DNA of 64,000 nt from Bacteroides acidifaciens (GTDB lineage Bacteria > Bacteroidota > Bacteroidia > Bacteroidales > Bacteroidaceae), in assembly GCF_024623065.1 (NCBI RefSeq), contig NZ_JANJZR010000010.1:1-64000 (forward strand), given 5' to 3'. Shown here in pieces: positions 1 through 64,000 of the stretch (positions are counted from its first letter, which is position 1; the number at the start of each line of letters is the position of its first letter). Under the pieces are notes generated by a model. That model had not been told where the DNA came from. It did no database searches and saw only the letters and a list, made by a program, of their open reading frames with translations. The translations under genes and the position numbers were made by a program.

Positions 1-17
1 AACAATGCGCTGTGTAC

Positions 18-62
18 AATAAAAAGTCTCCATGAAAACTAAAGAAAGGGAGACTTTTTATT
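18..62. terminator. Bidirectional intrinsic terminator
   Basis: The arms AATAAAAAGTCTCC and GGAGACTTTTTATT form a 14-bp stem with A/T tracts on both sides, so it can stop transcription from either strand. The gene it serves may lie outside the window on the left. Confidence 0.75.
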
Positions 63-293
63 GTGTGGACTATTATTTAAATTGAGGAAAAAGATGAGGG
101 GGGCTTTTTAGTCAGCCCCAAACCATGCGGACAAAATTATATCGAACTTACGTTAAATAAAGGAAACAACTTGGAACTTACTTCTTGTGACAGCAACATT
201 TGCCATCACACTGTTGTCACACCGTGCTGTCACACTCTAACCTCGCACTAATCAGCCCTTTAAGTACAAAAATGTGACAGATGACAGCAAGTT
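63..293. other. Gene-free stretch with TGTGACA-type repeats
   Basis: I see no convincing gene here. A weak GGGGCT/AGCCCC hairpin lies at 100-119. From about 186 to 291 there are five copies, in both orientations, of a TGTGACA or GACAGCA-like word. Their function is unknown. Confidence 0.4.
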
Positions 294-575
294 TTATTTC
301 TTATATATATGGAGAGAGGTTTTATTCTTGAGAGCATAGCGTTCATCGACTACTCTATCCGTAGGGGAAAAAGTAAAAATCAATCGCCACTCTCCTTCCC
401 GGTAGATAAATTTACGACCGTTCGCGCCTCGAAGAATCGCCTTATGCTTTTCCTGCAAAAAGGTTTCAATACCTTGGGGCATCCCACTACCCATTGCTGC
501 AAATTCCACTGTAACAAAGAAATGCGGTATGGATATTTCGGCTACTTTCTGGAATATATGGTCGGTTATTGTCAT
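294..575 (-). CDS. Small hypothetical protein coupled to fetB
   Basis: This 93-residue protein has no family I recognise. It has no signal peptide and no membrane segment, and it has a mixed polar composition. The reason to believe it is position: its ATG overlaps the fetB stop codon in an ATGA arrangement, so the two are probably translationally coupled and share one transcript. It may be an accessory protein of the exporter, but that is only inferred from linkage. The opposite-strand ORF over the same bases has no such support. Confidence 0.6.
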   Translation of the reverse strand: MTITDHIFQKVAEISIPHFFVTVEFAAMGSGMPQGIETFLQEKHKAILRGANGRKFIYREGEWRLIFTFSPTDRVVDERYALKNKTSLHIYKK

Positions 576-1366
576 TTCTTAGTTTCTTTCGATACTTCCA
601 GAAGCTTCCCATATGCATCAAAAGACTTTCGCGAAGCCAATGAAATGGTTATCATCAACGACAGCATGGAGGCGGTGAAGGTGATTACCATAATCATCAT
701 CTGATATTTAATGGCAACGTTCGGAGTACTTCCGCCTAGAATCTGTCCAATCATTGTCCCCGGGAAAGCTACCAATCCCATTACAGCAATATTCGCAATC
801 AACGGGCTGAATGATTTAATAATCGCCTGCCGGATAAACGGTGCCTGCGCTTCCTGTCTGGTAGCCCCATTGCCCAATAAATATCTATATAATTGTTGTT
901 CACGTTTCAATCCGCTATAATAAGTATTCAAGGCAATAACATTGCTCGAAAGCATATTTCCCATCAGAATACCGAATATCGGAACAAAGTATTGAGCACT
1001 GAAAATATTATCCAATTGAAGAACAATACCTATGAAATACAACCCTACCAACACGACACTGCAAAGAAACCCAACTGAAATCGGAATCAGCAAAATACTG
1101 CGTTTCAACTGGGTACGTACCAATGCGGTTTGTCCGGCTACGAATATCATAATAATCACCCAAAGGAAATTAATCCAGGGATTATTCCATAAAAAAAGAT
1201 ATTTCAAGTACATGCCGATGAAGAACAGTTGGATAATCATCCGTATTGTACCGATCACGGCAGGTTTCAGTAATCCTGTCTTGAATTTCCATAAATAAAA
1301 GAACGGAATGGCAAGCAGAAGCAAGCCTATGGCTAAGTTATAATATGATATGTCAATCGTTCCCAC
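572..1366 (-). CDS. fetB: FetB-like ABC transporter permease (UPF0014)
   Basis: This 264-residue polytopic membrane protein matches the FetB/YbbM family in length and in its pattern of about seven hydrophobic segments. Conserved stretches include the MGNMLSSNVIALN loop and AFPGTMIGQILGG near the C-terminal third. In E. coli FetAB is an ABC exporter that raises resistance to iron and oxidative stress. The partner ATPase lies 33 bp upstream on the same strand. The iron substrate is inferred from the family, not from this sequence. Confidence 0.85.
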   Translation of the reverse strand: MGTIDISYYNLAIGLLLLAIPFFYLWKFKTGLLKPAVIGTIRMIIQLFFIGMYLKYLFLWNNPWINFLWVIIMIFVAGQTALVRTQLKRSILLIPISVGFLCSVVLVGLYFIGIVLQLDNIFSAQYFVPIFGILMGNMLSSNVIALNTYYSGLKREQQLYRYLLGNGATRQEAQAPFIRQAIIKSFSPLIANIAVMGLVAFPGTMIGQILGGSTPNVAIKYQMMIMVITFTASMLSLMITISLASRKSFDAYGKLLEVSKETKK

Positions 1367-1399
1367 GGTATATATTCTTACTGTTTTATTCGATTTGGA

Positions 1400-2020
1400 T
1401 TATAGTTCTATTACATAATGACACCCCGATGCAAAGTCCTTGTCGTGAGACACAGCAAGTACAGCCGCTCCTTTTTCCGCCTGTCGCCGGAAAAAAGAAA
1501 GCACTTTATCGGTTGTTCCGGAATCCAAGGCAGAAGTCGGTTCATCTATGATAATGAGAGGTTTATCAAGCATCGCAGCCACTGCAAGCATAATACGTTG
1601 CCGTTGTCCGCCCGAAACTTCATTCACTCTCTTTGTATATAATTCGTGATCCAATCCCAATTCGTCAAAGCACGCGAAAAGCCTTTCTTCCGAAAAAGGA
1701 ACCGAGCGGTTCACTTTCAACTCGAACGGCAGGGCGACCATTTCCTTCACCCATTCAAATGGTAACGCTAACTCTTGCGGAATCCATGCAATCTGACGCC
1801 GGACACTATCAATAGTGGATCTATCAAGAAATATTTCCCCCACTCGAATAGTCCCTTCTTTCAATGGGACGAATCCCATCACTGCATTCAGCAACGATGT
1901 TTTTCCGCAACCGGATTGTCCTACGATACAGGCTGTTTCTCCCCGTTCCAGTTTCAGGTTAAAACCGGAGAAAAGCACTTCTGTCCCAAAGGTTATGCAG
2001 GCGTTATTGATATGTAACAT
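1400..2020 (-). CDS. fetA: FetA-like ABC transporter ATP-binding protein
   Basis: This 206-residue single-domain ABC ATPase has a Walker A motif GQSGCGKTS at residues 34-42, a signature VSGGQRQR near residue 136, a Walker B/D-loop IIIDEPTSALD near 158, and an H-loop histidine in SHDKDF near 190. All catalytic elements are present. It is the first gene of the fetA-fetB-small ORF transcript and diverges from the broken WYL regulator gene. A -7 box lies about 26 bp upstream of its ATG. It should energise export through the FetB-like permease. Confidence 0.87.
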   Translation of the reverse strand: MLHINNACITFGTEVLFSGFNLKLERGETACIVGQSGCGKTSLLNAVMGFVPLKEGTIRVGEIFLDRSTIDSVRRQIAWIPQELALPFEWVKEMVALPFELKVNRSVPFSEERLFACFDELGLDHELYTKRVNEVSGGQRQRIMLAVAAMLDKPLIIIDEPTSALDSGTTDKVLSFFRRQAEKGAAVLAVSHDKDFASGCHYVIEL

Positions 2021-2045
2021 TTATTTGTTCTCTTGAAATTCTCGC

Positions 2046-2053
2046 CAAAAGTA
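2046..2053 (-). promoter_or_regulatory. -7 box of the fetAB operon
   Basis: CAAAAGTA on the plus strand reads TACTTTTG on the minus strand, a TAnnTTTG match, 26 bp upstream of fetA. Confidence 0.65.
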
Positions 2054-2122
2054 CACAAAAAACAAGACTTTTCGGATATCGATGGGAAACAAAAGCGGGA
2101 GGTTTTGTATAAATCCGACAGA

Positions 2123-2139
2123 ACGACATGTTTTGTCGT
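2123..2139. promoter_or_regulatory. Inverted repeat between fetA and the WYL gene
   Basis: ACGACA and TGTCGT form a perfect 6-bp inverted repeat with a 5-bp spacer, just upstream of the WYL gene's -7 box. It is a candidate operator for the divergent pair. Binding by the WYL protein is an inference. Confidence 0.4.
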
Positions 2140-2149
2140 CATAGCTCAT

Positions 2150-2157
2150 TATCTTTG
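2150..2157 (+). promoter_or_regulatory. -7 box of the WYL regulator gene
   Basis: TATCTTTG lies 28 bp upstream of the ATG. Confidence 0.65.
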
Positions 2158-2603
2158 CCGGTAGAAATCCAAAAGAAAGCAGACTATGGGAAAGAAATTG
2201 GAAGGCATACAACGAATGCTGGTTATTATCAACAAATTGAAAGAAAGGCAACGTTATGTTCCGCGTGAAGAGCTGGAGGAATATGTGCGGCTTCGCATGG
2301 AAGAGCGTGACGCGACGCCTGTTGATATTCGGACCATACAACGTGATTTTAAAGATATAGAAGATTTGTTCGGTATTTGCGTCCGCTTCGACAAAAAACG
2401 GAACGGCTATTATATCAATGAAGAGGACAGTCTGATTAACGAGCAATACGAACGCCTGTTGCTGAACTTCGATTTACTGAATGCTTTGGATAAAACATCC
2501 AATCTGCATACTTATGTCCTTGCCGAACATCACCGTCCGTCTGACACCGAATGCCTTCCGGCATTGATAAAGGCCATCAAATTCTCTCATCCGGTAGCAT
2601 TCG

Positions 2604-2612
2604 ATTATATAT
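2604..2612. repeat. 9-bp target-site duplication, left copy
   Basis: ATTATATAT directly abuts the left inverted repeat and is repeated exactly at 2833-2841. Confidence 0.85.
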
Positions 2613-2832
2613 TATTGCTGTCCGGTAAAACTTTGACATGATAGGAAATGGACTATTTTTATCTCATACAGCATGAAACAGACTCGTATAGATGTCTTTT
2701 AAGGGCTTTTTGATGCTTAATGCTACCAATTTCACATCGCCTCAAATGACAAGCCCTTTTTCGTAAAACAGGTGTAACTTATTATATTTGTAGAGAATAT
2801 ATGATTTTGTCGTTTTTTACCGGACAGCAATA
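2613..2832. mobile_element. MITE-like non-autonomous element
   Basis: This 220-bp element has terminal inverted repeats TATTGCTGTCCGGTAAAA and TTTTACCGGACAGCAATA, flanked by exact 9-bp direct repeats. It encodes no protein and must be mobilised by a transposase elsewhere. Inside are an 8-bp inverted repeat AAGGGCTT/AAGCCCTT followed by Ts (2701-2760), which resembles a terminator, and a TATATTTG box at 2783 pointing right. The parent insertion sequence family is not established from this window. Confidence 0.88.
2783..2790 (+). promoter_or_regulatory. Possible outward promoter in the MITE
   Basis: TATATTTG matches TAnnTTTG and points toward the orphaned C-terminal WYL fragment 72 bp away. 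It may be the remains of a transposase promoter or chance in AT-rich DNA. Confidence 0.35.
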
Positions 2833-2841
2833 ATTATATAT
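2833..2841. repeat. 9-bp target-site duplication, right copy
   Basis: ATTATATAT is identical to the left copy and directly follows the right inverted repeat. Confidence 0.85.
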
Positions 2842-3350
2842 ATGTACGCGAAGAAGGCAGAATGCGTGAAAAGAAAGTCCTTCCCCATTATCTGAAAGAA
2901 GACCAGCAACGCTGGTATCTTCTCGCCTACGATAATAACGTGCTGAAAATATTCAACGTAGACTGTATCCGTAACCTCCGGATTTATTATGAAGAAACCT
3001 TCAAGAAAGATATGAATATTGATGCAAACGACTTATTTAAGGACAGTTATGGTATCTGGAACCAGCCGGATATTCCCATAGAAAATATTGAATTGAGTTA
3101 CAGTGCACTAGATGGCAGATTCTTAAAATCTGTTCCTCTGCACCATTCGCAGACAATCATTGTAGACAACGAAACAGAATTCCGGATTACATTGCGCCTC
3201 CGTATTACCAATGATTTTGTAATGGCGTTGCTTGCACGTAGCAGCTCACTTACGGTAATCAAACCGTTACATCTTCGAGAACGCGTCCGAAAGGTGTATG
3301 AAGAAGCACTGCAGAGGAATGCATGAAAATAGAACTTCAATTTCCTAAAT

Positions 3351-3725
3351 ATGAAAATAAAAAAGATATTCAGAACCGTAGGTATCTCAGCTCTTGTTGT
3401 TGTCTTTAGCTATTTTGTCTATCAAGACCAGTTGGCACAGAAAGAATTAATGAGAAGTCTTGACAGGAATGCTTCGTCCATTCATCCTGATTCCGGCAAT
3501 TGTTCATACACCTCTTCTTCACTGAGCAACGAAGATGAACTTCTTCCGAAAACAGAAAAGAAGGAAAATGACTCCAACACTTATTACCCGGAAGATGATT
3601 TCAACGGACGTTTGGATGATTTTCTTGCCGATCCGGAAGATGAGATGACTTTTCCATCGGAAGTTTTCGATACACAAATAGATGAATGCGATGATGAACT
3701 GATAGAAAATGAGATTGATTATTAG
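3351..3725 (+). CDS. Hypothetical membrane-anchored acidic protein
   Basis: I do not recognise this 124-residue protein. Residues 1-23 contain a short basic start (MKIKKIFR) and one hydrophobic segment, so it is probably an N-terminal anchor or uncleaved signal. The rest is strongly acidic, rich in D, E and S, with no cysteine pair or repeat, and is likely disordered outside the membrane. It starts 24 bp after the WYL pseudogene and could be read from the same transcript. Confidence 0.5.
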   Translation: MKIKKIFRTVGISALVVVFSYFVYQDQLAQKELMRSLDRNASSIHPDSGNCSYTSSSLSNEDELLPKTEKKENDSNTYYPEDDFNGRLDDFLADPEDEMTFPSEVFDTQIDECDDELIENEIDY

Positions 3726-3790
3726 CGAATAATTTATACGCTAAAAACAAAAAACAATGCCCTTGAAGTGTTATATTGCAAAAGATTGTC

Positions 3791-3798
3791 TATATTTG
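3791..3798 (+). promoter_or_regulatory. -7 box of structured RNA copy A
   Basis: TATATTTG lies 4 nt before the first helix. The same box-to-helix spacing occurs at copy B. Confidence 0.7.
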
Positions 3799-3802
3799 CA
3801 AC

Positions 3803-4045
3803 GTTGTCACAAGTAGTTGTGCAACTTTACATATAATTAATAGATGAAAGTGTTTTGCTTTTATCCTTATTCGGGAAATCTGGTAAATTTCAAAAGGAAC
3901 AGGGATAACAATAACACTCGTCACTTGTATTCCATTATGCGCTGTCATGTGCATATCTATACAAGTGTGGGGTATTGTTTATTTGTTCCTTAGGTTTACC
4001 AGAGCCTCCCGATAGATAAACAGATGACTCCACACTTTCTTTTTT
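3803..4045 (+). ncRNA. Structured RNA, copy A (6S-like shape)
   Basis: This is a non-coding unit of about 243 nt. A 5' hairpin (3803-3825) is followed by a long rod closed by GAAAGTGT (3846) with ACACTTTC (4032), and ends in TTCTTTTTT. Inner helices pair CGGGA (3872) with TCCCG, CTGGTAAA (3880) with TTTACCAG, AAGGAACA (3894) with TGTTCCTT, and CACTTGT (3922) with ACAAGTG. A large internal bubble holds the conserved GTGTGGGGTATTG. Copy B keeps these helices with compensatory changes. The rod with a central bubble resembles 6S RNA. Rfam's Bacteroidales-1 and 6S models are the first to test. The assignment is inferred. Confidence 0.75.
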
Positions 4046-4090
4046 ATGTATAACCTCATTTTAGGGAGTCGAAATGATATTATAAATAGG

Positions 4091-4270
4091 ATGTTTATGG
4101 AAAAAAAATCGGCAATTCCCAAACCAGAAATTGGAGTTAGGATTCTTCTTTCTCGAAAAATTGGTGTAAAAAAACATAATGAAGACTTTTTAATTCTAAC
4201 AGCGCTATTCTGTTTATTCATGTTATGTTGGATATTTGCGTTTTTAAATTTTATAGGAATAGATGTTTAA
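4091..4270 (+). CDS. Possible small membrane protein
   Basis: The ORF track starts at 4046, inside the tail of RNA copy A, so I prefer ATG 4091 (59 residues). The C-terminal half has one strong hydrophobic segment (ILTALFCLFMLCWIFAFLNF), which suggests a single-pass protein with a basic cytoplasmic N-terminus. No family is recognised. Its stop overlaps the start of the zinc-ribbon gene, which supports co-translation. Without that overlap I would not call it. Confidence 0.4.
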   Translation: MFMEKKSAIPKPEIGVRILLSRKIGVKKHNEDFLILTALFCLFMLCWIFAFLNFIGIDV

Positions 4271-4478
4271 TAATATAAACTTTGATTATATGGAAAACAA
4301 TAATGAAATGAAAAAGATTGATTCTTCAATGGTTGAATGTCCCTATTGCAAGAATGTGATAGAAGCTCCTGATAAACCGGACGTCATATTCAAATGTCCC
4401 AAATGCCATAAAGAACTCATTACTTACGATAAAAGGAAAGAATCTGACATATTATCAAAAGAGCAGAACGCATACTGA
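4263..4478 (+). CDS. Small zinc-ribbon protein
   Basis: This 71-residue protein contains CPYCKN followed by CPKCHK 19 residues later, a four-cysteine zinc ribbon of the kind used for nucleic-acid or protein contacts. The rest is short and polar. ATG 4263 is preceded by AGGA at good spacing and overlaps the upstream ORF by 8 bp. ATG 4290 is the alternative start. There is no further domain to suggest a specific role. Confidence 0.6.
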   Translation: MFNNINFDYMENNNEMKKIDSSMVECPYCKNVIEAPDKPDVIFKCPKCHKELITYDKRKESDILSKEQNAY

Positions 4479-4635
4479 GAATCGATCAACTTCCTTAATA
4501 TTTATTCCCAAAAATATCTATTTCCCTGTTAGGCATTGAGCCGAATCCAGAAAAATCAAAACTATGGGAAGAGGGGATTAAATTTGTGGTAATAGCTGCA
4601 TAAGTGTTAAAGAAATATTTGACGAACTATTATTT

Positions 4636-5190
4636 ATGAACAGAATTACATTAAAACCATTTGTAAGAGAAAATTTAGACATTTTGTTTGTCGGCTTAAA
4701 TCCAGCCGTCATATCTAATCAGAAAGGACATTACTTTTCAGTAAAGCAATCTTTTTGGAATCAATTATATAAAAGTGGACTGATTTTAAAAGAAGTCGAT
4801 AAAGAATATGCTGATGAATGTATATTTGGAGATACAATCTTTAATATTAATCAACGGAATTTTGGTATAACAGATTTAGTCACTAATATAGCAAACAGCA
4901 ATAGTACTGAAGTCACCCCAACTATGGCGCACTGCATACAATTAGAGAGAACAATTCTTGAATACAAGCCCAAAGTAGCAATCATTTTACATAGTAAAGT
5001 CCTTAAAATATTTATTCATAAACATTTGGGATTAAAAAAGAAATACTTTTCTAATTGTGGTAATATGGGGCAATTATTAAGAAATAGTGATACGACCTTT
5101 TTCAATATTGCCTTTCCACATGGAAACGCAATACCTGATGCTGCCAAAATTGAAAGATATAAAGAAGTGAAAGAGTTTATTTTAAAATAG
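4636..5190 (+). CDS. Uracil-DNA glycosylase superfamily protein (Mug-like)
   Basis: This 184-residue protein has the opening motif LFVGLNPAV near residue 20, which resembles motif I of the Mug/TDG branch (G-x-N-P), and a closing FPHGNAIPDAA near residue 157 in the place of motif II. The length fits the family. Such enzymes remove uracil or mismatched bases from DNA, but this one is divergent and its substrate cannot be read from sequence. It appears monocistronic and is AT-rich compared with the housekeeping genes nearby, which may mean recent acquisition. Confidence 0.6.
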   Translation: MNRITLKPFVRENLDILFVGLNPAVISNQKGHYFSVKQSFWNQLYKSGLILKEVDKEYADECIFGDTIFNINQRNFGITDLVTNIANSNSTEVTPTMAHCIQLERTILEYKPKVAIILHSKVLKIFIHKHLGLKKKYFSNCGNMGQLLRNSDTTFFNIAFPHGNAIPDAAKIERYKEVKEFILK

Positions 5191-5348
5191 ATGCATAACA
5201 AAATTGCAACAAAGTGTAATGAATCGATTGATAAACAATTTATTACACTTTGTTTTTCTATAAAACAGCCAAGAGAAGACAAATCACTGTTGTTATCTTG
5301 AGATTTTCGCCTGAATTATGTCTATTGAAATTGCCTATGATTCAAACC

Positions 5349-6899
5349 TTACTCTGCCACCCACTTTTCAATGTTTCTTGTCTCAGCGCTGAAATTCACC
5401 CCTATTTTGAACAGTCGGCGCTCGTCACTCTCAAAAGGTTTCGCATAATGTTTCTCATTAATCTGTCGCAAAGCCTCTTCAGCCGTACCCTCCAGTTTGA
5501 ATTCCATGACATAGATAAATTTATCAGTTTGCAAGACAAGATCGATACGTCCCCGACTTGTATGATATTCTACTTTTACATAAAAACCGACTAATTTGAA
5601 CACGATAAAGAGAACATTCTGATAATGCAATTCCAAATCGCGAACCATCTCATAAGGAGTATCTGCAAAAAAACTCTGAAGACGACGGAAAAAAGAATCA
5701 TAATCTCCAGAACGGACTTCACGAACGAACTTCTGAATCTCAAAAGATGATTCTACGGCATTTATATTGGCATAAAAAGGCATGAGATATTTCACAAAAC
5801 CTTCCTCTACTTCACGATTGGGAAATCCCAAACGATAAGTCTCAAATTCACGATCGTAGCCTTTTATGGTAAGATAACCGCTCTGATAAATCACAGGGAT
5901 AGGATTGTCGGAAGTTGAATCAATACTATTCAGTACATCAGCACTGGTTTCTTCATGAGCCATCCGGTGAAGATCGTAATGATGTTTTTTTAGCAATTCG
6001 ACCAAATAAGTAGGTGTCCCCGTTTCAAACCAGTAGTTACCAAACGTATTGTATTTAAGTGTATTAAGTAAGCTAAACGGATTATACATACCTACAGAAT
6101 CATGAGTAAAATGATAACCATCATATCTTTCACGCATTTCAGTACAAATTTTATCATACGCCAAATTCTGCGCATCAGCAAATTCATGCAATTCTGTTTC
6201 AAAGTTCTCATGCAACTCATGATCACTGATTCCGCAGATTTCAATGTATTGCTGACGCATAGATATATCCTCCAGGTTGTTCAGGTCACTAAACACGCTC
6301 ACCTTTCCGGATTTTGTCACTCCTGTGAGCATGCCAAACTTAATGTAGCCATCCTTGCTTTTTAAAGCTCCATAAAAGGCCTTCAATGTATCACGAAAAC
6401 TCTTCTGAAGTTCATCATTGCCGATTGCCTGCAACATAGGCTTATCATACTCATCCACCAAAATAACGACACTCTGTCCCGTCTGCTCACAAGCACGCTG
6501 AATCACACCTTGAAAGCGAGAAGCGAATGTTTTCTCGTAATCCTGTGCGCCATAGAGAGCTTCCCAACCGCGTAAAGCACTTTCTAAAACTTGGTCGAGC
6601 GCTTCGGGAGTCGTATATTTCTCCGCATTCAGATCTAAATGCAAAATGGGATATTTAATCCACTCCTTTTCCAGCTTCTCCATCGCCAATCCTTCGAAAA
6701 GTTCTTTTTTCCCTTGAAAATAGGCTTCCAAAGTAGATAGTAACAGGCTTTTCCCAAAGCGACGTGGACGACTTAGAAAATAGTAACTGCCCGTTTTCAC
6801 CATCTGATAAATCAAGGCAGTTTTATCTATATAGCAATAACCACCTTTACGTATTTTTTCAAAGTTCTGTATGCCAATAGGATAAATTTTGTTACTCAT
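5349..6899 (-). CDS. AAA-ATPase-like / PD-(D/E)XK nuclease domain protein
   Basis: This 516-residue protein belongs to a family expanded in Bacteroides. The N-terminal AAA-ATPase-like domain (PF09820 type) begins YPIGIQNFEKIRKGGYCYIDKT and has a P-loop-like SRPRRFGKSLLLS near residue 45 and VVILVDEYDKPM near 147. The C-terminal PD-(D/E)XK_9-type domain shows RIDLVLQTDKFIYVMEFKLEG, the D-(E)xK core, near residue 455. The length is full. Its cellular role is not established. It is flanked by its own promoter and is not in an operon. Confidence 0.85.
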   Translation of the reverse strand: MSNKIYPIGIQNFEKIRKGGYCYIDKTALIYQMVKTGSYYFLSRPRRFGKSLLLSTLEAYFQGKKELFEGLAMEKLEKEWIKYPILHLDLNAEKYTTPEALDQVLESALRGWEALYGAQDYEKTFASRFQGVIQRACEQTGQSVVILVDEYDKPMLQAIGNDELQKSFRDTLKAFYGALKSKDGYIKFGMLTGVTKSGKVSVFSDLNNLEDISMRQQYIEICGISDHELHENFETELHEFADAQNLAYDKICTEMRERYDGYHFTHDSVGMYNPFSLLNTLKYNTFGNYWFETGTPTYLVELLKKHHYDLHRMAHEETSADVLNSIDSTSDNPIPVIYQSGYLTIKGYDREFETYRLGFPNREVEEGFVKYLMPFYANINAVESSFEIQKFVREVRSGDYDSFFRRLQSFFADTPYEMVRDLELHYQNVLFIVFKLVGFYVKVEYHTSRGRIDLVLQTDKFIYVMEFKLEGTAEEALRQINEKHYAKPFESDERRLFKIGVNFSAETRNIEKWVAE

Positions 6900-6929
6900 A
6901 TACTCATATTATTTAGGAGTTGACAGATA

Positions 6930-6937
6930 CAAAGATA
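6930..6937 (-). promoter_or_regulatory. -7 box of the AAA/nuclease gene
   Basis: It reads TATCTTTG on the minus strand, 31 bp upstream of the ATG. Confidence 0.6.
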
Positions 6938-7018
6938 GACTTTTCCACCCAATAACACAAAGTTCGATATGAAAGTTTTTTCTTTCATCGTTTAATGTAA
7001 AGTTTTCCAATTTTAATT

Positions 7019-7026
7019 TATCTTTG
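7019..7026 (+). promoter_or_regulatory. -7 box of the DUF2148 gene
   Basis: TATCTTTG lies 27 bp upstream of the ATG. It may also serve the agmatine genes further on. Confidence 0.6.
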
Positions 7027-7052
7027 TCTCACTAATTAATTCAAGAAAAGTT

Positions 7053-7595
7053 ATGATACTGAACGAAAGAGATGCCCGTCACGAGCATGTACTACAAGTA
7101 GCCCGCCAAATGATGACGGCTGCGCGTACTGCTCCCAAAGGAAAAGGAATCGATATTATCGAAGTGGCACTAATCACGGATGAAGAGATTAAACAACTAT
7201 CGGACACTATGATAGCTATGGTAGAAGAACACGGAATGAAATTTTTCCTTCGTGATGCTGACAACATTTTAAATGCCGAATGTGTTATATTAATAGGAAC
7301 GCGCGAGCAGGCACAAGGCTTGAACTGCGGCCATTGCGGTTTCACCACCTGCGCCGAACGTACCGAAGGAGTTCCCTGCGCATTGAACAGCATAGATGTA
7401 GGCATCGCCATAGGCTCCGCCTGTGCTACGGCAGCCGATTTGCGTGTAGATACACGTGTGATGTTCTCCGCCGGACTGGCAGCACAACGCCTGAACTGGC
7501 TGAAAGACTGTAAGACGGTAATGGCAATTCCGGTAAGCGCATCCTCCAAGAATCCGTTCTTTGACCGGAAGCCAAAGCAAGAAACGAATTCATAA
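7053..7595 (+). CDS. DUF2148 ferredoxin-domain protein
   Basis: This 180-residue protein has the DUF2148 signature: a cysteine cluster LNCGHCGFTTC followed by GVPCALNSIDVGIAIGSA near residues 90-130, likely able to bind an iron-sulfur cluster. The family is common in anaerobes and its reaction is unknown. It lies about 160 bp upstream of the agmatine deiminase gene on the same strand, but no functional link can be shown. Its length is normal and its promoter is well placed. Confidence 0.8.
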   Translation: MILNERDARHEHVLQVARQMMTAARTAPKGKGIDIIEVALITDEEIKQLSDTMIAMVEEHGMKFFLRDADNILNAECVILIGTREQAQGLNCGHCGFTTCAERTEGVPCALNSIDVGIAIGSACATAADLRVDTRVMFSAGLAAQRLNWLKDCKTVMAIPVSASSKNPFFDRKPKQETNS

Positions 7596-7756
7596 TAATA
7601 CGTAATGATTGCGCAACAGGCACACTAATGACTGACGCAGACAATAAACTGATTTTATAAATAACTAAATAGATAATAGTCTTAATGGGAATCATGGTTG
7701 GACTTCCCAGCCCAAGCGGCTCGGAAAAAGATTTGCAGTTGAATTTCGGCAAAAAT

Positions 7757-8800
7757 ATGACCGTGCAGGTAGAAATGAGAGCACCTCATCTGCCCGCCGA
7801 ATGGCATATGCAGAGTGGTATACAGTTGACATGGCCACACGCCGGTACAGACTGGGCATACATGCTGGCAGAAGTGCAAGAGTGTTTTATAAACATAGCC
7901 AGGGAAATAGCGAAACGAGAGTTGCTATTGATTGTCACCCCCGAACCGGAAGAAGTGAAAAAACAGATAGCCGCTACCGTCAACATGAACAACGTCCGCT
8001 TTCTGGAATGTGCCACCAATGATACATGGGCACGCGACCACGGAGCCATCACCATGATAGACACCGGCACCCCTTCCCTGCTCGACTTTACATTTAACGG
8101 TTGGGGACTGAAATTTGCTTCCGAACTGGATAATCAAATCACCAAACAAGCGGTAGAAGCCGGGGCTTTGAAAGGCCAGTATATCGACCGCCTCGACTTC
8201 GTTCTCGAAGGAGGCTCTATCGAAAGCGACGGAATGGGCACACTGCTCACTACCTCCGAGTGTCTGCTTTCTCCCCAACGGAACGGAAAGCTGAACCAAG
8301 CAGAGATAGAAGAATACCTGAAATCCACCTTCCATCTGCAAAAGGTTCTTTGGTTAGACCACGGCTATCTTGCCGGCGACGACACTGACAGCCACATCGA
8401 CACTTTGGCACGTTTCTGTTCTACTGACACCATTGCTTACGTGAAATGCGATGACAAAGAAGACGAACACTACGAAGCATTGCTCGCAATGGAGGAACAA
8501 CTGAAGACATTCCGCACCCTAGCAGGAGAACCCTATCGCCTGTTAGCCTTACCGATGGCAGACAAGATAGAAGAAGACGGCGAACGCCTGCCCGCAACTT
8601 ACGCGAACTTCTTGATTATGAACGAAGTTATTCTATACCCGACATACCATCAGCCGGTGAATGACCAAAAAGCAAGTGAAGTGTTACAACAAGCATTTCC
8701 AGACCATCAAGTAATCGGAATAGATTGTCGTGCCCTGATTAAGCAACACGGTTCCCTGCATTGTGTCACCATGCAATACCCATTAGGAGTTATAAAATAA
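7757..8800 (+). CDS. aguA: Agmatine deiminase
   Basis: This enzyme converts agmatine to N-carbamoylputrescine and ammonia in the cytoplasm. Family marks are LPAEWHMQSGIQLTWPHAGTDW at the start, ARDHGAITM in the middle, DTDSHIDTLARF, and the nucleophilic cysteine in HGSLHCVTMQYP near the C-terminus. The ORF can begin at 7685, but homologues start just before LPAEW, so I prefer ATG 7757 (347 residues). The next gene, 29 bp downstream, carries out the following step. A peptidyl-arginine deiminase is less likely, given the length and the partner gene. Confidence 0.88.
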   Translation: MTVQVEMRAPHLPAEWHMQSGIQLTWPHAGTDWAYMLAEVQECFINIAREIAKRELLLIVTPEPEEVKKQIAATVNMNNVRFLECATNDTWARDHGAITMIDTGTPSLLDFTFNGWGLKFASELDNQITKQAVEAGALKGQYIDRLDFVLEGGSIESDGMGTLLTTSECLLSPQRNGKLNQAEIEEYLKSTFHLQKVLWLDHGYLAGDDTDSHIDTLARFCSTDTIAYVKCDDKEDEHYEALLAMEEQLKTFRTLAGEPYRLLALPMADKIEEDGERLPATYANFLIMNEVILYPTYHQPVNDQKASEVLQQAFPDHQVIGIDCRALIKQHGSLHCVTMQYPLGVIK

Positions 8801-8829
8801 CAAATGAATCAACCAAGTAATTATTCATT

Positions 8830-9714
8830 ATGAAAAAGATAAAAGTCGGAATCATCCAACAATCCAATACCGCAGATATTCGGGTCAACCTGATGAACCT
8901 CGCAAAGAGTATCGAGGCTTGCGCTGCTCACGGTGCGCAACTGATTGTGCTTCAAGAGTTACACAACTCACTTTATTTCTGCCAAACAGAAAACACCAAC
9001 CTGTTTGATCTGGCTGAACCCATTCCCGGACCATCCACAGGCTTTTATTCCGAGTTGGCAGCCGCCAATAAAGTAGTCCTTGTCACCTCTCTTTTTGAGA
9101 AACGTGCACCGGGAATTTATCATAACACTGCCGTTGTTTTCGACCGTGATGGAAGCATTGCGGGAAAGTACCGGAAAATGCATATTCCCGATGACCCGGC
9201 TTACTACGAGAAATTCTACTTCACTCCCGGAGACATCGGTTTTGAACCCATTCAAACCTCATTAGGAAAGTTGGGCGTATTGGTATGCTGGGATCAATGG
9301 TATCCGGAAGCTGCCCGTCTGATGGCACTGAAAGGCGCGGAACTATTAATTTATCCTACCGCCATCGGCTGGGAAAGCAGTGACACGGACGATGAAAAAG
9401 CCCGCCAACTCAACGCCTGGATTATTTCGCAGCGTGCACATGCCGTTGCCAATGGTCTTCCTGTTATCTCTGTCAACCGTGTAGGACACGAACCCGATCC
9501 TTCTGGACAGACAAACGGCATTCTATTTTGGGGAAACAGTTTCGTTGCAGGACCGCAAGGAGAATTTCTGGCACAAGCCGGAAACAATCATCCGGAAAAC
9601 ATGGTAGTGGAAATAGATATGGAACACTCAGAAAACGTCCGCCGTTGGTGGCCCTTCCTCCGCGATCGCCGGATTGACGAATACGAAGGACTTACCAAAC
9701 GCTTCCTCGACTAA
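8830..9714 (+). CDS. aguB: N-carbamoylputrescine amidase
   Basis: This 294-residue nitrilase-superfamily enzyme hydrolyses N-carbamoylputrescine to putrescine, CO2 and ammonia. The Glu-Lys-Cys triad is visible as E43 (LQELHN), K116 (YRKMHIPDDP) and C153 (LVCWDQWYPEAAR). The C-terminal RRWWPFLRDRRIDEYEGL is typical of plant and bacterial AguB. With aguA immediately upstream it completes the agmatine route to putrescine. No arginine decarboxylase is in this window. A hairpin terminator follows. Confidence 0.92.
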   Translation: MKKIKVGIIQQSNTADIRVNLMNLAKSIEACAAHGAQLIVLQELHNSLYFCQTENTNLFDLAEPIPGPSTGFYSELAAANKVVLVTSLFEKRAPGIYHNTAVVFDRDGSIAGKYRKMHIPDDPAYYEKFYFTPGDIGFEPIQTSLGKLGVLVCWDQWYPEAARLMALKGAELLIYPTAIGWESSDTDDEKARQLNAWIISQRAHAVANGLPVISVNRVGHEPDPSGQTNGILFWGNSFVAGPQGEFLAQAGNNHPENMVVEIDMEHSENVRRWWPFLRDRRIDEYEGLTKRFLD

Positions 9715-9826
9715 AGTTCAATGCAGAAGTTCTCCAATAAAGTTTACTCCCAAGACATAAAAGAGGATATTTATAAATATCACAACACCCCAAAGGAACC
9801 GTCTAACGAATTCTAAATATTGAAAA

Positions 9827-9860
9827 TCACCCACGCTACAGATAGTTATAGCGTGGGTGA
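9827..9860 (+). terminator. Terminator hairpin after aguB
   Basis: TCACCCACGCTA and TAGCGTGGGTGA form a perfect 12-bp stem with a 10-nt loop. The T-run after it is weak (AATTATT). Confidence 0.6.
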
Positions 9861-9942
9861 AATTATTAATGAGGGACTTGTCAGACAGCCCTTTCTATAA
9901 TTTATTATGTGAAAAATGTCCCCTACTGCAGTAAAAAAATAA

Positions 9943-9987
9943 GAATGGCACAGAGCCAAAATCTAAATTTAAAACTCTGTGCCATTC
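9943..9987 (-). terminator. Terminator of the aspS-gtrA transcript
   Basis: GAATGGCACAGAG and CTCTGTGCCATTC form a perfect 13-bp stem. On the minus strand it is followed by TTATTTTTTT. Confidence 0.8.
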
Positions 9988-10012
9988 CTATACACTATAT
10001 ATAATAACTATT

Positions 10013-10402
10013 TCATTGAAAAGTTATTTTCTTGTTAGCTAGAAAATTAGCCCCTCCATAAATAAACAACCCCAAAAATTGAGCCAGATATTCATTTACA
10101 TCCAATCCTTCCACTAATAAAATAAGGAATAAGAATTGTGCTGTATACGCCAACCCGAAAGCAGAACAAAAGAATAGTATCTGTTTCCAGATACTATTCT
10201 TTTTATTTTCTACAGGGAATATCCAATATTTGCACCAGATAAAGTTATGAATCTGAGCTATCAGGTACGCTGTTATATTAGCCACCATATAGTCACCGTC
10301 GAATGATATTTCTTTCATCATCAACCATACAACCAATGCCATAATGAGGGCATTCATCGTACCGATTACTATAAAACGGAATATGCGTACAGATTCTTTC
10401 AC
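10013..10402 (-). CDS. GtrA family membrane protein
   Basis: This 129-residue protein has four hydrophobic segments and the family's [11 protein letters not shown] start and [15 protein letters not shown] end. GtrA-like proteins are thought to move lipid-linked sugars across the inner membrane. The start codon is GTG overlapping the aspS stop (GTGA), so the two are translationally coupled. No glycosyltransferase partner is nearby, so its glycan is unknown. Confidence 0.85.
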
Positions 10403-12162
10403 TCGCCTTCTTTGAAATCAACAATCAGATTAAGTTCGTCAAGTTGAGTCTGGTCAATTGCAGACGGTGCATCCAACATCACGTCACGACCGGAGTTGTT
10501 CTTCGGGAATGCGATACAGTCGCGGATAGAATCCAAACCGGCAAACAAAGACACCCAACGGTCAAGTCCGTATGCCAAACCACCATGAGGAGGCGCACCA
10601 TACTTAAAGGCATTCATCAGGAAGCCGAACTGTGCTTCTGCCTTTTCAGGAGTAAATCCTAAAATCTCGAACATCTTTGCTTGCAACTGTGCATCGTGGA
10701 TACGGATAGAACCACCACCTACTTCAACCCCGTTGACAACCATATCGTAAGCATCAGCGCGCACTGCCGCCGGATCAGTATCCAACAACGGAATATCCTC
10801 TTCCTTCGGATGAGTGAACGGATGGTGCATAGCCATCAGGCGACCTTCTTCTTCACTCCATTCGAACATCGGGAAGTCAATTACCCAAAGGCAAACAAAT
10901 TTATTCTTATCGCGCAAGCCCAACTGAGACCCCATTTCCAAACGGAGTTCGCAAAGTTGTTTGCGTGTCTTCATCACATCATCACCGGACAGAATCAGAA
11001 TCAAGTCACCTGGTTTGGCACCAAATGCTTCCTTCATCTGCTGAAGAACTTCTTGTGTGTAGAACTTATCTACGCTTGATTTTACTGTACCATCTGCTTC
11101 CACACGAGCATAAACCATACCTTTGGCACCAATCTGAGGTTTCTTCACGAACTCGGTCAACGCATCCAGTTGCTTGCGGGTATAAGTTGCAGCACCTTCG
11201 GCACAGATACCACCGATATAAGCAGCATTATCAAATACAGAGAATCCGTGACCTTTCATAATATCCATCAGTTCCACGAATTTCATGCCGAAACGCAAAT
11301 CCGGTTTGTCGCTACCATAATATTTCATGGCATCAGCCCAAGCCATACGCTGGAACGGTTCGGTCAGTTCCACACCGCGAAGGGTCTTGAACAGATGTTT
11401 AGCCATCCCTTCGAAAGTAGTGATAATGTCTTCCTGTTCTACGAAACTCATTTCACAGTCAATCTGTGTAAACTCAGGCTGACGGTCGGCACGCAAGTCC
11501 TCGTCGCGGAAACATTTCGCAATCTGGAAGTAACGGTCGAAACCGGAAACCATCAATAATTGCTTCAAAGTCTGCGGTGATTGCGGAAGTGCATAGAACT
11601 GTCCCGGATTCATACGTGACGGAACGATAAAGTCTCGTGCACCTTCCGGAGTAGAACCGATCAGAACCGGTGTTTCTACTTCGATAAAACCAAGGCTATC
11701 GAGATATTTGCGCACTTCGATTGTCATTTTGTGACGCAGTTCCAAGTTAGAGCGAACAGCGTTACGGCGCAAATCCAGGTAACGGTATTTCATACGGATA
11801 TCATCACCGCCATCCGTATTGTCTTCAATGGTGAACGGCGGAGTCATGGCAGTGTTCAGCACGTTCAATTCGGAAACAATGATTTCAATGTCTCCGGTAG
11901 GAATGTTGGCATTCTTACTGAAACGCTCGTTCACAGTTCCTGTGATTTGAATGACGAACTCACGTCCCAATTTATTGGCACGTTCACAAAGTTCAGCATT
12001 GATTTCTTCGTTAAAGACTAATTGAGTAATTCCGTAACGGTCGCGAAGGTCGATGAAAGTCATACCTCCCATTTTACGGCTACGCTGTACCCAGCCAGAC
12101 AGCGTTACTTGCTTATTTGCATCAGAGATTCTCAGTTCTCCACATGTGTGTGTTCTGAACAT
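10399..12162 (-). CDS. aspS: Aspartyl-tRNA synthetase
   Basis: This 587-residue class II synthetase attaches aspartate to tRNA-Asp. It has the N-terminal OB-fold anticodon domain ([26 protein letters not shown]), motif 2 ([18 protein letters not shown]), the bacterial GAD insertion, and motif 3 ([16 protein letters not shown]) near the C-terminus. Full bacterial length indicates the discriminating or bacterial type. It is the first gene of a two-gene transcript with gtrA. Confidence 0.97.
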
Positions 12163-12225
12163 ATATTTTCTTATTTAATAAACGATTATCACTTGCGTTT
12201 TCTTTTTGGCCGAACCAAAACTCTG

Positions 12226-12233
12226 CAAAAGTA
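12226..12233 (-). promoter_or_regulatory. -7 box of aspS
   Basis: It reads TACTTTTG on the minus strand, about 64 bp upstream of the ATG. Confidence 0.55.
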
Positions 12234-12274
12234 CGTAATAATTTGTAATTCGTGATTAGTTACCCTTAATTTTC

Positions 12275-13300
12275 TCAGACTTTCTTTGTCAACTTTTGCA
12301 ATATTTTCTTGTTTTTGTCTGTTATATTGTCAACGATGGCTTCATTCATCAATTTAATGCCATTCATATATTCTTGCGCTCTTTGAAGCACATTGGCTGC
12401 ATCTTTTTCAGCCGCATGCGGCACTACTACACGTAATCCGCTTTGGATTAACTCAATATTGACATCTGCGTCTGTCTCCATGGGGTCACCGTCGAAATGC
12501 ACCACTCCCGGAGTATTCCGGCGAATACACAACTTCTTGCAACGGAAAGTCTTGATACGGCTATTCTGGTCGATTGTCTTATTAAATAGCTGAAAGGCAA
12601 GTGAAGGTACATCCAGAACGGTGAACGGTTCTAATATGGTGACATCCAACAGACCATCTGTCAGAGTGGCTTGTGGGGCAATATAAGCATTATTTCCATA
12701 TTGTGATGCGTTTCCGCAAGCAATAAGAAAAGCCTTGTACTTGGACACTCCGTTTTCAGTCTCCAGTTCGTAAGTCTCCGGCTGATATTTTAGGCTTTCC
12801 TGCAATGTTTTTTCCAGATAAGTCAATAATCCGCGTTTGCCGGCATGCGCAAACTTCAGACTGACAAAAGCGTCAAATCCTACTCCACAAGTGCAGAAGA
12901 AATCTGTTCCGTTAATCTTACCATAATCTATTATATCCGTACATCCCTCATTAAGCACCTCCAATGCTTTTTTCGGTTCCATAGGTATATGCAGATGTCG
13001 CGCCAGCCCATTACCCGATCCGCAAGGTATAATCCCTAAAGCTGTATCAGTATGCACCAGCGAACGAGCTATTTCATTGATTGTCCCGTCTCCACCGATA
13101 GCCACCACTACATCCGTTTTTTCTTCCGCAGCTTGGGCGGCTATCTCTACTGCATGACCGGCTCTTTCTGTATATACTACTTCCCAAGAGTATTTCGTCT
13201 TGTCTATTTTCTCATCCAGCAAGCTAAGAACCAATTCTTTACTTTGTGTCCCGGAAATAGGATTGACGACGAATTTTATTTTTCTCATACTTTCGTTCAT
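12275..13300 (-). CDS. Diacylglycerol kinase family lipid kinase
   Basis: The catalytic domain shows VVNPISGTQSKE at the N-terminus, the nucleotide-binding VVAIGGDGTINEIA, and PCGSGNGLARHL, all typical of the DagK/YegS/sphingosine-kinase superfamily. It probably phosphorylates a lipid alcohol at the membrane. The ORF opens at 13378, but a -7 box at 13325-13332 lies inside that extension, so translation must start downstream at ATG 13300 or 13288 (about 341 or 337 residues). It diverges from the serine palmitoyltransferase gene, so a sphingoid substrate is possible but unproven. Confidence 0.85.
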   Translation of the reverse strand: MNESMRKIKFVVNPISGTQSKELVLSLLDEKIDKTKYSWEVVYTERAGHAVEIAAQAAEEKTDVVVAIGGDGTINEIARSLVHTDTALGIIPCGSGNGLARHLHIPMEPKKALEVLNEGCTDIIDYGKINGTDFFCTCGVGFDAFVSLKFAHAGKRGLLTYLEKTLQESLKYQPETYELETENGVSKYKAFLIACGNASQYGNNAYIAPQATLTDGLLDVTILEPFTVLDVPSLAFQLFNKTIDQNSRIKTFRCKKLCIRRNTPGVVHFDGDPMETDADVNIELIQSGLRVVVPHAAEKDAANVLQRAQEYMNGIKLMNEAIVDNITDKNKKILQKLTKKV

Positions 13301-13324
13301 GCTATTCTTGTCGATTGTAGACGA

Positions 13325-13332
13325 CAAAAGTA
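13325..13332 (-). promoter_or_regulatory. -7 box of the lipid kinase gene
   Basis: It reads TACTTTTG on the minus strand and rules out the upstream in-frame start at 13378. Confidence 0.6.
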
Positions 13333-13426
13333 ATATAAATATCTTAAATTTTAATCTATTAGAGGTTTCTAATCTCAAGCTAGCAACTTTTTTCTCTTAA
13401 AAAGAATGTATGAAAGCAAATTTTGT

Positions 13427-13434
13427 TATCTTTG
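13427..13434 (+). promoter_or_regulatory. -7 box of spt
   Basis: TATCTTTG lies 85 bp upstream of the ATG, leaving a leader of about 80 nt with a small AGACC/GGTCT hairpin. Confidence 0.6.
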
Positions 13435-13519
13435 CCCCCTGTTTTAAACACTTGTTAAGACAAAAGGATATTAGACCGTCGACGAATGGTCTGAGTATGA
13501 GTATTATAAATTATAATTC

Positions 13520-14704
13520 ATGGGATTATTACAAGATAAGTTAGCTAAGTACGACCTGCCACAAAAGTTTATGGCACAGGGCGTTTACCCATATTTCCGT
13601 GAGATAGAAGGAAAACAGGGTACAGAGGTAGAAATGGGCGGACACGAAGTGTTGATGTTCGGCTCCAATGCATACACTGGCCTTACGGGAGATGAAAGAG
13701 TTATTGAAGCTGGTGTTCAAGCCATGCATAAATATGGTTCCGGATGCGCAGGGTCACGTTTCTTGAATGGTACGCTTGACCTGCATGTTCAACTGGAAAA
13801 AGAATTAGCTGCTTTCGTTGGTAAAGATGAAGCTCTCTGTTTCTCTACCGGTTTTACAGTAAATTCAGGTGTCATTCCTGCCCTGACAGACCGCAATGAT
13901 TATATCATCTGTGATGACCGCGACCACGCATCCATTGTAGATGGTCGTCGCCTCTCCTTTTCCCAGCAATTAAAATATAAGCATAACGACATGGCTGATC
14001 TGGAAAAGCAACTTCAAAAGTGCAACCCGGATTCAGTGAAACTAATCATAGTGGACGGCGTATTCTCTATGGAAGGTGACTTGGCAAACTTGCCCGAAAT
14101 CGTACGCTTGAAACATAAATACAATGCTACTATCATGGTAGACGAAGCTCATGGTTTGGGGGTATTCGGAAAACAAGGACGTGGAGTTTGTGACCATTTC
14201 GGTTTGACTCACGAGGTTGACTTGATTATGGGTACTTTCAGCAAGTCTTTGGCTTCTATCGGTGGTTTTATTGCTGCTGATTCTTCAATCATCAACTGGC
14301 TGCGTCATAATGCGCGTACTTATATATTCAGCGCATCCAATACTCCGGCTGCTACTGCATCCGCTTTGGAAGCTCTCCACATTATCCAGAACGAGCCGGA
14401 AAGACTTGAAGCATTATGGGAAGCTACCAACTATGCATTGAAACGTTTCCGCGAAGCCGGATTTGAAATCGGTGCTACCGAATCACCTATCATTCCTCTT
14501 TATGTGCGTGATACGGAAAAGACTTTCATGGTTACGAAACTGGCTTTCGACGAAGGTGTATTCATCAATCCGGTTATTCCACCGGCATGTGCTCCACAAG
14601 ATACGTTGGTACGTGTGGCATTGATGGCTACTCATACAAAAGAACAGATTGACCGTGCTGTAGAAAAGTTGGTGAAAGCATTCAAGGCTTTGGATATTTT
14701 ATAA
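13520..14704 (+). CDS. spt: Serine palmitoyltransferase
   Basis: This 394-residue PLP enzyme of the alpha-oxoamine synthase family condenses serine with an acyl-CoA to make 3-ketosphinganine, the first step of the sphingolipids that mark Bacteroides. Visible features are the cofactor-binding DEAHG motif (VDEAHGLGVFG), the Schiff-base lysine K242 in GTFSKSLASIGGF, and the AGSRFLNGT substrate region. Related enzymes (AONS/KBL) share these motifs. The lipid kinase next door and the host group favour Spt. It is monocistronic with a strong terminator. Confidence 0.88.
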   Translation: MGLLQDKLAKYDLPQKFMAQGVYPYFREIEGKQGTEVEMGGHEVLMFGSNAYTGLTGDERVIEAGVQAMHKYGSGCAGSRFLNGTLDLHVQLEKELAAFVGKDEALCFSTGFTVNSGVIPALTDRNDYIICDDRDHASIVDGRRLSFSQQLKYKHNDMADLEKQLQKCNPDSVKLIIVDGVFSMEGDLANLPEIVRLKHKYNATIMVDEAHGLGVFGKQGRGVCDHFGLTHEVDLIMGTFSKSLASIGGFIAADSSIINWLRHNARTYIFSASNTPAATASALEALHIIQNEPERLEALWEATNYALKRFREAGFEIGATESPIIPLYVRDTEKTFMVTKLAFDEGVFINPVIPPACAPQDTLVRVALMATHTKEQIDRAVEKLVKAFKALDIL

Positions 14705-14722
14705 TCAGTATTGATAACCCTA

Positions 14723-14770
14723 TAAAAAAGCTACTTTCCTATATTGAATTGGGAAAGTAGCTTTTTTATT
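14723..14770 (+). terminator. Terminator of spt
   Basis: AAAAAGCTACTTTCC pairs with GGGAAAGTAGCTTTTT, followed by more Ts. The A-tract on the left could also serve the opposite strand. Confidence 0.85.
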
Positions 14771-14805
14771 TATTCAATAAGATGAATATTCACCTATCAA
14801 TTACA

Positions 14806-15153
14806 TTATTTCTGTTTTGCATAGCGAATCTCCATTCCCCGATTATCCAAAACTAATGAATCAGCCGTCAGCTTTTTAATCGCCATTGTATCTGTAAATT
14901 CAATTGTCTGTCCATTACCAATACTTTTTCCGGTCAGAATCAGTTTGCCACCTTCCTGTTTCCAACTTTCATAAATTAATGTAGCCATATTAACAGAAGA
15001 TGCACCACCACCCTCTTCCATTTTAATACCTTGTACTTGTCCCGCCATACCCGGTACAGGCTCTACCCATGTACCTACCACTGAAGTAGCACTACCGCCA
15101 CACGCAGCCAATAACCCTGCCAACAGAGTTGCTGCCAACATTTTCTTTCTCAT
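14806..15153 (-). CDS. Lipocalin-like lipoprotein
   Basis: This 115-residue protein has a lipoprotein signal (LLAGLLAAC, with Cys near residue 18). The mature part starts VVGTWVEPVPG and continues with alternating beta strands (GGKLILTGKSIGNG, ADSLVLDNRG), as in small lipocalin-like domains of Bacteroidetes. It is probably a periplasmic or surface lipoprotein, ligand unknown. It follows a second small lipoprotein gene on the same strand. Confidence 0.7.
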   Translation of the reverse strand: MRKKMLAATLLAGLLAACGGSATSVVGTWVEPVPGMAGQVQGIKMEEGGGASSVNMATLIYESWKQEGGKLILTGKSIGNGQTIEFTDTMAIKKLTADSLVLDNRGMEIRYAKQK

Positions 15154-15177
15154 AATTTTGCGTTATTGTTAGATTAA

Positions 15178-15546
15178 TTATTTATTCCGGATCTTCTTTC
15201 CTATCACAACTACCTTTTGGGCGGTCGGTATAGTACTCGAACCGGGTTCTTCCTCTTCTTCTATATAATTCACTCTCACCGTATCTCCCAACTCAAAACC
15301 TGTGACATCGTTCGGTTCCTGATCCATCGTACTGATAAAAAGCGTATCTCCTTTTGAAGTGATTAACATAAAGTTATTCATTGAAGCATCTCCTACAACT
15401 CCGGTTATTGTTTTCTCTTCTTCTGTTGGAGCTAGTATTAAGGTATCCTCTCCCACTTCCTTCTCGATAGCCTGTTTTCCTTTCGATTGACACGCATTAA
15501 GACCAATCCAAACTGCAAACAATAAAAACACCTTTATTCTATTCAT
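15178..15546 (-). CDS. Hypothetical lipoprotein
   Basis: From ATG 15546 this is a 122-residue protein with a lipobox IGLNAC, then a low-complexity acidic linker and a beta-rich C-terminus that may be an OB-like fold (TITGVVGDASMNNFMLITSKG). The ORF track starts at 15585, but a TATCTTTG box at 15583-15590 covers that codon, so the true start is 15546 or 15552. No function can be assigned. It lies immediately after the truncated permease gene. Confidence 0.65.
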   Translation of the reverse strand: MNRIKVFLLFAVWIGLNACQSKGKQAIEKEVGEDTLILAPTEEEKTITGVVGDASMNNFMLITSKGDTLFISTMDQEPNDVTGFELGDTVRVNYIEEEEEPGSSTIPTAQKVVVIGKKIRNK

Positions 15547-16574
15547 ATACATTCTCTTATTTGAAATAAACTTGGAATTATGCAAAGATACTGTTTTTTC
15601 AAATGTCTTTTGATGTAAAATCTGTGAATACCACTAGCACCATACACTTTTTTAACTCCAAACTCACGCGCCCGTTTCAAGATAATAACCGTATAGATAT
15701 TGATAAAATTGAAGATTCCTACCAACAATAACATACATGCCACGATAGATAAGACCGTGATATGCTCTTTATTTCCCCTCAAGAAAAAACTGGATTCCGA
15801 ACTTACCACTTTATCAAAATATAACTCTTTCAAAGGCAAGAGTCTGAATTGTATAGGTGAATGACCAAAACAAATCAATGACTGCGGTTTTGATATTTTC
15901 TCATTAAAACTCTTTAGTTCAGTCCCTTTAGCCAAGCGTGCTATACAGAATCCCATCCGAGTCCAATCCATATACTTTCCCTGATTCACAGGAGTTATCA
16001 GGTCAAATTGCAATGAAGACTTGGTATCTGGTTCATCTACAACTCCCCGTATGGTAAGCGTATAACCTGCCGAAGAGACAAACTGCCTTCCGAGTGGCTC
16101 CTCATCTCCCCAAAGATGCTTGGCATACTGTCGGGTAATGATTGCATCATCCGGACGTTGAATAGTCTTAATGCCCGATATGACTGGATAGTCCATTAAT
16201 TGCAGAAACAAGCTGTCTGTCACTAGGACATTGACTCGATAGCGATGTTCGTCGTATATGATATAATCATCTTTATAAGAAATACCATACGAATACCCCT
16301 CTACCTCGGGATTCTTCATCGGGTCAATAAAATTGGGATCATTCCTGTCTGCATTATCAATAATGGAAATGCCACCATTACTTCTTTGAGCCGTCAATAT
16401 ATATAATTGATTCAAGTTCTTACAGAAATGGTCAACTGTTAATTCCTGATGAATATAGCGCACTATGATTAACGTTGCCGCTACACTCACCGCCAATCCA
16501 ATAATATTGATTATCGTATAAATCCTGAAACGAAATAATGCTTTAATTGATGATAGTTGATTTTTCATATCCAT
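15543..16574 (-). pseudogene. Truncated FtsX-type ABC permease
   Basis: This 343-residue product matches the first half of the approximately 780-residue permeases beside it. It has an N-terminal membrane segment, a MacB-like periplasmic domain (residues ~40-260) and the start of the first FtsX membrane region (RAREFGVKKVYGASG). Family similarity then stops, and about 20 unrelated residues run through the promoter of the next gene to a stop. The second half is missing, which points to a deletion. It may be inert, though a stable half-permease cannot be ruled out. Confidence 0.75.
15583..15590 (-). promoter_or_regulatory. -7 box inside the truncated permease end
   Basis: It reads TATCTTTG on the minus strand and should drive the small lipoprotein gene. 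Confidence 0.55.
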
Positions 16575-16595
16575 CTTATATGTTATACGATTCTA

Positions 16596-18917
16596 TTACT
16601 CACTCTTAATCACTTCTGCCGGATTTTGAATGGCAGCTTTCCAAACTCTCCATACAATGCTTGAGAAAATAACAAGAAGCATTCCCGCAAATATTCCTAT
16701 ATATATCCACAAGTTTACCGGAGTCTGTTTTACATAGTTTTCAAGCCAACGTTTCATAATGACATATCCTAATGGAAAAGCAATGCATGATGCCATAACA
16801 AGTAATAGCAAGTATTCTTTAAAGAATAAGTTCAGAATCAGCCTTGCGCTGGCACCATTTACTTTACGGATGGCTATTTCTTTACGACGTTGCTGACAGG
16901 ATAAAGTTACTAACGAAAATATACCGAATACTGCAATTATTATACAAATAGCGGAAACTACACTTAACAGCTTACACAATGTTCTCTCTGATTTCATATA
17001 AGCGTCATAAACTTCTTCCATATTAGACAACATCAATTCTGCATTCGGATTAACTTTATTCACTTCTGCTTTTATCTTTTCAGACACAATGTCCCAAGTT
17101 CCTTCCTTCACTTTGAAAATAATACCTCCTCTGTCTCTACTATCCGGTAAATGAAACATGGCAGGAGCTACCGGATGTATTGGAGCGTTATATGAAATAT
17201 TTTTAATGACACCTTTCACTATATATTGCTTTCCTAATTTACCTATTTTCTTTCCTATCGGTTGTGTCCATCCTAAAGCTTTCACAGCAGCCTCATTTAT
17301 AACAACCATATCTTTTCCATCCTTTTCATCCAACATATTTCCGTCCAATACCTCAACTCCAAAGAAATCGGCATACTCCTGATTAATCGTTTCATCTTCC
17401 AGTTCAATATATTGTTCACTATCAGTATTTTTTCCGTCCCATTCTTTTAATCTATATGTTGAATAGTACATCTTGGGAATAGGTGTATGAAAACCATTCA
17501 AACATTCTGCTATTTCAGGTATCTGATTCACTACTTCTTTGAAAGGGATATTTTCAGAGCAATAAACTACTGCCCCCACATTATGCCGCTCTATTCCAAG
17601 TTCCCTAGTATTCAATAGAAAATGAAGTTGCATCATCATTACCAAAGTACAAAACACAAAGCCTAAGCTGATAAATAGCTGAAAAAAAATACTGATTTTA
17701 TAAAACCATCCTGAGAGATGTGTATTTGACTTCTTGCTTATATTATTAAGTAGAGTTCGCCTACTGATATATTGTATAAGCAGAGATGCAAAACCAACTG
17801 TCACGGCAACCAATGATAAGATATAAACAAATACTTCAATATAAAAGAATGAAGTGCTTTCATCAATTTGTGACAAACGTTTGAAAGTGGGCAAAATTAA
17901 CTCTATCAACACCAAACCTACTCCTGAAGATAGAAGCAGTAATAAGACTAGTTCTGTGAGAAGTAGGGTAAGTAAACCTCTATTTGATGAACCATTAACC
18001 TTTCTCAACGCCAACTCACGTCTACGCATCCGGATACGAGTCACCAGCATTGTTAAATAATTGCATATTCCACAAATGATGACCAAACCACTAATACAAG
18101 CAAAAAGACGAATATGATCCAACTTCACATTTACATCTTCTCTTGGATGAGTACTCCGCAGTGTCGATAATAGGGCAATAGGCGTAGAGATTGGATATTT
18201 ATGGCCTTCTTGTTGCACTTCATGTTCTGATAATCTTTGTTGTAATGCTTTCATATCACAGTTGGGATAAGTGCGAAAAAGCGTTTGACATCGTTGGCGT
18301 CCCCAATTAGGGCTTGCATCATAAAATGGTAACAATATATCGAAAGAAAACAAAGAATGCCCTTCCCATGACTTTACAATTGCGACAATTGTTTTTTCTT
18401 CATTATTTTCTTCGAAAATCAAGTGTTTACCTATCGGAGATTCTTTTCCAAATATTCGTTCTGCCGTATTTTCAGTTATAGCAATTTCATCCTTTTTTAG
18501 CTGTAAATGATTATCTCCGTCCAATACCTTAATATTGAACATTGAAATGAAACTTGAATCTACTTCTATCCGCCGTACCGAAAACTCGGTATCCTCATTC
18601 TTAATCTTTTTTTCATCCCAATCATAATAGATACAACATACTTTCTCCACCTCAGGACAGTTCTTTGCCAAATAATCAGCTAAAAAGCTAGATGAATTAT
18701 AGTTAAATCCGTCTCCATAAAGACGAAAGCTACTGCCTGCCAAATAAATACGATCGGCCCCCTCATGAAAATCGTCATAAGTCATTTCATAACGAATCCA
18801 CAAAGCAGACAGCGCAAAACAAGTAAATCCGACTGCCAATCCGATGATACTGACAAGACTTTGTGTCTTATACTTCATCAGATTGCGAAAGGCTACTTTA
18901 AGATAGTGTTTTATCAT
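16596..18917 (-). CDS. ABC transporter permease (MacB/FtsX type)
   Basis: This 773-residue permease carries two MacB periplasmic core/FtsX units in tandem, each with the RRKE(L/I)A(L/I)RKVNG coupling motif (near residues 295 and 685). An N-terminal segment LVSIIGLAVGFTCFALSALW anchors it. The family exports peptides, lipoproteins or antimicrobials by a periplasmic mechanism, using a separate ATPase. It is the second of three permease genes in the efflux operon and sits 34 bp after the ATPase gene. The substrate is not evident. Confidence 0.9.
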   Translation of the reverse strand: MIKHYLKVAFRNLMKYKTQSLVSIIGLAVGFTCFALSALWIRYEMTYDDFHEGADRIYLAGSSFRLYGDGFNYNSSSFLADYLAKNCPEVEKVCCIYYDWDEKKIKNEDTEFSVRRIEVDSSFISMFNIKVLDGDNHLQLKKDEIAITENTAERIFGKESPIGKHLIFEENNEEKTIVAIVKSWEGHSLFSFDILLPFYDASPNWGRQRCQTLFRTYPNCDMKALQQRLSEHEVQQEGHKYPISTPIALLSTLRSTHPREDVNVKLDHIRLFACISGLVIICGICNYLTMLVTRIRMRRRELALRKVNGSSNRGLLTLLLTELVLLLLLSSGVGLVLIELILPTFKRLSQIDESTSFFYIEVFVYILSLVAVTVGFASLLIQYISRRTLLNNISKKSNTHLSGWFYKISIFFQLFISLGFVFCTLVMMMQLHFLLNTRELGIERHNVGAVVYCSENIPFKEVVNQIPEIAECLNGFHTPIPKMYYSTYRLKEWDGKNTDSEQYIELEDETINQEYADFFGVEVLDGNMLDEKDGKDMVVINEAAVKALGWTQPIGKKIGKLGKQYIVKGVIKNISYNAPIHPVAPAMFHLPDSRDRGGIIFKVKEGTWDIVSEKIKAEVNKVNPNAELMLSNMEEVYDAYMKSERTLCKLLSVVSAICIIIAVFGIFSLVTLSCQQRRKEIAIRKVNGASARLILNLFFKEYLLLLVMASCIAFPLGYVIMKRWLENYVKQTPVNLWIYIGIFAGMLLVIFSSIVWRVWKAAIQNPAEVIKSE

Positions 18918-18951
18918 GATACCTCATTTATAGTTGCTTGATGCAACGTAC

Positions 18952-19626
18952 TTACATGCTTACTTCCGTTACCACCTGACCGTCAAACAAGTTGATGATG
19001 CGATTGGCATAGCCGGCGTCATGTTGCGAATGGGTTACCATGACAATTGTTGTCCCCTCTCTATTCAGTTCACTCAACAACCCCATGACTTCCTTACCAT
19101 TTTTGGAGTCCAAATTACCAGTCGGTTCATCGGCAAGAATCAGTTTAGGATTGGCGACTACTGCACGGGCAATAGCAACACGTTGTTGCTGACCTCCGGA
19201 AAGTTGTTGAGGAAAATGCTTGCTACGATGAGTAATAGCCATTCTCTCCATCGCTGTCTCAACCCTTTTTTTCCGTTCGGATGCCGAGATTCCCATATAA
19301 AGTAAAGGCAGTTCAATGTTTTCATACACATTCAGTTCATCTATCAGATTGAAACTCTGAAATACAAAACCAATGACTCCTTTACGGAGATTTGTACGCT
19401 GCGATTCCGTATATTTCGAAACTTCCGTACCATTCAGATAATACTCCCCTCCCGTCGGGTTATCCAAAAGCCCTAAAATATTAAGCAATGTGGATTTTCC
19501 ACAACCGGAAGGCCCCATAATGGCTACAAACTCACCTTGCTTCACCTCGATGCTGACATTATTCAGCGCCCAAGTTTCCACTTCTTCTGTCTTGAAAATC
19601 TTCTGTAAGTTTACTGTCTTAATCAT
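18952..19626 (-). CDS. ABC transporter ATP-binding protein (MacB/LolD type)
   Basis: This 224-residue ATPase has Walker A GPSGCGKST near residue 39, signature LSGGQQQRVAIARA near 142, Walker B LILADEPTGNLD near 163 and a switch histidine in MVTHSQHD. The LDNPTGGEYYLNG insert is typical of the MacB/LolD group. It should power the FtsX-type permeases encoded on both sides. It is full length with no odd residues. Confidence 0.93.
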   Translation of the reverse strand: MIKTVNLQKIFKTEEVETWALNNVSIEVKQGEFVAIMGPSGCGKSTLLNILGLLDNPTGGEYYLNGTEVSKYTESQRTNLRKGVIGFVFQSFNLIDELNVYENIELPLLYMGISASERKKRVETAMERMAITHRSKHFPQQLSGGQQQRVAIARAVVANPKLILADEPTGNLDSKNGKEVMGLLSELNREGTTIVMVTHSQHDAGYANRIINLFDGQVVTEVSM

Positions 19627-19665
19627 GATCGTAAATTTATATTGTTCGTAAATTATATCATTCTT

Positions 19666-22062
19666 TTATTCATTCTTGATAGACTCCACCGGATTGATTC
19701 TTGCAATCCTCATGATACGAAACCAGATAGTCAATGCCGTTACCATGGCAACAGACAGAAAAATTCCTGTCCAAAACCAGCATCCGCAGTTAAAGAATAC
19801 TGTATATATTTGTTTCCACCACTGCAACACCATGTACACCAACGGAAAGGATATAATGGCAGTAACCACCAACAAAGCTATATACAAACGGGCAAATAAC
19901 CAGATTATATGCCTGATTCCGGCTCCATTTACCTTACGGACAGCAACTTCTTTCTGCCTGCGTTCGGTGTCGAGAGTAATGCTGGAATATACACCCAACA
20001 ATGTAATAATGATACTGACCATTGCGAAAAACAAAATAATATCTTTCAGGATATATTCCATAGCCTGCATCTCATAAAGGTCATCCTGAAATGTGCGTAC
20101 CTGACAGGGAATATTTTCCGGCAACATCTCCTGACGGATCCTTTCAATCCACTTCACTACTTCCTTTTGTTGCTGAGGATAGCATTTCACATAACAATGT
20201 CCTACATATACGGATGGATCATAGAGTATAAAAGCGTAACCGCCGCTATGATTATGAATATCGGTCTGAAAAGGGGCACAAACTCCGCATACAGTATAAT
20301 CATTGTTCTGGTCATAGAAATTCATCCCGATCACATTCTTCTTTTGCTTGTTCTGCCATACCTCATCCATGACAAGATCCTGTTTTGTCAGGATAGTCCT
20401 ACCTTCCTTTACCGGAATATTCATAAAAGTAAAAAAGTTCAGCGGCACACACATAATATCAATATCAGTCCAGGAATTATCATTCCCTTTTTCGGTCATC
20501 AGCAGATTGCCGGACACTCCCTGCGTATAAGCGATATCTGACAACAGAATATCCTTCACCCCTGCATGTTGTTTGAAACGTTCTACCATGTCCAGCTTTT
20601 CTTCGTTTTTCATGAACGGATAATCTAGCGGGATACTCAGAATTGCCTCTTTCTCTTTCTGGCTTAATGTATGGAACAGTGTTTTGGTTGTTGTTTCCGA
20701 TTGCAAGAATAACGCAACGGTGAATGATACAAATATCCAGCAGATAAAGAACTGAATACCTAACATAAAGTTACGTCCCCATTGTTTTCTGCGACGCTTG
20801 TTGCCCCCATGCATTCCGTCCTGTATTGAAATCCTGCGGATACGGACAGATACAAACATACAGATGACAGCACAAAGCAGAATGAGAAAAATGATATATT
20901 GCAAAGCGTGTTTCAAAAGGACGGCAGGAGGAAAAGTCATCGTAATACCCGACAGGGAAAAATCCATCCTGTCGCCAATCAACTCTATTCCCCATACAAC
21001 CAGAAAGGAAGAAGCAACTATGACAATCAGTGACTGTACAAACAGCAGACAGAATTGTTGACTCCAATTACATCCGGCCATTTTCATAATACTGTATTCC
21101 TTAGTGCGATTGAGAAAAGAACCGATAAGAAAATGGAAGAAATTGACAAGTCCGACCAGCAGTATTAATGTACCGACTATTCCGGTCGCCCACCCCAGGA
21201 CAAAAGCGCCTTTTTTTTGACTCCGGTCGCCAATGTAATTCGCTACAACCGAATATGCCTGATTATACATGGTATAACTATAATTGCGCTTCGAAAATTG
21301 TTGTTCCAGTGCGGCTATATCCGCATGAGGAGAAAGCAGGACATACGTTAAGGCTCCTGTCATGTCATGACGCTTCGGGCTTTGAAAAAGCCCTTCGCTA
21401 TCATTTAACACCATAGCATCAGTATGTGTCATAAAGCTGAAACCATTGTTCAACGGAATATCCTCCATTACTACCTGGACAGTGTACACAATACCTCCTG
21501 TTTTCGGAGTACTTTCAGGCGAAGTATGGAGTCGTCTCATCAACGTCAGATGCTTGCCGATAGCAGTTTCAATCTTACCGAATATCTTTATGGCGGTAGA
21601 TTCACTCAAAATGACAGCATTAGGCGTCCGGCTGGCCGTCTCCCAATTTCCCGCCAGTATCCGGGGAGTGAATACCTTATTATATAACGTATCTATTTCT
21701 ATCGTCTCAAGTTCATAAGGCAGTGATTTCTCTTCTGAAATCCCGGCAAGAAAAGAACGTTCACGGGAATATGCCATACAGGAGATTGCTTCCACCTCTC
21801 CCATCGCCCATGTACGGAGTTCTTCGGACAAAGCCACCTGCGTGCCGGAAAAACAAGTGCCGGTCTGGTCATCATAAAGATTCAGTTCCACAATGCGGGT
21901 GTAATTACTGAAACAATGATTGGTCGTTTCAACAAAACGGCTGCAATACATACATATACAGAAACATAGCAATCCTACTGCAAGACCGATGATAGAGATT
22001 ATATTTTGTGTCTTGTATTTCAACAGGTTTCTGAATGCAACTTTCAAATAATGTTTTATCAT
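19666..22062 (-). CDS. ABC transporter permease (MacB/FtsX type)
   Basis: This 798-residue permease has the same two-unit layout as its neighbour: MIKHYLKVAFRNLLKYKTQN at the start, an extracytoplasmic core, FtsX membrane groups, and the second coupling motif RRQKEVAVRKVNGAG near residue 720. The first coupling motif is weaker (RTKEYSIMKMAGC). It lies between the adaptor and ATPase genes. The two full-length permeases may form a heterodimer, with a single ATPase gene serving both. Confidence 0.9.
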   Translation of the reverse strand: MIKHYLKVAFRNLLKYKTQNIISIIGLAVGLLCFCICMYCSRFVETTNHCFSNYTRIVELNLYDDQTGTCFSGTQVALSEELRTWAMGEVEAISCMAYSRERSFLAGISEEKSLPYELETIEIDTLYNKVFTPRILAGNWETASRTPNAVILSESTAIKIFGKIETAIGKHLTLMRRLHTSPESTPKTGGIVYTVQVVMEDIPLNNGFSFMTHTDAMVLNDSEGLFQSPKRHDMTGALTYVLLSPHADIAALEQQFSKRNYSYTMYNQAYSVVANYIGDRSQKKGAFVLGWATGIVGTLILLVGLVNFFHFLIGSFLNRTKEYSIMKMAGCNWSQQFCLLFVQSLIVIVASSFLVVWGIELIGDRMDFSLSGITMTFPPAVLLKHALQYIIFLILLCAVICMFVSVRIRRISIQDGMHGGNKRRRKQWGRNFMLGIQFFICWIFVSFTVALFLQSETTTKTLFHTLSQKEKEAILSIPLDYPFMKNEEKLDMVERFKQHAGVKDILLSDIAYTQGVSGNLLMTEKGNDNSWTDIDIMCVPLNFFTFMNIPVKEGRTILTKQDLVMDEVWQNKQKKNVIGMNFYDQNNDYTVCGVCAPFQTDIHNHSGGYAFILYDPSVYVGHCYVKCYPQQQKEVVKWIERIRQEMLPENIPCQVRTFQDDLYEMQAMEYILKDIILFFAMVSIIITLLGVYSSITLDTERRQKEVAVRKVNGAGIRHIIWLFARLYIALLVVTAIISFPLVYMVLQWWKQIYTVFFNCGCWFWTGIFLSVAMVTALTIWFRIMRIARINPVESIKNE

Positions 22063-22083
22063 AATGTTTTTACTGTTAACTCT

Positions 22084-23334
22084 TTAATCCAATATCAATT
22101 CTTCCACATCGCCAAAGGTATCATATCCCGTCGTAATTACCCAATCTCCGGGCTGCAAACCTTCTGTAATTTCATACTGCTGCGGATTTTGGCGGCCGAT
22201 AGATAAAGGAACGCGGACAGCTTTTGTTTTTGAAGCATTCACTTTATAAATCCATTGCCCTCCCGTAGCCTGATAGAAATTACCGCGTGGGATAACAAGC
22301 GCCTGTTCCGGTTGCCCCAATTCTATCTGCACACGAAAACTCTTGCCCACTCTTACGTTATCAGGCATATCACCTGTAAAAACAAGATCGACATCAAACA
22401 TACGGTCTTTCACTTCGGGGACTACTTTCGTTATTTTCAACGGGTATTTCTTTCCCTGATAATTGATAGTGGCAGGCAATCCGGTAGTAATCCGGTCAAT
22501 ATAATATTCACTGAGCGAAGTATGGATCTTATATTGGTCAAGCACCTTTATTTCAGCTATGCTTTCACCGGAAGAGACTTGTTGCCCGGGAGTAACCTTT
22601 ACAAAGCTAAGCTGTCCTTTTATCGGAGCTGTTACCACCAAATTATTCAAGCGTTCATGAGCGCGTTCATATTTCTTCCGTTCCCTTTCCCGGTCGTTAC
22701 GAATCAACTCTTTACGAATCATTGTTACAGCAGAATCATGCCGCAGGCTCTCCTGTTGCAAAGCTGCATTCTTCTGTTTGTAATTATACTCATCTTCAGC
22801 CACTTGCAGTTGAGCCTTGCTCTTTACCCCCATCTGATACTCTTCACGGTCAAGGGCAATGCTTTTTTTCAGACGTTCAAGCTCATAATTATTTGTCAGA
22901 GCCTGCTGTTTCAGATTCAGACTCTTTTGCTCCATTTCAATCTCCTGCTCCTGATAGGTAATCATTTGCTTTTCCCATTCGTCACGCTGGTCTTCGATGT
23001 TACGAAGCAAGTCCGGATTGGAAAGAACAAGAATCGTATCACCTTGCTGAAGCAAACTGCCTTCTTCTCCCACTATCTTTTCTACACTTCCCGCTTCGCG
23101 GGTATTGACCTTGATAGTCAATATGGGTTGAACCAATCCTTCCACATCTACATATTCCATGAAGTCAGCATCTACCACTTCCGCTATCTGGATATTCCCG
23201 ACATCAACACGTAGTTTTCTGGGACCTGATGAAAGGATGATTACATAAATCAGAAAGGAGAGAAACAAAAGTCCCCCTATCAGATAATATCTATAACGAA
23301 TGTACCACGGCTTCTTTTCTAATTTTATATCCAT
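22084..23334 (-). CDS. HlyD-family periplasmic adaptor
   Basis: This 416-residue membrane-fusion protein has a short cytoplasmic start, one membrane segment (YLIGGLLFLSFLIYVIIL), a biotinyl-lipoyl-like beta domain, a long alpha hairpin (residues ~110-215, rich in Q, E, K and L) and a beta-barrel half (VTPGQQVSSGESIAEIKV). It should bridge the inner-membrane permease and the TolC-like channel encoded just upstream. The spacing of about 50 bp from the TolC gene fits one transcript. Confidence 0.9.
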   Translation of the reverse strand: MDIKLEKKPWYIRYRYYLIGGLLFLSFLIYVIILSSGPRKLRVDVGNIQIAEVVDADFMEYVDVEGLVQPILTIKVNTREAGSVEKIVGEEGSLLQQGDTILVLSNPDLLRNIEDQRDEWEKQMITYQEQEIEMEQKSLNLKQQALTNNYELERLKKSIALDREEYQMGVKSKAQLQVAEDEYNYKQKNAALQQESLRHDSAVTMIRKELIRNDRERERKKYERAHERLNNLVVTAPIKGQLSFVKVTPGQQVSSGESIAEIKVLDQYKIHTSLSEYYIDRITTGLPATINYQGKKYPLKITKVVPEVKDRMFDVDLVFTGDMPDNVRVGKSFRVQIELGQPEQALVIPRGNFYQATGGQWIYKVNASKTKAVRVPLSIGRQNPQQYEITEGLQPGDWVITTGYDTFGDVEELILD

Positions 23335-23386
23335 AAGGTCATATAGTTTTTTATATTCATATCAATTACAAGAAAATCATTCAACC

Positions 23387-24859
23387 CTATTCGACGAGAA
23401 GATTATAATCCTCCGTCAGCAACCTGTTTCTCTCAAAATCATATAGCGTCATACTACGAAGTGTATAATATAAACTCCAATAGTTATATAAAGCCGATAC
23501 GTAATTACGGCGTGCGCTATCTTTTTCTGAAATAGAAGCGTTCAAATCAAGAATGGTTGATTTTCCCAATATATAAAGTTTACGGGCAACTTCATTCCTC
23601 CGTCGGGCAGTTTCATCTGTGCGGGCAGCGATACGGACACGTTGCGTTTGCAGATTAAACTGCTTCACCAGTTTGCGGACATTCAGTTCAAAATCCGTCC
23701 TGCTTTGTTCCACCTGCGTATAAACCAGATCACGGTTAGAACGGGCTACCCGTACCTGACCTTTTCCCCGTCCCCAGTCTAAAATCGGCAGGGAGATACT
23801 TAAACTTACATATTGCTGGTCTAAAAGGTTCCGATAGGCTTCCGGCAATTTGTCCGCCGTCTGTGTCAGTCCGAAACGGAGATAAATATCCGCCTTCAAA
23901 CCGGCATTGGCACGGGCTCTCGCAACAGCGCTTTCACTTTCCAGCTTTCGTCGCTTCATCGTCTGTATGTCAGGACTATTTTCATACGCCAGTGCCAGCG
24001 CCTCATTCAGATTGATGCTGAAATCCGGCACCCGGGAACTGACACGTACACGAATTTCCTTGTCTTCCTGAATACCTAGATATGAACGAAGCTCCTGCAT
24101 ACAGTTATCCATTTCAATGCGGGCATTCATACGGTTCGTTTCTTCTGTCAGACGATTAAGTTCCAGTTGCAGCATCTCATTTTCTGTTATCGTACCTATA
24201 TTATAGCGCCCTTGGGCATAGTGGTAAAGTGTATCTGCATTCGCATAATTGAACGACGCTATGTCGTAATTGCTTTGGGCGGTAGCTAAAGCAAAGAATT
24301 TATTAATCGCACTGGCTGAAACAAGTTCCAATGTCTCCACATAACTTTTCTTAGCCTCCTGATAACGTACGGGTTCTATACGCTTATCCCATTTCAGACT
24401 ATTATAGCCAAAAAGTGACTGCCGATAGCCTATCATAACAGGTGAAGTCTGCCATGAATATTTATGCTCGCTGAACAAGTCCATACGTTGGACAGATGTT
24501 TCGAGAAACAAGGAACCTCCTGTCCAGGATACGTTTTGTGAAAGATTCAAAGTCAGGTCAGTATTCAATAAGTTCTGCTCGACAAACTTAACCGAACCGT
24601 CACCCATTGTTATCTTATTAATGGCACGGTTCAAATTAGGAGCGGATGTCAAACTCAAAGTCGGTAAATAATTGGCACGATAATATTTATAATTCCAATA
24701 AGCAGAACGAAAACTATGGCGTGCCGTTTGCGCGTCGGGAGATTCCAAGCGCGCTATTCTTACGGTCTGCTCCAGTGACAGCTCCATTGTCTGATTCTGG
24801 GCAGACGATAATTCCGTCGACAGGATTCCAATGCTTATGCAGATTAATTTCAGGTTCAT
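23387..24859 (-). CDS. TolC-family outer-membrane channel
   Basis: This 490-residue outer-membrane efflux protein has a cleavable signal (IGILSTELSSAQ) and two repeated coiled-coil halves typical of TolC/OprM, with conserved LPTLSLTSAPNLN and RVARSNRDLVYTQVEQSR stretches. It is the first gene of the operon, 26 bp downstream of a sigma-54-like promoter. It gives the system an exit path through the outer membrane, so the operon encodes a complete tripartite pump apart from the damaged third permease. Confidence 0.9.
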   Translation of the reverse strand: MNLKLICISIGILSTELSSAQNQTMELSLEQTVRIARLESPDAQTARHSFRSAYWNYKYYRANYLPTLSLTSAPNLNRAINKITMGDGSVKFVEQNLLNTDLTLNLSQNVSWTGGSLFLETSVQRMDLFSEHKYSWQTSPVMIGYRQSLFGYNSLKWDKRIEPVRYQEAKKSYVETLELVSASAINKFFALATAQSNYDIASFNYANADTLYHYAQGRYNIGTITENEMLQLELNRLTEETNRMNARIEMDNCMQELRSYLGIQEDKEIRVRVSSRVPDFSINLNEALALAYENSPDIQTMKRRKLESESAVARARANAGLKADIYLRFGLTQTADKLPEAYRNLLDQQYVSLSISLPILDWGRGKGQVRVARSNRDLVYTQVEQSRTDFELNVRKLVKQFNLQTQRVRIAARTDETARRRNEVARKLYILGKSTILDLNASISEKDSARRNYVSALYNYWSLYYTLRSMTLYDFERNRLLTEDYNLLVE

Positions 24860-24885
24860 CCTTCGTTATATTTATTAATTTATTA

Positions 24886-24901
24886 TTCAAAACCTGTGCC
24901 A
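24886..24901 (-). promoter_or_regulatory. Sigma-54-type promoter of the efflux operon
   Basis: The minus strand reads TGGCACAGGTTTTGAA. The -24 part TGGCAC is perfect and the TTG of the -12 part is at the correct spacing, with GA in place of GC. It leaves a leader of about 16 nt before the TolC start. The adjacent divergent gene encodes a sigma-54 activator. Confidence 0.7.
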
Positions 24902-24957
24902 TTTATATAAATTACTATACTTCAAACAGATACGTTTATCCCTCTTCTATTATCAGC

Positions 24958-24971
24958 GTGCAAATACGCAC
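24958..24971. promoter_or_regulatory. Activator half of a twin palindrome (site 1)
   Basis: GTGCAAATACGCAC is a near-perfect palindrome about 70 bp upstream of the sigma-54 promoter. It is probably an enhancer site for the divergent response regulator. Confidence 0.6.
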
Positions 24972-24978
24972 AAAACTA

Positions 24979-24992
24979 GTGCGCAATCGCAC
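24979..24992. promoter_or_regulatory. Activator half of a twin palindrome (site 2)
   Basis: GTGCGCAATCGCAC is a perfect GTGCG/CGCAC palindrome, 21 bp centre to centre from site 1. That is two helical turns, the spacing expected for cooperative activator dimers. Confidence 0.62.
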
Positions 24993-25015
24993 ATACAACA
25001 CATGATTATTATCCA

Positions 25016-25023
25016 TATCTTTG
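25016..25023 (+). promoter_or_regulatory. -7 box of the response regulator gene
   Basis: TATCTTTG lies 43 bp upstream of the ATG and 23 bp past palindrome 2, so activator binding could also affect its own gene. Confidence 0.6.
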
Positions 25024-25066
25024 CCGATGTAATAAAAAAAAGCAATAAATCTATTCAGCAAAAGAA

Positions 25067-26443
25067 ATGAAAGAAGCAAGCAAACTGGGGAAAATACTTA
25101 TAGTAGACGATAACGAAGATGTCCTTTTCGCCCTCAACCTGTTATTGGAACCTTATGCGGAGAAAATAAAGGTAGCCACCACTCCTGACCGAATCGAACA
25201 TTTCATGACCACTTTTCAACCCGATCTTATCTTATTGGATATGAATTTCAGCCGTGACGCTATTAGTGGTCAGGAAGGATTTGAGAGCTTGGAGCAAATA
25301 CTGCAAATTGACCCGCAGGCTATTGTTATCTTTATGACCGCCTATGCAGATACAGACAAAGCAGTGCGGGCTATCAAAGCCGGCGCAACAGATTTTATTC
25401 CCAAACCGTGGAAAAAAGAAAAACTACTGGCCACACTCACTTCCGGAATGCGGTTGCGCCAGTCACAACGAGAAGTGAATATCTTAAAAGAGCAGATAGA
25501 AGTACTTAGCGGTCAAAACACATCGGAAGGAGACATTATCGGAGAATCTCCTGCCATGCAGGAAGTTTTCACTACAATAAACAAACTAAGTTGTACAGAT
25601 GCCAATATCCTGATTCTAGGAGAAAACGGAACAGGAAAAGACGTGATTGCTCATTTCTTATATCGCTGTTCTCCCCGATACGGCAAGCCTTTTGTCACCA
25701 TTGACTTGGGAAGTATCCCCGAACAATTGTTCGAAAGCGAACTGTTCGGATTTGAAAAAGGGGCTTTCACCGACGCTAAAAAATCAAAAGCCGGGCGAAT
25801 GGAAGTTGCCACCAACGGAACTCTGTTTTTGGATGAAATCGGCAATCTTTCACTTCCCATGCAATCGAAACTATTGACTGCTATCGAAAAGCGACAAATC
25901 AACCGTTTAGGCAGTACACAAGCCGTTCCTATTGACGTCCGCCTGATTTGTGCCACAAATGCGGATATTCGCCAATTAGTGGATGAAGGAAACTTCCGGC
26001 AGGACTTGCTCTATCGTATCAATACCATTGAAATACATATCCCGCCGCTCCGCGAACGTGGTAATGATATTATTCTACTGGCCGAACACTTCCTGCAACG
26101 GTATGCACGTAAATACAAAAAGGATATGCGCGGCCTGACCCGGGAAGCCAAAAACAAACTATTAAAGTATGCCTGGCCCGGAAATGTGCGGGAATTGCAG
26201 CATACGATAGAACGCGCTGTCATATTAGGAGACGGCTCTTTATTAAAACCTGAAAACTTTCTGTTCCATGCCGCTCCTAAACAAAGGAAGGAAGAAGAAA
26301 CGATATTAAATTTGGAACAACTGGAACGCCAGACCATTGAAAAAGCAATGAAACTTAGCGAGGGAAATATTTCCCGTGCCGCCGAATATCTGGGCATAAC
26401 CCGCTTTGCCTTATATCGTAAACTTGAAAAACTAGGCTTATGA
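25067..26443 (+). CDS. Sigma-54-dependent response regulator (NtrC type)
   Basis: This 458-residue activator has three parts. The receiver domain (residues ~8-125) has a phospho-acceptor Asp in LILLDMNF, a switch Thr in FMTAYAD and a Lys in IPKPWK. The AAA+ domain (~160-395) has Walker A GENGTGKD and Walker B GTLFLDEIGN. The Fis-type helix-turn-helix ends the protein (ISRAAEYLGITRFALYRKLEK). The sigma-54 contact loop reads GAFTDA where GAFTGA is canonical. It should remodel RNA polymerase at the divergent efflux promoter. Confidence 0.93.
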   Translation: MKEASKLGKILIVDDNEDVLFALNLLLEPYAEKIKVATTPDRIEHFMTTFQPDLILLDMNFSRDAISGQEGFESLEQILQIDPQAIVIFMTAYADTDKAVRAIKAGATDFIPKPWKKEKLLATLTSGMRLRQSQREVNILKEQIEVLSGQNTSEGDIIGESPAMQEVFTTINKLSCTDANILILGENGTGKDVIAHFLYRCSPRYGKPFVTIDLGSIPEQLFESELFGFEKGAFTDAKKSKAGRMEVATNGTLFLDEIGNLSLPMQSKLLTAIEKRQINRLGSTQAVPIDVRLICATNADIRQLVDEGNFRQDLLYRINTIEIHIPPLRERGNDIILLAEHFLQRYARKYKKDMRGLTREAKNKLLKYAWPGNVRELQHTIERAVILGDGSLLKPENFLFHAAPKQRKEEETILNLEQLERQTIEKAMKLSEGNISRAAEYLGITRFALYRKLEKLGL

Positions 26444-27717
26444 AACGATATGCAATCAGAGTGTTCTTACACATCTTATTTATAATGCTGCTTTCTATCG
26501 GAAGCTGCCTGCTGTTTCAAAAACAGTTATGGTTCAGCACCACTATCTGCATCCTACTGTTGATAACTACCGGTGTACACCTCTATCGTATGCAGTTTAA
26601 ACAAATTAATTTGTTGCGACGGCTGACAGACGGACTCCGGTATAATGACATGACGCAAGCCTTCCACCCGCCTTTCAAGAATAAAATAATGAATGAGTGG
26701 GCAGAAGAACTTTCGGAAAGCCTGAAAGACTTTCGGGGAAAACTGCTGGCAGAGGAAATTAAGCACCAATATTACGAAAACTTATTGAACAAGGTAGACA
26801 CAGCCGTACTTGTTGCCGACAGATCCGGACATGTAGAATGGATGAATCAGGCGGCCGTCACCCATTTAGGACAAATCTCACAATTACCGGAAGCATTACT
26901 AATCGCTTCTGCGACTAATGATATTCCAATTATCCGTATCGAACAAAACAGCACTGTCCTGGAAATGGCCATTTCTTGCACCAAGTTTGCGACACAAGGA
27001 AAAGAGCAACAAATAATCAGCCTGAAAAATATCCATTCCGTACTGGAACGAAATGAAATGGAAGCCTGGCAAAAGCTGATACGTGTACTGACTCATGAAA
27101 TCATGAATTCCATCACACCGATTATTTCTCTTTCCGAAACACTAAGTGAAAGAGGAATACCCGAACAGCTTGGAGAAAAAGAATACTCCATTATCCTGCA
27201 AGCCATGCAAACTATTCACAGAAGAAGCAAAGGGTTACTAGAATTTGTAGAAAACTATCGTCGTCTGACACGAATCCCCGCTCCTGTCCGCACCAAAGTT
27301 TCTATTGCAGAACTATTCATGGATTTAAAGAAGTTATTCCCGGAAGAATACATTCATTTTGAAACTCCTTTATCAGAACTGAACTTGTATATAGACCGGG
27401 CACAAATAGAACAAGTCCTCATTAATTTATTGAAAAATGCCCGCGAGGCGTGTGGAAAGCAAGCAGATAAAAATATTCGGGTAACAATAATCACTTCACC
27501 TGCCAACAATAAGATTATGACAGTATCCGACAATGGAGAAGGCATTTTACCGGATGTTCTGGACAAGATATTTGTACCTTTCTTTAGTACCAAAACAACC
27601 GGTTCGGGTATCGGACTCAGCTTATGCAAGCAAATTATGACTTTGCATGAAGGAAGCATCAATGTAAAATCAGAATCAGGCAAAGGAAGTAGATTCATTC
27701 TCACCTTTCCTAAATAA
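26440..27717 (+). CDS. Sensor histidine kinase
   Basis: This 425-residue kinase has two N-terminal membrane segments with a very short loop, a PAS-like region (residues ~110-190), a phospho-acceptor His in LTHEIMNSITP, and an ATPase domain with the N box (LINLLKNAREA), G1 (DNGEGI), F box (FFSTK) and G2 (GSGIGLSL). There is no sizeable periplasmic sensor, so it probably senses in or at the membrane. Its ATG overlaps the response-regulator stop (ATGA), making a coupled two-component pair that likely controls the pump. Confidence 0.92.
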   Translation: MKRYAIRVFLHILFIMLLSIGSCLLFQKQLWFSTTICILLLITTGVHLYRMQFKQINLLRRLTDGLRYNDMTQAFHPPFKNKIMNEWAEELSESLKDFRGKLLAEEIKHQYYENLLNKVDTAVLVADRSGHVEWMNQAAVTHLGQISQLPEALLIASATNDIPIIRIEQNSTVLEMAISCTKFATQGKEQQIISLKNIHSVLERNEMEAWQKLIRVLTHEIMNSITPIISLSETLSERGIPEQLGEKEYSIILQAMQTIHRRSKGLLEFVENYRRLTRIPAPVRTKVSIAELFMDLKKLFPEEYIHFETPLSELNLYIDRAQIEQVLINLLKNAREACGKQADKNIRVTIITSPANNKIMTVSDNGEGILPDVLDKIFVPFFSTKTTGSGIGLSLCKQIMTLHEGSINVKSESGKGSRFILTFPK

Positions 27718-27753
27718 TGGGTTATTGCAATTTTGCAACTGTTGTGTATAAAT

Positions 27754-27824
27754 TGCGATTCTTCATTAAGATAGAGAGAGTTAACGCACCTGCTTTGGGA
27801 GCAGGGGGGGCTAACTCTCTTAAA
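27754..27824 (+). repeat. Inverted partial tRNA-Pro copy in a hairpin
   Basis: Bases 27780-27808 (GTTAaCGCACC...GCAGGGGG) match 28 of 29 bases of the D-arm end and anticodon arm of the two downstream tRNA-Pro genes, but on the opposite strand. Flanking AGAGAGTTA and TAACTCTCT add an outer stem, so the whole folds into a strong hairpin just after the kinase gene. No U-run follows, so a terminator role is uncertain. Confidence 0.6.
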
Positions 27825-27890
27825 ATATACAAATAAAAAAAAGCTGGTACAAACTGTATCAGCTCAAAATTACTTACTTTATCTTTTTCG

Positions 27891-27965
27891 TCGGGGTAGC
27901 GGGATTCGAACCCACGACCCCCTGCTCCCAAAGCAGGTGCGCTAACCGGACTGCGCTACACCCCG
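27891..27965 (-). tRNA. tRNA-Pro (TGG)
   Basis: The minus strand folds as a cloverleaf with a CGGGGTG/TACCCCG acceptor and discriminator A. The anticodon loop is TTTGGGA with anticodon TGG and the T-loop is GGTTCGAATCC. CCA is not encoded. It is nearly identical to the second copy, 36 bp upstream on the same strand. Confidence 0.95.
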
Positions 27966-28001
27966 AAAAACTTTTAACTTAATAACCCTCTTTCTTTGTA
28001 G

Positions 28002-28076
28002 TCGGGGTAGCGGGATTCGAACCCACGACCCCCTGCTCCCAAAGCAGGTGCGCTAACCGGACTGCGCTACACCCCG
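28002..28076 (-). tRNA. tRNA-Pro (TGG), second copy
   Basis: It has the same sequence and fold as the neighbouring copy and is transcribed first of the pair, from a -7 box 36 bp upstream. Confidence 0.95.
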
Positions 28077-28111
28077 CTACTTTTTGAAGGGTTTTCTTTT
28101 CAAAAGCGGTG

Positions 28112-28119
28112 CAAAGATA
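28112..28119 (-). promoter_or_regulatory. -7 box of the tRNA-Pro pair
   Basis: It reads TATCTTTG on the minus strand, 36 bp upstream of the first tRNA. I see no other feature between here and the small ORF at 28382. Confidence 0.6.
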
Positions 28120-28381
28120 GAGAGTATTTTTTAATTAACAATAGCCAAACGGATGTTTTTTATTTATTATTTTCCAATGATCTGAATTTCACCCGTTTGC
28201 ATCTCAACTTTTTTTTCCTGACAGAAATCAAATTCCTTTCTGCAAAGTACCGGCCTACAAATTAAAGTATAGATGTCATGGCGTTTATTGAGATGAATTA
28301 ACTGAAAATATATTTTGGTAGAATGAACCAACTTTCACTGTTTTCTGTTTTCAAAGTAGAAACTAAAAAAAGAAAAGTCAT

Positions 28382-28576
28382 ATGAAAACAAAAAAGCAAA
28401 AAGAAACCAATGAAAAAGAAGTTCATTTGTTAGAACAAAAAGGATATGAAAGAATGGTGAATGAGATTGTACCAATGCAACAGGTAGAAGCTTGTCATAA
28501 TCCAACTAAAAAAGAAGTAAAAGAGGCTGTAAGGAAATTGAATCCTGATATAAACAGCTTGGGTAGTAGAGGATGA
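28382..28576 (+). CDS. Small hypothetical protein
   Basis: This 64-residue, highly charged protein is rich in Lys and Glu and mostly helical by composition (KEVHLLEQKGYERMVNEIVPM). No family is recognised. It stands alone between the tRNA promoter and the convergent trmN6 gene. A purine-rich stretch precedes its ATG. It may be real, but only its length and codon pattern argue for it. Confidence 0.4.
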   Translation: MKTKKQKETNEKEVHLLEQKGYERMVNEIVPMQQVEACHNPTKKEVKEAVRKLNPDINSLGSRG

Positions 28577-28599
28577 ATTCATCCTCTACTCCTCTATAT

Positions 28600-29310
28600 T
28601 TACATATTCAAATAATACTCTCGCGTCAAAGCTATATATTTCTCGCTATATTGATGACGGGCTAATTCCGTCAATAATTCTTCAATTACACATTCCTGAT
28701 TAGAAAAAGTAAAAGTAATCAAGGTGCGTTTAGGAATACCGCTGGGCTTAGTTATCACATTTAGCTGCCGGACTGCATATAAATTCTTCGTTGCAGCTAT
28801 CATCTTCACCCTATCAGCTACATCCGCCGGAATCACAATCGTAAAAGTTCCATCTTCCGCCAATAATCCGACCACTCCTTCCAACAATTCTTCATAGGTC
28901 AAAGAACCATTATGTCGGGCTGCATTTCTCTGTTGGTCCGGACACTCTAATGAATCAACAAAATACGGGGGATTAGAAACAATCACGTCAAATTTGTCGG
29001 AAGATTGATAGTCTCTGAAATCAGTCTGCACTACCTCTACCCGCTCCTTCCAAGGAGAACGAGTTACGTTTTCCCTAGCCTGTCCGGCAGCGGCTCCATC
29101 TATTTCCAATGCTATAATATCCGCATCCGGCAGACTGCGTTGAGCCAACATTAAAGCAACCAATCCTGTCCCCGTCCCGACATCCAAAATTTTATGTGCA
29201 TTCTGAACAGAAGCCCATGCTCCCAAAAGCACCCCATCCGTACCCACTTTCATAGCACACTTATCGTGCCACACCGTAAACTGCTTAAATTGAAAATAAG
29301 GATTTGACAT
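28600..29310 (-). CDS. trmN6: tRNA1(Val) (adenine-37-N6)-methyltransferase
   Basis: This 236-residue SAM-dependent methyltransferase has motif I ILDVGTGTGLVALML near residue 41 and the N6-adenine motif VSNPPYF near residue 113. The start FQFKQFTVWHDKCAMKVGTDGVLLGAW is characteristic of the TrmN6/YfiC group, which methylates A37 of tRNA-Val. The length is right for the family and the gene is monocistronic. Confidence 0.88.
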   Translation of the reverse strand: MSNPYFQFKQFTVWHDKCAMKVGTDGVLLGAWASVQNAHKILDVGTGTGLVALMLAQRSLPDADIIALEIDGAAAGQARENVTRSPWKERVEVVQTDFRDYQSSDKFDVIVSNPPYFVDSLECPDQQRNAARHNGSLTYEELLEGVVGLLAEDGTFTIVIPADVADRVKMIAATKNLYAVRQLNVITKPSGIPKRTLITFTFSNQECVIEELLTELARHQYSEKYIALTREYYLNM

Positions 29311-29468
29311 TTTATTCGCTTATTTTTAAACCTGTTTTATTCTACTATTTTATTGGAAACCGCCAAAAATAAATAATTATTATGGAATACTTCTTCAATA
29401 GCCTCATATTTTGGCATTGTTTTTGTGTTTTTATTCCAAGCAGTGCTTTATTATTAGAGAGAATCGAT

Positions 29469-29476
29469 TAACTTTG
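29469..29476 (+). promoter_or_regulatory. -7 box of lon
   Basis: TAACTTTG lies about 50 bp upstream of the ATG. I saw no CIRCE-like repeat. Confidence 0.5.
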
Positions 29477-29526
29477 CAAACGATTTATGCATATTTGTAT
29501 GACATAAGCTAAATTAAAACGAAAAG

Positions 29527-31995
29527 ATGAAAGAAAGATACTTATTGGAAGATGTAAGCGATAACAACGGTTTCTCGTTAATTACTGATTATGATGGTAG
29601 CGATGAGAACGCATTCAATGTAAATATTAAATCTGGTGAAATTCTTCCGGTCCTTCCCCTTCGTAATATGGTGTTGTTTCCCGGAGTATTCCTACCTATT
29701 ACGGTAGGTCGCAAATCTTCTCTGAAACTCATACATGATGCCGAGAAAAAACATAAGGATATCGCGGTAGTATGTCAGAGGTCGGCACATACGGAAGATC
29801 CTAAACTGGAAGATTTACACAACATTGGTACTGTAGGACGTATTGTGCGTGTATTGGAAATGCCCGATCAGACAACCACCGTCATCATCCAGGGAATGAA
29901 ACGGTTAAATCTGAAAAGCATTACCGATACCCATCCATATTTGAAAGGCGAAATAGAACTCCTGGAAGAGGAAATACCGAGCAACAATGACAAGGAATTC
30001 CAAGCCTTGGTAGAAACATGTAAGGATTTGACTATGCGTTATATCAAATCATCGGATACAATGCACCAAGACTCGGCATTTGCCATTAAGAATATCAACA
30101 ACTCGATGTTTCTGGTTAACTTTATCTGCTCCAATCTGCCATTCAAGAAAGATGAGAAAATTGATTTGCTGAGCATCAATTCTTTACGTGAACGTACTTA
30201 TCGTTTATTGGAAATCTTGAACCGCGAAGTACAGTTGGCTGAAATCAAGGCATCCATCCAAATGCGGGCACGTGAAGACATCGATCAGCAACAACGTGAA
30301 TACTTCCTGCAACAACAAATTAAAACTATCCAGGACGAATTAGGTGGCGGTGGTCAGGAGCAGGAAATAGAAGAAATGCGCCAGAAAGCAGAAAAAATGC
30401 GTTGGAGCGCAGAAGTCAGAGAGACTTTCATGAAGGAACTGGCGAAACTGGAACGTACCCATCCGCAATCACCGGATTACAGTGTACAACTGAATTATCT
30501 GCAAACAATGCTTAATCTCCCGTGGGGCGTTTATACAACTGATAACTTGAATCTCAAAAATGCAGAAAAGACGTTGAATAAGGACCACTACGGATTGGAG
30601 AAAGTGAAAGAACGCATTTTGGAGCATTTGGCAGTATTGAAATTAAAGGATGACATGAAATCACCGATTATCTGCCTATACGGCCCTCCGGGAGTTGGTA
30701 AAACATCTCTTGGAAAATCTATCGCGTCTGCACTCAAACGCAAATATGTGCGTATGTCTTTAGGCGGTGTACATGATGAAGCAGAAATCCGTGGTCATCG
30801 CAAAACATATATAGGTGCTATGCCGGGACGAATCATCAAGAGCCTGATAAAAGCAGGTGCCTCCAACCCGGTGTTTATCCTGGACGAAATAGACAAAGTC
30901 AGCGCAGACCGACAAGGAGATCCTTCTTCTGCATTATTGGAAGTGCTTGACCCGGAACAGAATACCTCTTTCCATGATAACTTTTTGGATGTGGATTATG
31001 ACCTTTCAAAGGTATTGTTTATTGCAACAGCCAATAATCTGAATACAATCCCCGGTCCATTGCTCGACCGTATGGAATTGATTGAAGTAAGCGGATATAT
31101 TACGGAAGAGAAGATTGAGATTGCCCGCAAACATTTAGTTCCCAAAGAACTTGAAGCCAACGGACTTAAAAAGACAGATATTAAACTTCCCAAAGATACA
31201 TTGGAAGCTATTATCGAATCATACACCCGCGAAAGTGGCGTTCGTGAACTGGAAAAGAAAATCGGCAAGATTCTCCGCAAATCAGCCCGTCAATACGCAA
31301 CCGACGGTTATTTTGCCAAGACAGAAATCAAGCCTGCCGACTTGTACGATTTCCTGGGAGCACCGGAATATACGCGTGACAAGTATCAGGGAAATGAATA
31401 TGCCGGTGTAGTTACCGGATTGGCGTGGACAGCTGTAGGCGGTGAAATCCTTTTTGTCGAAACCAGCCTGAGCCGTGGCAAAGGCGGACGCCTTACCTTG
31501 ACTGGTAACCTGGGAGATGTAATGAAAGAGTCTGCTATGCTGGCGCTCGAGTACATCAAAGCCCATGCTTCTATCTTGAATTTGGATGAAGAGATTTTTG
31601 ACAACTGGAATATTCATATCCACGTACCCGAAGGGGCAATCCCCAAAGACGGTCCATCCGCAGGTATCACTATGGCTACTTCTTTGGCATCTGCCTTGAC
31701 GCAACGAAAAGTGAAAGCAAATCTTGCCATGACAGGAGAAATCACGCTTCGCGGCAAAGTACTTCCAGTCGGTGGCATCAAGGAGAAAATTCTGGCTGCC
31801 AAACGTGCCGGAATCAAAGAAATCATCATGAGTGCCGAAAACAAAAAGAATATAGACGAAATTCAAGATCTCTATTTGAAGGGACTGACTTTCCACTATG
31901 TAAACGACATAAAAGAAGTATTCGCCATCGCGCTGACAAATGAGAAAGTTGCGGATGCCATTGATTTATCTGTAAAGAAAGCTAGCCAGGAATGA
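29527..31995 (+). CDS. lon: ATP-dependent protease Lon
   Basis: This 822-residue cytoplasmic protease degrades misfolded and regulatory proteins. It has the N-terminal substrate domain ([15 protein letters not shown]), a coiled-coil linker (~230-330), an AAA+ module with Walker [14 protein letters not shown] and Walker [10 protein letters not shown], and a C-terminal serine-lysine protease domain with S711 in DGPSAGIT and K754 in GGIKEKIL. It is full length. Its stop overlaps the tgt start (ATGA). Confidence 0.97.
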
Positions 31996-33122
31996 CATTT
32001 GACTTACAATATACAGACACTAAAAGTAATGCCCGTGCCGGTCTGATAACAACAGACCACGGGCAGATACAGACACCGATTTTCATGCCGGTAGGCACAT
32101 TGGGGACTGTCAAGGGAGTACATCAAACGGAACTTAAAGAAGACATTCAGGCACAGATTATTCTGGGCAATACCTATCATCTCTATTTGCGTCCGGGACT
32201 GGAAGTGATTGAAAAAGCAGGCGGACTGCATCGCTTTAACGGCTTCGACCGCCCCATGCTGACCGATAGCGGCGGTTTCCAGGTATTTTCATTAGCCGGA
32301 ATCCGAAAACTCCGAGAAGAAGGTGCCGAGTTCCGTTCACACATTGATGGTAGTAAGCACATTTTTACTCCGGAAAAAGTGATGGATATAGAGCGTACGA
32401 TTGGTGCTGATATCATGATGGCTTTCGACGAATGTCCTCCGGGAGATTCGGATTATGCATATGCCAAAAAGTCATTGGGATTGACACACAGATGGCTTGA
32501 CCGCTGTATCAAACGTTTCAATGAGACTAAGCCTAAATATGGCTACAACCAGTCCCTCTTCCCTATTGTTCAAGGGTGTGTCTATACTGATTTGCGAAAG
32601 CAATCGGCTGAGTTTGTCGCCTCTAAAGGAGCCGACGGAAATGCTATTGGCGGTTTGGCGGTAGGCGAACCGGTCGACAAGATGTATGAAATGATAGAAG
32701 TCGTCAATGAGATTCTTCCCAAAGACAAGCCTCGTTATCTGATGGGAGTCGGTACTCCCGTCAATATTCTTGAAGGTATCGAGCGCGGAGTGGATATGTT
32801 CGACTGCGTTATGCCGACACGAAACGGACGAAATGGCATGTTGTTCACCAAGGATGGCATCATCAATATGCGAAACAAGAAATGGGAAATGGACTTCTCT
32901 CCTATTGAAGCGGACGGAGCTTCCAGTGTAGACACATTATACACTAAAGCCTATTTACGCCATCTTTTCCACGCACAAGAACTGTTGGCTATGCAAATCG
33001 CCTCTATACACAATCTTGCCTTCTACTTGTGGCTGGTAGGCGAGGCACGCAAGCATATCATTGCAGGAGATTTCTCGACCTGGAAACCGATGATGGTTAA
33101 AAGAGTATCAACTAGATTATAA
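31992..33122 (+). CDS. tgt: tRNA-guanine transglycosylase
   Basis: This 376-residue TIM-barrel enzyme inserts the queuosine precursor at position 34 of tRNAs with GUN anticodons. Substrate and catalytic motifs are intact: DSGGFQVFSL, VQGCVYTDLR, GGLAVGEP and MFDCVMPTRNGRNG. Where most bacterial enzymes have a zinc site CxCxxC before AYLRHL, this one reads GASSVDTLYTKAYLRHL, so the usual three cysteine ligands are absent. It is coupled to lon upstream. Confidence 0.93.
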   Translation: MTFDLQYTDTKSNARAGLITTDHGQIQTPIFMPVGTLGTVKGVHQTELKEDIQAQIILGNTYHLYLRPGLEVIEKAGGLHRFNGFDRPMLTDSGGFQVFSLAGIRKLREEGAEFRSHIDGSKHIFTPEKVMDIERTIGADIMMAFDECPPGDSDYAYAKKSLGLTHRWLDRCIKRFNETKPKYGYNQSLFPIVQGCVYTDLRKQSAEFVASKGADGNAIGGLAVGEPVDKMYEMIEVVNEILPKDKPRYLMGVGTPVNILEGIERGVDMFDCVMPTRNGRNGMLFTKDGIINMRNKKWEMDFSPIEADGASSVDTLYTKAYLRHLFHAQELLAMQIASIHNLAFYLWLVGEARKHIIAGDFSTWKPMMVKRVSTRL

Positions 33123-33125
33123 AGA

Positions 33126-34223
33126 ATGAAAAGCAATCGATTTATAAAACGGCTGGATTGGTATATCATCAAGAAATTCTTGGGGACATACGTATTTGCT
33201 ATTGCACTAATCATTTCTATCGCAGTGGTATTCGACTTCAACGAGAAGATGGATAAACTGATGGAACACGAAGCTCCGTGGAGTAAAATCATTCTTGAAT
33301 ACTACATGAACTTTATTCCTTATTTCTCCAACCTGTTCAGTCCGTTGTTTGTATTCATTGCTGTCATTTTCTTTACTTCCAAACTTGCGGAGAACTCTGA
33401 AATTATTGCTATGTTCTCTACCGGTATGAGCTTCAAGAGAATGATGCGCCCATACATGATTTCTGCCGCCATCATTGCATTAACAACCTTTATGTTAAGC
33501 TCATACGTAATTCCTAAAGGAAGCGTGACGCGTCTGAATTTTGAGGACAGGTATATCAAACCTAAAAAACAAAATACAGCGCGCAACGTACAGTTGGAAG
33601 TTGACAATGGAGTCATAGCCTATATAGATAACTATAACAATGCTATGAAAACAGGAAACCGTTTTTCCTTGGATAAATTTGTCGACAAGAAACTCGTTTC
33701 CCACTTAACTGCACGCCGCATTACTTATGACACGACCACCGTTCATAAATGGACTATCCATGATTATATGATACGCGAACTGGACGGACTAAAGGAGAAA
33801 ATCACCAAGGGGGATAAAATTGACTCTATAATCAATATGGAGCCTTCCGACTTCCTCATTATGAAGAATCAACAGGAAATGTTGACCAGTCCCCAGCTAA
33901 GTGATTATATTGAAAAACAGAAACGAAGAGGATTTGCCAATCTCAAAGAATTTGAGATTGAGTATCATAAGCGGATTGCCATGTCATTCGCCTCTTTTAT
34001 CCTGACAATCATCGGAGTATCCCTTTCGTCACGAAAAACGAAAGGCGGTATGGGACTTCACTTAGGAATCGGATTAGGGTTAAGTTTCTCTTATATCCTG
34101 TTCCAAACCATCACCTCAACCTTTGCAGTCAATGGGAATGTACCTCCTGCCATTGCAGTTTGGATTCCGAACATCCTCTATGCAGGCATTGCTTTCTTCT
34201 TATACCAAAAAGCACCTAAATAA
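33126..34223 (+). CDS. LptF/LptG family permease
   Basis: This 365-residue inner-membrane protein has six predicted membrane segments split around a periplasmic domain, with the family start RLDWYIIKKFLGTYVFAIAL and motif FLSSRKTKGGMGLHLGIGLGLSFSYI. LptF/G with LptB extract lipopolysaccharide from the inner membrane. It follows tgt by 3 bp. Bacteroidetes often carry a single such permease at this lon-tgt position. Which of F or G it replaces is unclear. Confidence 0.88.
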   Translation: MKSNRFIKRLDWYIIKKFLGTYVFAIALIISIAVVFDFNEKMDKLMEHEAPWSKIILEYYMNFIPYFSNLFSPLFVFIAVIFFTSKLAENSEIIAMFSTGMSFKRMMRPYMISAAIIALTTFMLSSYVIPKGSVTRLNFEDRYIKPKKQNTARNVQLEVDNGVIAYIDNYNNAMKTGNRFSLDKFVDKKLVSHLTARRITYDTTTVHKWTIHDYMIRELDGLKEKITKGDKIDSIINMEPSDFLIMKNQQEMLTSPQLSDYIEKQKRRGFANLKEFEIEYHKRIAMSFASFILTIIGVSLSSRKTKGGMGLHLGIGLGLSFSYILFQTITSTFAVNGNVPPAIAVWIPNILYAGIAFFLYQKAPK

Positions 34224-34248
34224 GGAAAGGATATATATAAAATAGAAA

Positions 34249-34294
34249 TTCCGTCTATTCTTGCTTTAAGCAAGTATAGGCGGAACTTTTTTTT
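34249..34294 (+). terminator. Terminator of the lon-tgt-lpt operon
   Basis: TTCCGTCTAT pairs with ATAGGCGGAA and TTGCT with AGCAA, followed by eight Ts. Confidence 0.88.
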
Positions 34295-34384
34295 GTTGTA
34301 TCCATTTCCTCTTTTGTCTATTCTCCGTCAGTCGCCATATGGCAATTCGGAAAATTCTCCTTTCTCCTTACATCTTTAAGATTG

Positions 34385-34888
34385 TCAACCAATCTTTTCC
34401 ACATAAGCAGAAAGTTCTGCAGCAGAGATGTTTTTGGCTATAATCACACCATTTCCATCCAATAAATAGTTAGTGAATCCCCGATTTAAACGGTATTTTT
34501 TAAATAATCTGGAATCCTCGCCTTCTGTTTCCACGAAACAAGTGGGCGTAACTATTTGATCCTTACGAACGGTTTCCTTAAAAATTGACTGATATTCGTC
34601 AAATGAGATAGAAACCATTTCCACATTATGAGAAGAACGAAGCGCATTGCTCAAACTTACGTTCTGCATCCGGGATTGCGCGTCATAACTTGCCCAAAAA
34701 CTCAGCAACACATACTTCCCTTTCAGATTTCCCAATTTGAAGGATGGTTGCTTTTCTGATGTAGATTCGATTTTAAAATCCGGGGCTACATCACCCTCAC
34801 TCAAACCTCCGGTAGGTTTGTCTTTCTCAACGAAAGCGGTCAAGGAACAAATTAGTAATACAACAAAAATCCACTTTACATACTTCAT
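34385..34888 (-). CDS. Thioredoxin-fold exported protein lacking CxxC
   Basis: This 167-residue protein has a signal peptide (WIFVVLLICSLTAF) and a redoxin/TlpA-like fold: GDVAPDFKIES, then KGKYVLLSFWASYDAQSR where active enzymes have WCxxC. Both cysteines are replaced (Asp and Ser), so it cannot act as a disulfide reductase through the usual site. One other cysteine (TPTCFVETEG) lies in the later part. It may be a binding or scaffold protein. It is transcribed from a promoter about 130 bp upstream with a structured leader. Confidence 0.75.
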   Translation of the reverse strand: MKYVKWIFVVLLICSLTAFVEKDKPTGGLSEGDVAPDFKIESTSEKQPSFKLGNLKGKYVLLSFWASYDAQSRMQNVSLSNALRSSHNVEMVSISFDEYQSIFKETVRKDQIVTPTCFVETEGEDSRLFKKYRLNRGFTNYLLDGNGVIIAKNISAAELSAYVEKIG

Positions 34889-35015
34889 GTAATTCGGTTT
34901 TAGTTAATACTATCCGGGACTGTCCTTAAACAGTGGTTTCTTCCCGAAACGTTGTCTTTTCAGGCATCAGGCGAAGAGGAATCCGCTGATTATCAGAGCC
35001 TTTGTTTTTGAAACC
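34889..35015 (-). promoter_or_regulatory. Structured 5' leader of the thioredoxin-fold gene
   Basis: The minus-strand leader of about 127 nt contains the hairpin GTTTC-GGGAA-GAAAC and then CTGT-ttaagg-ACAG. The following TCCCG can pair with CGGGA in the first hairpin loop to make a pseudoknot. Upstream lies a further CTGA/TCAG hairpin. No known riboswitch consensus was recognised. Confidence 0.45.
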
Positions 35016-35020
35016 AGGTG

Positions 35021-35028
35021 CAAAGGTA
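35021..35028 (-). promoter_or_regulatory. -7 box of the thioredoxin-fold gene
   Basis: It reads TACCTTTG on the minus strand. Confidence 0.6.
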
Positions 35029-35125
35029 AGTAATTATTAAATTAACTTCCAAGCGAATAAGCAAAAATCTCACTTTTCGGGTATAACTTTTTATGTTATT
35101 TAGCATAAAAACGAACTTTTTTCTC

Positions 35126-35133
35126 TACTTTTG
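35126..35133 (+). promoter_or_regulatory. -7 box of serB
   Basis: TACTTTTG overlaps the TTG at 35131 given as a start in the ORF track. Translation therefore starts later. Confidence 0.65.
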
Positions 35134-35154
35134 CAGGATAAAAGTCTATTTCAT

Positions 35155-36384
35155 ATGCAACCATCAAATACTGAATTGATTCTGATTCGAGTTACTGGCG
35201 AAGATCGCCCGGGGCTGACCTCTTCCGTGACTGAAATACTAGCCAAATACGATGCTACTATCCTTGACATCGGCCAGGCGGATATCCATAACACATTGTC
35301 ATTGGGTATTCTTTTCAAGAGCGAAGAAAGACATTCCGGTTTTATTATGAAGGAATTGTTGTTCAAAGCTTCTTTGCTGGGAGTTACCATCCGGTTCGAA
35401 CCGATTACTACAGAAAAATACGAGAATTGGGTGGGTATGCAAGGAAAAAACCGTTATATCCTGACCGTACTTGGGCGTAAACTTTCCGCTCGTCAGATAT
35501 CGGCAGCAACCAGCGTATTAGCCGAACAAGGTATGAATATTGACGCAATTAAACGTCTGACAGGTCGTATTCCCCTGGACGAATGCCAAACAGATGCGCG
35601 TACACGTGCTTGCATTGAGTTTTCAGTAAGAGGTACTCCCAAAGACCGTATTGCCATGCAGGAAAGTTTGATGAAGTTAGCCAGCGAATTGGAAATGGAC
35701 TTCTCTTTTCAACAAGATAACATGTACCGCCGCATGCGTCGCTTGATTTGTTTCGATATGGACTCTACATTGATCGAGACAGAAGTGATTGACGAACTGG
35801 CCATCCGTGCCGGTGTCGGTGACGAGGTAAAAGCCATCACAGAAAGCGCAATGCGTGGCGAAATAGACTTTACGGAAAGCTTTACCCGTCGTGTAGCCCT
35901 ACTAAAAGGGTTGGATGAGTCTGTTATGCAAGAAATAGCAGAAAGTTTGCCCATTACAGAGGGAGTGGACAGATTAATGTACGTACTGAAAAAATATGGT
36001 TATAAAATCGCTATCCTTTCCGGTGGATTTACTTATTTCGGTCAGCATTTGCAAAAGAAATATGGAATAGATTATGTATATGCCAACGAACTGGAAATCA
36101 TCGACGGAAAATTGACCGGACGTTACTTGGGAGATGTTGTAGACGGCAAACGAAAAGCCGAACTGCTACGCCTGATCGCACAAGTGGAAAAAGTCGATAT
36201 TGCACAGACCATTGCCGTAGGTGACGGTGCCAACGATCTCCCGATGCTGGGAGTTGCCGGTCTGGGAATTGCTTTCCATGCCAAGCCCAAAGTAGTGGCA
36301 AATGCCAAGCAATCTATCAATACCATCGGGCTTGATGGAGTGCTCTATTTCCTCGGATTCAAAGATTCTTACTTGAATATGTAA
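35155..36384 (+). CDS. serB: Phosphoserine phosphatase with ACT domains
   Basis: This enzyme removes phosphate from phosphoserine in the last step of serine synthesis. From ATG 35155 it has about 409 residues: two N-terminal ACT-type regulatory regions (ELILIRVTGEDRPGLTSSV and RYILTVLGRKLSARQISAA) and a HAD domain with DMDSTLIETEVIDELA, the catalytic DxDST, and GDGANDLPML near the C-terminus. The ACT domains suggest serine feedback. Serine also feeds the sphingolipid enzyme elsewhere in the window. Confidence 0.93.
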   Translation: MQPSNTELILIRVTGEDRPGLTSSVTEILAKYDATILDIGQADIHNTLSLGILFKSEERHSGFIMKELLFKASLLGVTIRFEPITTEKYENWVGMQGKNRYILTVLGRKLSARQISAATSVLAEQGMNIDAIKRLTGRIPLDECQTDARTRACIEFSVRGTPKDRIAMQESLMKLASELEMDFSFQQDNMYRRMRRLICFDMDSTLIETEVIDELAIRAGVGDEVKAITESAMRGEIDFTESFTRRVALLKGLDESVMQEIAESLPITEGVDRLMYVLKKYGYKIAILSGGFTYFGQHLQKKYGIDYVYANELEIIDGKLTGRYLGDVVDGKRKAELLRLIAQVEKVDIAQTIAVGDGANDLPMLGVAGLGIAFHAKPKVVANAKQSINTIGLDGVLYFLGFKDSYLNM

Positions 36385-36430
36385 TTAGACCGCAAAAAAA
36401 AATTATCTTTGCTGACAAATTAATAAAAGA

Positions 36431-37690
36431 ATGAAGTTTTCCGAACTACAATTAAACGAGAATGTACTTGAGGCGCTTGATGCCATGCGCTTTGACGAAT
36501 GCACGCCCATCCAGGAGCAAGCAATTCCAATCATACTTGAAGGGAAAGATTTGATAGCCGTAGCACAGACTGGTACGGGTAAAACAGCAGCATTCCTGCT
36601 TCCTATATTGAATAAACTATCCGAAGGAAAACATCCTGAAGATGCGATCAACTGTGTCATCATGTCTCCTACCCGCGAATTGGCGCAACAGATAGACCAG
36701 CAGATGGAAGGGTTCTCCTATTTTATGCCGGCATCGAGTGTTGCCGTATATGGCGGAAATGACGGCATTTTGTTTGAACAGCAGAAAAAAGGGCTTACTT
36801 TGGGAGCCGATGTTGTTATTGCCACTCCCGGGCGTCTCCTTGCCCATTTAAGCCTCGGATATGTAGACCTTTCCAAGGTTTCTTATTTTATACTGGACGA
36901 GGCAGACCGGATGCTCGACATGGGATTCTATGAGGATATTATGCAAATAGTGAAATTTTTACCGAAAGAGCGGCAGACCATCATGTTTTCTGCAACTATG
37001 CCTGCCAAGATACAACAACTGGCAAATACGATCCTGAATAATCCGGCAGAAATAAAGCTAGCCGTTTCAAAACCTGCTGATAAGATTATCCAAGCCGCCT
37101 ATATTTGCCATGAAGATCAAAAACTGGGTATTATACGCAGTCTCTTTATTGATGAAGTCCCCGAACGTGTCATCATCTTCGCATCTTCTAAAATAAAAGT
37201 CAAAGAAGTGGCTAAAGCCTTGAAGTCTATGAAGCTGAATGTAGGAGAAATGCATTCGGATCTCGAACAAGCTCAACGAGAAGCGGTGATGCATGATTTT
37301 AAAGCCGGACGAATCAATATACTAGTCGCCACAGACATCGTTGCCCGTGGCATTGATATTGATGATATTCGTTTGGTTATCAACTTTGATGTTCCTCACG
37401 ACAGCGAAGACTATGTACACCGTATCGGACGCACGGCGCGTGCCAACAATGACGGAGTAGCACTCACGTTTGTCAACGAAAAAGAGCAGAGTAACTTCAA
37501 AAACATTGAGAATTTCCTCGAGAAAGAAATCTACAAGATTCCTATTCCTGCAGAATTAGGAGAAGCACCGGAGTACAAACCGCGTTCTTTTAACAAGAAC
37601 AAGTATGGTAATAGCTCTAAAAGAAGGAATTTCCGGGGAAAGAATAATGGTGGAAAAGGAAACAACCGCCCCTCGCCCAAACAGAATTAA
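36431..37690 (+). CDS. DEAD-box RNA helicase
   Basis: This 419-residue RNA helicase has the Q motif (TPIQEQAIP), motif I AQTGTGKT, motif II DEAD, motif III SAT, motif V ARGIDI and motif VI HRIGRTAR. The last 40 residues are basic and Gly/Asn-rich (KNKYGNSSKRRNFRGKNNGGKGNN), a likely RNA-binding tail. It probably acts in ribosome assembly or cold-related RNA remodelling, like RhlE. The exact subtype cannot be set from sequence alone. Confidence 0.94.
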   Translation: MKFSELQLNENVLEALDAMRFDECTPIQEQAIPIILEGKDLIAVAQTGTGKTAAFLLPILNKLSEGKHPEDAINCVIMSPTRELAQQIDQQMEGFSYFMPASSVAVYGGNDGILFEQQKKGLTLGADVVIATPGRLLAHLSLGYVDLSKVSYFILDEADRMLDMGFYEDIMQIVKFLPKERQTIMFSATMPAKIQQLANTILNNPAEIKLAVSKPADKIIQAAYICHEDQKLGIIRSLFIDEVPERVIIFASSKIKVKEVAKALKSMKLNVGEMHSDLEQAQREAVMHDFKAGRINILVATDIVARGIDIDDIRLVINFDVPHDSEDYVHRIGRTARANNDGVALTFVNEKEQSNFKNIENFLEKEIYKIPIPAELGEAPEYKPRSFNKNKYGNSSKRRNFRGKNNGGKGNNRPSPKQN

Positions 37691-37707
37691 AATAAAACTC
37701 GTTATTG

Positions 37708-38505
37708 TTATTTGGTGGAAGTTATAGCCAAGTTTCCCTCAAAACTTACTTCCATATCTGCAATGCTATATATTAAACTTTCCGGAATGGCTAAAACAGC
37801 TTGATAATGAAAACCATTCCGGTCTACTTTTACAAACTTCGTATCCGACAAAATAGCTTGCGTCAAAAAATCTTCAGGAACTATCTGGTCAAACATCTGT
37901 TTAGTAATATCGCTGGCAAATAAACTCTTTTTACCCTCGTAAACACAGATGTGCATCACATTATCGTAATACACATTATCCATGCTAATTCCGTCTTCAG
38001 AATAGGTTGTTTTGATAACTTTCATTTTAGAAGGGTTAATATAAACATAAGCACGATAGCGAGTGCCATTATATATCACTACACTATCACGTCGAGTCAC
38101 TTCGGTATAAGTTGGAATCACCAGCTCCTGGCGAACAAATGACAATGAATCATTCAGGTCCTCTGATTTGTGCAGTTTGATAATGTTATCTGTTATGGAA
38201 TGAAACCAGAATATATGTTCTGCCTGCTTATCAATCTTGTAATAAGTCGTATCATTGCCATAAGTATAGAGAGTATCCCGTATAATTTTAAACGCAATCG
38301 GAGCACTCTGCACATCGGCATAGTAGATGGTATCCCCCTCCACGCGCATCAACGGGCTCTCAGTCTCATCGTCCAGCCAGATACCCTGTAATAATTCCTT
38401 AGCATTCGCATCCTCTTTTCCCTGTTCCGAGAAATATAGATTCTTATTACCGCTACATGCAGCAGAAAAAAATACTATTAACGATATAACAACATATTTC
38501 ATCAT
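37708..38505 (-). CDS. DUF4738 lipoprotein
   Basis: This 265-residue lipoprotein has a lipobox (FFSAACSGNK). The mature part is beta-rich and resembles the DUF4738 family of Bacteroidetes, with LQGIWLDDETESPLMRVEGDTIYYAD near the start. Its function is unknown. It follows ugd by 35 bp on the same strand, but a TATCTTTA sequence just upstream may give it its own promoter. Confidence 0.72.
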   Translation of the reverse strand: MMKYVVISLIVFFSAACSGNKNLYFSEQGKEDANAKELLQGIWLDDETESPLMRVEGDTIYYADVQSAPIAFKIIRDTLYTYGNDTTYYKIDKQAEHIFWFHSITDNIIKLHKSEDLNDSLSFVRQELVIPTYTEVTRRDSVVIYNGTRYRAYVYINPSKMKVIKTTYSEDGISMDNVYYDNVMHICVYEGKKSLFASDITKQMFDQIVPEDFLTQAILSDTKFVKVDRNGFHYQAVLAIPESLIYSIADMEVSFEGNLAITSTK

Positions 38506-38540
38506 CTGTCTTAGTTTTGCCTAAAGATACTCTTATTTTT

Positions 38541-39854
38541 TCATTTACCAATACAATGATAAGTGAATCCGAGCTCTTCCATCTCTTTTTTCTCGTATAT
38601 ATTACGTCCGTCCAATACAATCTGCTGAGCCATTGTCTTTTTTATCACAGCCCATGAAGGCAAACGGAATTCTTTCCATTCGGTCACCAGCATTAAAGCA
38701 TCAGCATCAAGCACCGCATCGTACATATCACAAGCATAATAAATGCTATCCCCAATCCGGCGTTTGCATTCCTGCATTGCTGCCGGATCGTATGCACGTA
38801 CCTGGCAACCGGCTTTTAATAGCTTATCAATCAAGACCAATGCCGGAGCTTCACGCATATCATCCGTTTCCGGTTTAAATGCCAATCCCCAAAGAGCAAT
38901 TGTCTTACCTTTCAAATCACCGTTAAAATGCTTCATCAGCTTTTCGAACAAAATACTCTTCTGCCGTCCGTTCACTTCTTCTACAGCACTAAGCACCCGC
39001 ATTGTATATCCATTCTGTTCTGCGGTTTTAATGAGAGCTTTCACATCTTTAGGAAAACAAGAACCGCCATATCCGATACCCGGATATAAGAATTTACGTC
39101 CGATGCGCGTATCCGAACCAATTCCGCTACGTACCATATTCACATCAGCCCCGACTATCTCACAAAGATTTGCTATATCATTCATAAAGCTGATACGGGT
39201 TGCCAACATTGAATTTGCCGCATATTTAGTCATTTCCGCAGATGGAATATCCATGAAAATCACTCGGAAGTTATTCAATAAAAACGGTTTATATAACTTG
39301 GACATAAGTTTCTCCGCACGTGCCGACTCTACTCCTACTACTACACGGTCCGGGCTCATAAAGTCGCTGATTGCATTTCCTTCTTTCAGGAATTCCGGGT
39401 TGGAAGCAACATCAAAATCTACCTTCACCCCTCTTTTATCCAGTTCTTCCTGAATGACTGCACGAACTTTGCTGGCAGTACCTACCGGCACTGTACTCTT
39501 GGTTACGACCAGTTTATATTGTTTCATATTGCGACCAATAGTACGGGCTACTTCCAAAACATATTTCAAGTCGGCGCTACCGTCTTCATCCGGAGGTGTG
39601 CCAACAGCGCTGAATATAACCTCTACATCATCCAGGCAACTCTCTAATGACGTGGTAAACTTCAATCTCTTTGCTTTCATATTACGAAGCACCATCTCTT
39701 CCAATCCATTCTCATAAATCGGGATGATTCCCTTCTGCAAAGATTCTATTTTCTCGCTGTCAGTATCCACACAAGTTACATTCACGCCGATTTCAGCGAA
39801 ACATGTACCTGACACCAGACCTACATATCCGGTTCCTACAATCGCAATTTTCAT
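38541..39854 (-). CDS. ugd: UDP-glucose 6-dehydrogenase
   Basis: This 437-residue enzyme oxidises UDP-glucose to UDP-glucuronate with NAD. The Rossmann motif GTGYVGLVSGTCFAEIG opens the protein. The central domain has NPEFLKEGNAISDF, and the catalytic cysteine is in GYGGSCFPKDVKAL. The C-terminal domain contains WGLAFKPETDDMREAPA. It is paired with rfbC 25 bp upstream, so the two make nucleotide sugars for surface polysaccharide. Confidence 0.95.
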   Translation of the reverse strand: MKIAIVGTGYVGLVSGTCFAEIGVNVTCVDTDSEKIESLQKGIIPIYENGLEEMVLRNMKAKRLKFTTSLESCLDDVEVIFSAVGTPPDEDGSADLKYVLEVARTIGRNMKQYKLVVTKSTVPVGTASKVRAVIQEELDKRGVKVDFDVASNPEFLKEGNAISDFMSPDRVVVGVESARAEKLMSKLYKPFLLNNFRVIFMDIPSAEMTKYAANSMLATRISFMNDIANLCEIVGADVNMVRSGIGSDTRIGRKFLYPGIGYGGSCFPKDVKALIKTAEQNGYTMRVLSAVEEVNGRQKSILFEKLMKHFNGDLKGKTIALWGLAFKPETDDMREAPALVLIDKLLKAGCQVRAYDPAAMQECKRRIGDSIYYACDMYDAVLDADALMLVTEWKEFRLPSWAVIKKTMAQQIVLDGRNIYEKKEMEELGFTYHCIGK

Positions 39855-39879
39855 ACTTTATATTTTATTGCTTTAGAAG

Positions 39880-40428
39880 TTATTCAAAATATGCAGCATT
39901 CTTGAAAGCCGTCCCCTCTCTGTCCTTGGAAGACAATACCATTTGCGAGTCAGTCAGCGGCCAATCTATTCCCAATGTTGCATCATTATATAAAATAGAA
40001 GCTTCTGCCTGTGGAGTATACTTGTTGTCTACCTTATACGTAAAGATAGCTTCTTCGCTTAATACAGCAAAACCATGTGCAAAGCCACGTGGAATAAAAA
40101 ACTGTCTCTTATTTTCCTCGCTAAGCAATACGGACACATGTTTTCCGAATGTGGGTGATGATTTACGCAAATCAACAGCAACGTCCAGCACTTCTCCTTT
40201 AATGACGCGAACCAATTTGGCCTGGCTATATTCACCTTTCTGATAATGCAATCCGCGCAATACGCCAAAGGAAGATTTCGATTCATTATCCTGTACAAAA
40301 TTTACAGGCCCGATATTGGCTTCAAACTCTTCTTGCTTAAAGGCTTCCATAAAATAGCCACGTTCGTCGGAGAACACTTTCGGCTCTATCAGCCACACTC
40401 CGTCTATTTCCGTCTGTATATAGTTCAT
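39880..40428 (-). CDS. rfbC: dTDP-4-dehydrorhamnose 3,5-epimerase
   Basis: From ATG 40428 this is a 182-residue cupin enzyme of dTDP-rhamnose synthesis. Markers are DERGYFMEAFKQEEF, the catalytic His in LRGLHYQKG, and FIPRGFAHGFAVLSEEA. The ORF track opens at 40518, but a -7 box at 40452-40459 lies inside that extension. The other rfb genes are not in the window. It is first in a transcript with ugd. Confidence 0.93.
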   Translation of the reverse strand: MNYIQTEIDGVWLIEPKVFSDERGYFMEAFKQEEFEANIGPVNFVQDNESKSSFGVLRGLHYQKGEYSQAKLVRVIKGEVLDVAVDLRKSSPTFGKHVSVLLSEENKRQFFIPRGFAHGFAVLSEEAIFTYKVDNKYTPQAEASILYNDATLGIDWPLTDSQMVLSSKDREGTAFKNAAYFE

Positions 40429-40451
40429 CGTTATAGTAATAAAAAAACGAT

Positions 40452-40459
40452 GCAAAAGT
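40452..40459 (-). promoter_or_regulatory. -7 box of rfbC-ugd
   Basis: It reads TACTTTTG on the minus strand and supports the start at 40428. Confidence 0.65.
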
Positions 40460-40503
40460 AGTGAATTTTTCGTAGTTTTCTGGGATATATTCAATTTATC
40501 TCT

Positions 40504-40511
40504 TAATTTTG
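40504..40511 (+). promoter_or_regulatory. -7 box just before the HU/SPOR gene
   Basis: TAATTTTG ends only 5 bp before ATG 40517, so the message would be leaderless or nearly so. Confidence 0.5.
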
Positions 40512-40516
40512 CACAC

Positions 40517-41599
40517 ATGATTGAATTGGCACAACATATAGAGATTTTATTACTGGAAAACGACTGCGTTATCGTTCCGGGATTTGGTGGATTCGTAGCA
40601 CATCATGCTCCTGCAACTCATATAAAAGAAGAGAATCTTTTTTTGCCCCCTACCCGTACTATCGGCTTTAATCCACAATTAAAGTTGAACGACGGAGTAT
40701 TGGTACAATCTTATATGTCAATTTACGACACGAGTTTTGCTGATGCCAACCGCATCGTAGAAAAAGAAGTAAGCGAGTTTATCGGACTTCTTCATGAGGA
40801 AGGTAAAGCGCATTTGGAGAATATAGGTGAAATTCATTATAACATTTATGGAAATTATGAATTTATCCCTTATGATTATAAGATAACGACTCCTTCACTT
40901 TATGGTTTGGATTCTTTTGAAATGCACGAACTTTCTACTCTGCAACAGAAAGAAAAGGTACTAGTACCTGCTAATCTGGAAAAAGAGAAAAAAACTTATG
41001 AAATCAGCATCAACCGTGCATTTCTTCGTAATGCAGCCGCTATGATTGCCGCTATCGTATTGTTTTTTGCTTTTTCAACTCCGGTAGAGAATACCGATGT
41101 TCAGAAGAACAATTATGCACAGTTATTGCCCGGTGAGCTTTTTGAGCAAATCGAAAAGCAATCGGTTGCAGTAACTCCCGTTCTTGTAAAAAATAATATT
41201 GCTGTTGCACAAAAAGCTAAAAAGTCTTCCGCTTCAAGCAAGACTTCATCTACTCCAAAGCTAACAGCGAATAAAGCACAAACATCAAGACCTATTGCTG
41301 TAAAAGAAGTAAAAGTTGCTAAACAAGAAGCTGCCCCCACCCCTGTATCTGTTAAGCCACAAGCGAAGGTAGATCATCCTTATCATATTATAGTAGCAGG
41401 CGGAATTAGCCTTAAAGACGCAGAAGCTATGGCAAATCAATTGAACGCAAAAGGATTTGCAGAAGCAAAAGCCTTGAATACTGATGGCAAAGTACGTGTC
41501 AGCATCCGTTCATTCGAAAAACGTGAAGAAGCTACCAAACAGCTATTGGAGCTTAGAAAAAATGAAAACTACAAGAATGCCTGGTTACTGGCAAAATAA
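40517..41599 (+). CDS. HU-CCDC81-type and SPOR-domain protein
   Basis: This 360-residue protein has two HU-like domains at the N-terminus (MIELAQHIEILLLENDCVIVPGFGGF, then the DANRIVEKEVSEFIGLLHEEGKAHLENIGEI region), one membrane segment near residue 175, a Lys/Ala/Ser/Thr-rich linker, and a C-terminal SPOR domain (YHIIVAGGISLKDAEAMANQLNAKGF). SPOR domains bind septal peptidoglycan. The protein thus links a cytoplasmic HU-fold, possibly DNA-contacting, to the division-site wall. Its promoter suggests an almost leaderless message. Confidence 0.85.
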   Translation: MIELAQHIEILLLENDCVIVPGFGGFVAHHAPATHIKEENLFLPPTRTIGFNPQLKLNDGVLVQSYMSIYDTSFADANRIVEKEVSEFIGLLHEEGKAHLENIGEIHYNIYGNYEFIPYDYKITTPSLYGLDSFEMHELSTLQQKEKVLVPANLEKEKKTYEISINRAFLRNAAAMIAAIVLFFAFSTPVENTDVQKNNYAQLLPGELFEQIEKQSVAVTPVLVKNNIAVAQKAKKSSASSKTSSTPKLTANKAQTSRPIAVKEVKVAKQEAAPTPVSVKPQAKVDHPYHIIVAGGISLKDAEAMANQLNAKGFAEAKALNTDGKVRVSIRSFEKREEATKQLLELRKNENYKNAWLLAK

Positions 41600-41616
41600 A
41601 ATCCCCTATAAAAAGC

Positions 41617-42144
41617 ATGAAACGAGTTCTTTGTCCCAAATGCGAGAATTACCTTTATTTTGATGAAACCAAATATAGCGAAGGTCAATCGCTTGTATTT
41701 GTTTGCGAACATTGTGGCAAACAGTTCAGCATCCGGCTTGGAAAAAGCAAAGTAAAGGCTCTTAGAAAGGAAGAAAACTTGGAAGAAGAAGCTGAATCCC
41801 ATAAAGAAGAATTCGGATATATCACTGTTATCGAAAATGTTTTTGGGTTCAAACAAATACTCCCGTTGCAAGAAGGAGATAATGTCATAGGAAGACGTTG
41901 CGTAGGAACCAATATTAATACTCCTATCGAAAGTGGTGATATGAGCATGGATCGCCGCCACTGCATCATCAATATAAAACGCAATAAACAAGGAAAACTT
42001 GTTTATACATTACGTGATGCTCCCAGCCTGACAGGTACATTTCTGATGAATGAAATTCTGAGGGATAAGGATCGGATACGTATCGAGGATGGTGCTATTG
42101 TGACTATTGGGGCTACTACGTTTATTTTACACGCTGCTGAATAA
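41617..42144 (+). CDS. Zinc-ribbon and FHA-domain protein
   Basis: This 175-residue protein has an N-terminal zinc ribbon (LCPKCENYLYF...VCEHCGKQF), an acidic linker, and a C-terminal FHA fold with NVIGRRCVGT and SMDRRHCIINI (the GR and S-x-x-H marks), which binds phosphothreonine. It lies 17 bp after the HU/SPOR gene and likely shares its transcript. Its partner phosphoprotein is not known. Confidence 0.82.
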   Translation: MKRVLCPKCENYLYFDETKYSEGQSLVFVCEHCGKQFSIRLGKSKVKALRKEENLEEEAESHKEEFGYITVIENVFGFKQILPLQEGDNVIGRRCVGTNINTPIESGDMSMDRRHCIINIKRNKQGKLVYTLRDAPSLTGTFLMNEILRDKDRIRIEDGAIVTIGATTFILHAAE

Positions 42145-42352
42145 ATTCTCCTTTTTTAGCAAAAATATTATTCATAATTACGATGCAGTTATAGGGCCTA
42201 TAGCGGATGATGGTGTTGCCCTACAAATCGGACTTTTCAAAGATGGATATATTAACTTGGCTACATTGGCAGAGACATTAAAATATAGGAAACTGAATAA
42301 TCAATATTATTTTGGAACACCTAAGGCTATCAAATTACTGAGAAGATTATGA
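42145..42352 (+). pseudogene. DUF3990 remnant, C-terminal part only
   Basis: The ORF (track start 42107) encodes only the tail of a DUF3990 protein: NYDAVIGPIADDGVALQIGLFKDGYINLATLAETLKYRKLNNQYYFGTPKA. The family, which I recall as related to ADP-ribosyltransferase folds, is about 150-170 residues, so the N-terminal catalytic portion is missing. The reading frame begins inside the FHA gene. It overlaps the intact DUF3791 gene by ATGA, the usual arrangement for this gene pair. Confidence 0.65.
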
Positions 42353-42567
42353 ATACGAAAGAATATTTAGTGCAAAGCATCGTCAGTCAGATGACAATCT
42401 ATCTGATGAATGATTTTCATTGGGATATGCAAACAGCTTTAAAAGCCATTTATCATTCGGAACTTTTCCAAAAATTAGATGATTCTGAAATAGAGCTATA
42501 TATCCAAAGTCCCAAGTATGTTTATTTGTTTCTCAAAAAGGAGCTAACTACTGGGAAATATATTTAA
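42349..42567 (+). CDS. DUF3791 protein
   Basis: This 72-residue protein matches the DUF3791 pattern (SQMTIYLMNDFHWDMQTALKAIYHSELFQKLDD...SPKYVYLFLKKEL). In Bacteroides and other gut anaerobes DUF3791 genes flank DUF3990 genes and are probably functional partners. Here the partner is truncated, so this copy is likely an orphan. It is translationally coupled to the remnant. Confidence 0.75.
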   Translation: MNTKEYLVQSIVSQMTIYLMNDFHWDMQTALKAIYHSELFQKLDDSEIELYIQSPKYVYLFLKKELTTGKYI

Positions 42568-42610
42568 TATATTCGGAAAAAGGTATACACACTCAGGTAG
42601 TCATAAAAAT

Positions 42611-42664
42611 AATAAGGATAGGCATCAGCATTATTATTGATGTTCCTATCCTTATTTGTTTTAT
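42611..42664 (+). terminator. Terminator after DUF3791
   Basis: AATAAGGATAGG-CATCA pairs with TGATG-TTCCTATCCTTATT, followed by TTGTTTT. The remaining bases to 42849 show no gene. Confidence 0.82.
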
Positions 42665-42849
42665 GTTCACACTATATCCGGATGTTCCAAGGAAAATACC
42701 ATTTGCGAGATTTTTTGTAAAGAAAATATCCTATTAAAACTGCATAAAGGATACAATAGGAAGATGAATGCTTTTCACACGCTGATATAGAGTGTCACTG
42801 ACCACTACCGACTTTTTCTTTTATTACCAATAGTTCCCATCCTGTTTTC

Positions 42850-44295
42850 TTAATGTTGTACAAATCCCCCCCAACCTGGGTATATCCTAATACCTTTTGT
42901 AGATATTGCTACCCCTTTACTATATTTTTCATGTAGTAAATATACTATATTATCATTTCCCCCCCATGGAGCAGATATTAACCCGTTTCTATTAAGATTA
43001 ACTTTTACAGCTTCACCTGTTTGTAAATCTCGTTTATACAAATTATTAGTAACTCCATGTTCAAAATCTCCCTCTAAGATGAATTTGGGAGACTTTACAG
43101 TATATTTGCCATGTAAATAGCCATTCTCATCCATTTCCGTTTCTAAAGATGAGCCATCTCTATGTGAAGTGAACCTCCCTACTAAAATATTGTTTTTATA
43201 TTCAGCGTTTACTAATTGCAATATTTTTCCTGTAGTAGTTTCTTTTTCCTGATATTGAAATGTTCCATTAGGTATACCATTCAAATATGTTATTAATACA
43301 TCAATTTCAATCTTTCTTAAGAAGGGGTCAATGTATTTTATCTTCCAAGCCCCATCTCTATAATCATCTTTAAATTCTCCTTCAATTTTCAGGCTATAAG
43401 GAGCTTGCATACCTCCTTTTTTACTTATTGATTCACATTGAAATTTTCCATGGAAAATTCTTTGATATCCTACTTCATAATACTGATAAGTACAATTAGA
43501 GCTAGAGTTTGGATAAGGAACTCCTATAGGATAATCTCCTGTGTATGTTTTTATTTTACTTTTATAAGTACTATCAAGTTCAGAAAATGAAATACCTGTT
43601 ATCTTTTGAAACATTTCATTGGCTATTTTATTACCTTGTTTCGCTGCTGGTATGATATATTTTAACGAATTTCCGATTTGAGATCCCCATTGGTTATAAT
43701 AATTTGCGAGATTCAATTGCGCTGTTACTTCCCCTTGTGCTGCGGCTAGTGACAACCATTTTATTGCTTTAGTGAGCAATTCGCTTTTCTTCTCCAAATT
43801 ATTAATACTTTGTCCTAGGTCAATCGCACTTTTAAAATAATATTCACCAATAAAAAGTTGGGCATCACGAGAACCATTCTCAGCTGCTTTAAATTCCCAT
43901 TCCCAAGATAAATCTCTATTCATATCTACTCCATCGCCATTACCATACATTATAGCTAATACATGTTGTGCTGATGCATAGTTTTTTGTAGCAGCTTTAG
44001 AGAACCATTCAAAAGCTTTAGTGGCATTCTTTTCTATCCCTTCGCCTGTGAGATAACAATATGCGACTTGATATTCAGCTGCTGGAATTCCTTGAGCAGC
44101 AGCTTTAGACCACCATTCTAAAGCCTTTATGTAATCTTTCTTTTTATGAAAGTTGTTTCCAACCTTTAATTGTGCTTCAGGATTTCCTAAAGTGGCTTTT
44201 TCTATTAGCTCCTGTTCGCTATTATTTTGCGCCATACTTATTAAGCTGATAAAAAGAAAAAAAATTGCCAGACAAATTTTAATTTGTTTTTTCAT
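42850..44295 (-). CDS. Sel1-repeat and MORN-like repeat exported protein
   Basis: This 481-residue protein has a signal peptide (IFFLFISLISMAQ). Residues ~30-240 hold tandem Sel1-like repeats (ALEWWSKAAAQGIPAAEYQVAYCYLTGEGI and similar), alpha-helical protein-binding units. Residues ~270-460 are MORN-like (GEFKDDYRDGAW, YLNGIPNGTFQY, DENGYLHGKY). Such proteins act as scaffolds, and no enzyme motif is present. It follows the EcsC gene and is AT-rich compared with core genes. Confidence 0.8.
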   Translation of the reverse strand: MKKQIKICLAIFFLFISLISMAQNNSEQELIEKATLGNPEAQLKVGNNFHKKKDYIKALEWWSKAAAQGIPAAEYQVAYCYLTGEGIEKNATKAFEWFSKAATKNYASAQHVLAIMYGNGDGVDMNRDLSWEWEFKAAENGSRDAQLFIGEYYFKSAIDLGQSINNLEKKSELLTKAIKWLSLAAAQGEVTAQLNLANYYNQWGSQIGNSLKYIIPAAKQGNKIANEMFQKITGISFSELDSTYKSKIKTYTGDYPIGVPYPNSSSNCTYQYYEVGYQRIFHGKFQCESISKKGGMQAPYSLKIEGEFKDDYRDGAWKIKYIDPFLRKIEIDVLITYLNGIPNGTFQYQEKETTTGKILQLVNAEYKNNILVGRFTSHRDGSSLETEMDENGYLHGKYTVKSPKFILEGDFEHGVTNNLYKRDLQTGEAVKVNLNRNGLISAPWGGNDNIVYLLHEKYSKGVAISTKGIRIYPGWGGFVQH

Positions 44296-44388
44296 GATTG
44301 TATATATTGATTAATAAAATACAAATTAACACCTTAAATATTTAAATTATTAAAGCAGAATGAGATAATATATCTATTTATGAATCTT

Positions 44389-45018
44389 CTACAAGAAGGT
44401 ATCTTTTGCTATATTTCCTATAGTATTAGTTGTCACAACATCAAATGTTGCACTTATAATACCACCTATGAAAGGAACAGTCTTACCTAAATTAACAACT
44501 CCCTTTTGTCCAAACTTAGTAAGTAGTTTGAATCCAACAGCTTGATTTATCTTTTTCAAGACTTCACCTGATATTTTCTTTATTCCTTGTATCGCTAATT
44601 TGCTACCAAGAGTAACTCCAAAATCTTTTGCTACTTCAGCAGTAGAAGTTGCTGCTATACATGAATAAACAAGAGTTCTTACACGGTCATCTTTTACATC
44701 ATACCCACCCATAATCGCTATGGCGGCAACCATACGAACTTGGACATAAAGAACACTAGTTATATTAGCAGGGAGGGTAAGCGGTAGTGTTAAAAGTCCG
44801 CCTACCCCTGTAATAAATCCACTTGTGCCTGCTTTTGTATTTTGCCATCTAATTAGAGAGTCCACTTTATCTACCAATAAACCCTCTTTCTTTAAATAAT
44901 CATTTGCCATGTCTTGTGCAGAATCTAATCCTGAAATCCCATTGACAGCTTTATCATATGCCCAATCAAGTGATTTTAAAATGACTTCCTGACTTAAAGA
45001 AGTAAATTCATTTTCCAT
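44389..45018 (-). CDS. EcsC family protein
   Basis: This 209-residue protein matches the EcsC family: an amphipathic N-terminal helix region, a glycine-rich hydrophobic core (GFITGVGGLLTLPLTLPANITSVLYVQVRM), and a second hydrophobic hairpin near the C-terminus (TVPFIGGIISATFDVV). The family is membrane-associated, and its biochemical role is unknown. It has a long upstream region with unusual pairing potential and an AT-rich hairpin (CATCATT/AATGATG) just before the start. Confidence 0.82.
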   Translation of the reverse strand: MENEFTSLSQEVILKSLDWAYDKAVNGISGLDSAQDMANDYLKKEGLLVDKVDSLIRWQNTKAGTSGFITGVGGLLTLPLTLPANITSVLYVQVRMVAAIAIMGGYDVKDDRVRTLVYSCIAATSTAEVAKDFGVTLGSKLAIQGIKKISGEVLKKINQAVGFKLLTKFGQKGVVNLGKTVPFIGGIISATFDVVTTNTIGNIAKDTFL

Positions 45019-45340
45019 AATACATCATTATAAAATGATGCCTATAAGTCTCCAAATTCAGCAATGATTATTAATCTATTGAATACAAGAAAGGCGTGAG
45101 ACTTGTCTGCCAGTTCATCGAAACTGAGGCATCGCCAAACGCCTTTCTAGTATGAACGAGAAGAAACAATACTCTCACGCCATTTTGACATATGGATACA
45201 GCATAGGCTGTACGAATATATACAAAACAGAATGAGCGTCATATTGCCTCTGTCCACTAGAATAAAATTTGGCGAATTTCAGTTTCGGGACAAAGCAAAA
45301 ACGCTTTCTTATGTCTGCTAAAGCACAAATTGTGTCTTAA
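45019..45340 (-). promoter_or_regulatory. Long leader of ecsC with alternative helices
   Basis: No gene is seen here. Reading the minus strand from the box at 45347, GGCGTGAGA (45181-45173) is complementary to TCTCACGCC (45101-45093), while AGAAAGGCGT (45148-45139) is complementary to ACGCCTTTCT (45098-45089). The two targets overlap, so only one helix can form at a time. A smaller CAGTT/AACTG hairpin lies within. Confidence 0.5.
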
Positions 45341-45346
45341 CAATTG

Positions 45347-45354
45347 CAAAGATA
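45347..45354 (-). promoter_or_regulatory. -7 box upstream of the ecsC leader
   Basis: It reads TATCTTTG on the minus strand and would give a leader of about 320 nt. Confidence 0.55.
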
Positions 45355-45510
45355 CGTTTTTTCTTCAATATGGCGCTCTAATGAGAGTATTATTTCTTCT
45401 TAAAATGCTTCTTCTTAAAAAACGGATAGCATATATTATAAAACGGATTTCATCATAATAAGTAAAATTAATTTCACAGTCACAACTCCAATAGCAGTTT
45501 GTTAAACAGC

Positions 45511-45751
45511 AAAAAAGAAAGTGTGGAGTTATTAGTCTATCTATACAGGAGGTTCTGGTAAACCCAAGACATAAATAAACAATACCCCACACTCATAAAG
45601 CGTATGTAACAAAAACACACATTGCGATACAAGTGACGAGTGCTATTGCCATCCTTATGTCTTTTGAAATTTACCAGATTTCCTGTATAAGGATAAAAGC
45701 TAAACACTTTCATCAATCAATATAATGTTGAGCAACTTACGCCACTACAAC
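45511..45751 (-). ncRNA. Structured RNA, copy B (6S-like shape)
   Basis: This is a second version of copy A, on the opposite strand 41 kb away and about 241 nt long. It keeps the 5' hairpin (GTTG-AGTGGC with GTTGCT-CAAC), the closing GAAAGTGT/ACACTTTC helix, the invariant CTGGTAAA/TTTACCAG helix and the final T-run. It changes other helices on both sides: ACAGG/CCTGT replaces CGGGA/TCCCG, and AAGACATAA/TTATGTCTT replaces AAGGAACA/TGTTCCTT. The bubble words CACTCGTCACTTGTAT and GTGTGGGGTATTGTTTAT are unchanged. Confidence 0.78.
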
Positions 45752-45755
45752 GCTG

Positions 45756-45763
45756 CAAAGATA
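45756..45763 (-). promoter_or_regulatory. -7 box of structured RNA copy B
   Basis: It reads TATCTTTG on the minus strand, 4 nt before the first helix, as at copy A. Confidence 0.7.
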
Positions 45764-45939
45764 AAAATTATTTCTCACAAATAACATTTTTTGAAAAGGT
45801 TGATACAGGAAAAAAACAAAAGACCTCCTATTTCTTTTATAAAGGTAGGTGGAAAAAAGAAAGGAGAACAAAATATAATCCCAGTAGAAGTCCCGTTTTT
45901 CCGTATGCAATTCTTACTAAAACTCTGCTCCTAATAGCA

Positions 45940-46010
45940 AATTCGCCGTTGGGCAACGGTGAAATCATCGTTGGGCAACCATGAATTCGCCGTTGCCCAA
46001 CGACGATTTA
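45940..46010. repeat. Triple GTTGGGCAAC repeat with inverted arms
   Basis: The decamer GTTGGGCAAC occurs twice and its complement GTTGCCCAAC once within 70 bp. AAATCATCGTTGGGCAAC and GTTGCCCAACGACGATTT form 18-bp arms with one mismatch. It lies between the HU-HIG terminator and the copy B promoter. Confidence 0.6.
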
Positions 46011-46038
46011 AACCATACCTACCCGAAATGTCAAAAAA

Positions 46039-46070
46039 ATAGGGAAAGTTCCCGAAAGAACTTTCCCTAT
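46039..46070 (-). terminator. Terminator of the HU-HIG gene
   Basis: ATAGGGAAAGTTC pairs with GAACTTTCCCTAT, and the minus strand continues TTTTTTT. Confidence 0.85.
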
Positions 46071-46092
46071 CAAAAGCAATTTTTAGTAAAAA

Positions 46093-46581
46093 CTAAGCCG
46101 CCGGATCAGGATCCGGGGTTTCTCCAGAATCTCCACCAGAACCACCACCTGCGTCAGGCTCACCACTGTTGCCACCATTCGTATCTGCCACATTACCGCC
46201 AAACAACTCTATGCTCGCAGAGCCAAGCATTTCCTTGAACGCACTTCCCGGAGTAAAGACTATCTTTCTCCTAATAATTGTATTGGCATTCACGTCTTCT
46301 ACACTATTTTGGCTTTCCGCATTGATAGCCGGACGGAATGAACCAAACTCTCCCAACTTCACAGAGAACCCTTCTTCTATGAAAGATACCATGGTATCTT
46401 GTACGCCTTTCAGCACTACGTCCACCATAGCCCGATGGATACCCGTCCGCTGATTTACCTCGTCGCATAACTTGTTATAGTTGATGCTTCCCACTAGTAC
46501 ATTTGCCGCAACATACTTTTCCACCTTATTGTCCTTGTCAAAACACAAGGTGATTTTTTTCTTTTTATATCTTATTGCCAT
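46093..46581 (-). CDS. HU-HIG family DNA-binding protein
   Basis: This 162-residue protein has an HU/IHF-like fold (residues ~25-120: NYNKLCDEVNQRTGIHRAMVDVVLKGVQDTMVSFIEEGFSVKLGEFGSF) in the variant called HU-HIG in Bacteroidetes, then a Gly/Asp/Pro-rich disordered tail (GGNSGEPDAGGGSGGDSG). It probably bends or coats DNA, and the target is unknown. A perfect inverted repeat sits at its transcription start. It is monocistronic, with a strong terminator. Confidence 0.85.
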   Translation of the reverse strand: MAIRYKKKKITLCFDKDNKVEKYVAANVLVGSINYNKLCDEVNQRTGIHRAMVDVVLKGVQDTMVSFIEEGFSVKLGEFGSFRPAINAESQNSVEDVNANTIIRRKIVFTPGSAFKEMLGSASIELFGGNVADTNGGNSGEPDAGGGSGGDSGETPDPDPAA

Positions 46582-46615
46582 ATTTGCTATAGATTAAAAA
46601 GTGATACAATATACA

Positions 46616-46635
46616 GAAGTCACTCTACTGACTTC
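46616..46635. promoter_or_regulatory. Inverted repeat at the HU-HIG start site
   Basis: GAAGTCA and TGACTTC are separated by 6 bp, immediately downstream of the -7 box. It could be an operator or a 5' hairpin. Confidence 0.45.
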
Positions 46636-46639
46636 ACAA

Positions 46640-46647
46640 CAAAGGTA
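46640..46647 (-). promoter_or_regulatory. -7 box of the HU-HIG gene
   Basis: It reads TACCTTTG on the minus strand. The AT-rich bases from here to 46973 hold nothing I can identify. Confidence 0.6.
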
Positions 46648-46973
46648 TAAGTCTTATTCAAGATTTCCTAATAGGGAAATTTTGAAAAAAGGCAGTTTCA
46701 TTCTTTGTTTATTTACAAATATGAAATAAGACATACAAAATGCAAATTCAAGTCAATCAAATGAATTATATAACTGTAAATCAATATATTAAAAATAAAA
46801 ACAGAAAGAAAACAGGTGACATATAAAAAATAAACGGCCTACTAAGGATTTGAAGCTTTCAAAAACGCGGAAAGTAAGAAAATAAAGAATGAGAAAAATA
46901 AAAAATGCAGAAACAGAGAATTTTCACTTTTAATAATCATTAACCAACCATTCCAAATAAGCAAACAAAAAGA

Positions 46974-47006
46974 GCGTTTTGAAAGTTATATTTCCTATCA
47001 AAACGC
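46974..47006 (-). terminator. Terminator of uxaB
   Basis: GCGTTTTGA pairs with TCAAAACGC, and the minus strand continues TCTTTTTG. Confidence 0.72.
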
Positions 47007-47042
47007 CCCTTATATTCATGTTCGACTTTCGTCGTCTCTTAT

Positions 47043-48485
47043 CTATTGCAGGATACCTTTCACAGTCTCCAACATACCTTTTTCCTGAATTGAATCCAAA
47101 TCCGCTTTCACGGCTTCTGTCAATCCCGGAATCTTATTCAGGTCTTCACCCCAGATGAATTCTGCAGCCAGAACACCTTCAGCAACTTTCTTTGTGCACC
47201 CTGTTGCCCAAAGTTCTTTCAGTAAATTCATGATTTCAGGAGCGTCATTCGGTACAATTTCAGTACCATCTGCACGTACACCACCCTTATAATAAGTAAT
47301 GATAGCAGCCAAACCAAGTACCAATCCTTTCGGAAGTTCACCTTTACGTTCGAGATAAGTTTTTAATCCCGGCAGGTCACGAGTTTCGTATTTCGGGAAT
47401 GAGTTCAGCATAATGCTTGTTACTGCATGGTCTACAAACGGGTTATTGAAACGTTCCAATACGTCGTTAGCAAATTTCTCTAATTCATCTTTCGGCAAAT
47501 TCAATGTTTCCATCAGTTCGTCAAACATCACCTTATGGATATATTTACCGATTACTTCGTGCTGACAAGCATCACGAACGATATTCACTTCGGACAGATA
47601 AGCAACCGGAGAAAGAACCGTATGAGGACCATTCAACAGAGTAACTTTACGTTCATGGTAAGGAGCTTCCGAAGGAACGAACAATACATTCAAACCTGCC
47701 TTGTCAGCCGGGAATTCTTTAGCCACTTCCTGCGGAGCTTCGATTACCCACAGATGGAAAATTTCAGCCTGAACAACCAAGTTATCATCATATTGCAATT
47801 TTTCTTTGATAGCAGCAATATCCTTGCGCGGGAATCCCGGAACGATACGGTCTACCAGTGTCGCATACACGCCACAAGCTTCCTCAAACCAAGTCTTGAA
47901 TTCATTACCCAGGTTCCACAATTCAATATACTGATAAATCGTTTCTTTCAGTTTATGGCCGTTCAGGAAAATAAGTTCGCATGGGAAGATAATCAAACCT
48001 TTCGTTTTATCACCGTTGAATGTTTTAAAACGATGATACAGCAATTGAGTCAATTTACCCGGATATGATGAAGCAGGAGCATCATCAAGTTTGCAAGTTG
48101 GATCAAAAGCGATTCCGGCTTCTGTAGTATTCGAAATAACGAAACGCATTTCCGGTTGCTCTGCCAACTTCATGAACTCATCATTTTGAGAATAAGGGTT
48201 CAAGGCACGGCTAATTACATCAATCATTGTCAGGCTGTTAACCACTTCTCCTTTATCCAATCCTTGAAGATTGACATGATAAAGGTCGTCTTGTGCATTC
48301 AGCATGTCAACCATACCTTTATCAATCGGTTGAACCACTACCACACTACTATTAAAGTCTGTTTTCTGGTTCATGTTATAAATAATCCAATCTACAAATG
48401 CGCGTAAGAAATTACCTTCGCCAAATTGGATAATACGCTCCGGACGTTGTGTTTTAGGAGCAGTTTCTTTGTTTAATGCTTTCAT
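47043..48485 (-). CDS. uxaB: Tagaturonate reductase (altronate oxidoreductase)
   Basis: This 480-residue mannitol-dehydrogenase-family enzyme interconverts D-tagaturonate and D-altronate with NADH in galacturonate breakdown. The N-terminal cofactor domain begins RIIQFGEGNFLRAFVDWIIY. The catalytic region includes KVTLLNGPHTVLSPVAYL, with the family's K-x-x-x-N-x-x-H pattern. It lies next to a LacI-type regulator and the isomerase UxaC, both of the same pathway. UxuB-type fructuronate reductase is less likely because of the N-terminus. Confidence 0.9.
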   Translation of the reverse strand: MKALNKETAPKTQRPERIIQFGEGNFLRAFVDWIIYNMNQKTDFNSSVVVVQPIDKGMVDMLNAQDDLYHVNLQGLDKGEVVNSLTMIDVISRALNPYSQNDEFMKLAEQPEMRFVISNTTEAGIAFDPTCKLDDAPASSYPGKLTQLLYHRFKTFNGDKTKGLIIFPCELIFLNGHKLKETIYQYIELWNLGNEFKTWFEEACGVYATLVDRIVPGFPRKDIAAIKEKLQYDDNLVVQAEIFHLWVIEAPQEVAKEFPADKAGLNVLFVPSEAPYHERKVTLLNGPHTVLSPVAYLSEVNIVRDACQHEVIGKYIHKVMFDELMETLNLPKDELEKFANDVLERFNNPFVDHAVTSIMLNSFPKYETRDLPGLKTYLERKGELPKGLVLGLAAIITYYKGGVRADGTEIVPNDAPEIMNLLKELWATGCTKKVAEGVLAAEFIWGEDLNKIPGLTEAVKADLDSIQEKGMLETVKGILQ

Positions 48486-48511
48486 GTTAGTTGTAATTTA
48501 TAAAGTTGATA

Positions 48512-49579
48512 TTATACAAATTCAAAATAAAAATCAATATTCTCTTTAATCAATATGTCGATGGGCATATATTTCACGGAATCGACTGCCTTCTTAAATA
48601 CTACGTGGTCACACAATGCTTTCACTCCACAATATCCTTGCAATCCGGGACGCTGTCCTATCAGATAATGCACATCACCCGATTTCAAAAGATCTACATT
48701 TGCTTTCAGAAGGTCATATCCTATCAATCCCTTCATACTACGTCCTGCATGACGAAGATACTCCCCTAACTGATAGACTCTGGAATTAAAGACAACGCCA
48801 AGCACAGCTTTCGGATGCGCCTGGAAAAATTCATCCAATGTCTGCTGATTGTTTTCCTGGTTGGATTTATTGAGCACCACTTCATGAATCGTCAAATTGT
48901 TGTACTCTTCAGTTATATAGTTCATGAAACCTTTCAAACGGCGCTGCATCTGTATTTCAGCAGGATTATCCTTATTATTACTTAAAAACAGAACCAGTTC
49001 CTGCCCTTCTCCTACCGAATAATTGCGCATTAATATTTTGGCCGCAATATATCCACTTTTGTATGAATCCTGCCCGATATATGTCAACGCATCCACCTCT
49101 TCCATATTAAAATCGACAAAGGCATAAGCTATCTTGTTCTCTTGCAGATAGGCTGTCAATGACAACGTTTCTTCCCGGAAATTCGGAGCAATCAAAACAG
49201 CATCCACATTACTATCCTTAATAGCACAACAAGCCTCTCGATAACTCTCCTCATCACCATGATGATAGCACAGATAATCCACACTCACATTGAAAGGACG
49301 CAATTCCTGCCGTGCACGTTCAATACCACCCACTACCGAATGCCAATAATCATGTTCTATATAATAAGGAATCAAGCAAATGAAAGAATATTTCTTTTTA
49401 GCAGCCAATCCGATAGCAAATACATTCGGTTGATAATGAATCTCATCCAACACCTTTTGTACTTTAGCTTTGCTCTTGGGAGATACGTCACCCCGATTGT
49501 GCAGTACCCTGTCAACCGTTCCGGCGGAAACACCGGCCATGCGGGCTATGTCTTTAATGGTATAGTTCTGGTCCTCCAT
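48512..49579 (-). CDS. LacI-family regulator of hexuronate genes
   Basis: This 355-residue repressor has an N-terminal helix-turn-helix (TIKDIARMAGVSAGTVDRVLHNRGDVSPKSKAKV) and a periplasmic-binding-protein-like sensor domain (SFICLIPYYIEHDYWHSVVGGIERA). It is transcribed toward uxaB and away from uxaC, so it probably controls both in response to a hexuronate or derivative. Tail residues FYFEFV end at the usual length. The operator was not pinned down. Confidence 0.88.
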   Translation of the reverse strand: MEDQNYTIKDIARMAGVSAGTVDRVLHNRGDVSPKSKAKVQKVLDEIHYQPNVFAIGLAAKKKYSFICLIPYYIEHDYWHSVVGGIERARQELRPFNVSVDYLCYHHGDEESYREACCAIKDSNVDAVLIAPNFREETLSLTAYLQENKIAYAFVDFNMEEVDALTYIGQDSYKSGYIAAKILMRNYSVGEGQELVLFLSNNKDNPAEIQMQRRLKGFMNYITEEYNNLTIHEVVLNKSNQENNQQTLDEFFQAHPKAVLGVVFNSRVYQLGEYLRHAGRSMKGLIGYDLLKANVDLLKSGDVHYLIGQRPGLQGYCGVKALCDHVVFKKAVDSVKYMPIDILIKENIDFYFEFV

Positions 49580-49652
49580 AGTGCTAAAACTTAAATATTA
49601 TAAATAATCGCTGCAAATATACGAATTATTTTGTTACTACAAGTAAATTTTC

Positions 49653-49660
49653 TATTTTTG
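49653..49660 (+). promoter_or_regulatory. -7 box of uxaC
   Basis: TATTTTTG lies about 118 bp upstream of the ATG. The leader has GCTAATA/TATTAGC and ACCTAT/ATAGGT inverted repeats, possible operator or leader hairpins. Confidence 0.5.
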
Positions 49661-49777
49661 TGTTCGATAACGGCTAATAAAACTAAAACGAAATTTACAC
49701 CTATTAGCTTTAATATCAATACTATATAGGTATAAATACGGAAAGTAATAATTTTATATACTTAAAACACAGTAATA

Positions 49778-51184
49778 ATGAAGAACTTCATGGACGAAAA
49801 CTTCTTGTTGCAGACAGAAACTGCACAAAAGTTGTATCACGAGCATGCGGCTAAAATGCCGATCATCGACTATCACTGCCACTTAATCCCTCAAATGGTA
49901 GCTGACGACTACAAGTTTAAATCACTGACTGAAATATGGTTAGGCGGAGACCACTATAAATGGCGTGCAATGCGTACCAATGGCGTAGACGAACGTTTCT
50001 GCACAGGAAAAGATACCACAGACTGGGAAAAGTTCGAGAAATGGGCGGAAACCGTTCCTTATACATTCCGCAACCCGTTGTATCACTGGACTCACCTTGA
50101 ACTAAAGACAGCATTCGGCATCAACAAGATCTTGAACCCGCAAACTGCACGTGAGATTTACGACGAATGTAACGAGAAGCTGGCTCAACCCGAATATTCA
50201 GCTCGCGGAATGATGCGTCGTTACCATGTAGAAACCGTATGTACTACGGATGATCCTATCGATTCACTGGAATACCACATCAAAACCCGTGAAAGCGGAT
50301 TTGAAGTAAAGATGTTGCCTACTTGGCGTCCTGACAAGGCGATGGCTGTAGAAGTGCCTGCTGATTTCCGTGCTTATGTAGAAAAATTAGCAGAAGTAAG
50401 CGGTGTTACTATCACCAACTTCGATGATATGATTGCCGCTTTACGCAAACGTCATGATTTCTTCGCAGAACAGGGATGTCGTCTGTCTGACCATGGCATC
50501 GAAGAGTTCTATGCAGAAGATTATACAGATGCAGAAATTAAGGCTATATTTAATAAGGTATATGGCGGTACAGAATTGACTAAAGAAGAAATCCTGAAGT
50601 TCAAATCTGCAATGCTTGTCATTTTCGGAGAAATGGATTGGGAAAAAGGATGGACTCAGCAATTCCACTACGGTGCTATCCGCAATAACAACACCAAAAT
50701 GTTTAAACTGTTAGGCCCCGACACCGGTTTTGATTCTATCGGTGAATTTACAACCGCTAAAGCAATGGCTAAATTCCTCGACCGCCTGAATACGAATGGC
50801 AAACTGACCAAAACAATCCTTTACAACCTGAATCCGTGCGCAAACGAAGTTATCGCTACTATGTTAGGTAACTTCCAGGATGGTTCTATAGCTGGAAAAA
50901 TCCAATTCGGTTCAGGATGGTGGTTCCTGGATCAGAAAGATGGTATGGAAAAGCAGATGAACGCCTTATCTGTTCTCGGTCTTTTAAGCCGCTTTGTAGG
51001 TATGTTGACAGATTCGCGCTCGTTCCTCTCCTATCCTCGTCACGAATACTTCCGTCGTACATTATGTAATCTTGTAGGACGTGATGTAGAGAATGGAGAA
51101 ATCCCGACATCTGAAATGGTACGTGTCAACCAGATGATTGAAGATATTAGCTACAATAACGCTAAGAACTTCTTCAAGTTCTAA
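49778..51184 (+). CDS. uxaC: Glucuronate/galacturonate isomerase
   Basis: This 468-residue metal-dependent hydrolase-fold enzyme converts D-glucuronate to fructuronate and D-galacturonate to tagaturonate. The start MDENFLLQTETAQKLYHEHAAKMPIIDYHCHL has the metal-binding HxH. The C-terminal SGWWFLDQKDGMEKQM and SFLSYPRHEYFRRTLC are family marks. Its product is the substrate of UxaB across the regulator gene. Pectin or glucuronide sugars are the likely source. Confidence 0.95.
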   Translation: MKNFMDENFLLQTETAQKLYHEHAAKMPIIDYHCHLIPQMVADDYKFKSLTEIWLGGDHYKWRAMRTNGVDERFCTGKDTTDWEKFEKWAETVPYTFRNPLYHWTHLELKTAFGINKILNPQTAREIYDECNEKLAQPEYSARGMMRRYHVETVCTTDDPIDSLEYHIKTRESGFEVKMLPTWRPDKAMAVEVPADFRAYVEKLAEVSGVTITNFDDMIAALRKRHDFFAEQGCRLSDHGIEEFYAEDYTDAEIKAIFNKVYGGTELTKEEILKFKSAMLVIFGEMDWEKGWTQQFHYGAIRNNNTKMFKLLGPDTGFDSIGEFTTAKAMAKFLDRLNTNGKLTKTILYNLNPCANEVIATMLGNFQDGSIAGKIQFGSGWWFLDQKDGMEKQMNALSVLGLLSRFVGMLTDSRSFLSYPRHEYFRRTLCNLVGRDVENGEIPTSEMVRVNQMIEDISYNNAKNFFKF

Positions 51185-51210
51185 CCATCAGAATAGAAAT
51201 ATAAACAAAG

Positions 51211-51247
51211 CCGCTGTTTGAATTCAAATTCAAGCAGCGGTATTTTT
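51211..51247 (+). terminator. Terminator of uxaC
   Basis: CCGCTG-TTTGAAT pairs with ATTCAA-GCAGCGG, followed by TATTTTT. The AT-rich 51248-51520 has no visible gene. Confidence 0.85.
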
Positions 51248-51526
51248 AGCTCCCCCCCAAAAAACCAAGTAATAGCGTAAATATTTATATAAATAAGGAG
51301 GAATATTTTACTCCATTTTTTAGTCCTACAATTATTACTTTGTCTTAGCAACTTTATTATATCTATCTAGTGAATAAAAACTTTTAATTCAATTGTTTAA
51401 ACACCATTGGATTACAACGACAACTGCAATATTTCTTTTATCAAATAGAATAATTTCATACATCCATAAAATATTCATTATTTTTTTTTAACTAATATAA
51501 GTTTAGAAAATCCGCTAAATTATTTT

Positions 51527-51534
51527 TAATTTTG
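51527..51534 (+). promoter_or_regulatory. -7 box of the fimbrillin cluster
   Basis: TAATTTTG lies about 103 bp upstream of the DUF3575 gene. Confidence 0.55.
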
Positions 51535-51637
51535 CACCGTAATTCTTTTTAGGGAAAGAAGTTGCAAAATAAAAAATGTATAGGTTTGACAAGCGAGCAA
51601 ACCAGAGGGAAATTCTATAATTGGGATTAATTTATAA

Positions 51638-52915
51638 ATGGAATACAGAATTCTACTGCTGATAGTGTCGATGCTTTTCACCGGTACGGTCATGGCAGAA
51701 GGTACGTTAAACAAAGATACGATCAGTGTACGCGTTTATTTCCGGCAAGGTTATTCAATTTTGGAATCTGCATATCGAAATAATGGTACACGTTTGGAGA
51801 TGTTTGCCGCACAGTTCCGTGCGCTACAGGCAGACCAGACTATTCGTCTACGATACATTCATATAGATGTCGGTACTTCACCGGAAGGAAGCAGTAGTCT
51901 TAACAGGCGCCTTTCGGATAAGCGGGCAATCCAAATTATGGATTACTTGCACAATCACACATCACTCCCCGATTCACTAATGAAATTTAATTCGCATGGT
52001 ATAAACTGGGAAGGGTTGAAAAAGCTAGTCTCAGCATCGGATATGTCTTATAAAGACGAAGTTCTTGAGATTTTACACACCATGCCAAAACAGGTGTCAT
52101 GTAACAGCGGAATCGAAGACGAATGCAAGCAGCAGTTGAAAACGCAACACGGTGGACAACCCTATAAGTATATGTATAGACACTTCTTTCCTGAGTTGCG
52201 AAGTGCGAATGTAAATATATACTGCGAATTCGAGCGCCTGCCAAAATTGGAGCGGCCTATTGCTATAGCCAATCACCCTGCTCCAAAAGTTGAGACTCTA
52301 CCTATGAGTTTAGAGAGCACACACACAGCTCCAGTGTCAGCACCACTCAAGCCTTTCTGTATGGTTCTGAAAACCAATATGCTCTACGATGCACTTCTTA
52401 TTCCCAACATAGGTGCGGAATTGCACATCGGGCAAGGATGGTCTGTCGGCTGCAACTGGATGTACTCATGGTGGAAAAACGACACGCGCCATAATTACTG
52501 GCGTATATATGGAGGTGAATTGGGCATCCGTAAATATATTGGTCGTCGTGCAACCAAAAATCCACTCACCGGGCATCACCTTGGCATCTACAGCCAAATA
52601 TTGACTTATGATTTCGAAACCGGCGGTCGTGGCTATATGGCAGGAACACCGGGTGGTACACTGTTAGATAAAGCTAATTATACTGTAGGATTGGAGTATG
52701 GTTATTCACTACCTGTCAACCGAAAACTTAGCATCGACTTCACGCTTGGTGCAGGTTACATGACGGGGCAATATCATGAATACCTGCCTCTTGATGGGTG
52801 TAATGTGTGGCAAAGTACCAAACAGCGTCGCTGGTTTGGCCCAACGAAAGCGGAAATATCGTTGGTGTGGTTCGTCGGACGCAATAGTTGCAACGGGAAA
52901 GGAGGTAAACGATGA
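51638..52915 (+). CDS. DUF3575 outer-membrane protein
   Basis: This 425-residue exported protein has a signal peptide (LLIVSMLFTGTVMA), an OmpA-like N-terminal region (IHIDVGTSPEGSSSLNRRLSDKRAIQIMDYL), and a C-terminal DUF3575 beta-barrel-like domain (VLKTNMLYDALLIPNIGAELHIGQGWSVGCNWMYSWW). It overlaps the next gene by ATGA. Genes of this kind head fimbrillin clusters in Bacteroides, so a role in pilus assembly or anchoring is inferred. Confidence 0.83.
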   Translation: MEYRILLLIVSMLFTGTVMAEGTLNKDTISVRVYFRQGYSILESAYRNNGTRLEMFAAQFRALQADQTIRLRYIHIDVGTSPEGSSSLNRRLSDKRAIQIMDYLHNHTSLPDSLMKFNSHGINWEGLKKLVSASDMSYKDEVLEILHTMPKQVSCNSGIEDECKQQLKTQHGGQPYKYMYRHFFPELRSANVNIYCEFERLPKLERPIAIANHPAPKVETLPMSLESTHTAPVSAPLKPFCMVLKTNMLYDALLIPNIGAELHIGQGWSVGCNWMYSWWKNDTRHNYWRIYGGELGIRKYIGRRATKNPLTGHHLGIYSQILTYDFETGGRGYMAGTPGGTLLDKANYTVGLEYGYSLPVNRKLSIDFTLGAGYMTGQYHEYLPLDGCNVWQSTKQRRWFGPTKAEISLVWFVGRNSCNGKGGKR

Positions 52916-53880
52916 AAAAGACACATTGTTTCTCCACCCATATGCTTTATCTCACAACATCCCTGCTGATGGTGGGATGTGAGCACAAAGAGCTATGCCA
53001 CGACCATCCGCACACAACGCAGCTACAGGTTGTCTTCGACTGGGCGAAAGCCCCCGACGCGTCTCCCAAATCCATGTCGCTCTACCTGTTTCCACAGGAT
53101 GGTGGCAAGGCGCTGCGTTACGAGTTCGCAGGTCATAAAGGCGGCAAAATCCGGGTACCGGCGGGACACTATGACGCATTGTGCCTGAACAGCGACACAG
53201 AAGGCATCTACTACCGCAACACAGATAAAAGAACAACTTTCGAGGTGACGACGCGCACGACAGCACTCCTGTCACGTCTTTCTTCATTGGGTGTGCCCTC
53301 TCAAAATGCGCCCCGCGCCGAAGGGACGAAAAACGAACGTGTGGCATTGGAGCCGGACCGTGTGTGGAGCGACCATACGGAAAACATACAACTGAAAAAA
53401 GCTACCGACGGTCAATCGCTTACGCTTTATCCGGAAATATCGATACACACATGTACCATCGAAATCCGAAATGCTGAAAACCTGAAATATGTATCGGGCG
53501 TCAGCGCCTCTATCTCAACCATGGCAGGCGGCATGTTGCCGGGCATAGGACCGAACGCGTTGTCCGAAGAACGGGTCACAATCCCCTTCGGGGTCGCCAT
53601 GTCGGCCGACAAGACAACCATAACAGGTGGGATACAGAGTTTCGGTCACTGCCCGTTCACTCAGAACAGCCATAAATTGGTTGTTTACACCGTGTTGGCA
53701 GATGGCAGCAAATGGTACTACACATATGATGTGACCAAACAGTTCCATACAGCTCCGAACCCACAGCATGTGCATATCCTGTTGGAAAAATTACCAATTC
53801 CGAAGCCGATCGTCGATGGCGGTGGTTTCGACCCCTCAGTTGACGAATGGGAGGATATAGAAGTAGACATCGAGATGTAA
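52912..53880 (+). CDS. DUF5119 lipoprotein, possible fimbrial anchor
   Basis: This 322-residue lipoprotein (lipobox LMVGCEHK) has an N-terminal DUF5119-type domain (TTQLQVVFDWAKAPDASPKSMSLYLFPQDGG) and a second beta domain ending KPIVDGGGFDPSVDEWEDIEVDI. It resembles the Mfa2/FimB-like anchors encoded beside fimbrillins. By eye its GC content is clearly higher than the fimbrillin gene that follows, a sign of mosaic origin. It is translationally coupled to the DUF3575 gene. Confidence 0.78.
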   Translation: MKKTHCFSTHMLYLTTSLLMVGCEHKELCHDHPHTTQLQVVFDWAKAPDASPKSMSLYLFPQDGGKALRYEFAGHKGGKIRVPAGHYDALCLNSDTEGIYYRNTDKRTTFEVTTRTTALLSRLSSLGVPSQNAPRAEGTKNERVALEPDRVWSDHTENIQLKKATDGQSLTLYPEISIHTCTIEIRNAENLKYVSGVSASISTMAGGMLPGIGPNALSEERVTIPFGVAMSADKTTITGGIQSFGHCPFTQNSHKLVVYTVLADGSKWYYTYDVTKQFHTAPNPQHVHILLEKLPIPKPIVDGGGFDPSVDEWEDIEVDIEM

Positions 53881-53944
53881 ACAAATCATAATTAATTCAC
53901 ACAACTAAATTTTTATTTCTAATTAAATTTTTATTTTTTTATTT

Positions 53945-55084
53945 ATGAAACAGAAATTATTTTTAGCAGCTATGGCAGCAATTGCCATGACATCGTGTTC
54001 AAACGACGAAACTTTGGAAATCAACACTGGTACTGAGCGAGCTATCGACTTCCGTACTGCAATGGCGACACGTGCCACAGAAACAACCACTGCCAACCTT
54101 GACAAATTCTATGTTACAGCGTTTAACGAGAACAAATTAAATTTTCCGTATTTCGAAAACTTAGAGTTCAAAAGAACAGAGGCAGAGGAAGAAGGAGAAA
54201 GTACTTATTTTACATCAGAGGATAAATATTATTACCCTGGTGATGGTTCAAGTTTGACTTTTTACGCTTATGCTCCTTCTGCGACAGATTTAGGAACCAT
54301 CGTTAAGACTGACAATACAAATAAAAATCTTACCCTTGACTTTTCACCTGCTGAAGAGATTTCCAAACAAGTAGACTTTATTACTGCAAATGCCACAGGT
54401 AGCAAGAATGATGCAGAATTAGGTGTAGCTTTGAAGTTCGCCCATCGTCTTTCACAGATTGAAATTAAGGGTAAAAGCGAAAATACAAGCTATGATTTCA
54501 AAGTAAAAGGTATACGTATTGGAAAAGTTTGTTCAAAAGCTTCCTTTGATTTTAAAAATGGAACATGGGAACTTTCAGAGGATGAAGATGTTGATGTGGC
54601 AATATATGAAAAAGTGTATGCTGATGATGCTGATCCAACAGAATTATCAGCAGAAGCTACTTCATTTATGGCCGGAGATAATGCCATGCTACTTCCGCAA
54701 AGATTAGAAGCATGGCAACCACAAGATTCTGACAATACAAACAAAAAGGCATACCTCTCAGTACTTGTACGGGTCACAACCAAAGCTGGCGCATTAGTAT
54801 ACCCATTCGATGGTGATGAAAGAGACTATGCATGGGCTGCCATACCTGTTGGAATTGAGTGGGCAGCTGGAAAAAAATACGTGTATACTTTGGACTTTAC
54901 TACAGGAGCAGGCTTTGTGGATCCTACTGAAGATGAAAACAAAGGTGAGTCTGTTATAACAGGAGAAATCAAATTTACTGTAGATGTCGAAGCCTGGTCT
55001 GAATCTGAAGAAGAAGTGGAGGTACCGAGAGACCCAAATTTGGATATTGATGAAGGTGAATTTCCAGACCAATGGGAAGACTAA
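53945..55084 (+). CDS. Fimbrillin family lipoprotein
   Basis: This 379-residue protein has a lipobox (AMTSCSND) and the fimbrillin-like pattern of Bacteroidetes: AIDFRTAMATRATETTTANLDKFYVTAF, then FYAYAPSATD, VDFITANATG and VALKFAHRLSQIEIKGK. In this family the lipidated prepilin is cut after an Arg by a surface protease before donor-strand polymerisation. An Arg in MATRAT is a candidate cut site. It is probably the structural subunit or tip of a thin surface pilus. Confidence 0.85.
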   Translation: MKQKLFLAAMAAIAMTSCSNDETLEINTGTERAIDFRTAMATRATETTTANLDKFYVTAFNENKLNFPYFENLEFKRTEAEEEGESTYFTSEDKYYYPGDGSSLTFYAYAPSATDLGTIVKTDNTNKNLTLDFSPAEEISKQVDFITANATGSKNDAELGVALKFAHRLSQIEIKGKSENTSYDFKVKGIRIGKVCSKASFDFKNGTWELSEDEDVDVAIYEKVYADDADPTELSAEATSFMAGDNAMLLPQRLEAWQPQDSDNTNKKAYLSVLVRVTTKAGALVYPFDGDERDYAWAAIPVGIEWAAGKKYVYTLDFTTGAGFVDPTEDENKGESVITGEIKFTVDVEAWSESEEEVEVPRDPNLDIDEGEFPDQWED

Positions 55085-55169
55085 TAAGATATCACATCTT
55101 ATTATAACCCCAAGATAGTCACAAAACCAATTCTTATTGTTTGATAAAAATCAAACATAATAACGTAAC

Positions 55170-55206
55170 AACCCGGCTACTGAAAATCAGTAGCCGGGTT
55201 TTATTT
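55170..55206 (+). terminator. Terminator of the fimbrillin cluster
   Basis: AACCCGGCTACTGA pairs with TCAGTAGCCGGGTT, followed by TTATTTT. Nothing further is seen up to the tRNAs. Confidence 0.88.
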
Positions 55207-55386
55207 TCAACGCCCAAGCCTCACCTTAAAAAGCGAAGGTTCAGATATCAATAGCATGGATTATGAATATAGATGAGCCACTCCAATTTTATGTTTAAAT
55301 TTTCGGGCTGCCCCCAATTCGTTGTCGGACTGCCCCTATACACCTATATAACAAAAAAAGAGATAACTTTAGCCATCTCCTTTTTG

Positions 55387-55459
55387 TACACCCTCAGGGA
55401 CTCGAACCCTGGACCCACTGATTAAGAGTCAGTTGCTCTACCAACTGAGCTAAGAGTGC
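55387..55459 (-). tRNA. tRNA-Lys (CTT)
   Basis: The minus strand folds as a cloverleaf starting GCACTCTTAGCTCAG. The anticodon stem is CTGA/TCAG around CTCTTAA, giving anticodon CTT. The T-loop is GGTTCGAGTCC. CCA is not encoded. Confidence 0.95.
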
Positions 55460-55492
55460 AACATTAAATTTGTGTTGCAACTTCGGAATTAG

Positions 55493-55565
55493 TACACCCT
55501 CAGGGACTCGAACCCTGGACCCACTGATTAAGAGTCAGTTGCTCTACCAACTGAGCTAAGAGTGC
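55493..55565 (-). tRNA. tRNA-Lys (CTT), second copy
   Basis: It is identical in sequence to the neighbouring copy, 33 bp apart, and is the first of the pair to be transcribed. Confidence 0.95.
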
Positions 55566-55586
55566 TTATTTCCTCGTTTGCGGTTG

Positions 55587-55594
55587 CAAAAGTA
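55587..55594 (-). promoter_or_regulatory. -7 box of the tRNA-Lys pair
   Basis: It reads TACTTTTG on the minus strand, 22 bp upstream of the first tRNA. Confidence 0.6.
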
Positions 55595-55654
55595 GGTCTT
55601 TTATTTTATTTGACCAAACAATAATGCAGCTTTTTTACTATATTTTTTTCGCTT

Positions 55655-56458
55655 TTATTCGAACACATAAAGCTCGGAAGGCGTATTTCGCTTTAAAGCA
55701 AGCAGTTGCACATCTTTGCCAACAATAACACCTTTGTTCTTTAATTTCCATTCTACAGTTTTAAAAGCCAACTCCGGATGATTATTATCTTTACTCAAGT
55801 GGCATAACCAGATATATCGCAAGTGTTCCGTGATATTTTCCGCTAAAAACTCAGCAGTATCCGAGTTACTCATGTGTCCGGTCTTACTTGTGATCCGCTC
55901 TTTCAGATATTGAGGATAAGGACCCATTTTGAGCATTTCTTCATCATAGTTAGCTTCCAGAATCAGATAATGTGCCTTGCCAATATAATGAGCTGCTGTA
56001 GAAGTAATCTCCCCAAGGTCAGTTAAAAAAGAAAATACTTTGCCATCTATTTCGATGCAGTATCCCACATTATCCGTACCATCATGCGGAACCTCAAAAG
56101 ATTCAATGCGGAAATCCTCTAAAACCATAGGTTCCTGTTTTTCCAAATAACGAACTGACGAACTAAGCTTCTCCGTCATACAATAACTGCGATTGATTCC
56201 TGCATGAATACGTGCCGTTGTGTAAACCGGAATGTTTAACTTCTCACCCAAATGGCCTACAGCCTTGATATGATCCGCATGATCATGCGTAATAAATACG
56301 GCACGGATACTATCCATCAAGATATTGAAATCCTTCAGTGTCTTTTTTATAGTACGAATACCAATCCCAGCATCTATCAGTATTCCATAGGTTTCAGTGC
56401 CTAGATAATAACAGTTCCCACTACTGCCACTCGCTAAGCTTATAAATTTTACTTTCAT
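55655..56458 (-). CDS. MBL-fold metallo-hydrolase (YycJ/WalJ-like)
   Basis: This 267-residue metallo-beta-lactamase-fold protein has the metal motif FITHDHADHIKAV near residue 56, preceded by ASGSSGNCYYLGTETYGILIDAG. Later ligands appear in GHMSNSDTAEFLAENI and WLCHLSKDNNHPELA. This arrangement is that of the YycJ/WalJ group, possible DNA 5'-exonucleases or cell-wall-linked hydrolases. The true substrate is unknown. It follows the POT transporter gene but lies beyond a terminator. Confidence 0.85.
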   Translation of the reverse strand: MKVKFISLASGSSGNCYYLGTETYGILIDAGIGIRTIKKTLKDFNILMDSIRAVFITHDHADHIKAVGHLGEKLNIPVYTTARIHAGINRSYCMTEKLSSSVRYLEKQEPMVLEDFRIESFEVPHDGTDNVGYCIEIDGKVFSFLTDLGEITSTAAHYIGKAHYLILEANYDEEMLKMGPYPQYLKERITSKTGHMSNSDTAEFLAENITEHLRYIWLCHLSKDNNHPELAFKTVEWKLKNKGVIVGKDVQLLALKRNTPSELYVFE

Positions 56459-56481
56459 GTTTTATCTTCTTTGTTAAAAAA

Positions 56482-56518
56482 TAAAAATGCCGTCAACTTT
56501 TACAGCAAAGTGACGGCA
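56482..56518 (-). terminator. Terminator of the POT transporter gene
   Basis: TGCCGTCA and TGACGGCA form the stem with an inner CTTT/AAAG extension, and the minus strand continues TTTTTATTTTTT. Confidence 0.85.
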
Positions 56519-56542
56519 AATATACGTAAAAAAAGGAGAAAT

Positions 56543-57931
56543 TTACTGATTAGCTTTCTTCTTTTTGTCGATGGATTCGGTGATCTTTGCAAATAATAGT
56601 AATGCTATAGCAGCAATCAGACCAATTGCAGCGAAGTAATACCATATATAATGTGCATTTGCGCTAGCAGCTTCCCATGCTGCACGTGTCTCGAACAAGG
56701 CTGGATCCGGACAATATTTGGTCAATAAGATTCCCGCCAATCCGAAACCGAAGATAGACGAAAGGAAAGAATGCAGATGGCTGAATCCTAAATACATCCC
56801 TTCTTCCCCTTTAGGAGCCTGCAAAGAGAAATATTCCAAATAGCGTGGCGAAATGAAACATTCGGCAAGTGCCTGCACAACGATACCTGTCACCATCATC
56901 AACGTAATATTGCTTATCCCGGAAAGCAAGTCATTGCCGAGCAGGTTTCCACATGCCATCAGCAAAGCTGAAACAGGAATCAAAAACATTCCCACATTCA
57001 TTGAAGTGATAGCGCTACGCTTTGCCATCAGACGTGTGATAAAACTAACACAGCATACCACCACAAAAGGATTCACATTGGCAATCCAACCCGGCTTTGC
57101 CGTTTCGCCGGCCATACGAATCACATACTTCGGCATCGTGGCATAAAGTTGTTGTTGCACCATCCAGAATCCTGTGACAATCAGTATAAGAATCAACAAA
57201 CGCCAGTTCGTTATAATTCTCATGAACCCCTGCCCGATCTCATGAAGGCTCTTTCCTTCTCCTGCCGTATGAGTGGATTTATAAAGAAAAACAACAGCAA
57301 GCAAAGCAATAATAGTCATCGCTCCAGAAAAATAATTGATATAGATATATGCCTGCTCGCCAATCACATTCCGCAAAGGATCAATAATCGTCTTACCGGT
57401 GAAAGCACCTATATTCACCAGCATATAAAAAATAGAATAACCGCGGGCACGGGTAGCCTCTGTTGTCTCCTTAGCCACAGAAGCTGAAATAATGGATTTG
57501 ATGAAAGAACCACCCACCATAAGAATAAACAAGACAGGCACAATCATCCAACGGGAATAGCTATCAGGCAAACCGTTAAACCGGGTCGTCGCGCCATAAC
57601 TTACTAATCCGGCCGTCTCTAATAAAGTAGGCAAAACTCCTAGCCCCAAATATCCGACAGATAATAAAGAGAACGCTATAATCATTGATTTTCGGAAACC
57701 GATCTTATCGGCATAAGCACCGGAGAAAATAGGAAGCAGATATAACCCGCCGGAGAAAAGACCGGAAATCATACTTGCTTCAAAATCATTAAAACCTAAA
57801 ATAGAAGATAGATAAATAGTGAGAACGATAAAAACGGCATAATACGCCATACGTTCAAACAGTTCGACTGTGTTGCTAACCCAAAATGCTCTCGTAAAGC
57901 CTTTGGCAGCACGCTGAGGGGAATTGTTCAT
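56543..57931 (-). CDS. POT/PTR-family MFS transporter
   Basis: This 462-residue protein has about 12 membrane segments. The first helix has ELFERMAYY, the ExxER proton-coupling motif of POT transporters. GYSIFYMLVNIGAFTGK matches the family's F-Y-x-x-x-N-x-G signature. Such proteins import di- and tripeptides with protons. Its specificity here is unknown. It diverges from a HAD phosphatase gene, with separate -7 boxes on each strand. Confidence 0.88.
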   Translation of the reverse strand: MNNSPQRAAKGFTRAFWVSNTVELFERMAYYAVFIVLTIYLSSILGFNDFEASMISGLFSGGLYLLPIFSGAYADKIGFRKSMIIAFSLLSVGYLGLGVLPTLLETAGLVSYGATTRFNGLPDSYSRWMIVPVLFILMVGGSFIKSIISASVAKETTEATRARGYSIFYMLVNIGAFTGKTIIDPLRNVIGEQAYIYINYFSGAMTIIALLAVVFLYKSTHTAGEGKSLHEIGQGFMRIITNWRLLILILIVTGFWMVQQQLYATMPKYVIRMAGETAKPGWIANVNPFVVVCCVSFITRLMAKRSAITSMNVGMFLIPVSALLMACGNLLGNDLLSGISNITLMMVTGIVVQALAECFISPRYLEYFSLQAPKGEEGMYLGFSHLHSFLSSIFGFGLAGILLTKYCPDPALFETRAAWEAASANAHYIWYYFAAIGLIAAIALLLFAKITESIDKKKKANQ

Positions 57932-57966
57932 GTAGTGATAATTTTTATTATAATGTTAATTCGGAA

Positions 57967-57974
57967 CAAAGATA
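57967..57974 (-). promoter_or_regulatory. -7 box of the POT transporter gene
   Basis: It reads TATCTTTG on the minus strand, 36 bp upstream of the ATG. Confidence 0.65.
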
Positions 57975-57996
57975 CGTTTTTTTGATTTACTGTCCG

Positions 57997-58004
57997 TATC
58001 TTTG
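57997..58004 (+). promoter_or_regulatory. -7 box of the HAD gene
   Basis: TATCTTTG lies 28 bp upstream of the ATG, divergent from the transporter promoter. Confidence 0.65.
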
Positions 58005-58031
58005 TCTAAAATTAGGTATTAAAAAAGAACT

Positions 58032-58454
58032 ATGATTATAGCTGTTGATTTTGACGGAACGATTGTAGAGCATCGTTACCCGCGTATTGGTGAAGAAATT
58101 CCATTCGCAGTAGATACACTGAAGTTGTTGCAACAAGAAAAGCACCGTTTGATATTGTGGAGTGTGCGCGAAGGTTCACTTTTGGACGAAGCTGTCGAAT
58201 GGTGCAAAGCCAGAGGCTTGGAGTTTTATGCTGTCAACAAGGATTATCCTGAAGAACAAAAAGACCACCAAGGCTTCTCCCGAAAGCTGAAAGCCGACAT
58301 GTTTATAGACGACCGCAATTTGGGCGGACTGCCGGACTGGGGAGTTATCTATGAAATGATAAAAGAAAAAAAGACATTCGCAGATATATACAGTCAAAAT
58401 GGAGAAGAGGAAAAAACATCCTTGAAAAAGAAAAGAAGATGGCTACCTTTTTAG
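58032..58454 (+). CDS. HAD-superfamily phosphatase, small
   Basis: This 140-residue minimal HAD protein has the nucleophile motif AVDFDGTIVEHRYP at residues 4-17, motif II LILWSVREG (Ser), and motif IV MFIDDRNLGGLP. There is no large cap domain, which fits small phosphatases acting on macromolecular or small phosphate esters. The C-terminus is basic. Its substrate is unknown. Confidence 0.85.
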   Translation: MIIAVDFDGTIVEHRYPRIGEEIPFAVDTLKLLQQEKHRLILWSVREGSLLDEAVEWCKARGLEFYAVNKDYPEEQKDHQGFSRKLKADMFIDDRNLGGLPDWGVIYEMIKEKKTFADIYSQNGEEEKTSLKKKRRWLPF

Positions 58455-58506
58455 ACGCTCAAATAAATGTGAATTTTGCCTATTTTGATTAAAAATGTGA
58501 CTAAAC

Positions 58507-58523
58507 AGTCGATTTTTGCGACT
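58507..58523. promoter_or_regulatory. AGTCG/CGACT inverted repeat
   Basis: A 5-bp inverted repeat with a 7-bp spacer lies just upstream of the TATATTTG box. It could be an operator or a weak hairpin ending the HAD transcript. Confidence 0.35.
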
Positions 58524-58531
58524 ATTCGGTG

Positions 58532-58539
58532 TATATTTG
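58532..58539 (+). promoter_or_regulatory. -7 box of a candidate small RNA
   Basis: TATATTTG is followed by no ORF on the plus strand before the next hairpins. Confidence 0.5.
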
Positions 58540-58543
58540 CATC

Positions 58544-58640
58544 CCCTTATTTCTCGTGCCCTTATTAAAATCACGAGTATTATATGTTTATTTTGAAAAT
58601 TGTGCACTCTCATCAAGCGTGATTAGAGTGCACATATATT
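58544..58640 (+). ncRNA. Candidate small RNA
   Basis: Downstream of the TATATTTG box are a hairpin CTCGTG/CACGAG (58553-58577) and a stronger hairpin TGTGCACTCT/AGAGTGCACA with an inner ATCA/TGAT (58611-58634). The U-run after it is poor, so the 3' end is uncertain. The second hairpin could instead terminate the opposite gene. Confidence 0.4.
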
Positions 58641-58667
58641 TATAGGCAATACCATTCGTATGTTCTA

Positions 58668-58934
58668 TTATGCTTCTTTATTCTCCCATTTCTCCCTAAA
58701 TTCCCATAACTGTTCAATAATGGGATGAAAAGTAGAATTTTCCCAGTTTCTGTCAATCATCGCGATTAAAGATTCCAAATACTGTTTACCATCAATAATA
58801 GTAGTACACTTGTTAAGCTGATATTTTTCAGTCGGATAATTTTTAGTCTCAAGCATTTTTTTCGCCCAGCCCAGCAGTTCCTGAACTGATTCATTGTCAT
58901 AATGTTGCGTCATATCTATTCTATTTTTCGACAA
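58668..58934 (-). CDS. Hypothetical protein, DUF6965-like
   Basis: This 88-residue protein (or 81 from MTQHYDNE) has YQLNKCTTIIDGKQYLESLIAMIDRNWENSTFHPIIEQL, which resembles my memory of the DUF6965 family. No enzyme motif is visible. It ends just after the hairpin at 58611-58634. It is a soluble, mainly helical, probably cytoplasmic protein. Confidence 0.6.
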   Translation of the reverse strand: MSKNRIDMTQHYDNESVQELLGWAKKMLETKNYPTEKYQLNKCTTIIDGKQYLESLIAMIDRNWENSTFHPIIEQLWEFREKWENKEA

Positions 58935-59079
58935 AGATACAAAGTTTATTTATTCATGAATAAAGTTATTACTTTCTTTTCAATATCAGACCTTTCTGTT
59001 TTTTATCATCAGCATAGAACAAACTAACGATATTTTACGTTTATTGCAAATAGAGATGAACTTAAAAATAGGACAACTT

Positions 59080-59529
59080 ATGATTTACAATTTTTTATTT
59101 CCTACCAAGCCCAATACAACAAAAGTTTCTTTGTTGCTGCTGGCAGTCCGGATAATATTCGGAATATTATTAATGAACCATGGCATTCAGAAATGGAGCA
59201 ATTTTCAGGAACTATCGGCGGTCTTTCCTGATCCTTTGGGAATAGGAAGTCCAATATCTCTCGGACTGGCTATTTTTGGCGAGCTTGTGTGTTCAATGGC
59301 ATTTATCGTCGGCTTCCTGTACCGGTTGGCAATGATTCCGATGATTTTTACAATGATCGTGGCTTTCTTTATCGTTCACGCGAATGATGCATTTGCAGTT
59401 AAAGAAATGGCCTTCATTTATTTAATCGTATTTATAATCATATATATTGCCGGTCCCGGTAAATTCTCAATCGACCATATTATCGGGAACGAATTACAAC
59501 GGCGAAAATCTAAATCATACAAAAAATAG
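59080..59529 (+). CDS. DoxX family membrane protein
   Basis: This 149-residue membrane protein has four hydrophobic segments and the DoxX marks LLLAVRIIFGILLMNHGIQKW and LGLAIFGELVCSMAFIVGFLYRLAMIPM. DoxX proteins are linked to redox or thiosulfate metabolism in other bacteria, and the role here is unknown. ATG 59080 has AGGA at good spacing and I prefer it. ATG 59056 and the TTG at 59044 are alternatives. Confidence 0.85.
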   Translation: MIYNFLFPTKPNTTKVSLLLLAVRIIFGILLMNHGIQKWSNFQELSAVFPDPLGIGSPISLGLAIFGELVCSMAFIVGFLYRLAMIPMIFTMIVAFFIVHANDAFAVKEMAFIYLIVFIIIYIAGPGKFSIDHIIGNELQRRKSKSYKK

Positions 59530-59559
59530 GAACAATAACGTTGATTAATAAAAAAATAC

Positions 59560-59567
59560 TATATTTG
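59560..59567 (+). promoter_or_regulatory. -7 box of the DUF3332 gene
   Basis: TATATTTG lies 55 bp upstream of the ATG, with a TTG about 17 bp further upstream that may be part of the -33 element. Confidence 0.65.
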
Positions 59568-59622
59568 CATACATCTAAAAGAGAATATATAAACATTTTT
59601 TATTAATCAAAAACATTTTGAC

Positions 59623-60174
59623 ATGAAAAGAGGGAAACTGTCTTTAGTCGCAGTAGTACTTAGCGGCAGCCTATTATTCAGTTCTTGCGTAGGTTCATTT
59701 AGTTTATTCAATCGCTTGTCTTCCTGGAACCAGTCTGTTGGAAACAAATTTGTAAACGAACTTGTATTTTTGGCTTTCAACATCATTCCGGTTTACGGAG
59801 TAGCTTATGTGGCAGACGCTCTAGTAATCAACTCTATTGAATTCTGGAGTGGCTCTAATCCGATGGCTAATGTAGGTGACGTGAAGAAAGTAAAAGGAGA
59901 AAATGGCAACTACATGGTGAAAACGCTAGAGAATGGTTATTCTATCACAAAAGAAGGTGAAACTGCTTCCATGGATCTGATTTACAACAAAGAAGCCAAT
60001 ACTTGGAATGTTGTAGCAAACGGTGAAAGCACGGAACTGATAAAGATGAACAATGACGGCACAGCCGATTTGTTCTTACCAAACGGTGAAAAAATGAATG
60101 TAACCTTGGATGCCCAAGGTATGATGGCAGCTCGCCAGGCTACAACAAGCAACCTGATGTTTGCGGCCCGCTAA
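59623..60174 (+). CDS. DUF3332 lipoprotein
   Basis: This 183-residue protein has a lipobox (LLFSSCVGS) followed by FSLFNRLSSWNQSVGNKFVNELVFLAFNIIPVYGVAYVADALVINSIEFWSG, the hydrophobic DUF3332 signature, then a beta-rich tail with repeated T-x-E-x-G turns. It is a conserved membrane or outer-membrane lipoprotein of Bacteroidetes and other Gram-negatives, function unknown. It has its own promoter and terminator. Confidence 0.88.
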   Translation: MKRGKLSLVAVVLSGSLLFSSCVGSFSLFNRLSSWNQSVGNKFVNELVFLAFNIIPVYGVAYVADALVINSIEFWSGSNPMANVGDVKKVKGENGNYMVKTLENGYSITKEGETASMDLIYNKEANTWNVVANGESTELIKMNNDGTADLFLPNGEKMNVTLDAQGMMAARQATTSNLMFAAR

Positions 60175-60193
60175 TAAACAAAAGACAAATATC

Positions 60194-60235
60194 AAGGAGA
60201 TGAAACCTGTCCAAGTGAGTTTCATCTCCTTTTTC
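60194..60235 (+). terminator. Terminator of the DUF3332 gene
   Basis: AAGGAGATGAAA pairs with TTTCATCTCCTT, followed by TTT. Confidence 0.88.
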
Positions 60236-60269
60236 ATTATCATTCTATTCTACAAATTTCTTTCATATT

Positions 60270-60722
60270 ATGAATAAGCTATACATAATTATCCTTTCAT
60301 CCTTATTATTCATATGTTTATCATGCCAGCAACAAACACCCAAAACTCAAATAGAACAAACGGCTATAGATTTCTGTGAAGCCTTCTATAACTTCAATTA
60401 TCCGGTAGCCCAAGAGTTGAGTACTCCGTCTTCCCTATCCTACCTTAGTTTTTGGGCATCTAATGTCCGGCAAGTCCACTTGAATCAATTAAAAACACAA
60501 GGAGCTGCTAAAGCCACAGTTATTTCAAGCGAAATAGATGCCAATACCGAAAGAGCCACAGTTGTCTGCCAAATAAAGAACGTGCTTATCATAAATCCGG
60601 TTAATGGAAAAACGAAGCAGATAAATACCCTGCAAGATACGCTCGAACTAACAAGGGAATATGATAAATGGCTGATTAAAAAGGATATCCCACTGCGAAA
60701 TGGAAAGCAAAATCACGACTAA
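60270..60722 (+). CDS. Hypothetical lipoprotein (DUF4878/NTF2-like)
   Basis: This 150-residue protein has a lipobox (LFICLSCQQQ) and a pattern resembling small NTF2-like lipoproteins such as DUF4878: AIDFCEAFYNFNYPVAQELSTPSS, then strands around ATVVCQIKNVLIINP, ending EYDKWLIKKDIP. Its function is unknown. Its last 47 bp overlap the convergent TamA-like gene, so the two transcripts are antisense at their ends. Confidence 0.7.
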   Translation: MNKLYIIILSSLLFICLSCQQQTPKTQIEQTAIDFCEAFYNFNYPVAQELSTPSSLSYLSFWASNVRQVHLNQLKTQGAAKATVISSEIDANTERATVVCQIKNVLIINPVNGKTKQINTLQDTLELTREYDKWLIKKDIPLRNGKQNHD

Positions 60723-62985
60723 ATTTAGGATGGACAATAGGGAAATGTTCTTTCCTTGTCTCAAAAGCTGGATTAACCGCTTTCATCCCCCCGTCAAAAC
60801 GAAGGATGAAGAAATCCAAATCGAGCCGCAGCCCTAATCCGTAAGCCACCGCTATCTGCTTATAGAACTTATCAAACTCGAAAACGCCACCCGGCTGATT
60901 CGCATAGCTTCTTATAGTCCAGATATTGCCGGCATCTACAAATACCGCTCCCTGGAACTTCCAAAATAATTTACTCCGATACTCGATACTGGCGTCCAGC
61001 TTAATATCACCGGATTGGTCCAACAAATTCCCATTTCCCGCAAAAGAACCCGGTCCCAAATCCCGTACAGACCAACCACGGACACTGTTAGCTCCACCTG
61101 AGAAATATTGCTTCTCAAACGGGATTGTTTTTGCATTTCCGTAAGGAACCGCAATTCCTACACCTGCATGAAATGCAAATGAATTACGACGGTCTATTCT
61201 TATGTTTTTAGCAAAATCGAATTCGCCTTTGAGATATTGTGCATAAGGAATCCCCAGTATTGCATACTCGCCATTATCATTTTTACGAATACTCGTTGCT
61301 TTGGACAAAGCATACATTATATTTCCGGCTGATTCGAAATTAAAACGAATAGAATATGAGTTGGCAGCAATTGTATTATTTACAATAGAACCGCCTACAC
61401 TATTATAATTATAGCTATATCCCATATTTATAATCAATCGGTCTTGATAATTATATTGGAAAACCTGATTCTGCCCCTTATTTATATAATCCTCCCTAAA
61501 CTTTTCGGAAATACGCGGCAAATAGAGGAAACCTATGTTAATCAAATCGATACGATGTTGTATTCTTTGACGTTGACTCCATTTATAGCTCCAGTTGGCA
61601 GAAGCCATCGTGCGCAGAAATTCAGGTCGCAACTGATAATTATACTGTAATCCAAACTCCGTAGTAGCGCGGATTTTCCGCTTAAAGTCCGAAGAAAGAA
61701 AAGGAAACAGGAAGTTAGGGAAATTAATGCTTGTCTCTACCCCATATTCAGTATAGTTATTATTCGAATAACCTGCCTGCAGACCGGAAATCACTTCATA
61801 AGCTCCACGGAACTTTATCATAAAAGTCTCCGAACCACGAAAAAGGTTCCGGTTCTGGAAAGAGACGGAGGCCGCCGCCCCCAGGTCACCGGCAGAGTTA
61901 GTTCCCTCAACCTCGAAAGCTATGGATTTATGCTTGCTTTTAGTCAACATCACATAACAATCAAGTTTCGCCGAATCGCCTATCTGAGTTTCGACAAAAC
62001 GGATATTAGTATATTTCAATGCAGGCAAACGTCCGAAACTGGAATATGTATGTTGCACGTTCCGTTCATTATACAAATCTCCGGAGCTAAAACGCAAATT
62101 ATCCGTAAGCACTTTAGGGCGCAGGTACAGCTTATCTTTATAATAAATCGGATATCCTTTATAATGAACAGAATCATTGATTTCCACACTACTCATCGCC
62201 GAAGACTGCAACACATCATAATCTGTAATGAAATTAATTTTGTTTATCCAATATTGCTGGTGCGCTCTTGCAGAATCACTGGCATGAGGCTTATATGGTC
62301 GCAAAGATTGGGTTAAATCTACATTATAAGTATTGCGTACTGTATCAGCAGTATAACCAATATAGTCTTTATTGAATTTATAGTAACCATTCCGCAGCAG
62401 TCTGTCCGTGATACGCTGCCTGTCCGCATCCAATATATTGACATCAAAATCCATTCCCTCTTTCAGCAGGCCTCCGGCAGAATCCCTTTTCAGGATACCG
62501 GCTATCTTAGGGTCAGTTATGTCATATTTAATAGTTCGGACAATGTATGGTTTTCCCGCTGTCACATCATAATATAATTTTATCTTTTTCTTTTTTATCT
62601 TCGTCGAACGTTTCACCGTTGCCGCCATATATCCCATATTATGTACAGCTTTAGTAATCTCTTCTTCAGAACGTAACGCTTCTTCCTCACTGTATATCAC
62701 AGGGGCATCCCCTATTCTTCTCAAGAACTTATTCCCCCATTTGGCAGAGTCGCGTCCCGAAAGGTTATAGACATAAAGCTGCGTCTTTATCAAACTGAAC
62801 CACTTGGCGTTAGGATTCTGACGCACATACATGCGCAAAGAAGAAGGGCGGATGTTTTTCTGGTCCGTACGAATCTTGACTTCATCTAACAAATAAGAAC
62901 CATCCGGCACAAACTTAGTGGCAGTGCACGAAGCAAGTGACAGGACAGCAGCGGAAGCAATCAAAAAAAGGAAATTTCTCCTCAT
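60676..62985 (-). CDS. BamA/TamA-family outer-membrane protein
   Basis: This 769-residue protein has a lipoprotein-type signal (AVLSLASCTAT), POTRA-like domains (residues ~20-330, with LRSEEEITKAVHNMGYMAATVKRSTK) and a C-terminal 16-strand barrel of the bacterial surface antigen type, including the conserved SVRGWSVRDLGPGSF. It ends in FHFAVGYPF with the terminal aromatic expected of barrels. It probably inserts or exports outer-membrane proteins or lipids, as TamA does. No TamB-like gene is in the window. Confidence 0.88.
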   Translation of the reverse strand: MRRNFLFLIASAAVLSLASCTATKFVPDGSYLLDEVKIRTDQKNIRPSSLRMYVRQNPNAKWFSLIKTQLYVYNLSGRDSAKWGNKFLRRIGDAPVIYSEEEALRSEEEITKAVHNMGYMAATVKRSTKIKKKKIKLYYDVTAGKPYIVRTIKYDITDPKIAGILKRDSAGGLLKEGMDFDVNILDADRQRITDRLLRNGYYKFNKDYIGYTADTVRNTYNVDLTQSLRPYKPHASDSARAHQQYWINKINFITDYDVLQSSAMSSVEINDSVHYKGYPIYYKDKLYLRPKVLTDNLRFSSGDLYNERNVQHTYSSFGRLPALKYTNIRFVETQIGDSAKLDCYVMLTKSKHKSIAFEVEGTNSAGDLGAAASVSFQNRNLFRGSETFMIKFRGAYEVISGLQAGYSNNNYTEYGVETSINFPNFLFPFLSSDFKRKIRATTEFGLQYNYQLRPEFLRTMASANWSYKWSQRQRIQHRIDLINIGFLYLPRISEKFREDYINKGQNQVFQYNYQDRLIINMGYSYNYNSVGGSIVNNTIAANSYSIRFNFESAGNIMYALSKATSIRKNDNGEYAILGIPYAQYLKGEFDFAKNIRIDRRNSFAFHAGVGIAVPYGNAKTIPFEKQYFSGGANSVRGWSVRDLGPGSFAGNGNLLDQSGDIKLDASIEYRSKLFWKFQGAVFVDAGNIWTIRSYANQPGGVFEFDKFYKQIAVAYGLGLRLDLDFFILRFDGGMKAVNPAFETRKEHFPIVHPKFSRDFAFHFAVGYPF

Positions 62986-63021
62986 ACGGTTTTTACGTCG
63001 ATAGTATAAAAAATACGATTA

Positions 63022-63029
63022 CAAAGATA
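63022..63029 (-). promoter_or_regulatory. -7 box of the TamA-like gene
   Basis: It reads TATCTTTG on the minus strand, 36 bp upstream of the ATG. Confidence 0.65.
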
Positions 63030-63102
63030 AATTATATTTTCCGATGAGGAAAATAAATTAAGAAAAAGAGGGCAAAGTGAGGATAGATTGGAAATATCTT
63101 TA

Positions 63103-63110
63103 TAGCTTTG
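63103..63110 (+). promoter_or_regulatory. -7 box of the TrmH-family gene
   Basis: TAGCTTTG contains the TTG at 63108 listed as a start, so translation begins at ATG 63129. Confidence 0.6.
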
Positions 63111-63128
63111 CAAAAGAATATCAAATTT

Positions 63129-63896
63129 ATGGCATCACTGAGTAAAAACAAAATAAAGTATATCCACTCGCTGGAACAGAAGAAAATACGTAAGGAAGAA
63201 CGAGTTTTTCTTGCCGAAGGTCCCAAACTGGTAGGCGATTTGCTTGAGCATTTTCCTTGTCGTTTTTTGGCTGCCACTTCATTATGGCTCCAAAAGCACA
63301 CGGATATTCATGCAAACGAACTTGTGGAAGTTTCTCAGGAAGAACTTTCACGAGCCAGCCTGCTGAAAACTCCCCAACAGGTACTTGCTATTTTTGAGCA
63401 GCCCCAATATACCCTCAATCCGGAAGTAGCCTGCCACTCCCTTTGCCTGGCATTGGACGATGTTCAGGATCCCGGAAATTTGGGTACCATTATCCGGTTG
63501 GCTGATTGGTTCGGTATCGAGCATATCATTTGCTCACAAAATACGGTAGACGTGTATAATCCCAAAACAGTGCAGGCAACCATGGGCGGAATCGCACGGG
63601 TAAAGGTACATTATACTTCTCTTCCGGATTTTATCCGTTCACTCGGAGATAATACTCCTGTGTTCGGTACTTTTCTAGACGGGAAAAACATGTACGAGCA
63701 GCCATTATCCACTACCGGACTGATTGTTATGGGAAATGAAGGAAACGGTATAGGGAAAGAAGTGGAAACATTAATCAACCGGAAGCTATATATACCCAAT
63801 TATCCGCAAGGGCAGGAAACTTCCGAATCACTGAATGTAGCCATTGCTACCGCAGTAATCTGTGCCGAGTTCCGTCGACAGGCTGCATGGAAATAA
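63129..63896 (+). CDS. TrmH/SpoU-family RNA 2'-O-methyltransferase
   Basis: From ATG 63129 this is a 255-residue SPOUT methyltransferase with an N-terminal substrate-binding domain (KIKYIHSLEQKKIRKEERVFLAEGPKLV) and the trefoil-knot motifs DDVQDPGNLGTIIRLADWFG, LIVMGNEGNGIGKEV and SESLNVAIATAVICAEFRRQ. It methylates a ribose in rRNA or tRNA, and the target nucleotide is not evident. No feature is seen in the last 100 bp of the window. Confidence 0.9.
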   Translation: MASLSKNKIKYIHSLEQKKIRKEERVFLAEGPKLVGDLLEHFPCRFLAATSLWLQKHTDIHANELVEVSQEELSRASLLKTPQQVLAIFEQPQYTLNPEVACHSLCLALDDVQDPGNLGTIIRLADWFGIEHIICSQNTVDVYNPKTVQATMGGIARVKVHYTSLPDFIRSLGDNTPVFGTFLDGKNMYEQPLSTTGLIVMGNEGNGIGKEVETLINRKLYIPNYPQGQETSESLNVAIATAVICAEFRRQAAWK

Positions 63897-64000
63897 AATC
63901 AAAGGGATAGAATAAATAAGGGAGCAAGGCTTCTCCCCGCCTTTGAAACTCATCAAGAAACTTCCCCAAACAATGGGAAGGTTGATTGGCAGCAACAGGA

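Follow-up and report, generated by a model that had tools for sequence, protein, structure and literature searches.

What is a rod-shaped RNA that occurs more than once on a single contig of Bacteroides acidifaciens, and what does it do? The window, a stretch of 64,000 nucleotides of contig NZ_JANJZR010000010.1, was described in a first-pass annotation as holding two copies of a structured RNA of about 240 nt, copy A at 3803-4045 (+) and copy B at about 45516-45755 (-), which were tentatively linked to 6S RNA or to the Bacteroidales-1 motif of Rfam. On the strength of sequence comparisons, we propose that the element is a cis-acting 5′ mRNA leader that probably works as a conditional transcription terminator, or attenuator.

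The fold is the firmest part of the case. Copy A reaches -86.3 kcal/mol compared with -48.0 for shuffles (z = -8.2, with none of 200 shuffles as good), and copy B reaches -81.6 kcal/mol (z = -7.4); together with covariation across 66 homologues, the z-score of copy A bears out a structured RNA at 3803-4045 (+). The element does lie in that interval, but its true span is longer, as a promoter -7 box, TATATTTG (TAnnTTTG), stands upstream at 3791-3798 (+) and a GGAGTC box downstream at 4065-4070 (+), the whole leader element being a folded RNA of about 300 nt. It carries a 5′ hairpin (3803-3825, +), seen in the fold and altered on both sides in copy B, for which family-wide pairing evidence is weak (58/95 in the swap test defined below). 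The rod core follows at 3846-4039 (+), scoring 173.5 bits with our covariance model R1, and runs from the 5′ strand of the basal helix P1 (3846-3853) to its 3′ strand (4032-4039). Going inward, helix H1 joins CGGGA (3872-3876) to TCCCG (4007-4011), H2 joins CTGGTAAA (3880-3887) to TTTACCAG (3995-4002), and H3 joins AAGGAACA (3894-3901) to TGTTCCTT (3984-3991), all on the plus strand. The two bubble words said to be fixed are each found exactly at two places in the window, in copies A and B: CACTCGTCACTTGTAT at 3915-3930 (+) and 45627-45642 (-), and GTGTGGGGTATTG at 3965-3977 (+) and 45580-45592 (-). Part of the former, 3922-3930, pairs with 3959-3967 to form an apical hairpin.

Three helices had been reported to change on both sides between copies A and B with pairing retained, and these changes are present in the sequence as described. 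Two copies by themselves would be weak proof of a selected fold; 66 homologues, however, show the same helices, keeping them through compensatory changes at a level well beyond that of shuffled and slid controls. In the 66 homologues, the rod helices reach 90.6% pairing, compared with 75.5% after shuffling and at most 50% in the slid controls, and the same 66 sequences hold 273 double-change cells as against 91 when shuffled. RNAalifold returned a weak consensus on the raw alignment because H1 and H3 slide, and we therefore relied on a named structure and on alignment-free swap tests, which ask whether a member's strand pairs better with its own partner strand or with those of other members. 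The own partner won in 75/77 cases for H1, 87/89 for H3, 28/30 for H2 and 80/97 for the apical hairpin, while two control pairings gave no excess. Kinship inflates shuffle tests, yet descent alone hardly accounts for the several kinds of pair seen at single positions of both helices; in H1, four to six pair types occur at each position. A hairpin within the 5′ half (Y1/Y2) was also considered as a strongly selected alternative and was set aside, its covariation being weak and its Y1 swap test reaching 52/92.

Copies A and B included, the covariance model places about 10 loci in this genome, several of them divergent, a count that leaves out opposite-strand echoes and at least one doubtful match (C190). 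The rod core of copy B spans 45517-45711 (-), with its -7 box at 45763-45756 and a downstream GGAGTT at 45489-45484. Copy C, found by whole-genome search, lies on another contig (G000:C129:97216-97404). Copy D, which the first-pass annotation did not include, was spotted by eye and then borne out by the covariance model (E = 2e-19, 88.1 bits); it adjoins copy B in tandem at 45089-45308 (-) as a divergent member and has a promoter box of its own at 45354-45347, followed by the downstream sequence GGAGACTT at 45053-45046 (-). Elsewhere in the window, tRNA-Pro(TGG) and tRNA-Lys(CTT) genes occur as tandem duplicates (27890-28076 and 55386-55565, -).

The surroundings of these copies point to a leader. 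A TAnnTTTG box precedes 113/116 loci, compared with 9.5 in shuffles; this promoter box, first seen in the two copies, is of the Bacteroidetes type. At the other end, a start codon on the same strand lies 40-59 nt past the U-tract in 71/123 loci. Promoter and gene thus usually flank the element in one direction, although copy B is followed by only a short ORF and then by copy D, with no evident gene. Copy A precedes an ORF for a 57-aa membrane-like protein (4097-4270, +, within the frame 4046-4270), homologues of which lie 3′ of other copies, and a second ORF of 71 aa with zinc-ribbon-like CxxC motifs (4263-4478, +); this two-gene neighbourhood recurs at other loci. An EcsC-family gene (44389-45018, -) lies 3′ of copy D. 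By a crude signature, signal peptides are found in 68/97 downstream products as opposed to 170/571 ORFs in the neighbourhood (p = 1e-13). In other respects the products are unrelated; they include lipoproteins, BACON, BspA-type LRR, DUF4988 and lipocalin-like proteins, outer-membrane barrels and restriction-enzyme-like proteins, with divergent members standing before RibD_C/DHFR-like, EcsC and other genes.

Attenuation through a leader peptide was considered and rejected: the frame that starts at the conserved NTG AAA GTG runs for a median of 8 codons before it closes, and divergent members lack it. In 111/122 cases, AAAGTG is preceded by ATG, GTG or TTG. An open frame at 3844-3993 (+), starting at the conserved ATGAAAGTG, is alike in copies A, B and L004 and is not conserved in the family.

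The 3′ half of each copy can adopt a second fold, a single long hairpin whose basal stem, GUGUGGGG/CUCCACAC, ends right before the U-tract. Isolated 3′ halves of copies A, B and D each form one such hairpin reaching up to the U-tract, with energies of -32 to -35 kcal/mol. Its basal stem X1 joins, in copy A, GTGTGGGG (3965-3972, +), which lies inside the fixed word at 3965-3977, to CTCCACAC (4028-4035, +), a strand that is also used by P1 and by the downstream complement. The adjoining stem X2, GTTTAT (3977-3982, +) with ATAAAC (4016-4021, +), has a few compensatory pairs and a swap test of 58/91. X1 forms in all 121 isolated 3′ halves (121/121). Since it is almost invariant in the common subfamily, it is uninformative there; divergent members alter it on both sides (GCGUGAGA/UCUCACGC in copy D, 45181-45173 with 45101-45093; AACGUGGG/CCCACGUU in L170). 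Among 35 members, X1 is 98.9% paired and carries 24 double changes compared with 5.0 in shuffles (0/500), and its swap test gives 35/37.

G-U pairs are common in X1, and their U lies on the 3′ strand, a bias that fits an RNA of this strand and not DNA or an antisense transcript. This bears directly on the suggestion that the element acts at the DNA level, as an inverted repeat, mobile unit or recombination site, a reading encouraged by its near-palindromic, multicopy and patchy occurrence before accessory genes. Frequent G-U pairs with a strand bias, and the arrangement of promoter box, U-tract and gene in one direction, make it highly improbable.

Behind the basal stem, copy A carries UUUCUUUUUU, with the U-tract TTTCTTTTTT at 4036-4045 (+), and other members are U-rich at this place. 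A U-rich tract stands behind the stem in 29/30 mostly divergent members as against 5/120 background stretches, a figure inflated by the 3′-end finder, which demanded some U. The terminator proposed in the first-pass annotation thus stands as a terminator-like end, but a consensus terminator scan, limited to loops of 3-8 nt, found nothing here because the hairpin encloses a long inner domain.

Past the U-tract, a small hairpin presents a loop of the GGAGNN type that is complementary to NNCUCC in the terminator 3′ strand; in copy A, GGAGTC (4065-4070) faces GACTCC at 4026-4031. The loop covaries with its target (GACUCC/GGAGUC in A, AACUCC/GGAGUU in B, AAGUCUC/GAGACUU in D and GUUCCC/GGGAAC in L137), swap tests give 78/99 and 27/37, and a possible stem flanks the box in 110/127 cases. 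Because the downstream loop and P1 jointly occupy the terminator 3′ strand, rod and loop make up one state and the 3′ hairpin the other. In several divergent members, a GCUCACG-like strand in the apical hairpin of the rod directly sequesters the terminator 5′ strand. The sequences therefore show two mutually exclusive and independently conserved folds, one of them a hairpin before a U-tract.

The same features weigh on two other accounts of the element. One would have it a family of stand-alone, trans-acting small RNAs, each with its own promoter and terminator-like end and placed before genes by chance, for which the lack of an evident gene after copy B and the known multicopy small RNA families of Bacteroides (FopS, PMC11697453) could speak; neither the fixed distance to the start codon nor a covarying complement past the U-tract would be expected of an RNA that ends at that tract, and we consider this unlikely. 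The other, also unlikely though somewhat less so, keeps the leader and moves its action after transcription, with the rod controlling translation, mRNA stability or RNase III processing and the U-tract serving mainly as a partner in P1. It accommodates the leader position and the covarying rod, which is the more stable fold, as well as the pairing of UUUC with GAAA in P1 and the members without a clean U-run, the tract being weak or interrupted in L183, L190 and L009. Against it, the terminator stem covaries independently of P1 and abuts the U-rich tract, and the GGAG box lies about 30 nt from the start codon of copy A, too far for a Shine-Dalgarno sequence.

6S RNA is a trans-acting product of one or two genes per genome. 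A long rod with a conserved internal bubble led the first-pass annotation to read the element as 6S-like, an open-promoter mimic to which RNA polymerase would bind, and this shape is a true likeness. The 6S model RF00013, however, matched nothing anywhere in the genome at E ≤ 1, although its controls in six genomes (E. coli, B. subtilis and others) were all recovered. The 6S-Flavo model RF01685 likewise had no match in the genome, with control genomes also yielding no true positive for it. The Bacteroidales-1 model RF01693 belongs to a structured Bacteroidales RNA of comparable length but misses the element; here it is single-copy, matching once at another locus (G000:C168:989-1166, 183 bits), and Rfam describes this family with the words "6S-Bacteroidales RNA suggested". 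The sequence neighbouring that locus (L013) looks like ribosomal protein L20. No family of Rfam 15 matches any member tested. In B. thetaiotaomicron, a 6S RNA with pRNAs has been detected experimentally (PMC7366714). The copy number of our element also departs from that of 6S, with some 10 members here and 3-27 R1 matches per genome in 13 other genomes, which were picked as known carriers and include a few opposite-strand echoes. Many copies placed as leaders before unrelated genes, a competing terminator fold and a covarying downstream loop are all unlike 6S, and we give the 6S-like reading very little credence.

In the attenuator model that we favor, the rod and the 3′ hairpin share strands and so exclude each other. 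The rod state would be the antiterminator: the terminator 5′ strand would be tied up in the upper rod, and the 3′ strand by P1 and the downstream loop, leaving polymerase free to continue into the gene. Formation of the 3′ hairpin would instead stop transcription, with an RNA of about 240 nt as the product. The rod is approximately 16 kcal/mol more stable than two separate halves, and switching thus needs co-transcriptional timing or a bound factor; a ligand, a protein, polymerase speed or an antisense RNA may tip the balance. The most conserved and partly unpaired middle of the rod (CACUCAUCAC / GUGUGGGGUAUUGUUUAUUUG) would be the foremost candidate site for binding of a signal. The weakest link of the model is the inferred termination of transcription by the 3′ hairpin.

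The family reaches well beyond this genome. A pattern scan of one genome per species returned at least 117 stretches, mostly, among the matches listed, from Alistipes, Rikenella, Tidjanibacter and other Rikenellaceae, and it also matched Bacteroides (B. xylanisolvens XB1A, B. heparinolyticus and B. muris), Barnesiella, Muribaculaceae and Paludibacter. The covariance model R1, built on 66 sequences, has at least one match in 36/119 Bacteroidales genomes from an order-wide sample under strict filters, and weaker matches in 9 genomes of the same class outside the order; three of these class-level loci, from other families, were inspected and keep the same parts. The exact motif is far rarer than model matches (4/295 genomes). 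Because the rod is nearly symmetric, the model can match on both strands; even copy A receives 34 bits on the opposite, minus strand, and strand calls of weak matches were not trusted. One locus, L119, appears to be a truncated member with only the 3′ part.

Mobile origins were considered as well. The exact pattern matched only 2 viral contigs, and a phage origin was rejected, the best phage match being an unannotated contig with the same bacterial neighbourhood. A 5.2-kb "Bacteriophage sp." record (L199, MT838511.1, UNVERIFIED) holds the surroundings of copy A, among them an ORF resembling a WYL-type regulator, and looks like a piece of bacterial DNA filed in the wrong place. Viral contigs searched with the DHFR-like protein gave no match. 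A plasmid origin was rejected too, with 4 plasmid records found in a search by the DHFR-linked subtype only. This subtype, a leader before RibD_C/DHFR-like genes, occurs at L180 (B. xylanisolvens XB1A, 4.93 Mb), L181, L182, L187 and L171; the L180 leader lies near a match to the rteR sRNA (CTnDOT-type) and BTnc005, which suggests carriage on conjugative elements.

RNA-based control in gut Bacteroidales is poorly mapped. If the attenuator model is true, a leader present up to about 27 times per genome would place cell-surface and accessory functions together in one regulon under RNA control, spanning lipoproteins, BspA-type leucine-rich-repeat, BACON and outer-membrane proteins as well as restriction-enzyme and DHFR-like genes. 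It is possible, though we would not call it probable, that the family is a class of regulatory RNA in Bacteroidia that has gone unrecognised and answers to a signal of its own, be it a metabolite, a protein or RNA polymerase. Such a class would control in concert the read-through into many accessory and surface-protein genes of a genome that are otherwise unrelated. As the switch parts are common to all copies, one copy would be enough to seek the ligand, protein or polymerase factor.

Several known systems resemble the element in part. With the paralogous small RNAs FopS and GibS of Bacteroides it shares a multicopy family and a terminator-hairpin end (PMC11697453), but FopS has a single-stranded 5′ stretch and one terminator hairpin and acts in trans. 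The candidates of Fremin and Bhatt 2021 (PMC8040213) are, according to the main text, palindromic, terminator-like and from Bacteroidetes; the Alistipes candidate named there sits upstream of L20, unlike our element. A literature search of openly readable articles, limited to their main texts (also for PMC8040213), returned no description of the leader. In comparison with 6S RNA (RF00013, RF01685), the element differs by its many leader copies and competing terminator. Closest in kind are attenuators and riboswitch expression platforms, such as trp/TRAP leaders and ANTAR-controlled leaders, which likewise combine mutually exclusive folds with common strands, a terminator hairpin before a U-tract and a place before genes. 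No sequence relation between these and the element was found, and it differs from them by a rod of about 200 nt as the presumed antiterminator, an additional complement past the terminator and very diverse downstream genes. Thus, as far as these tools reach, the family, its rod of about 200 nt with a three-way competition for one strand, its copy number and its unrelated downstream genes are undescribed, while the attenuator leader as a type is known.
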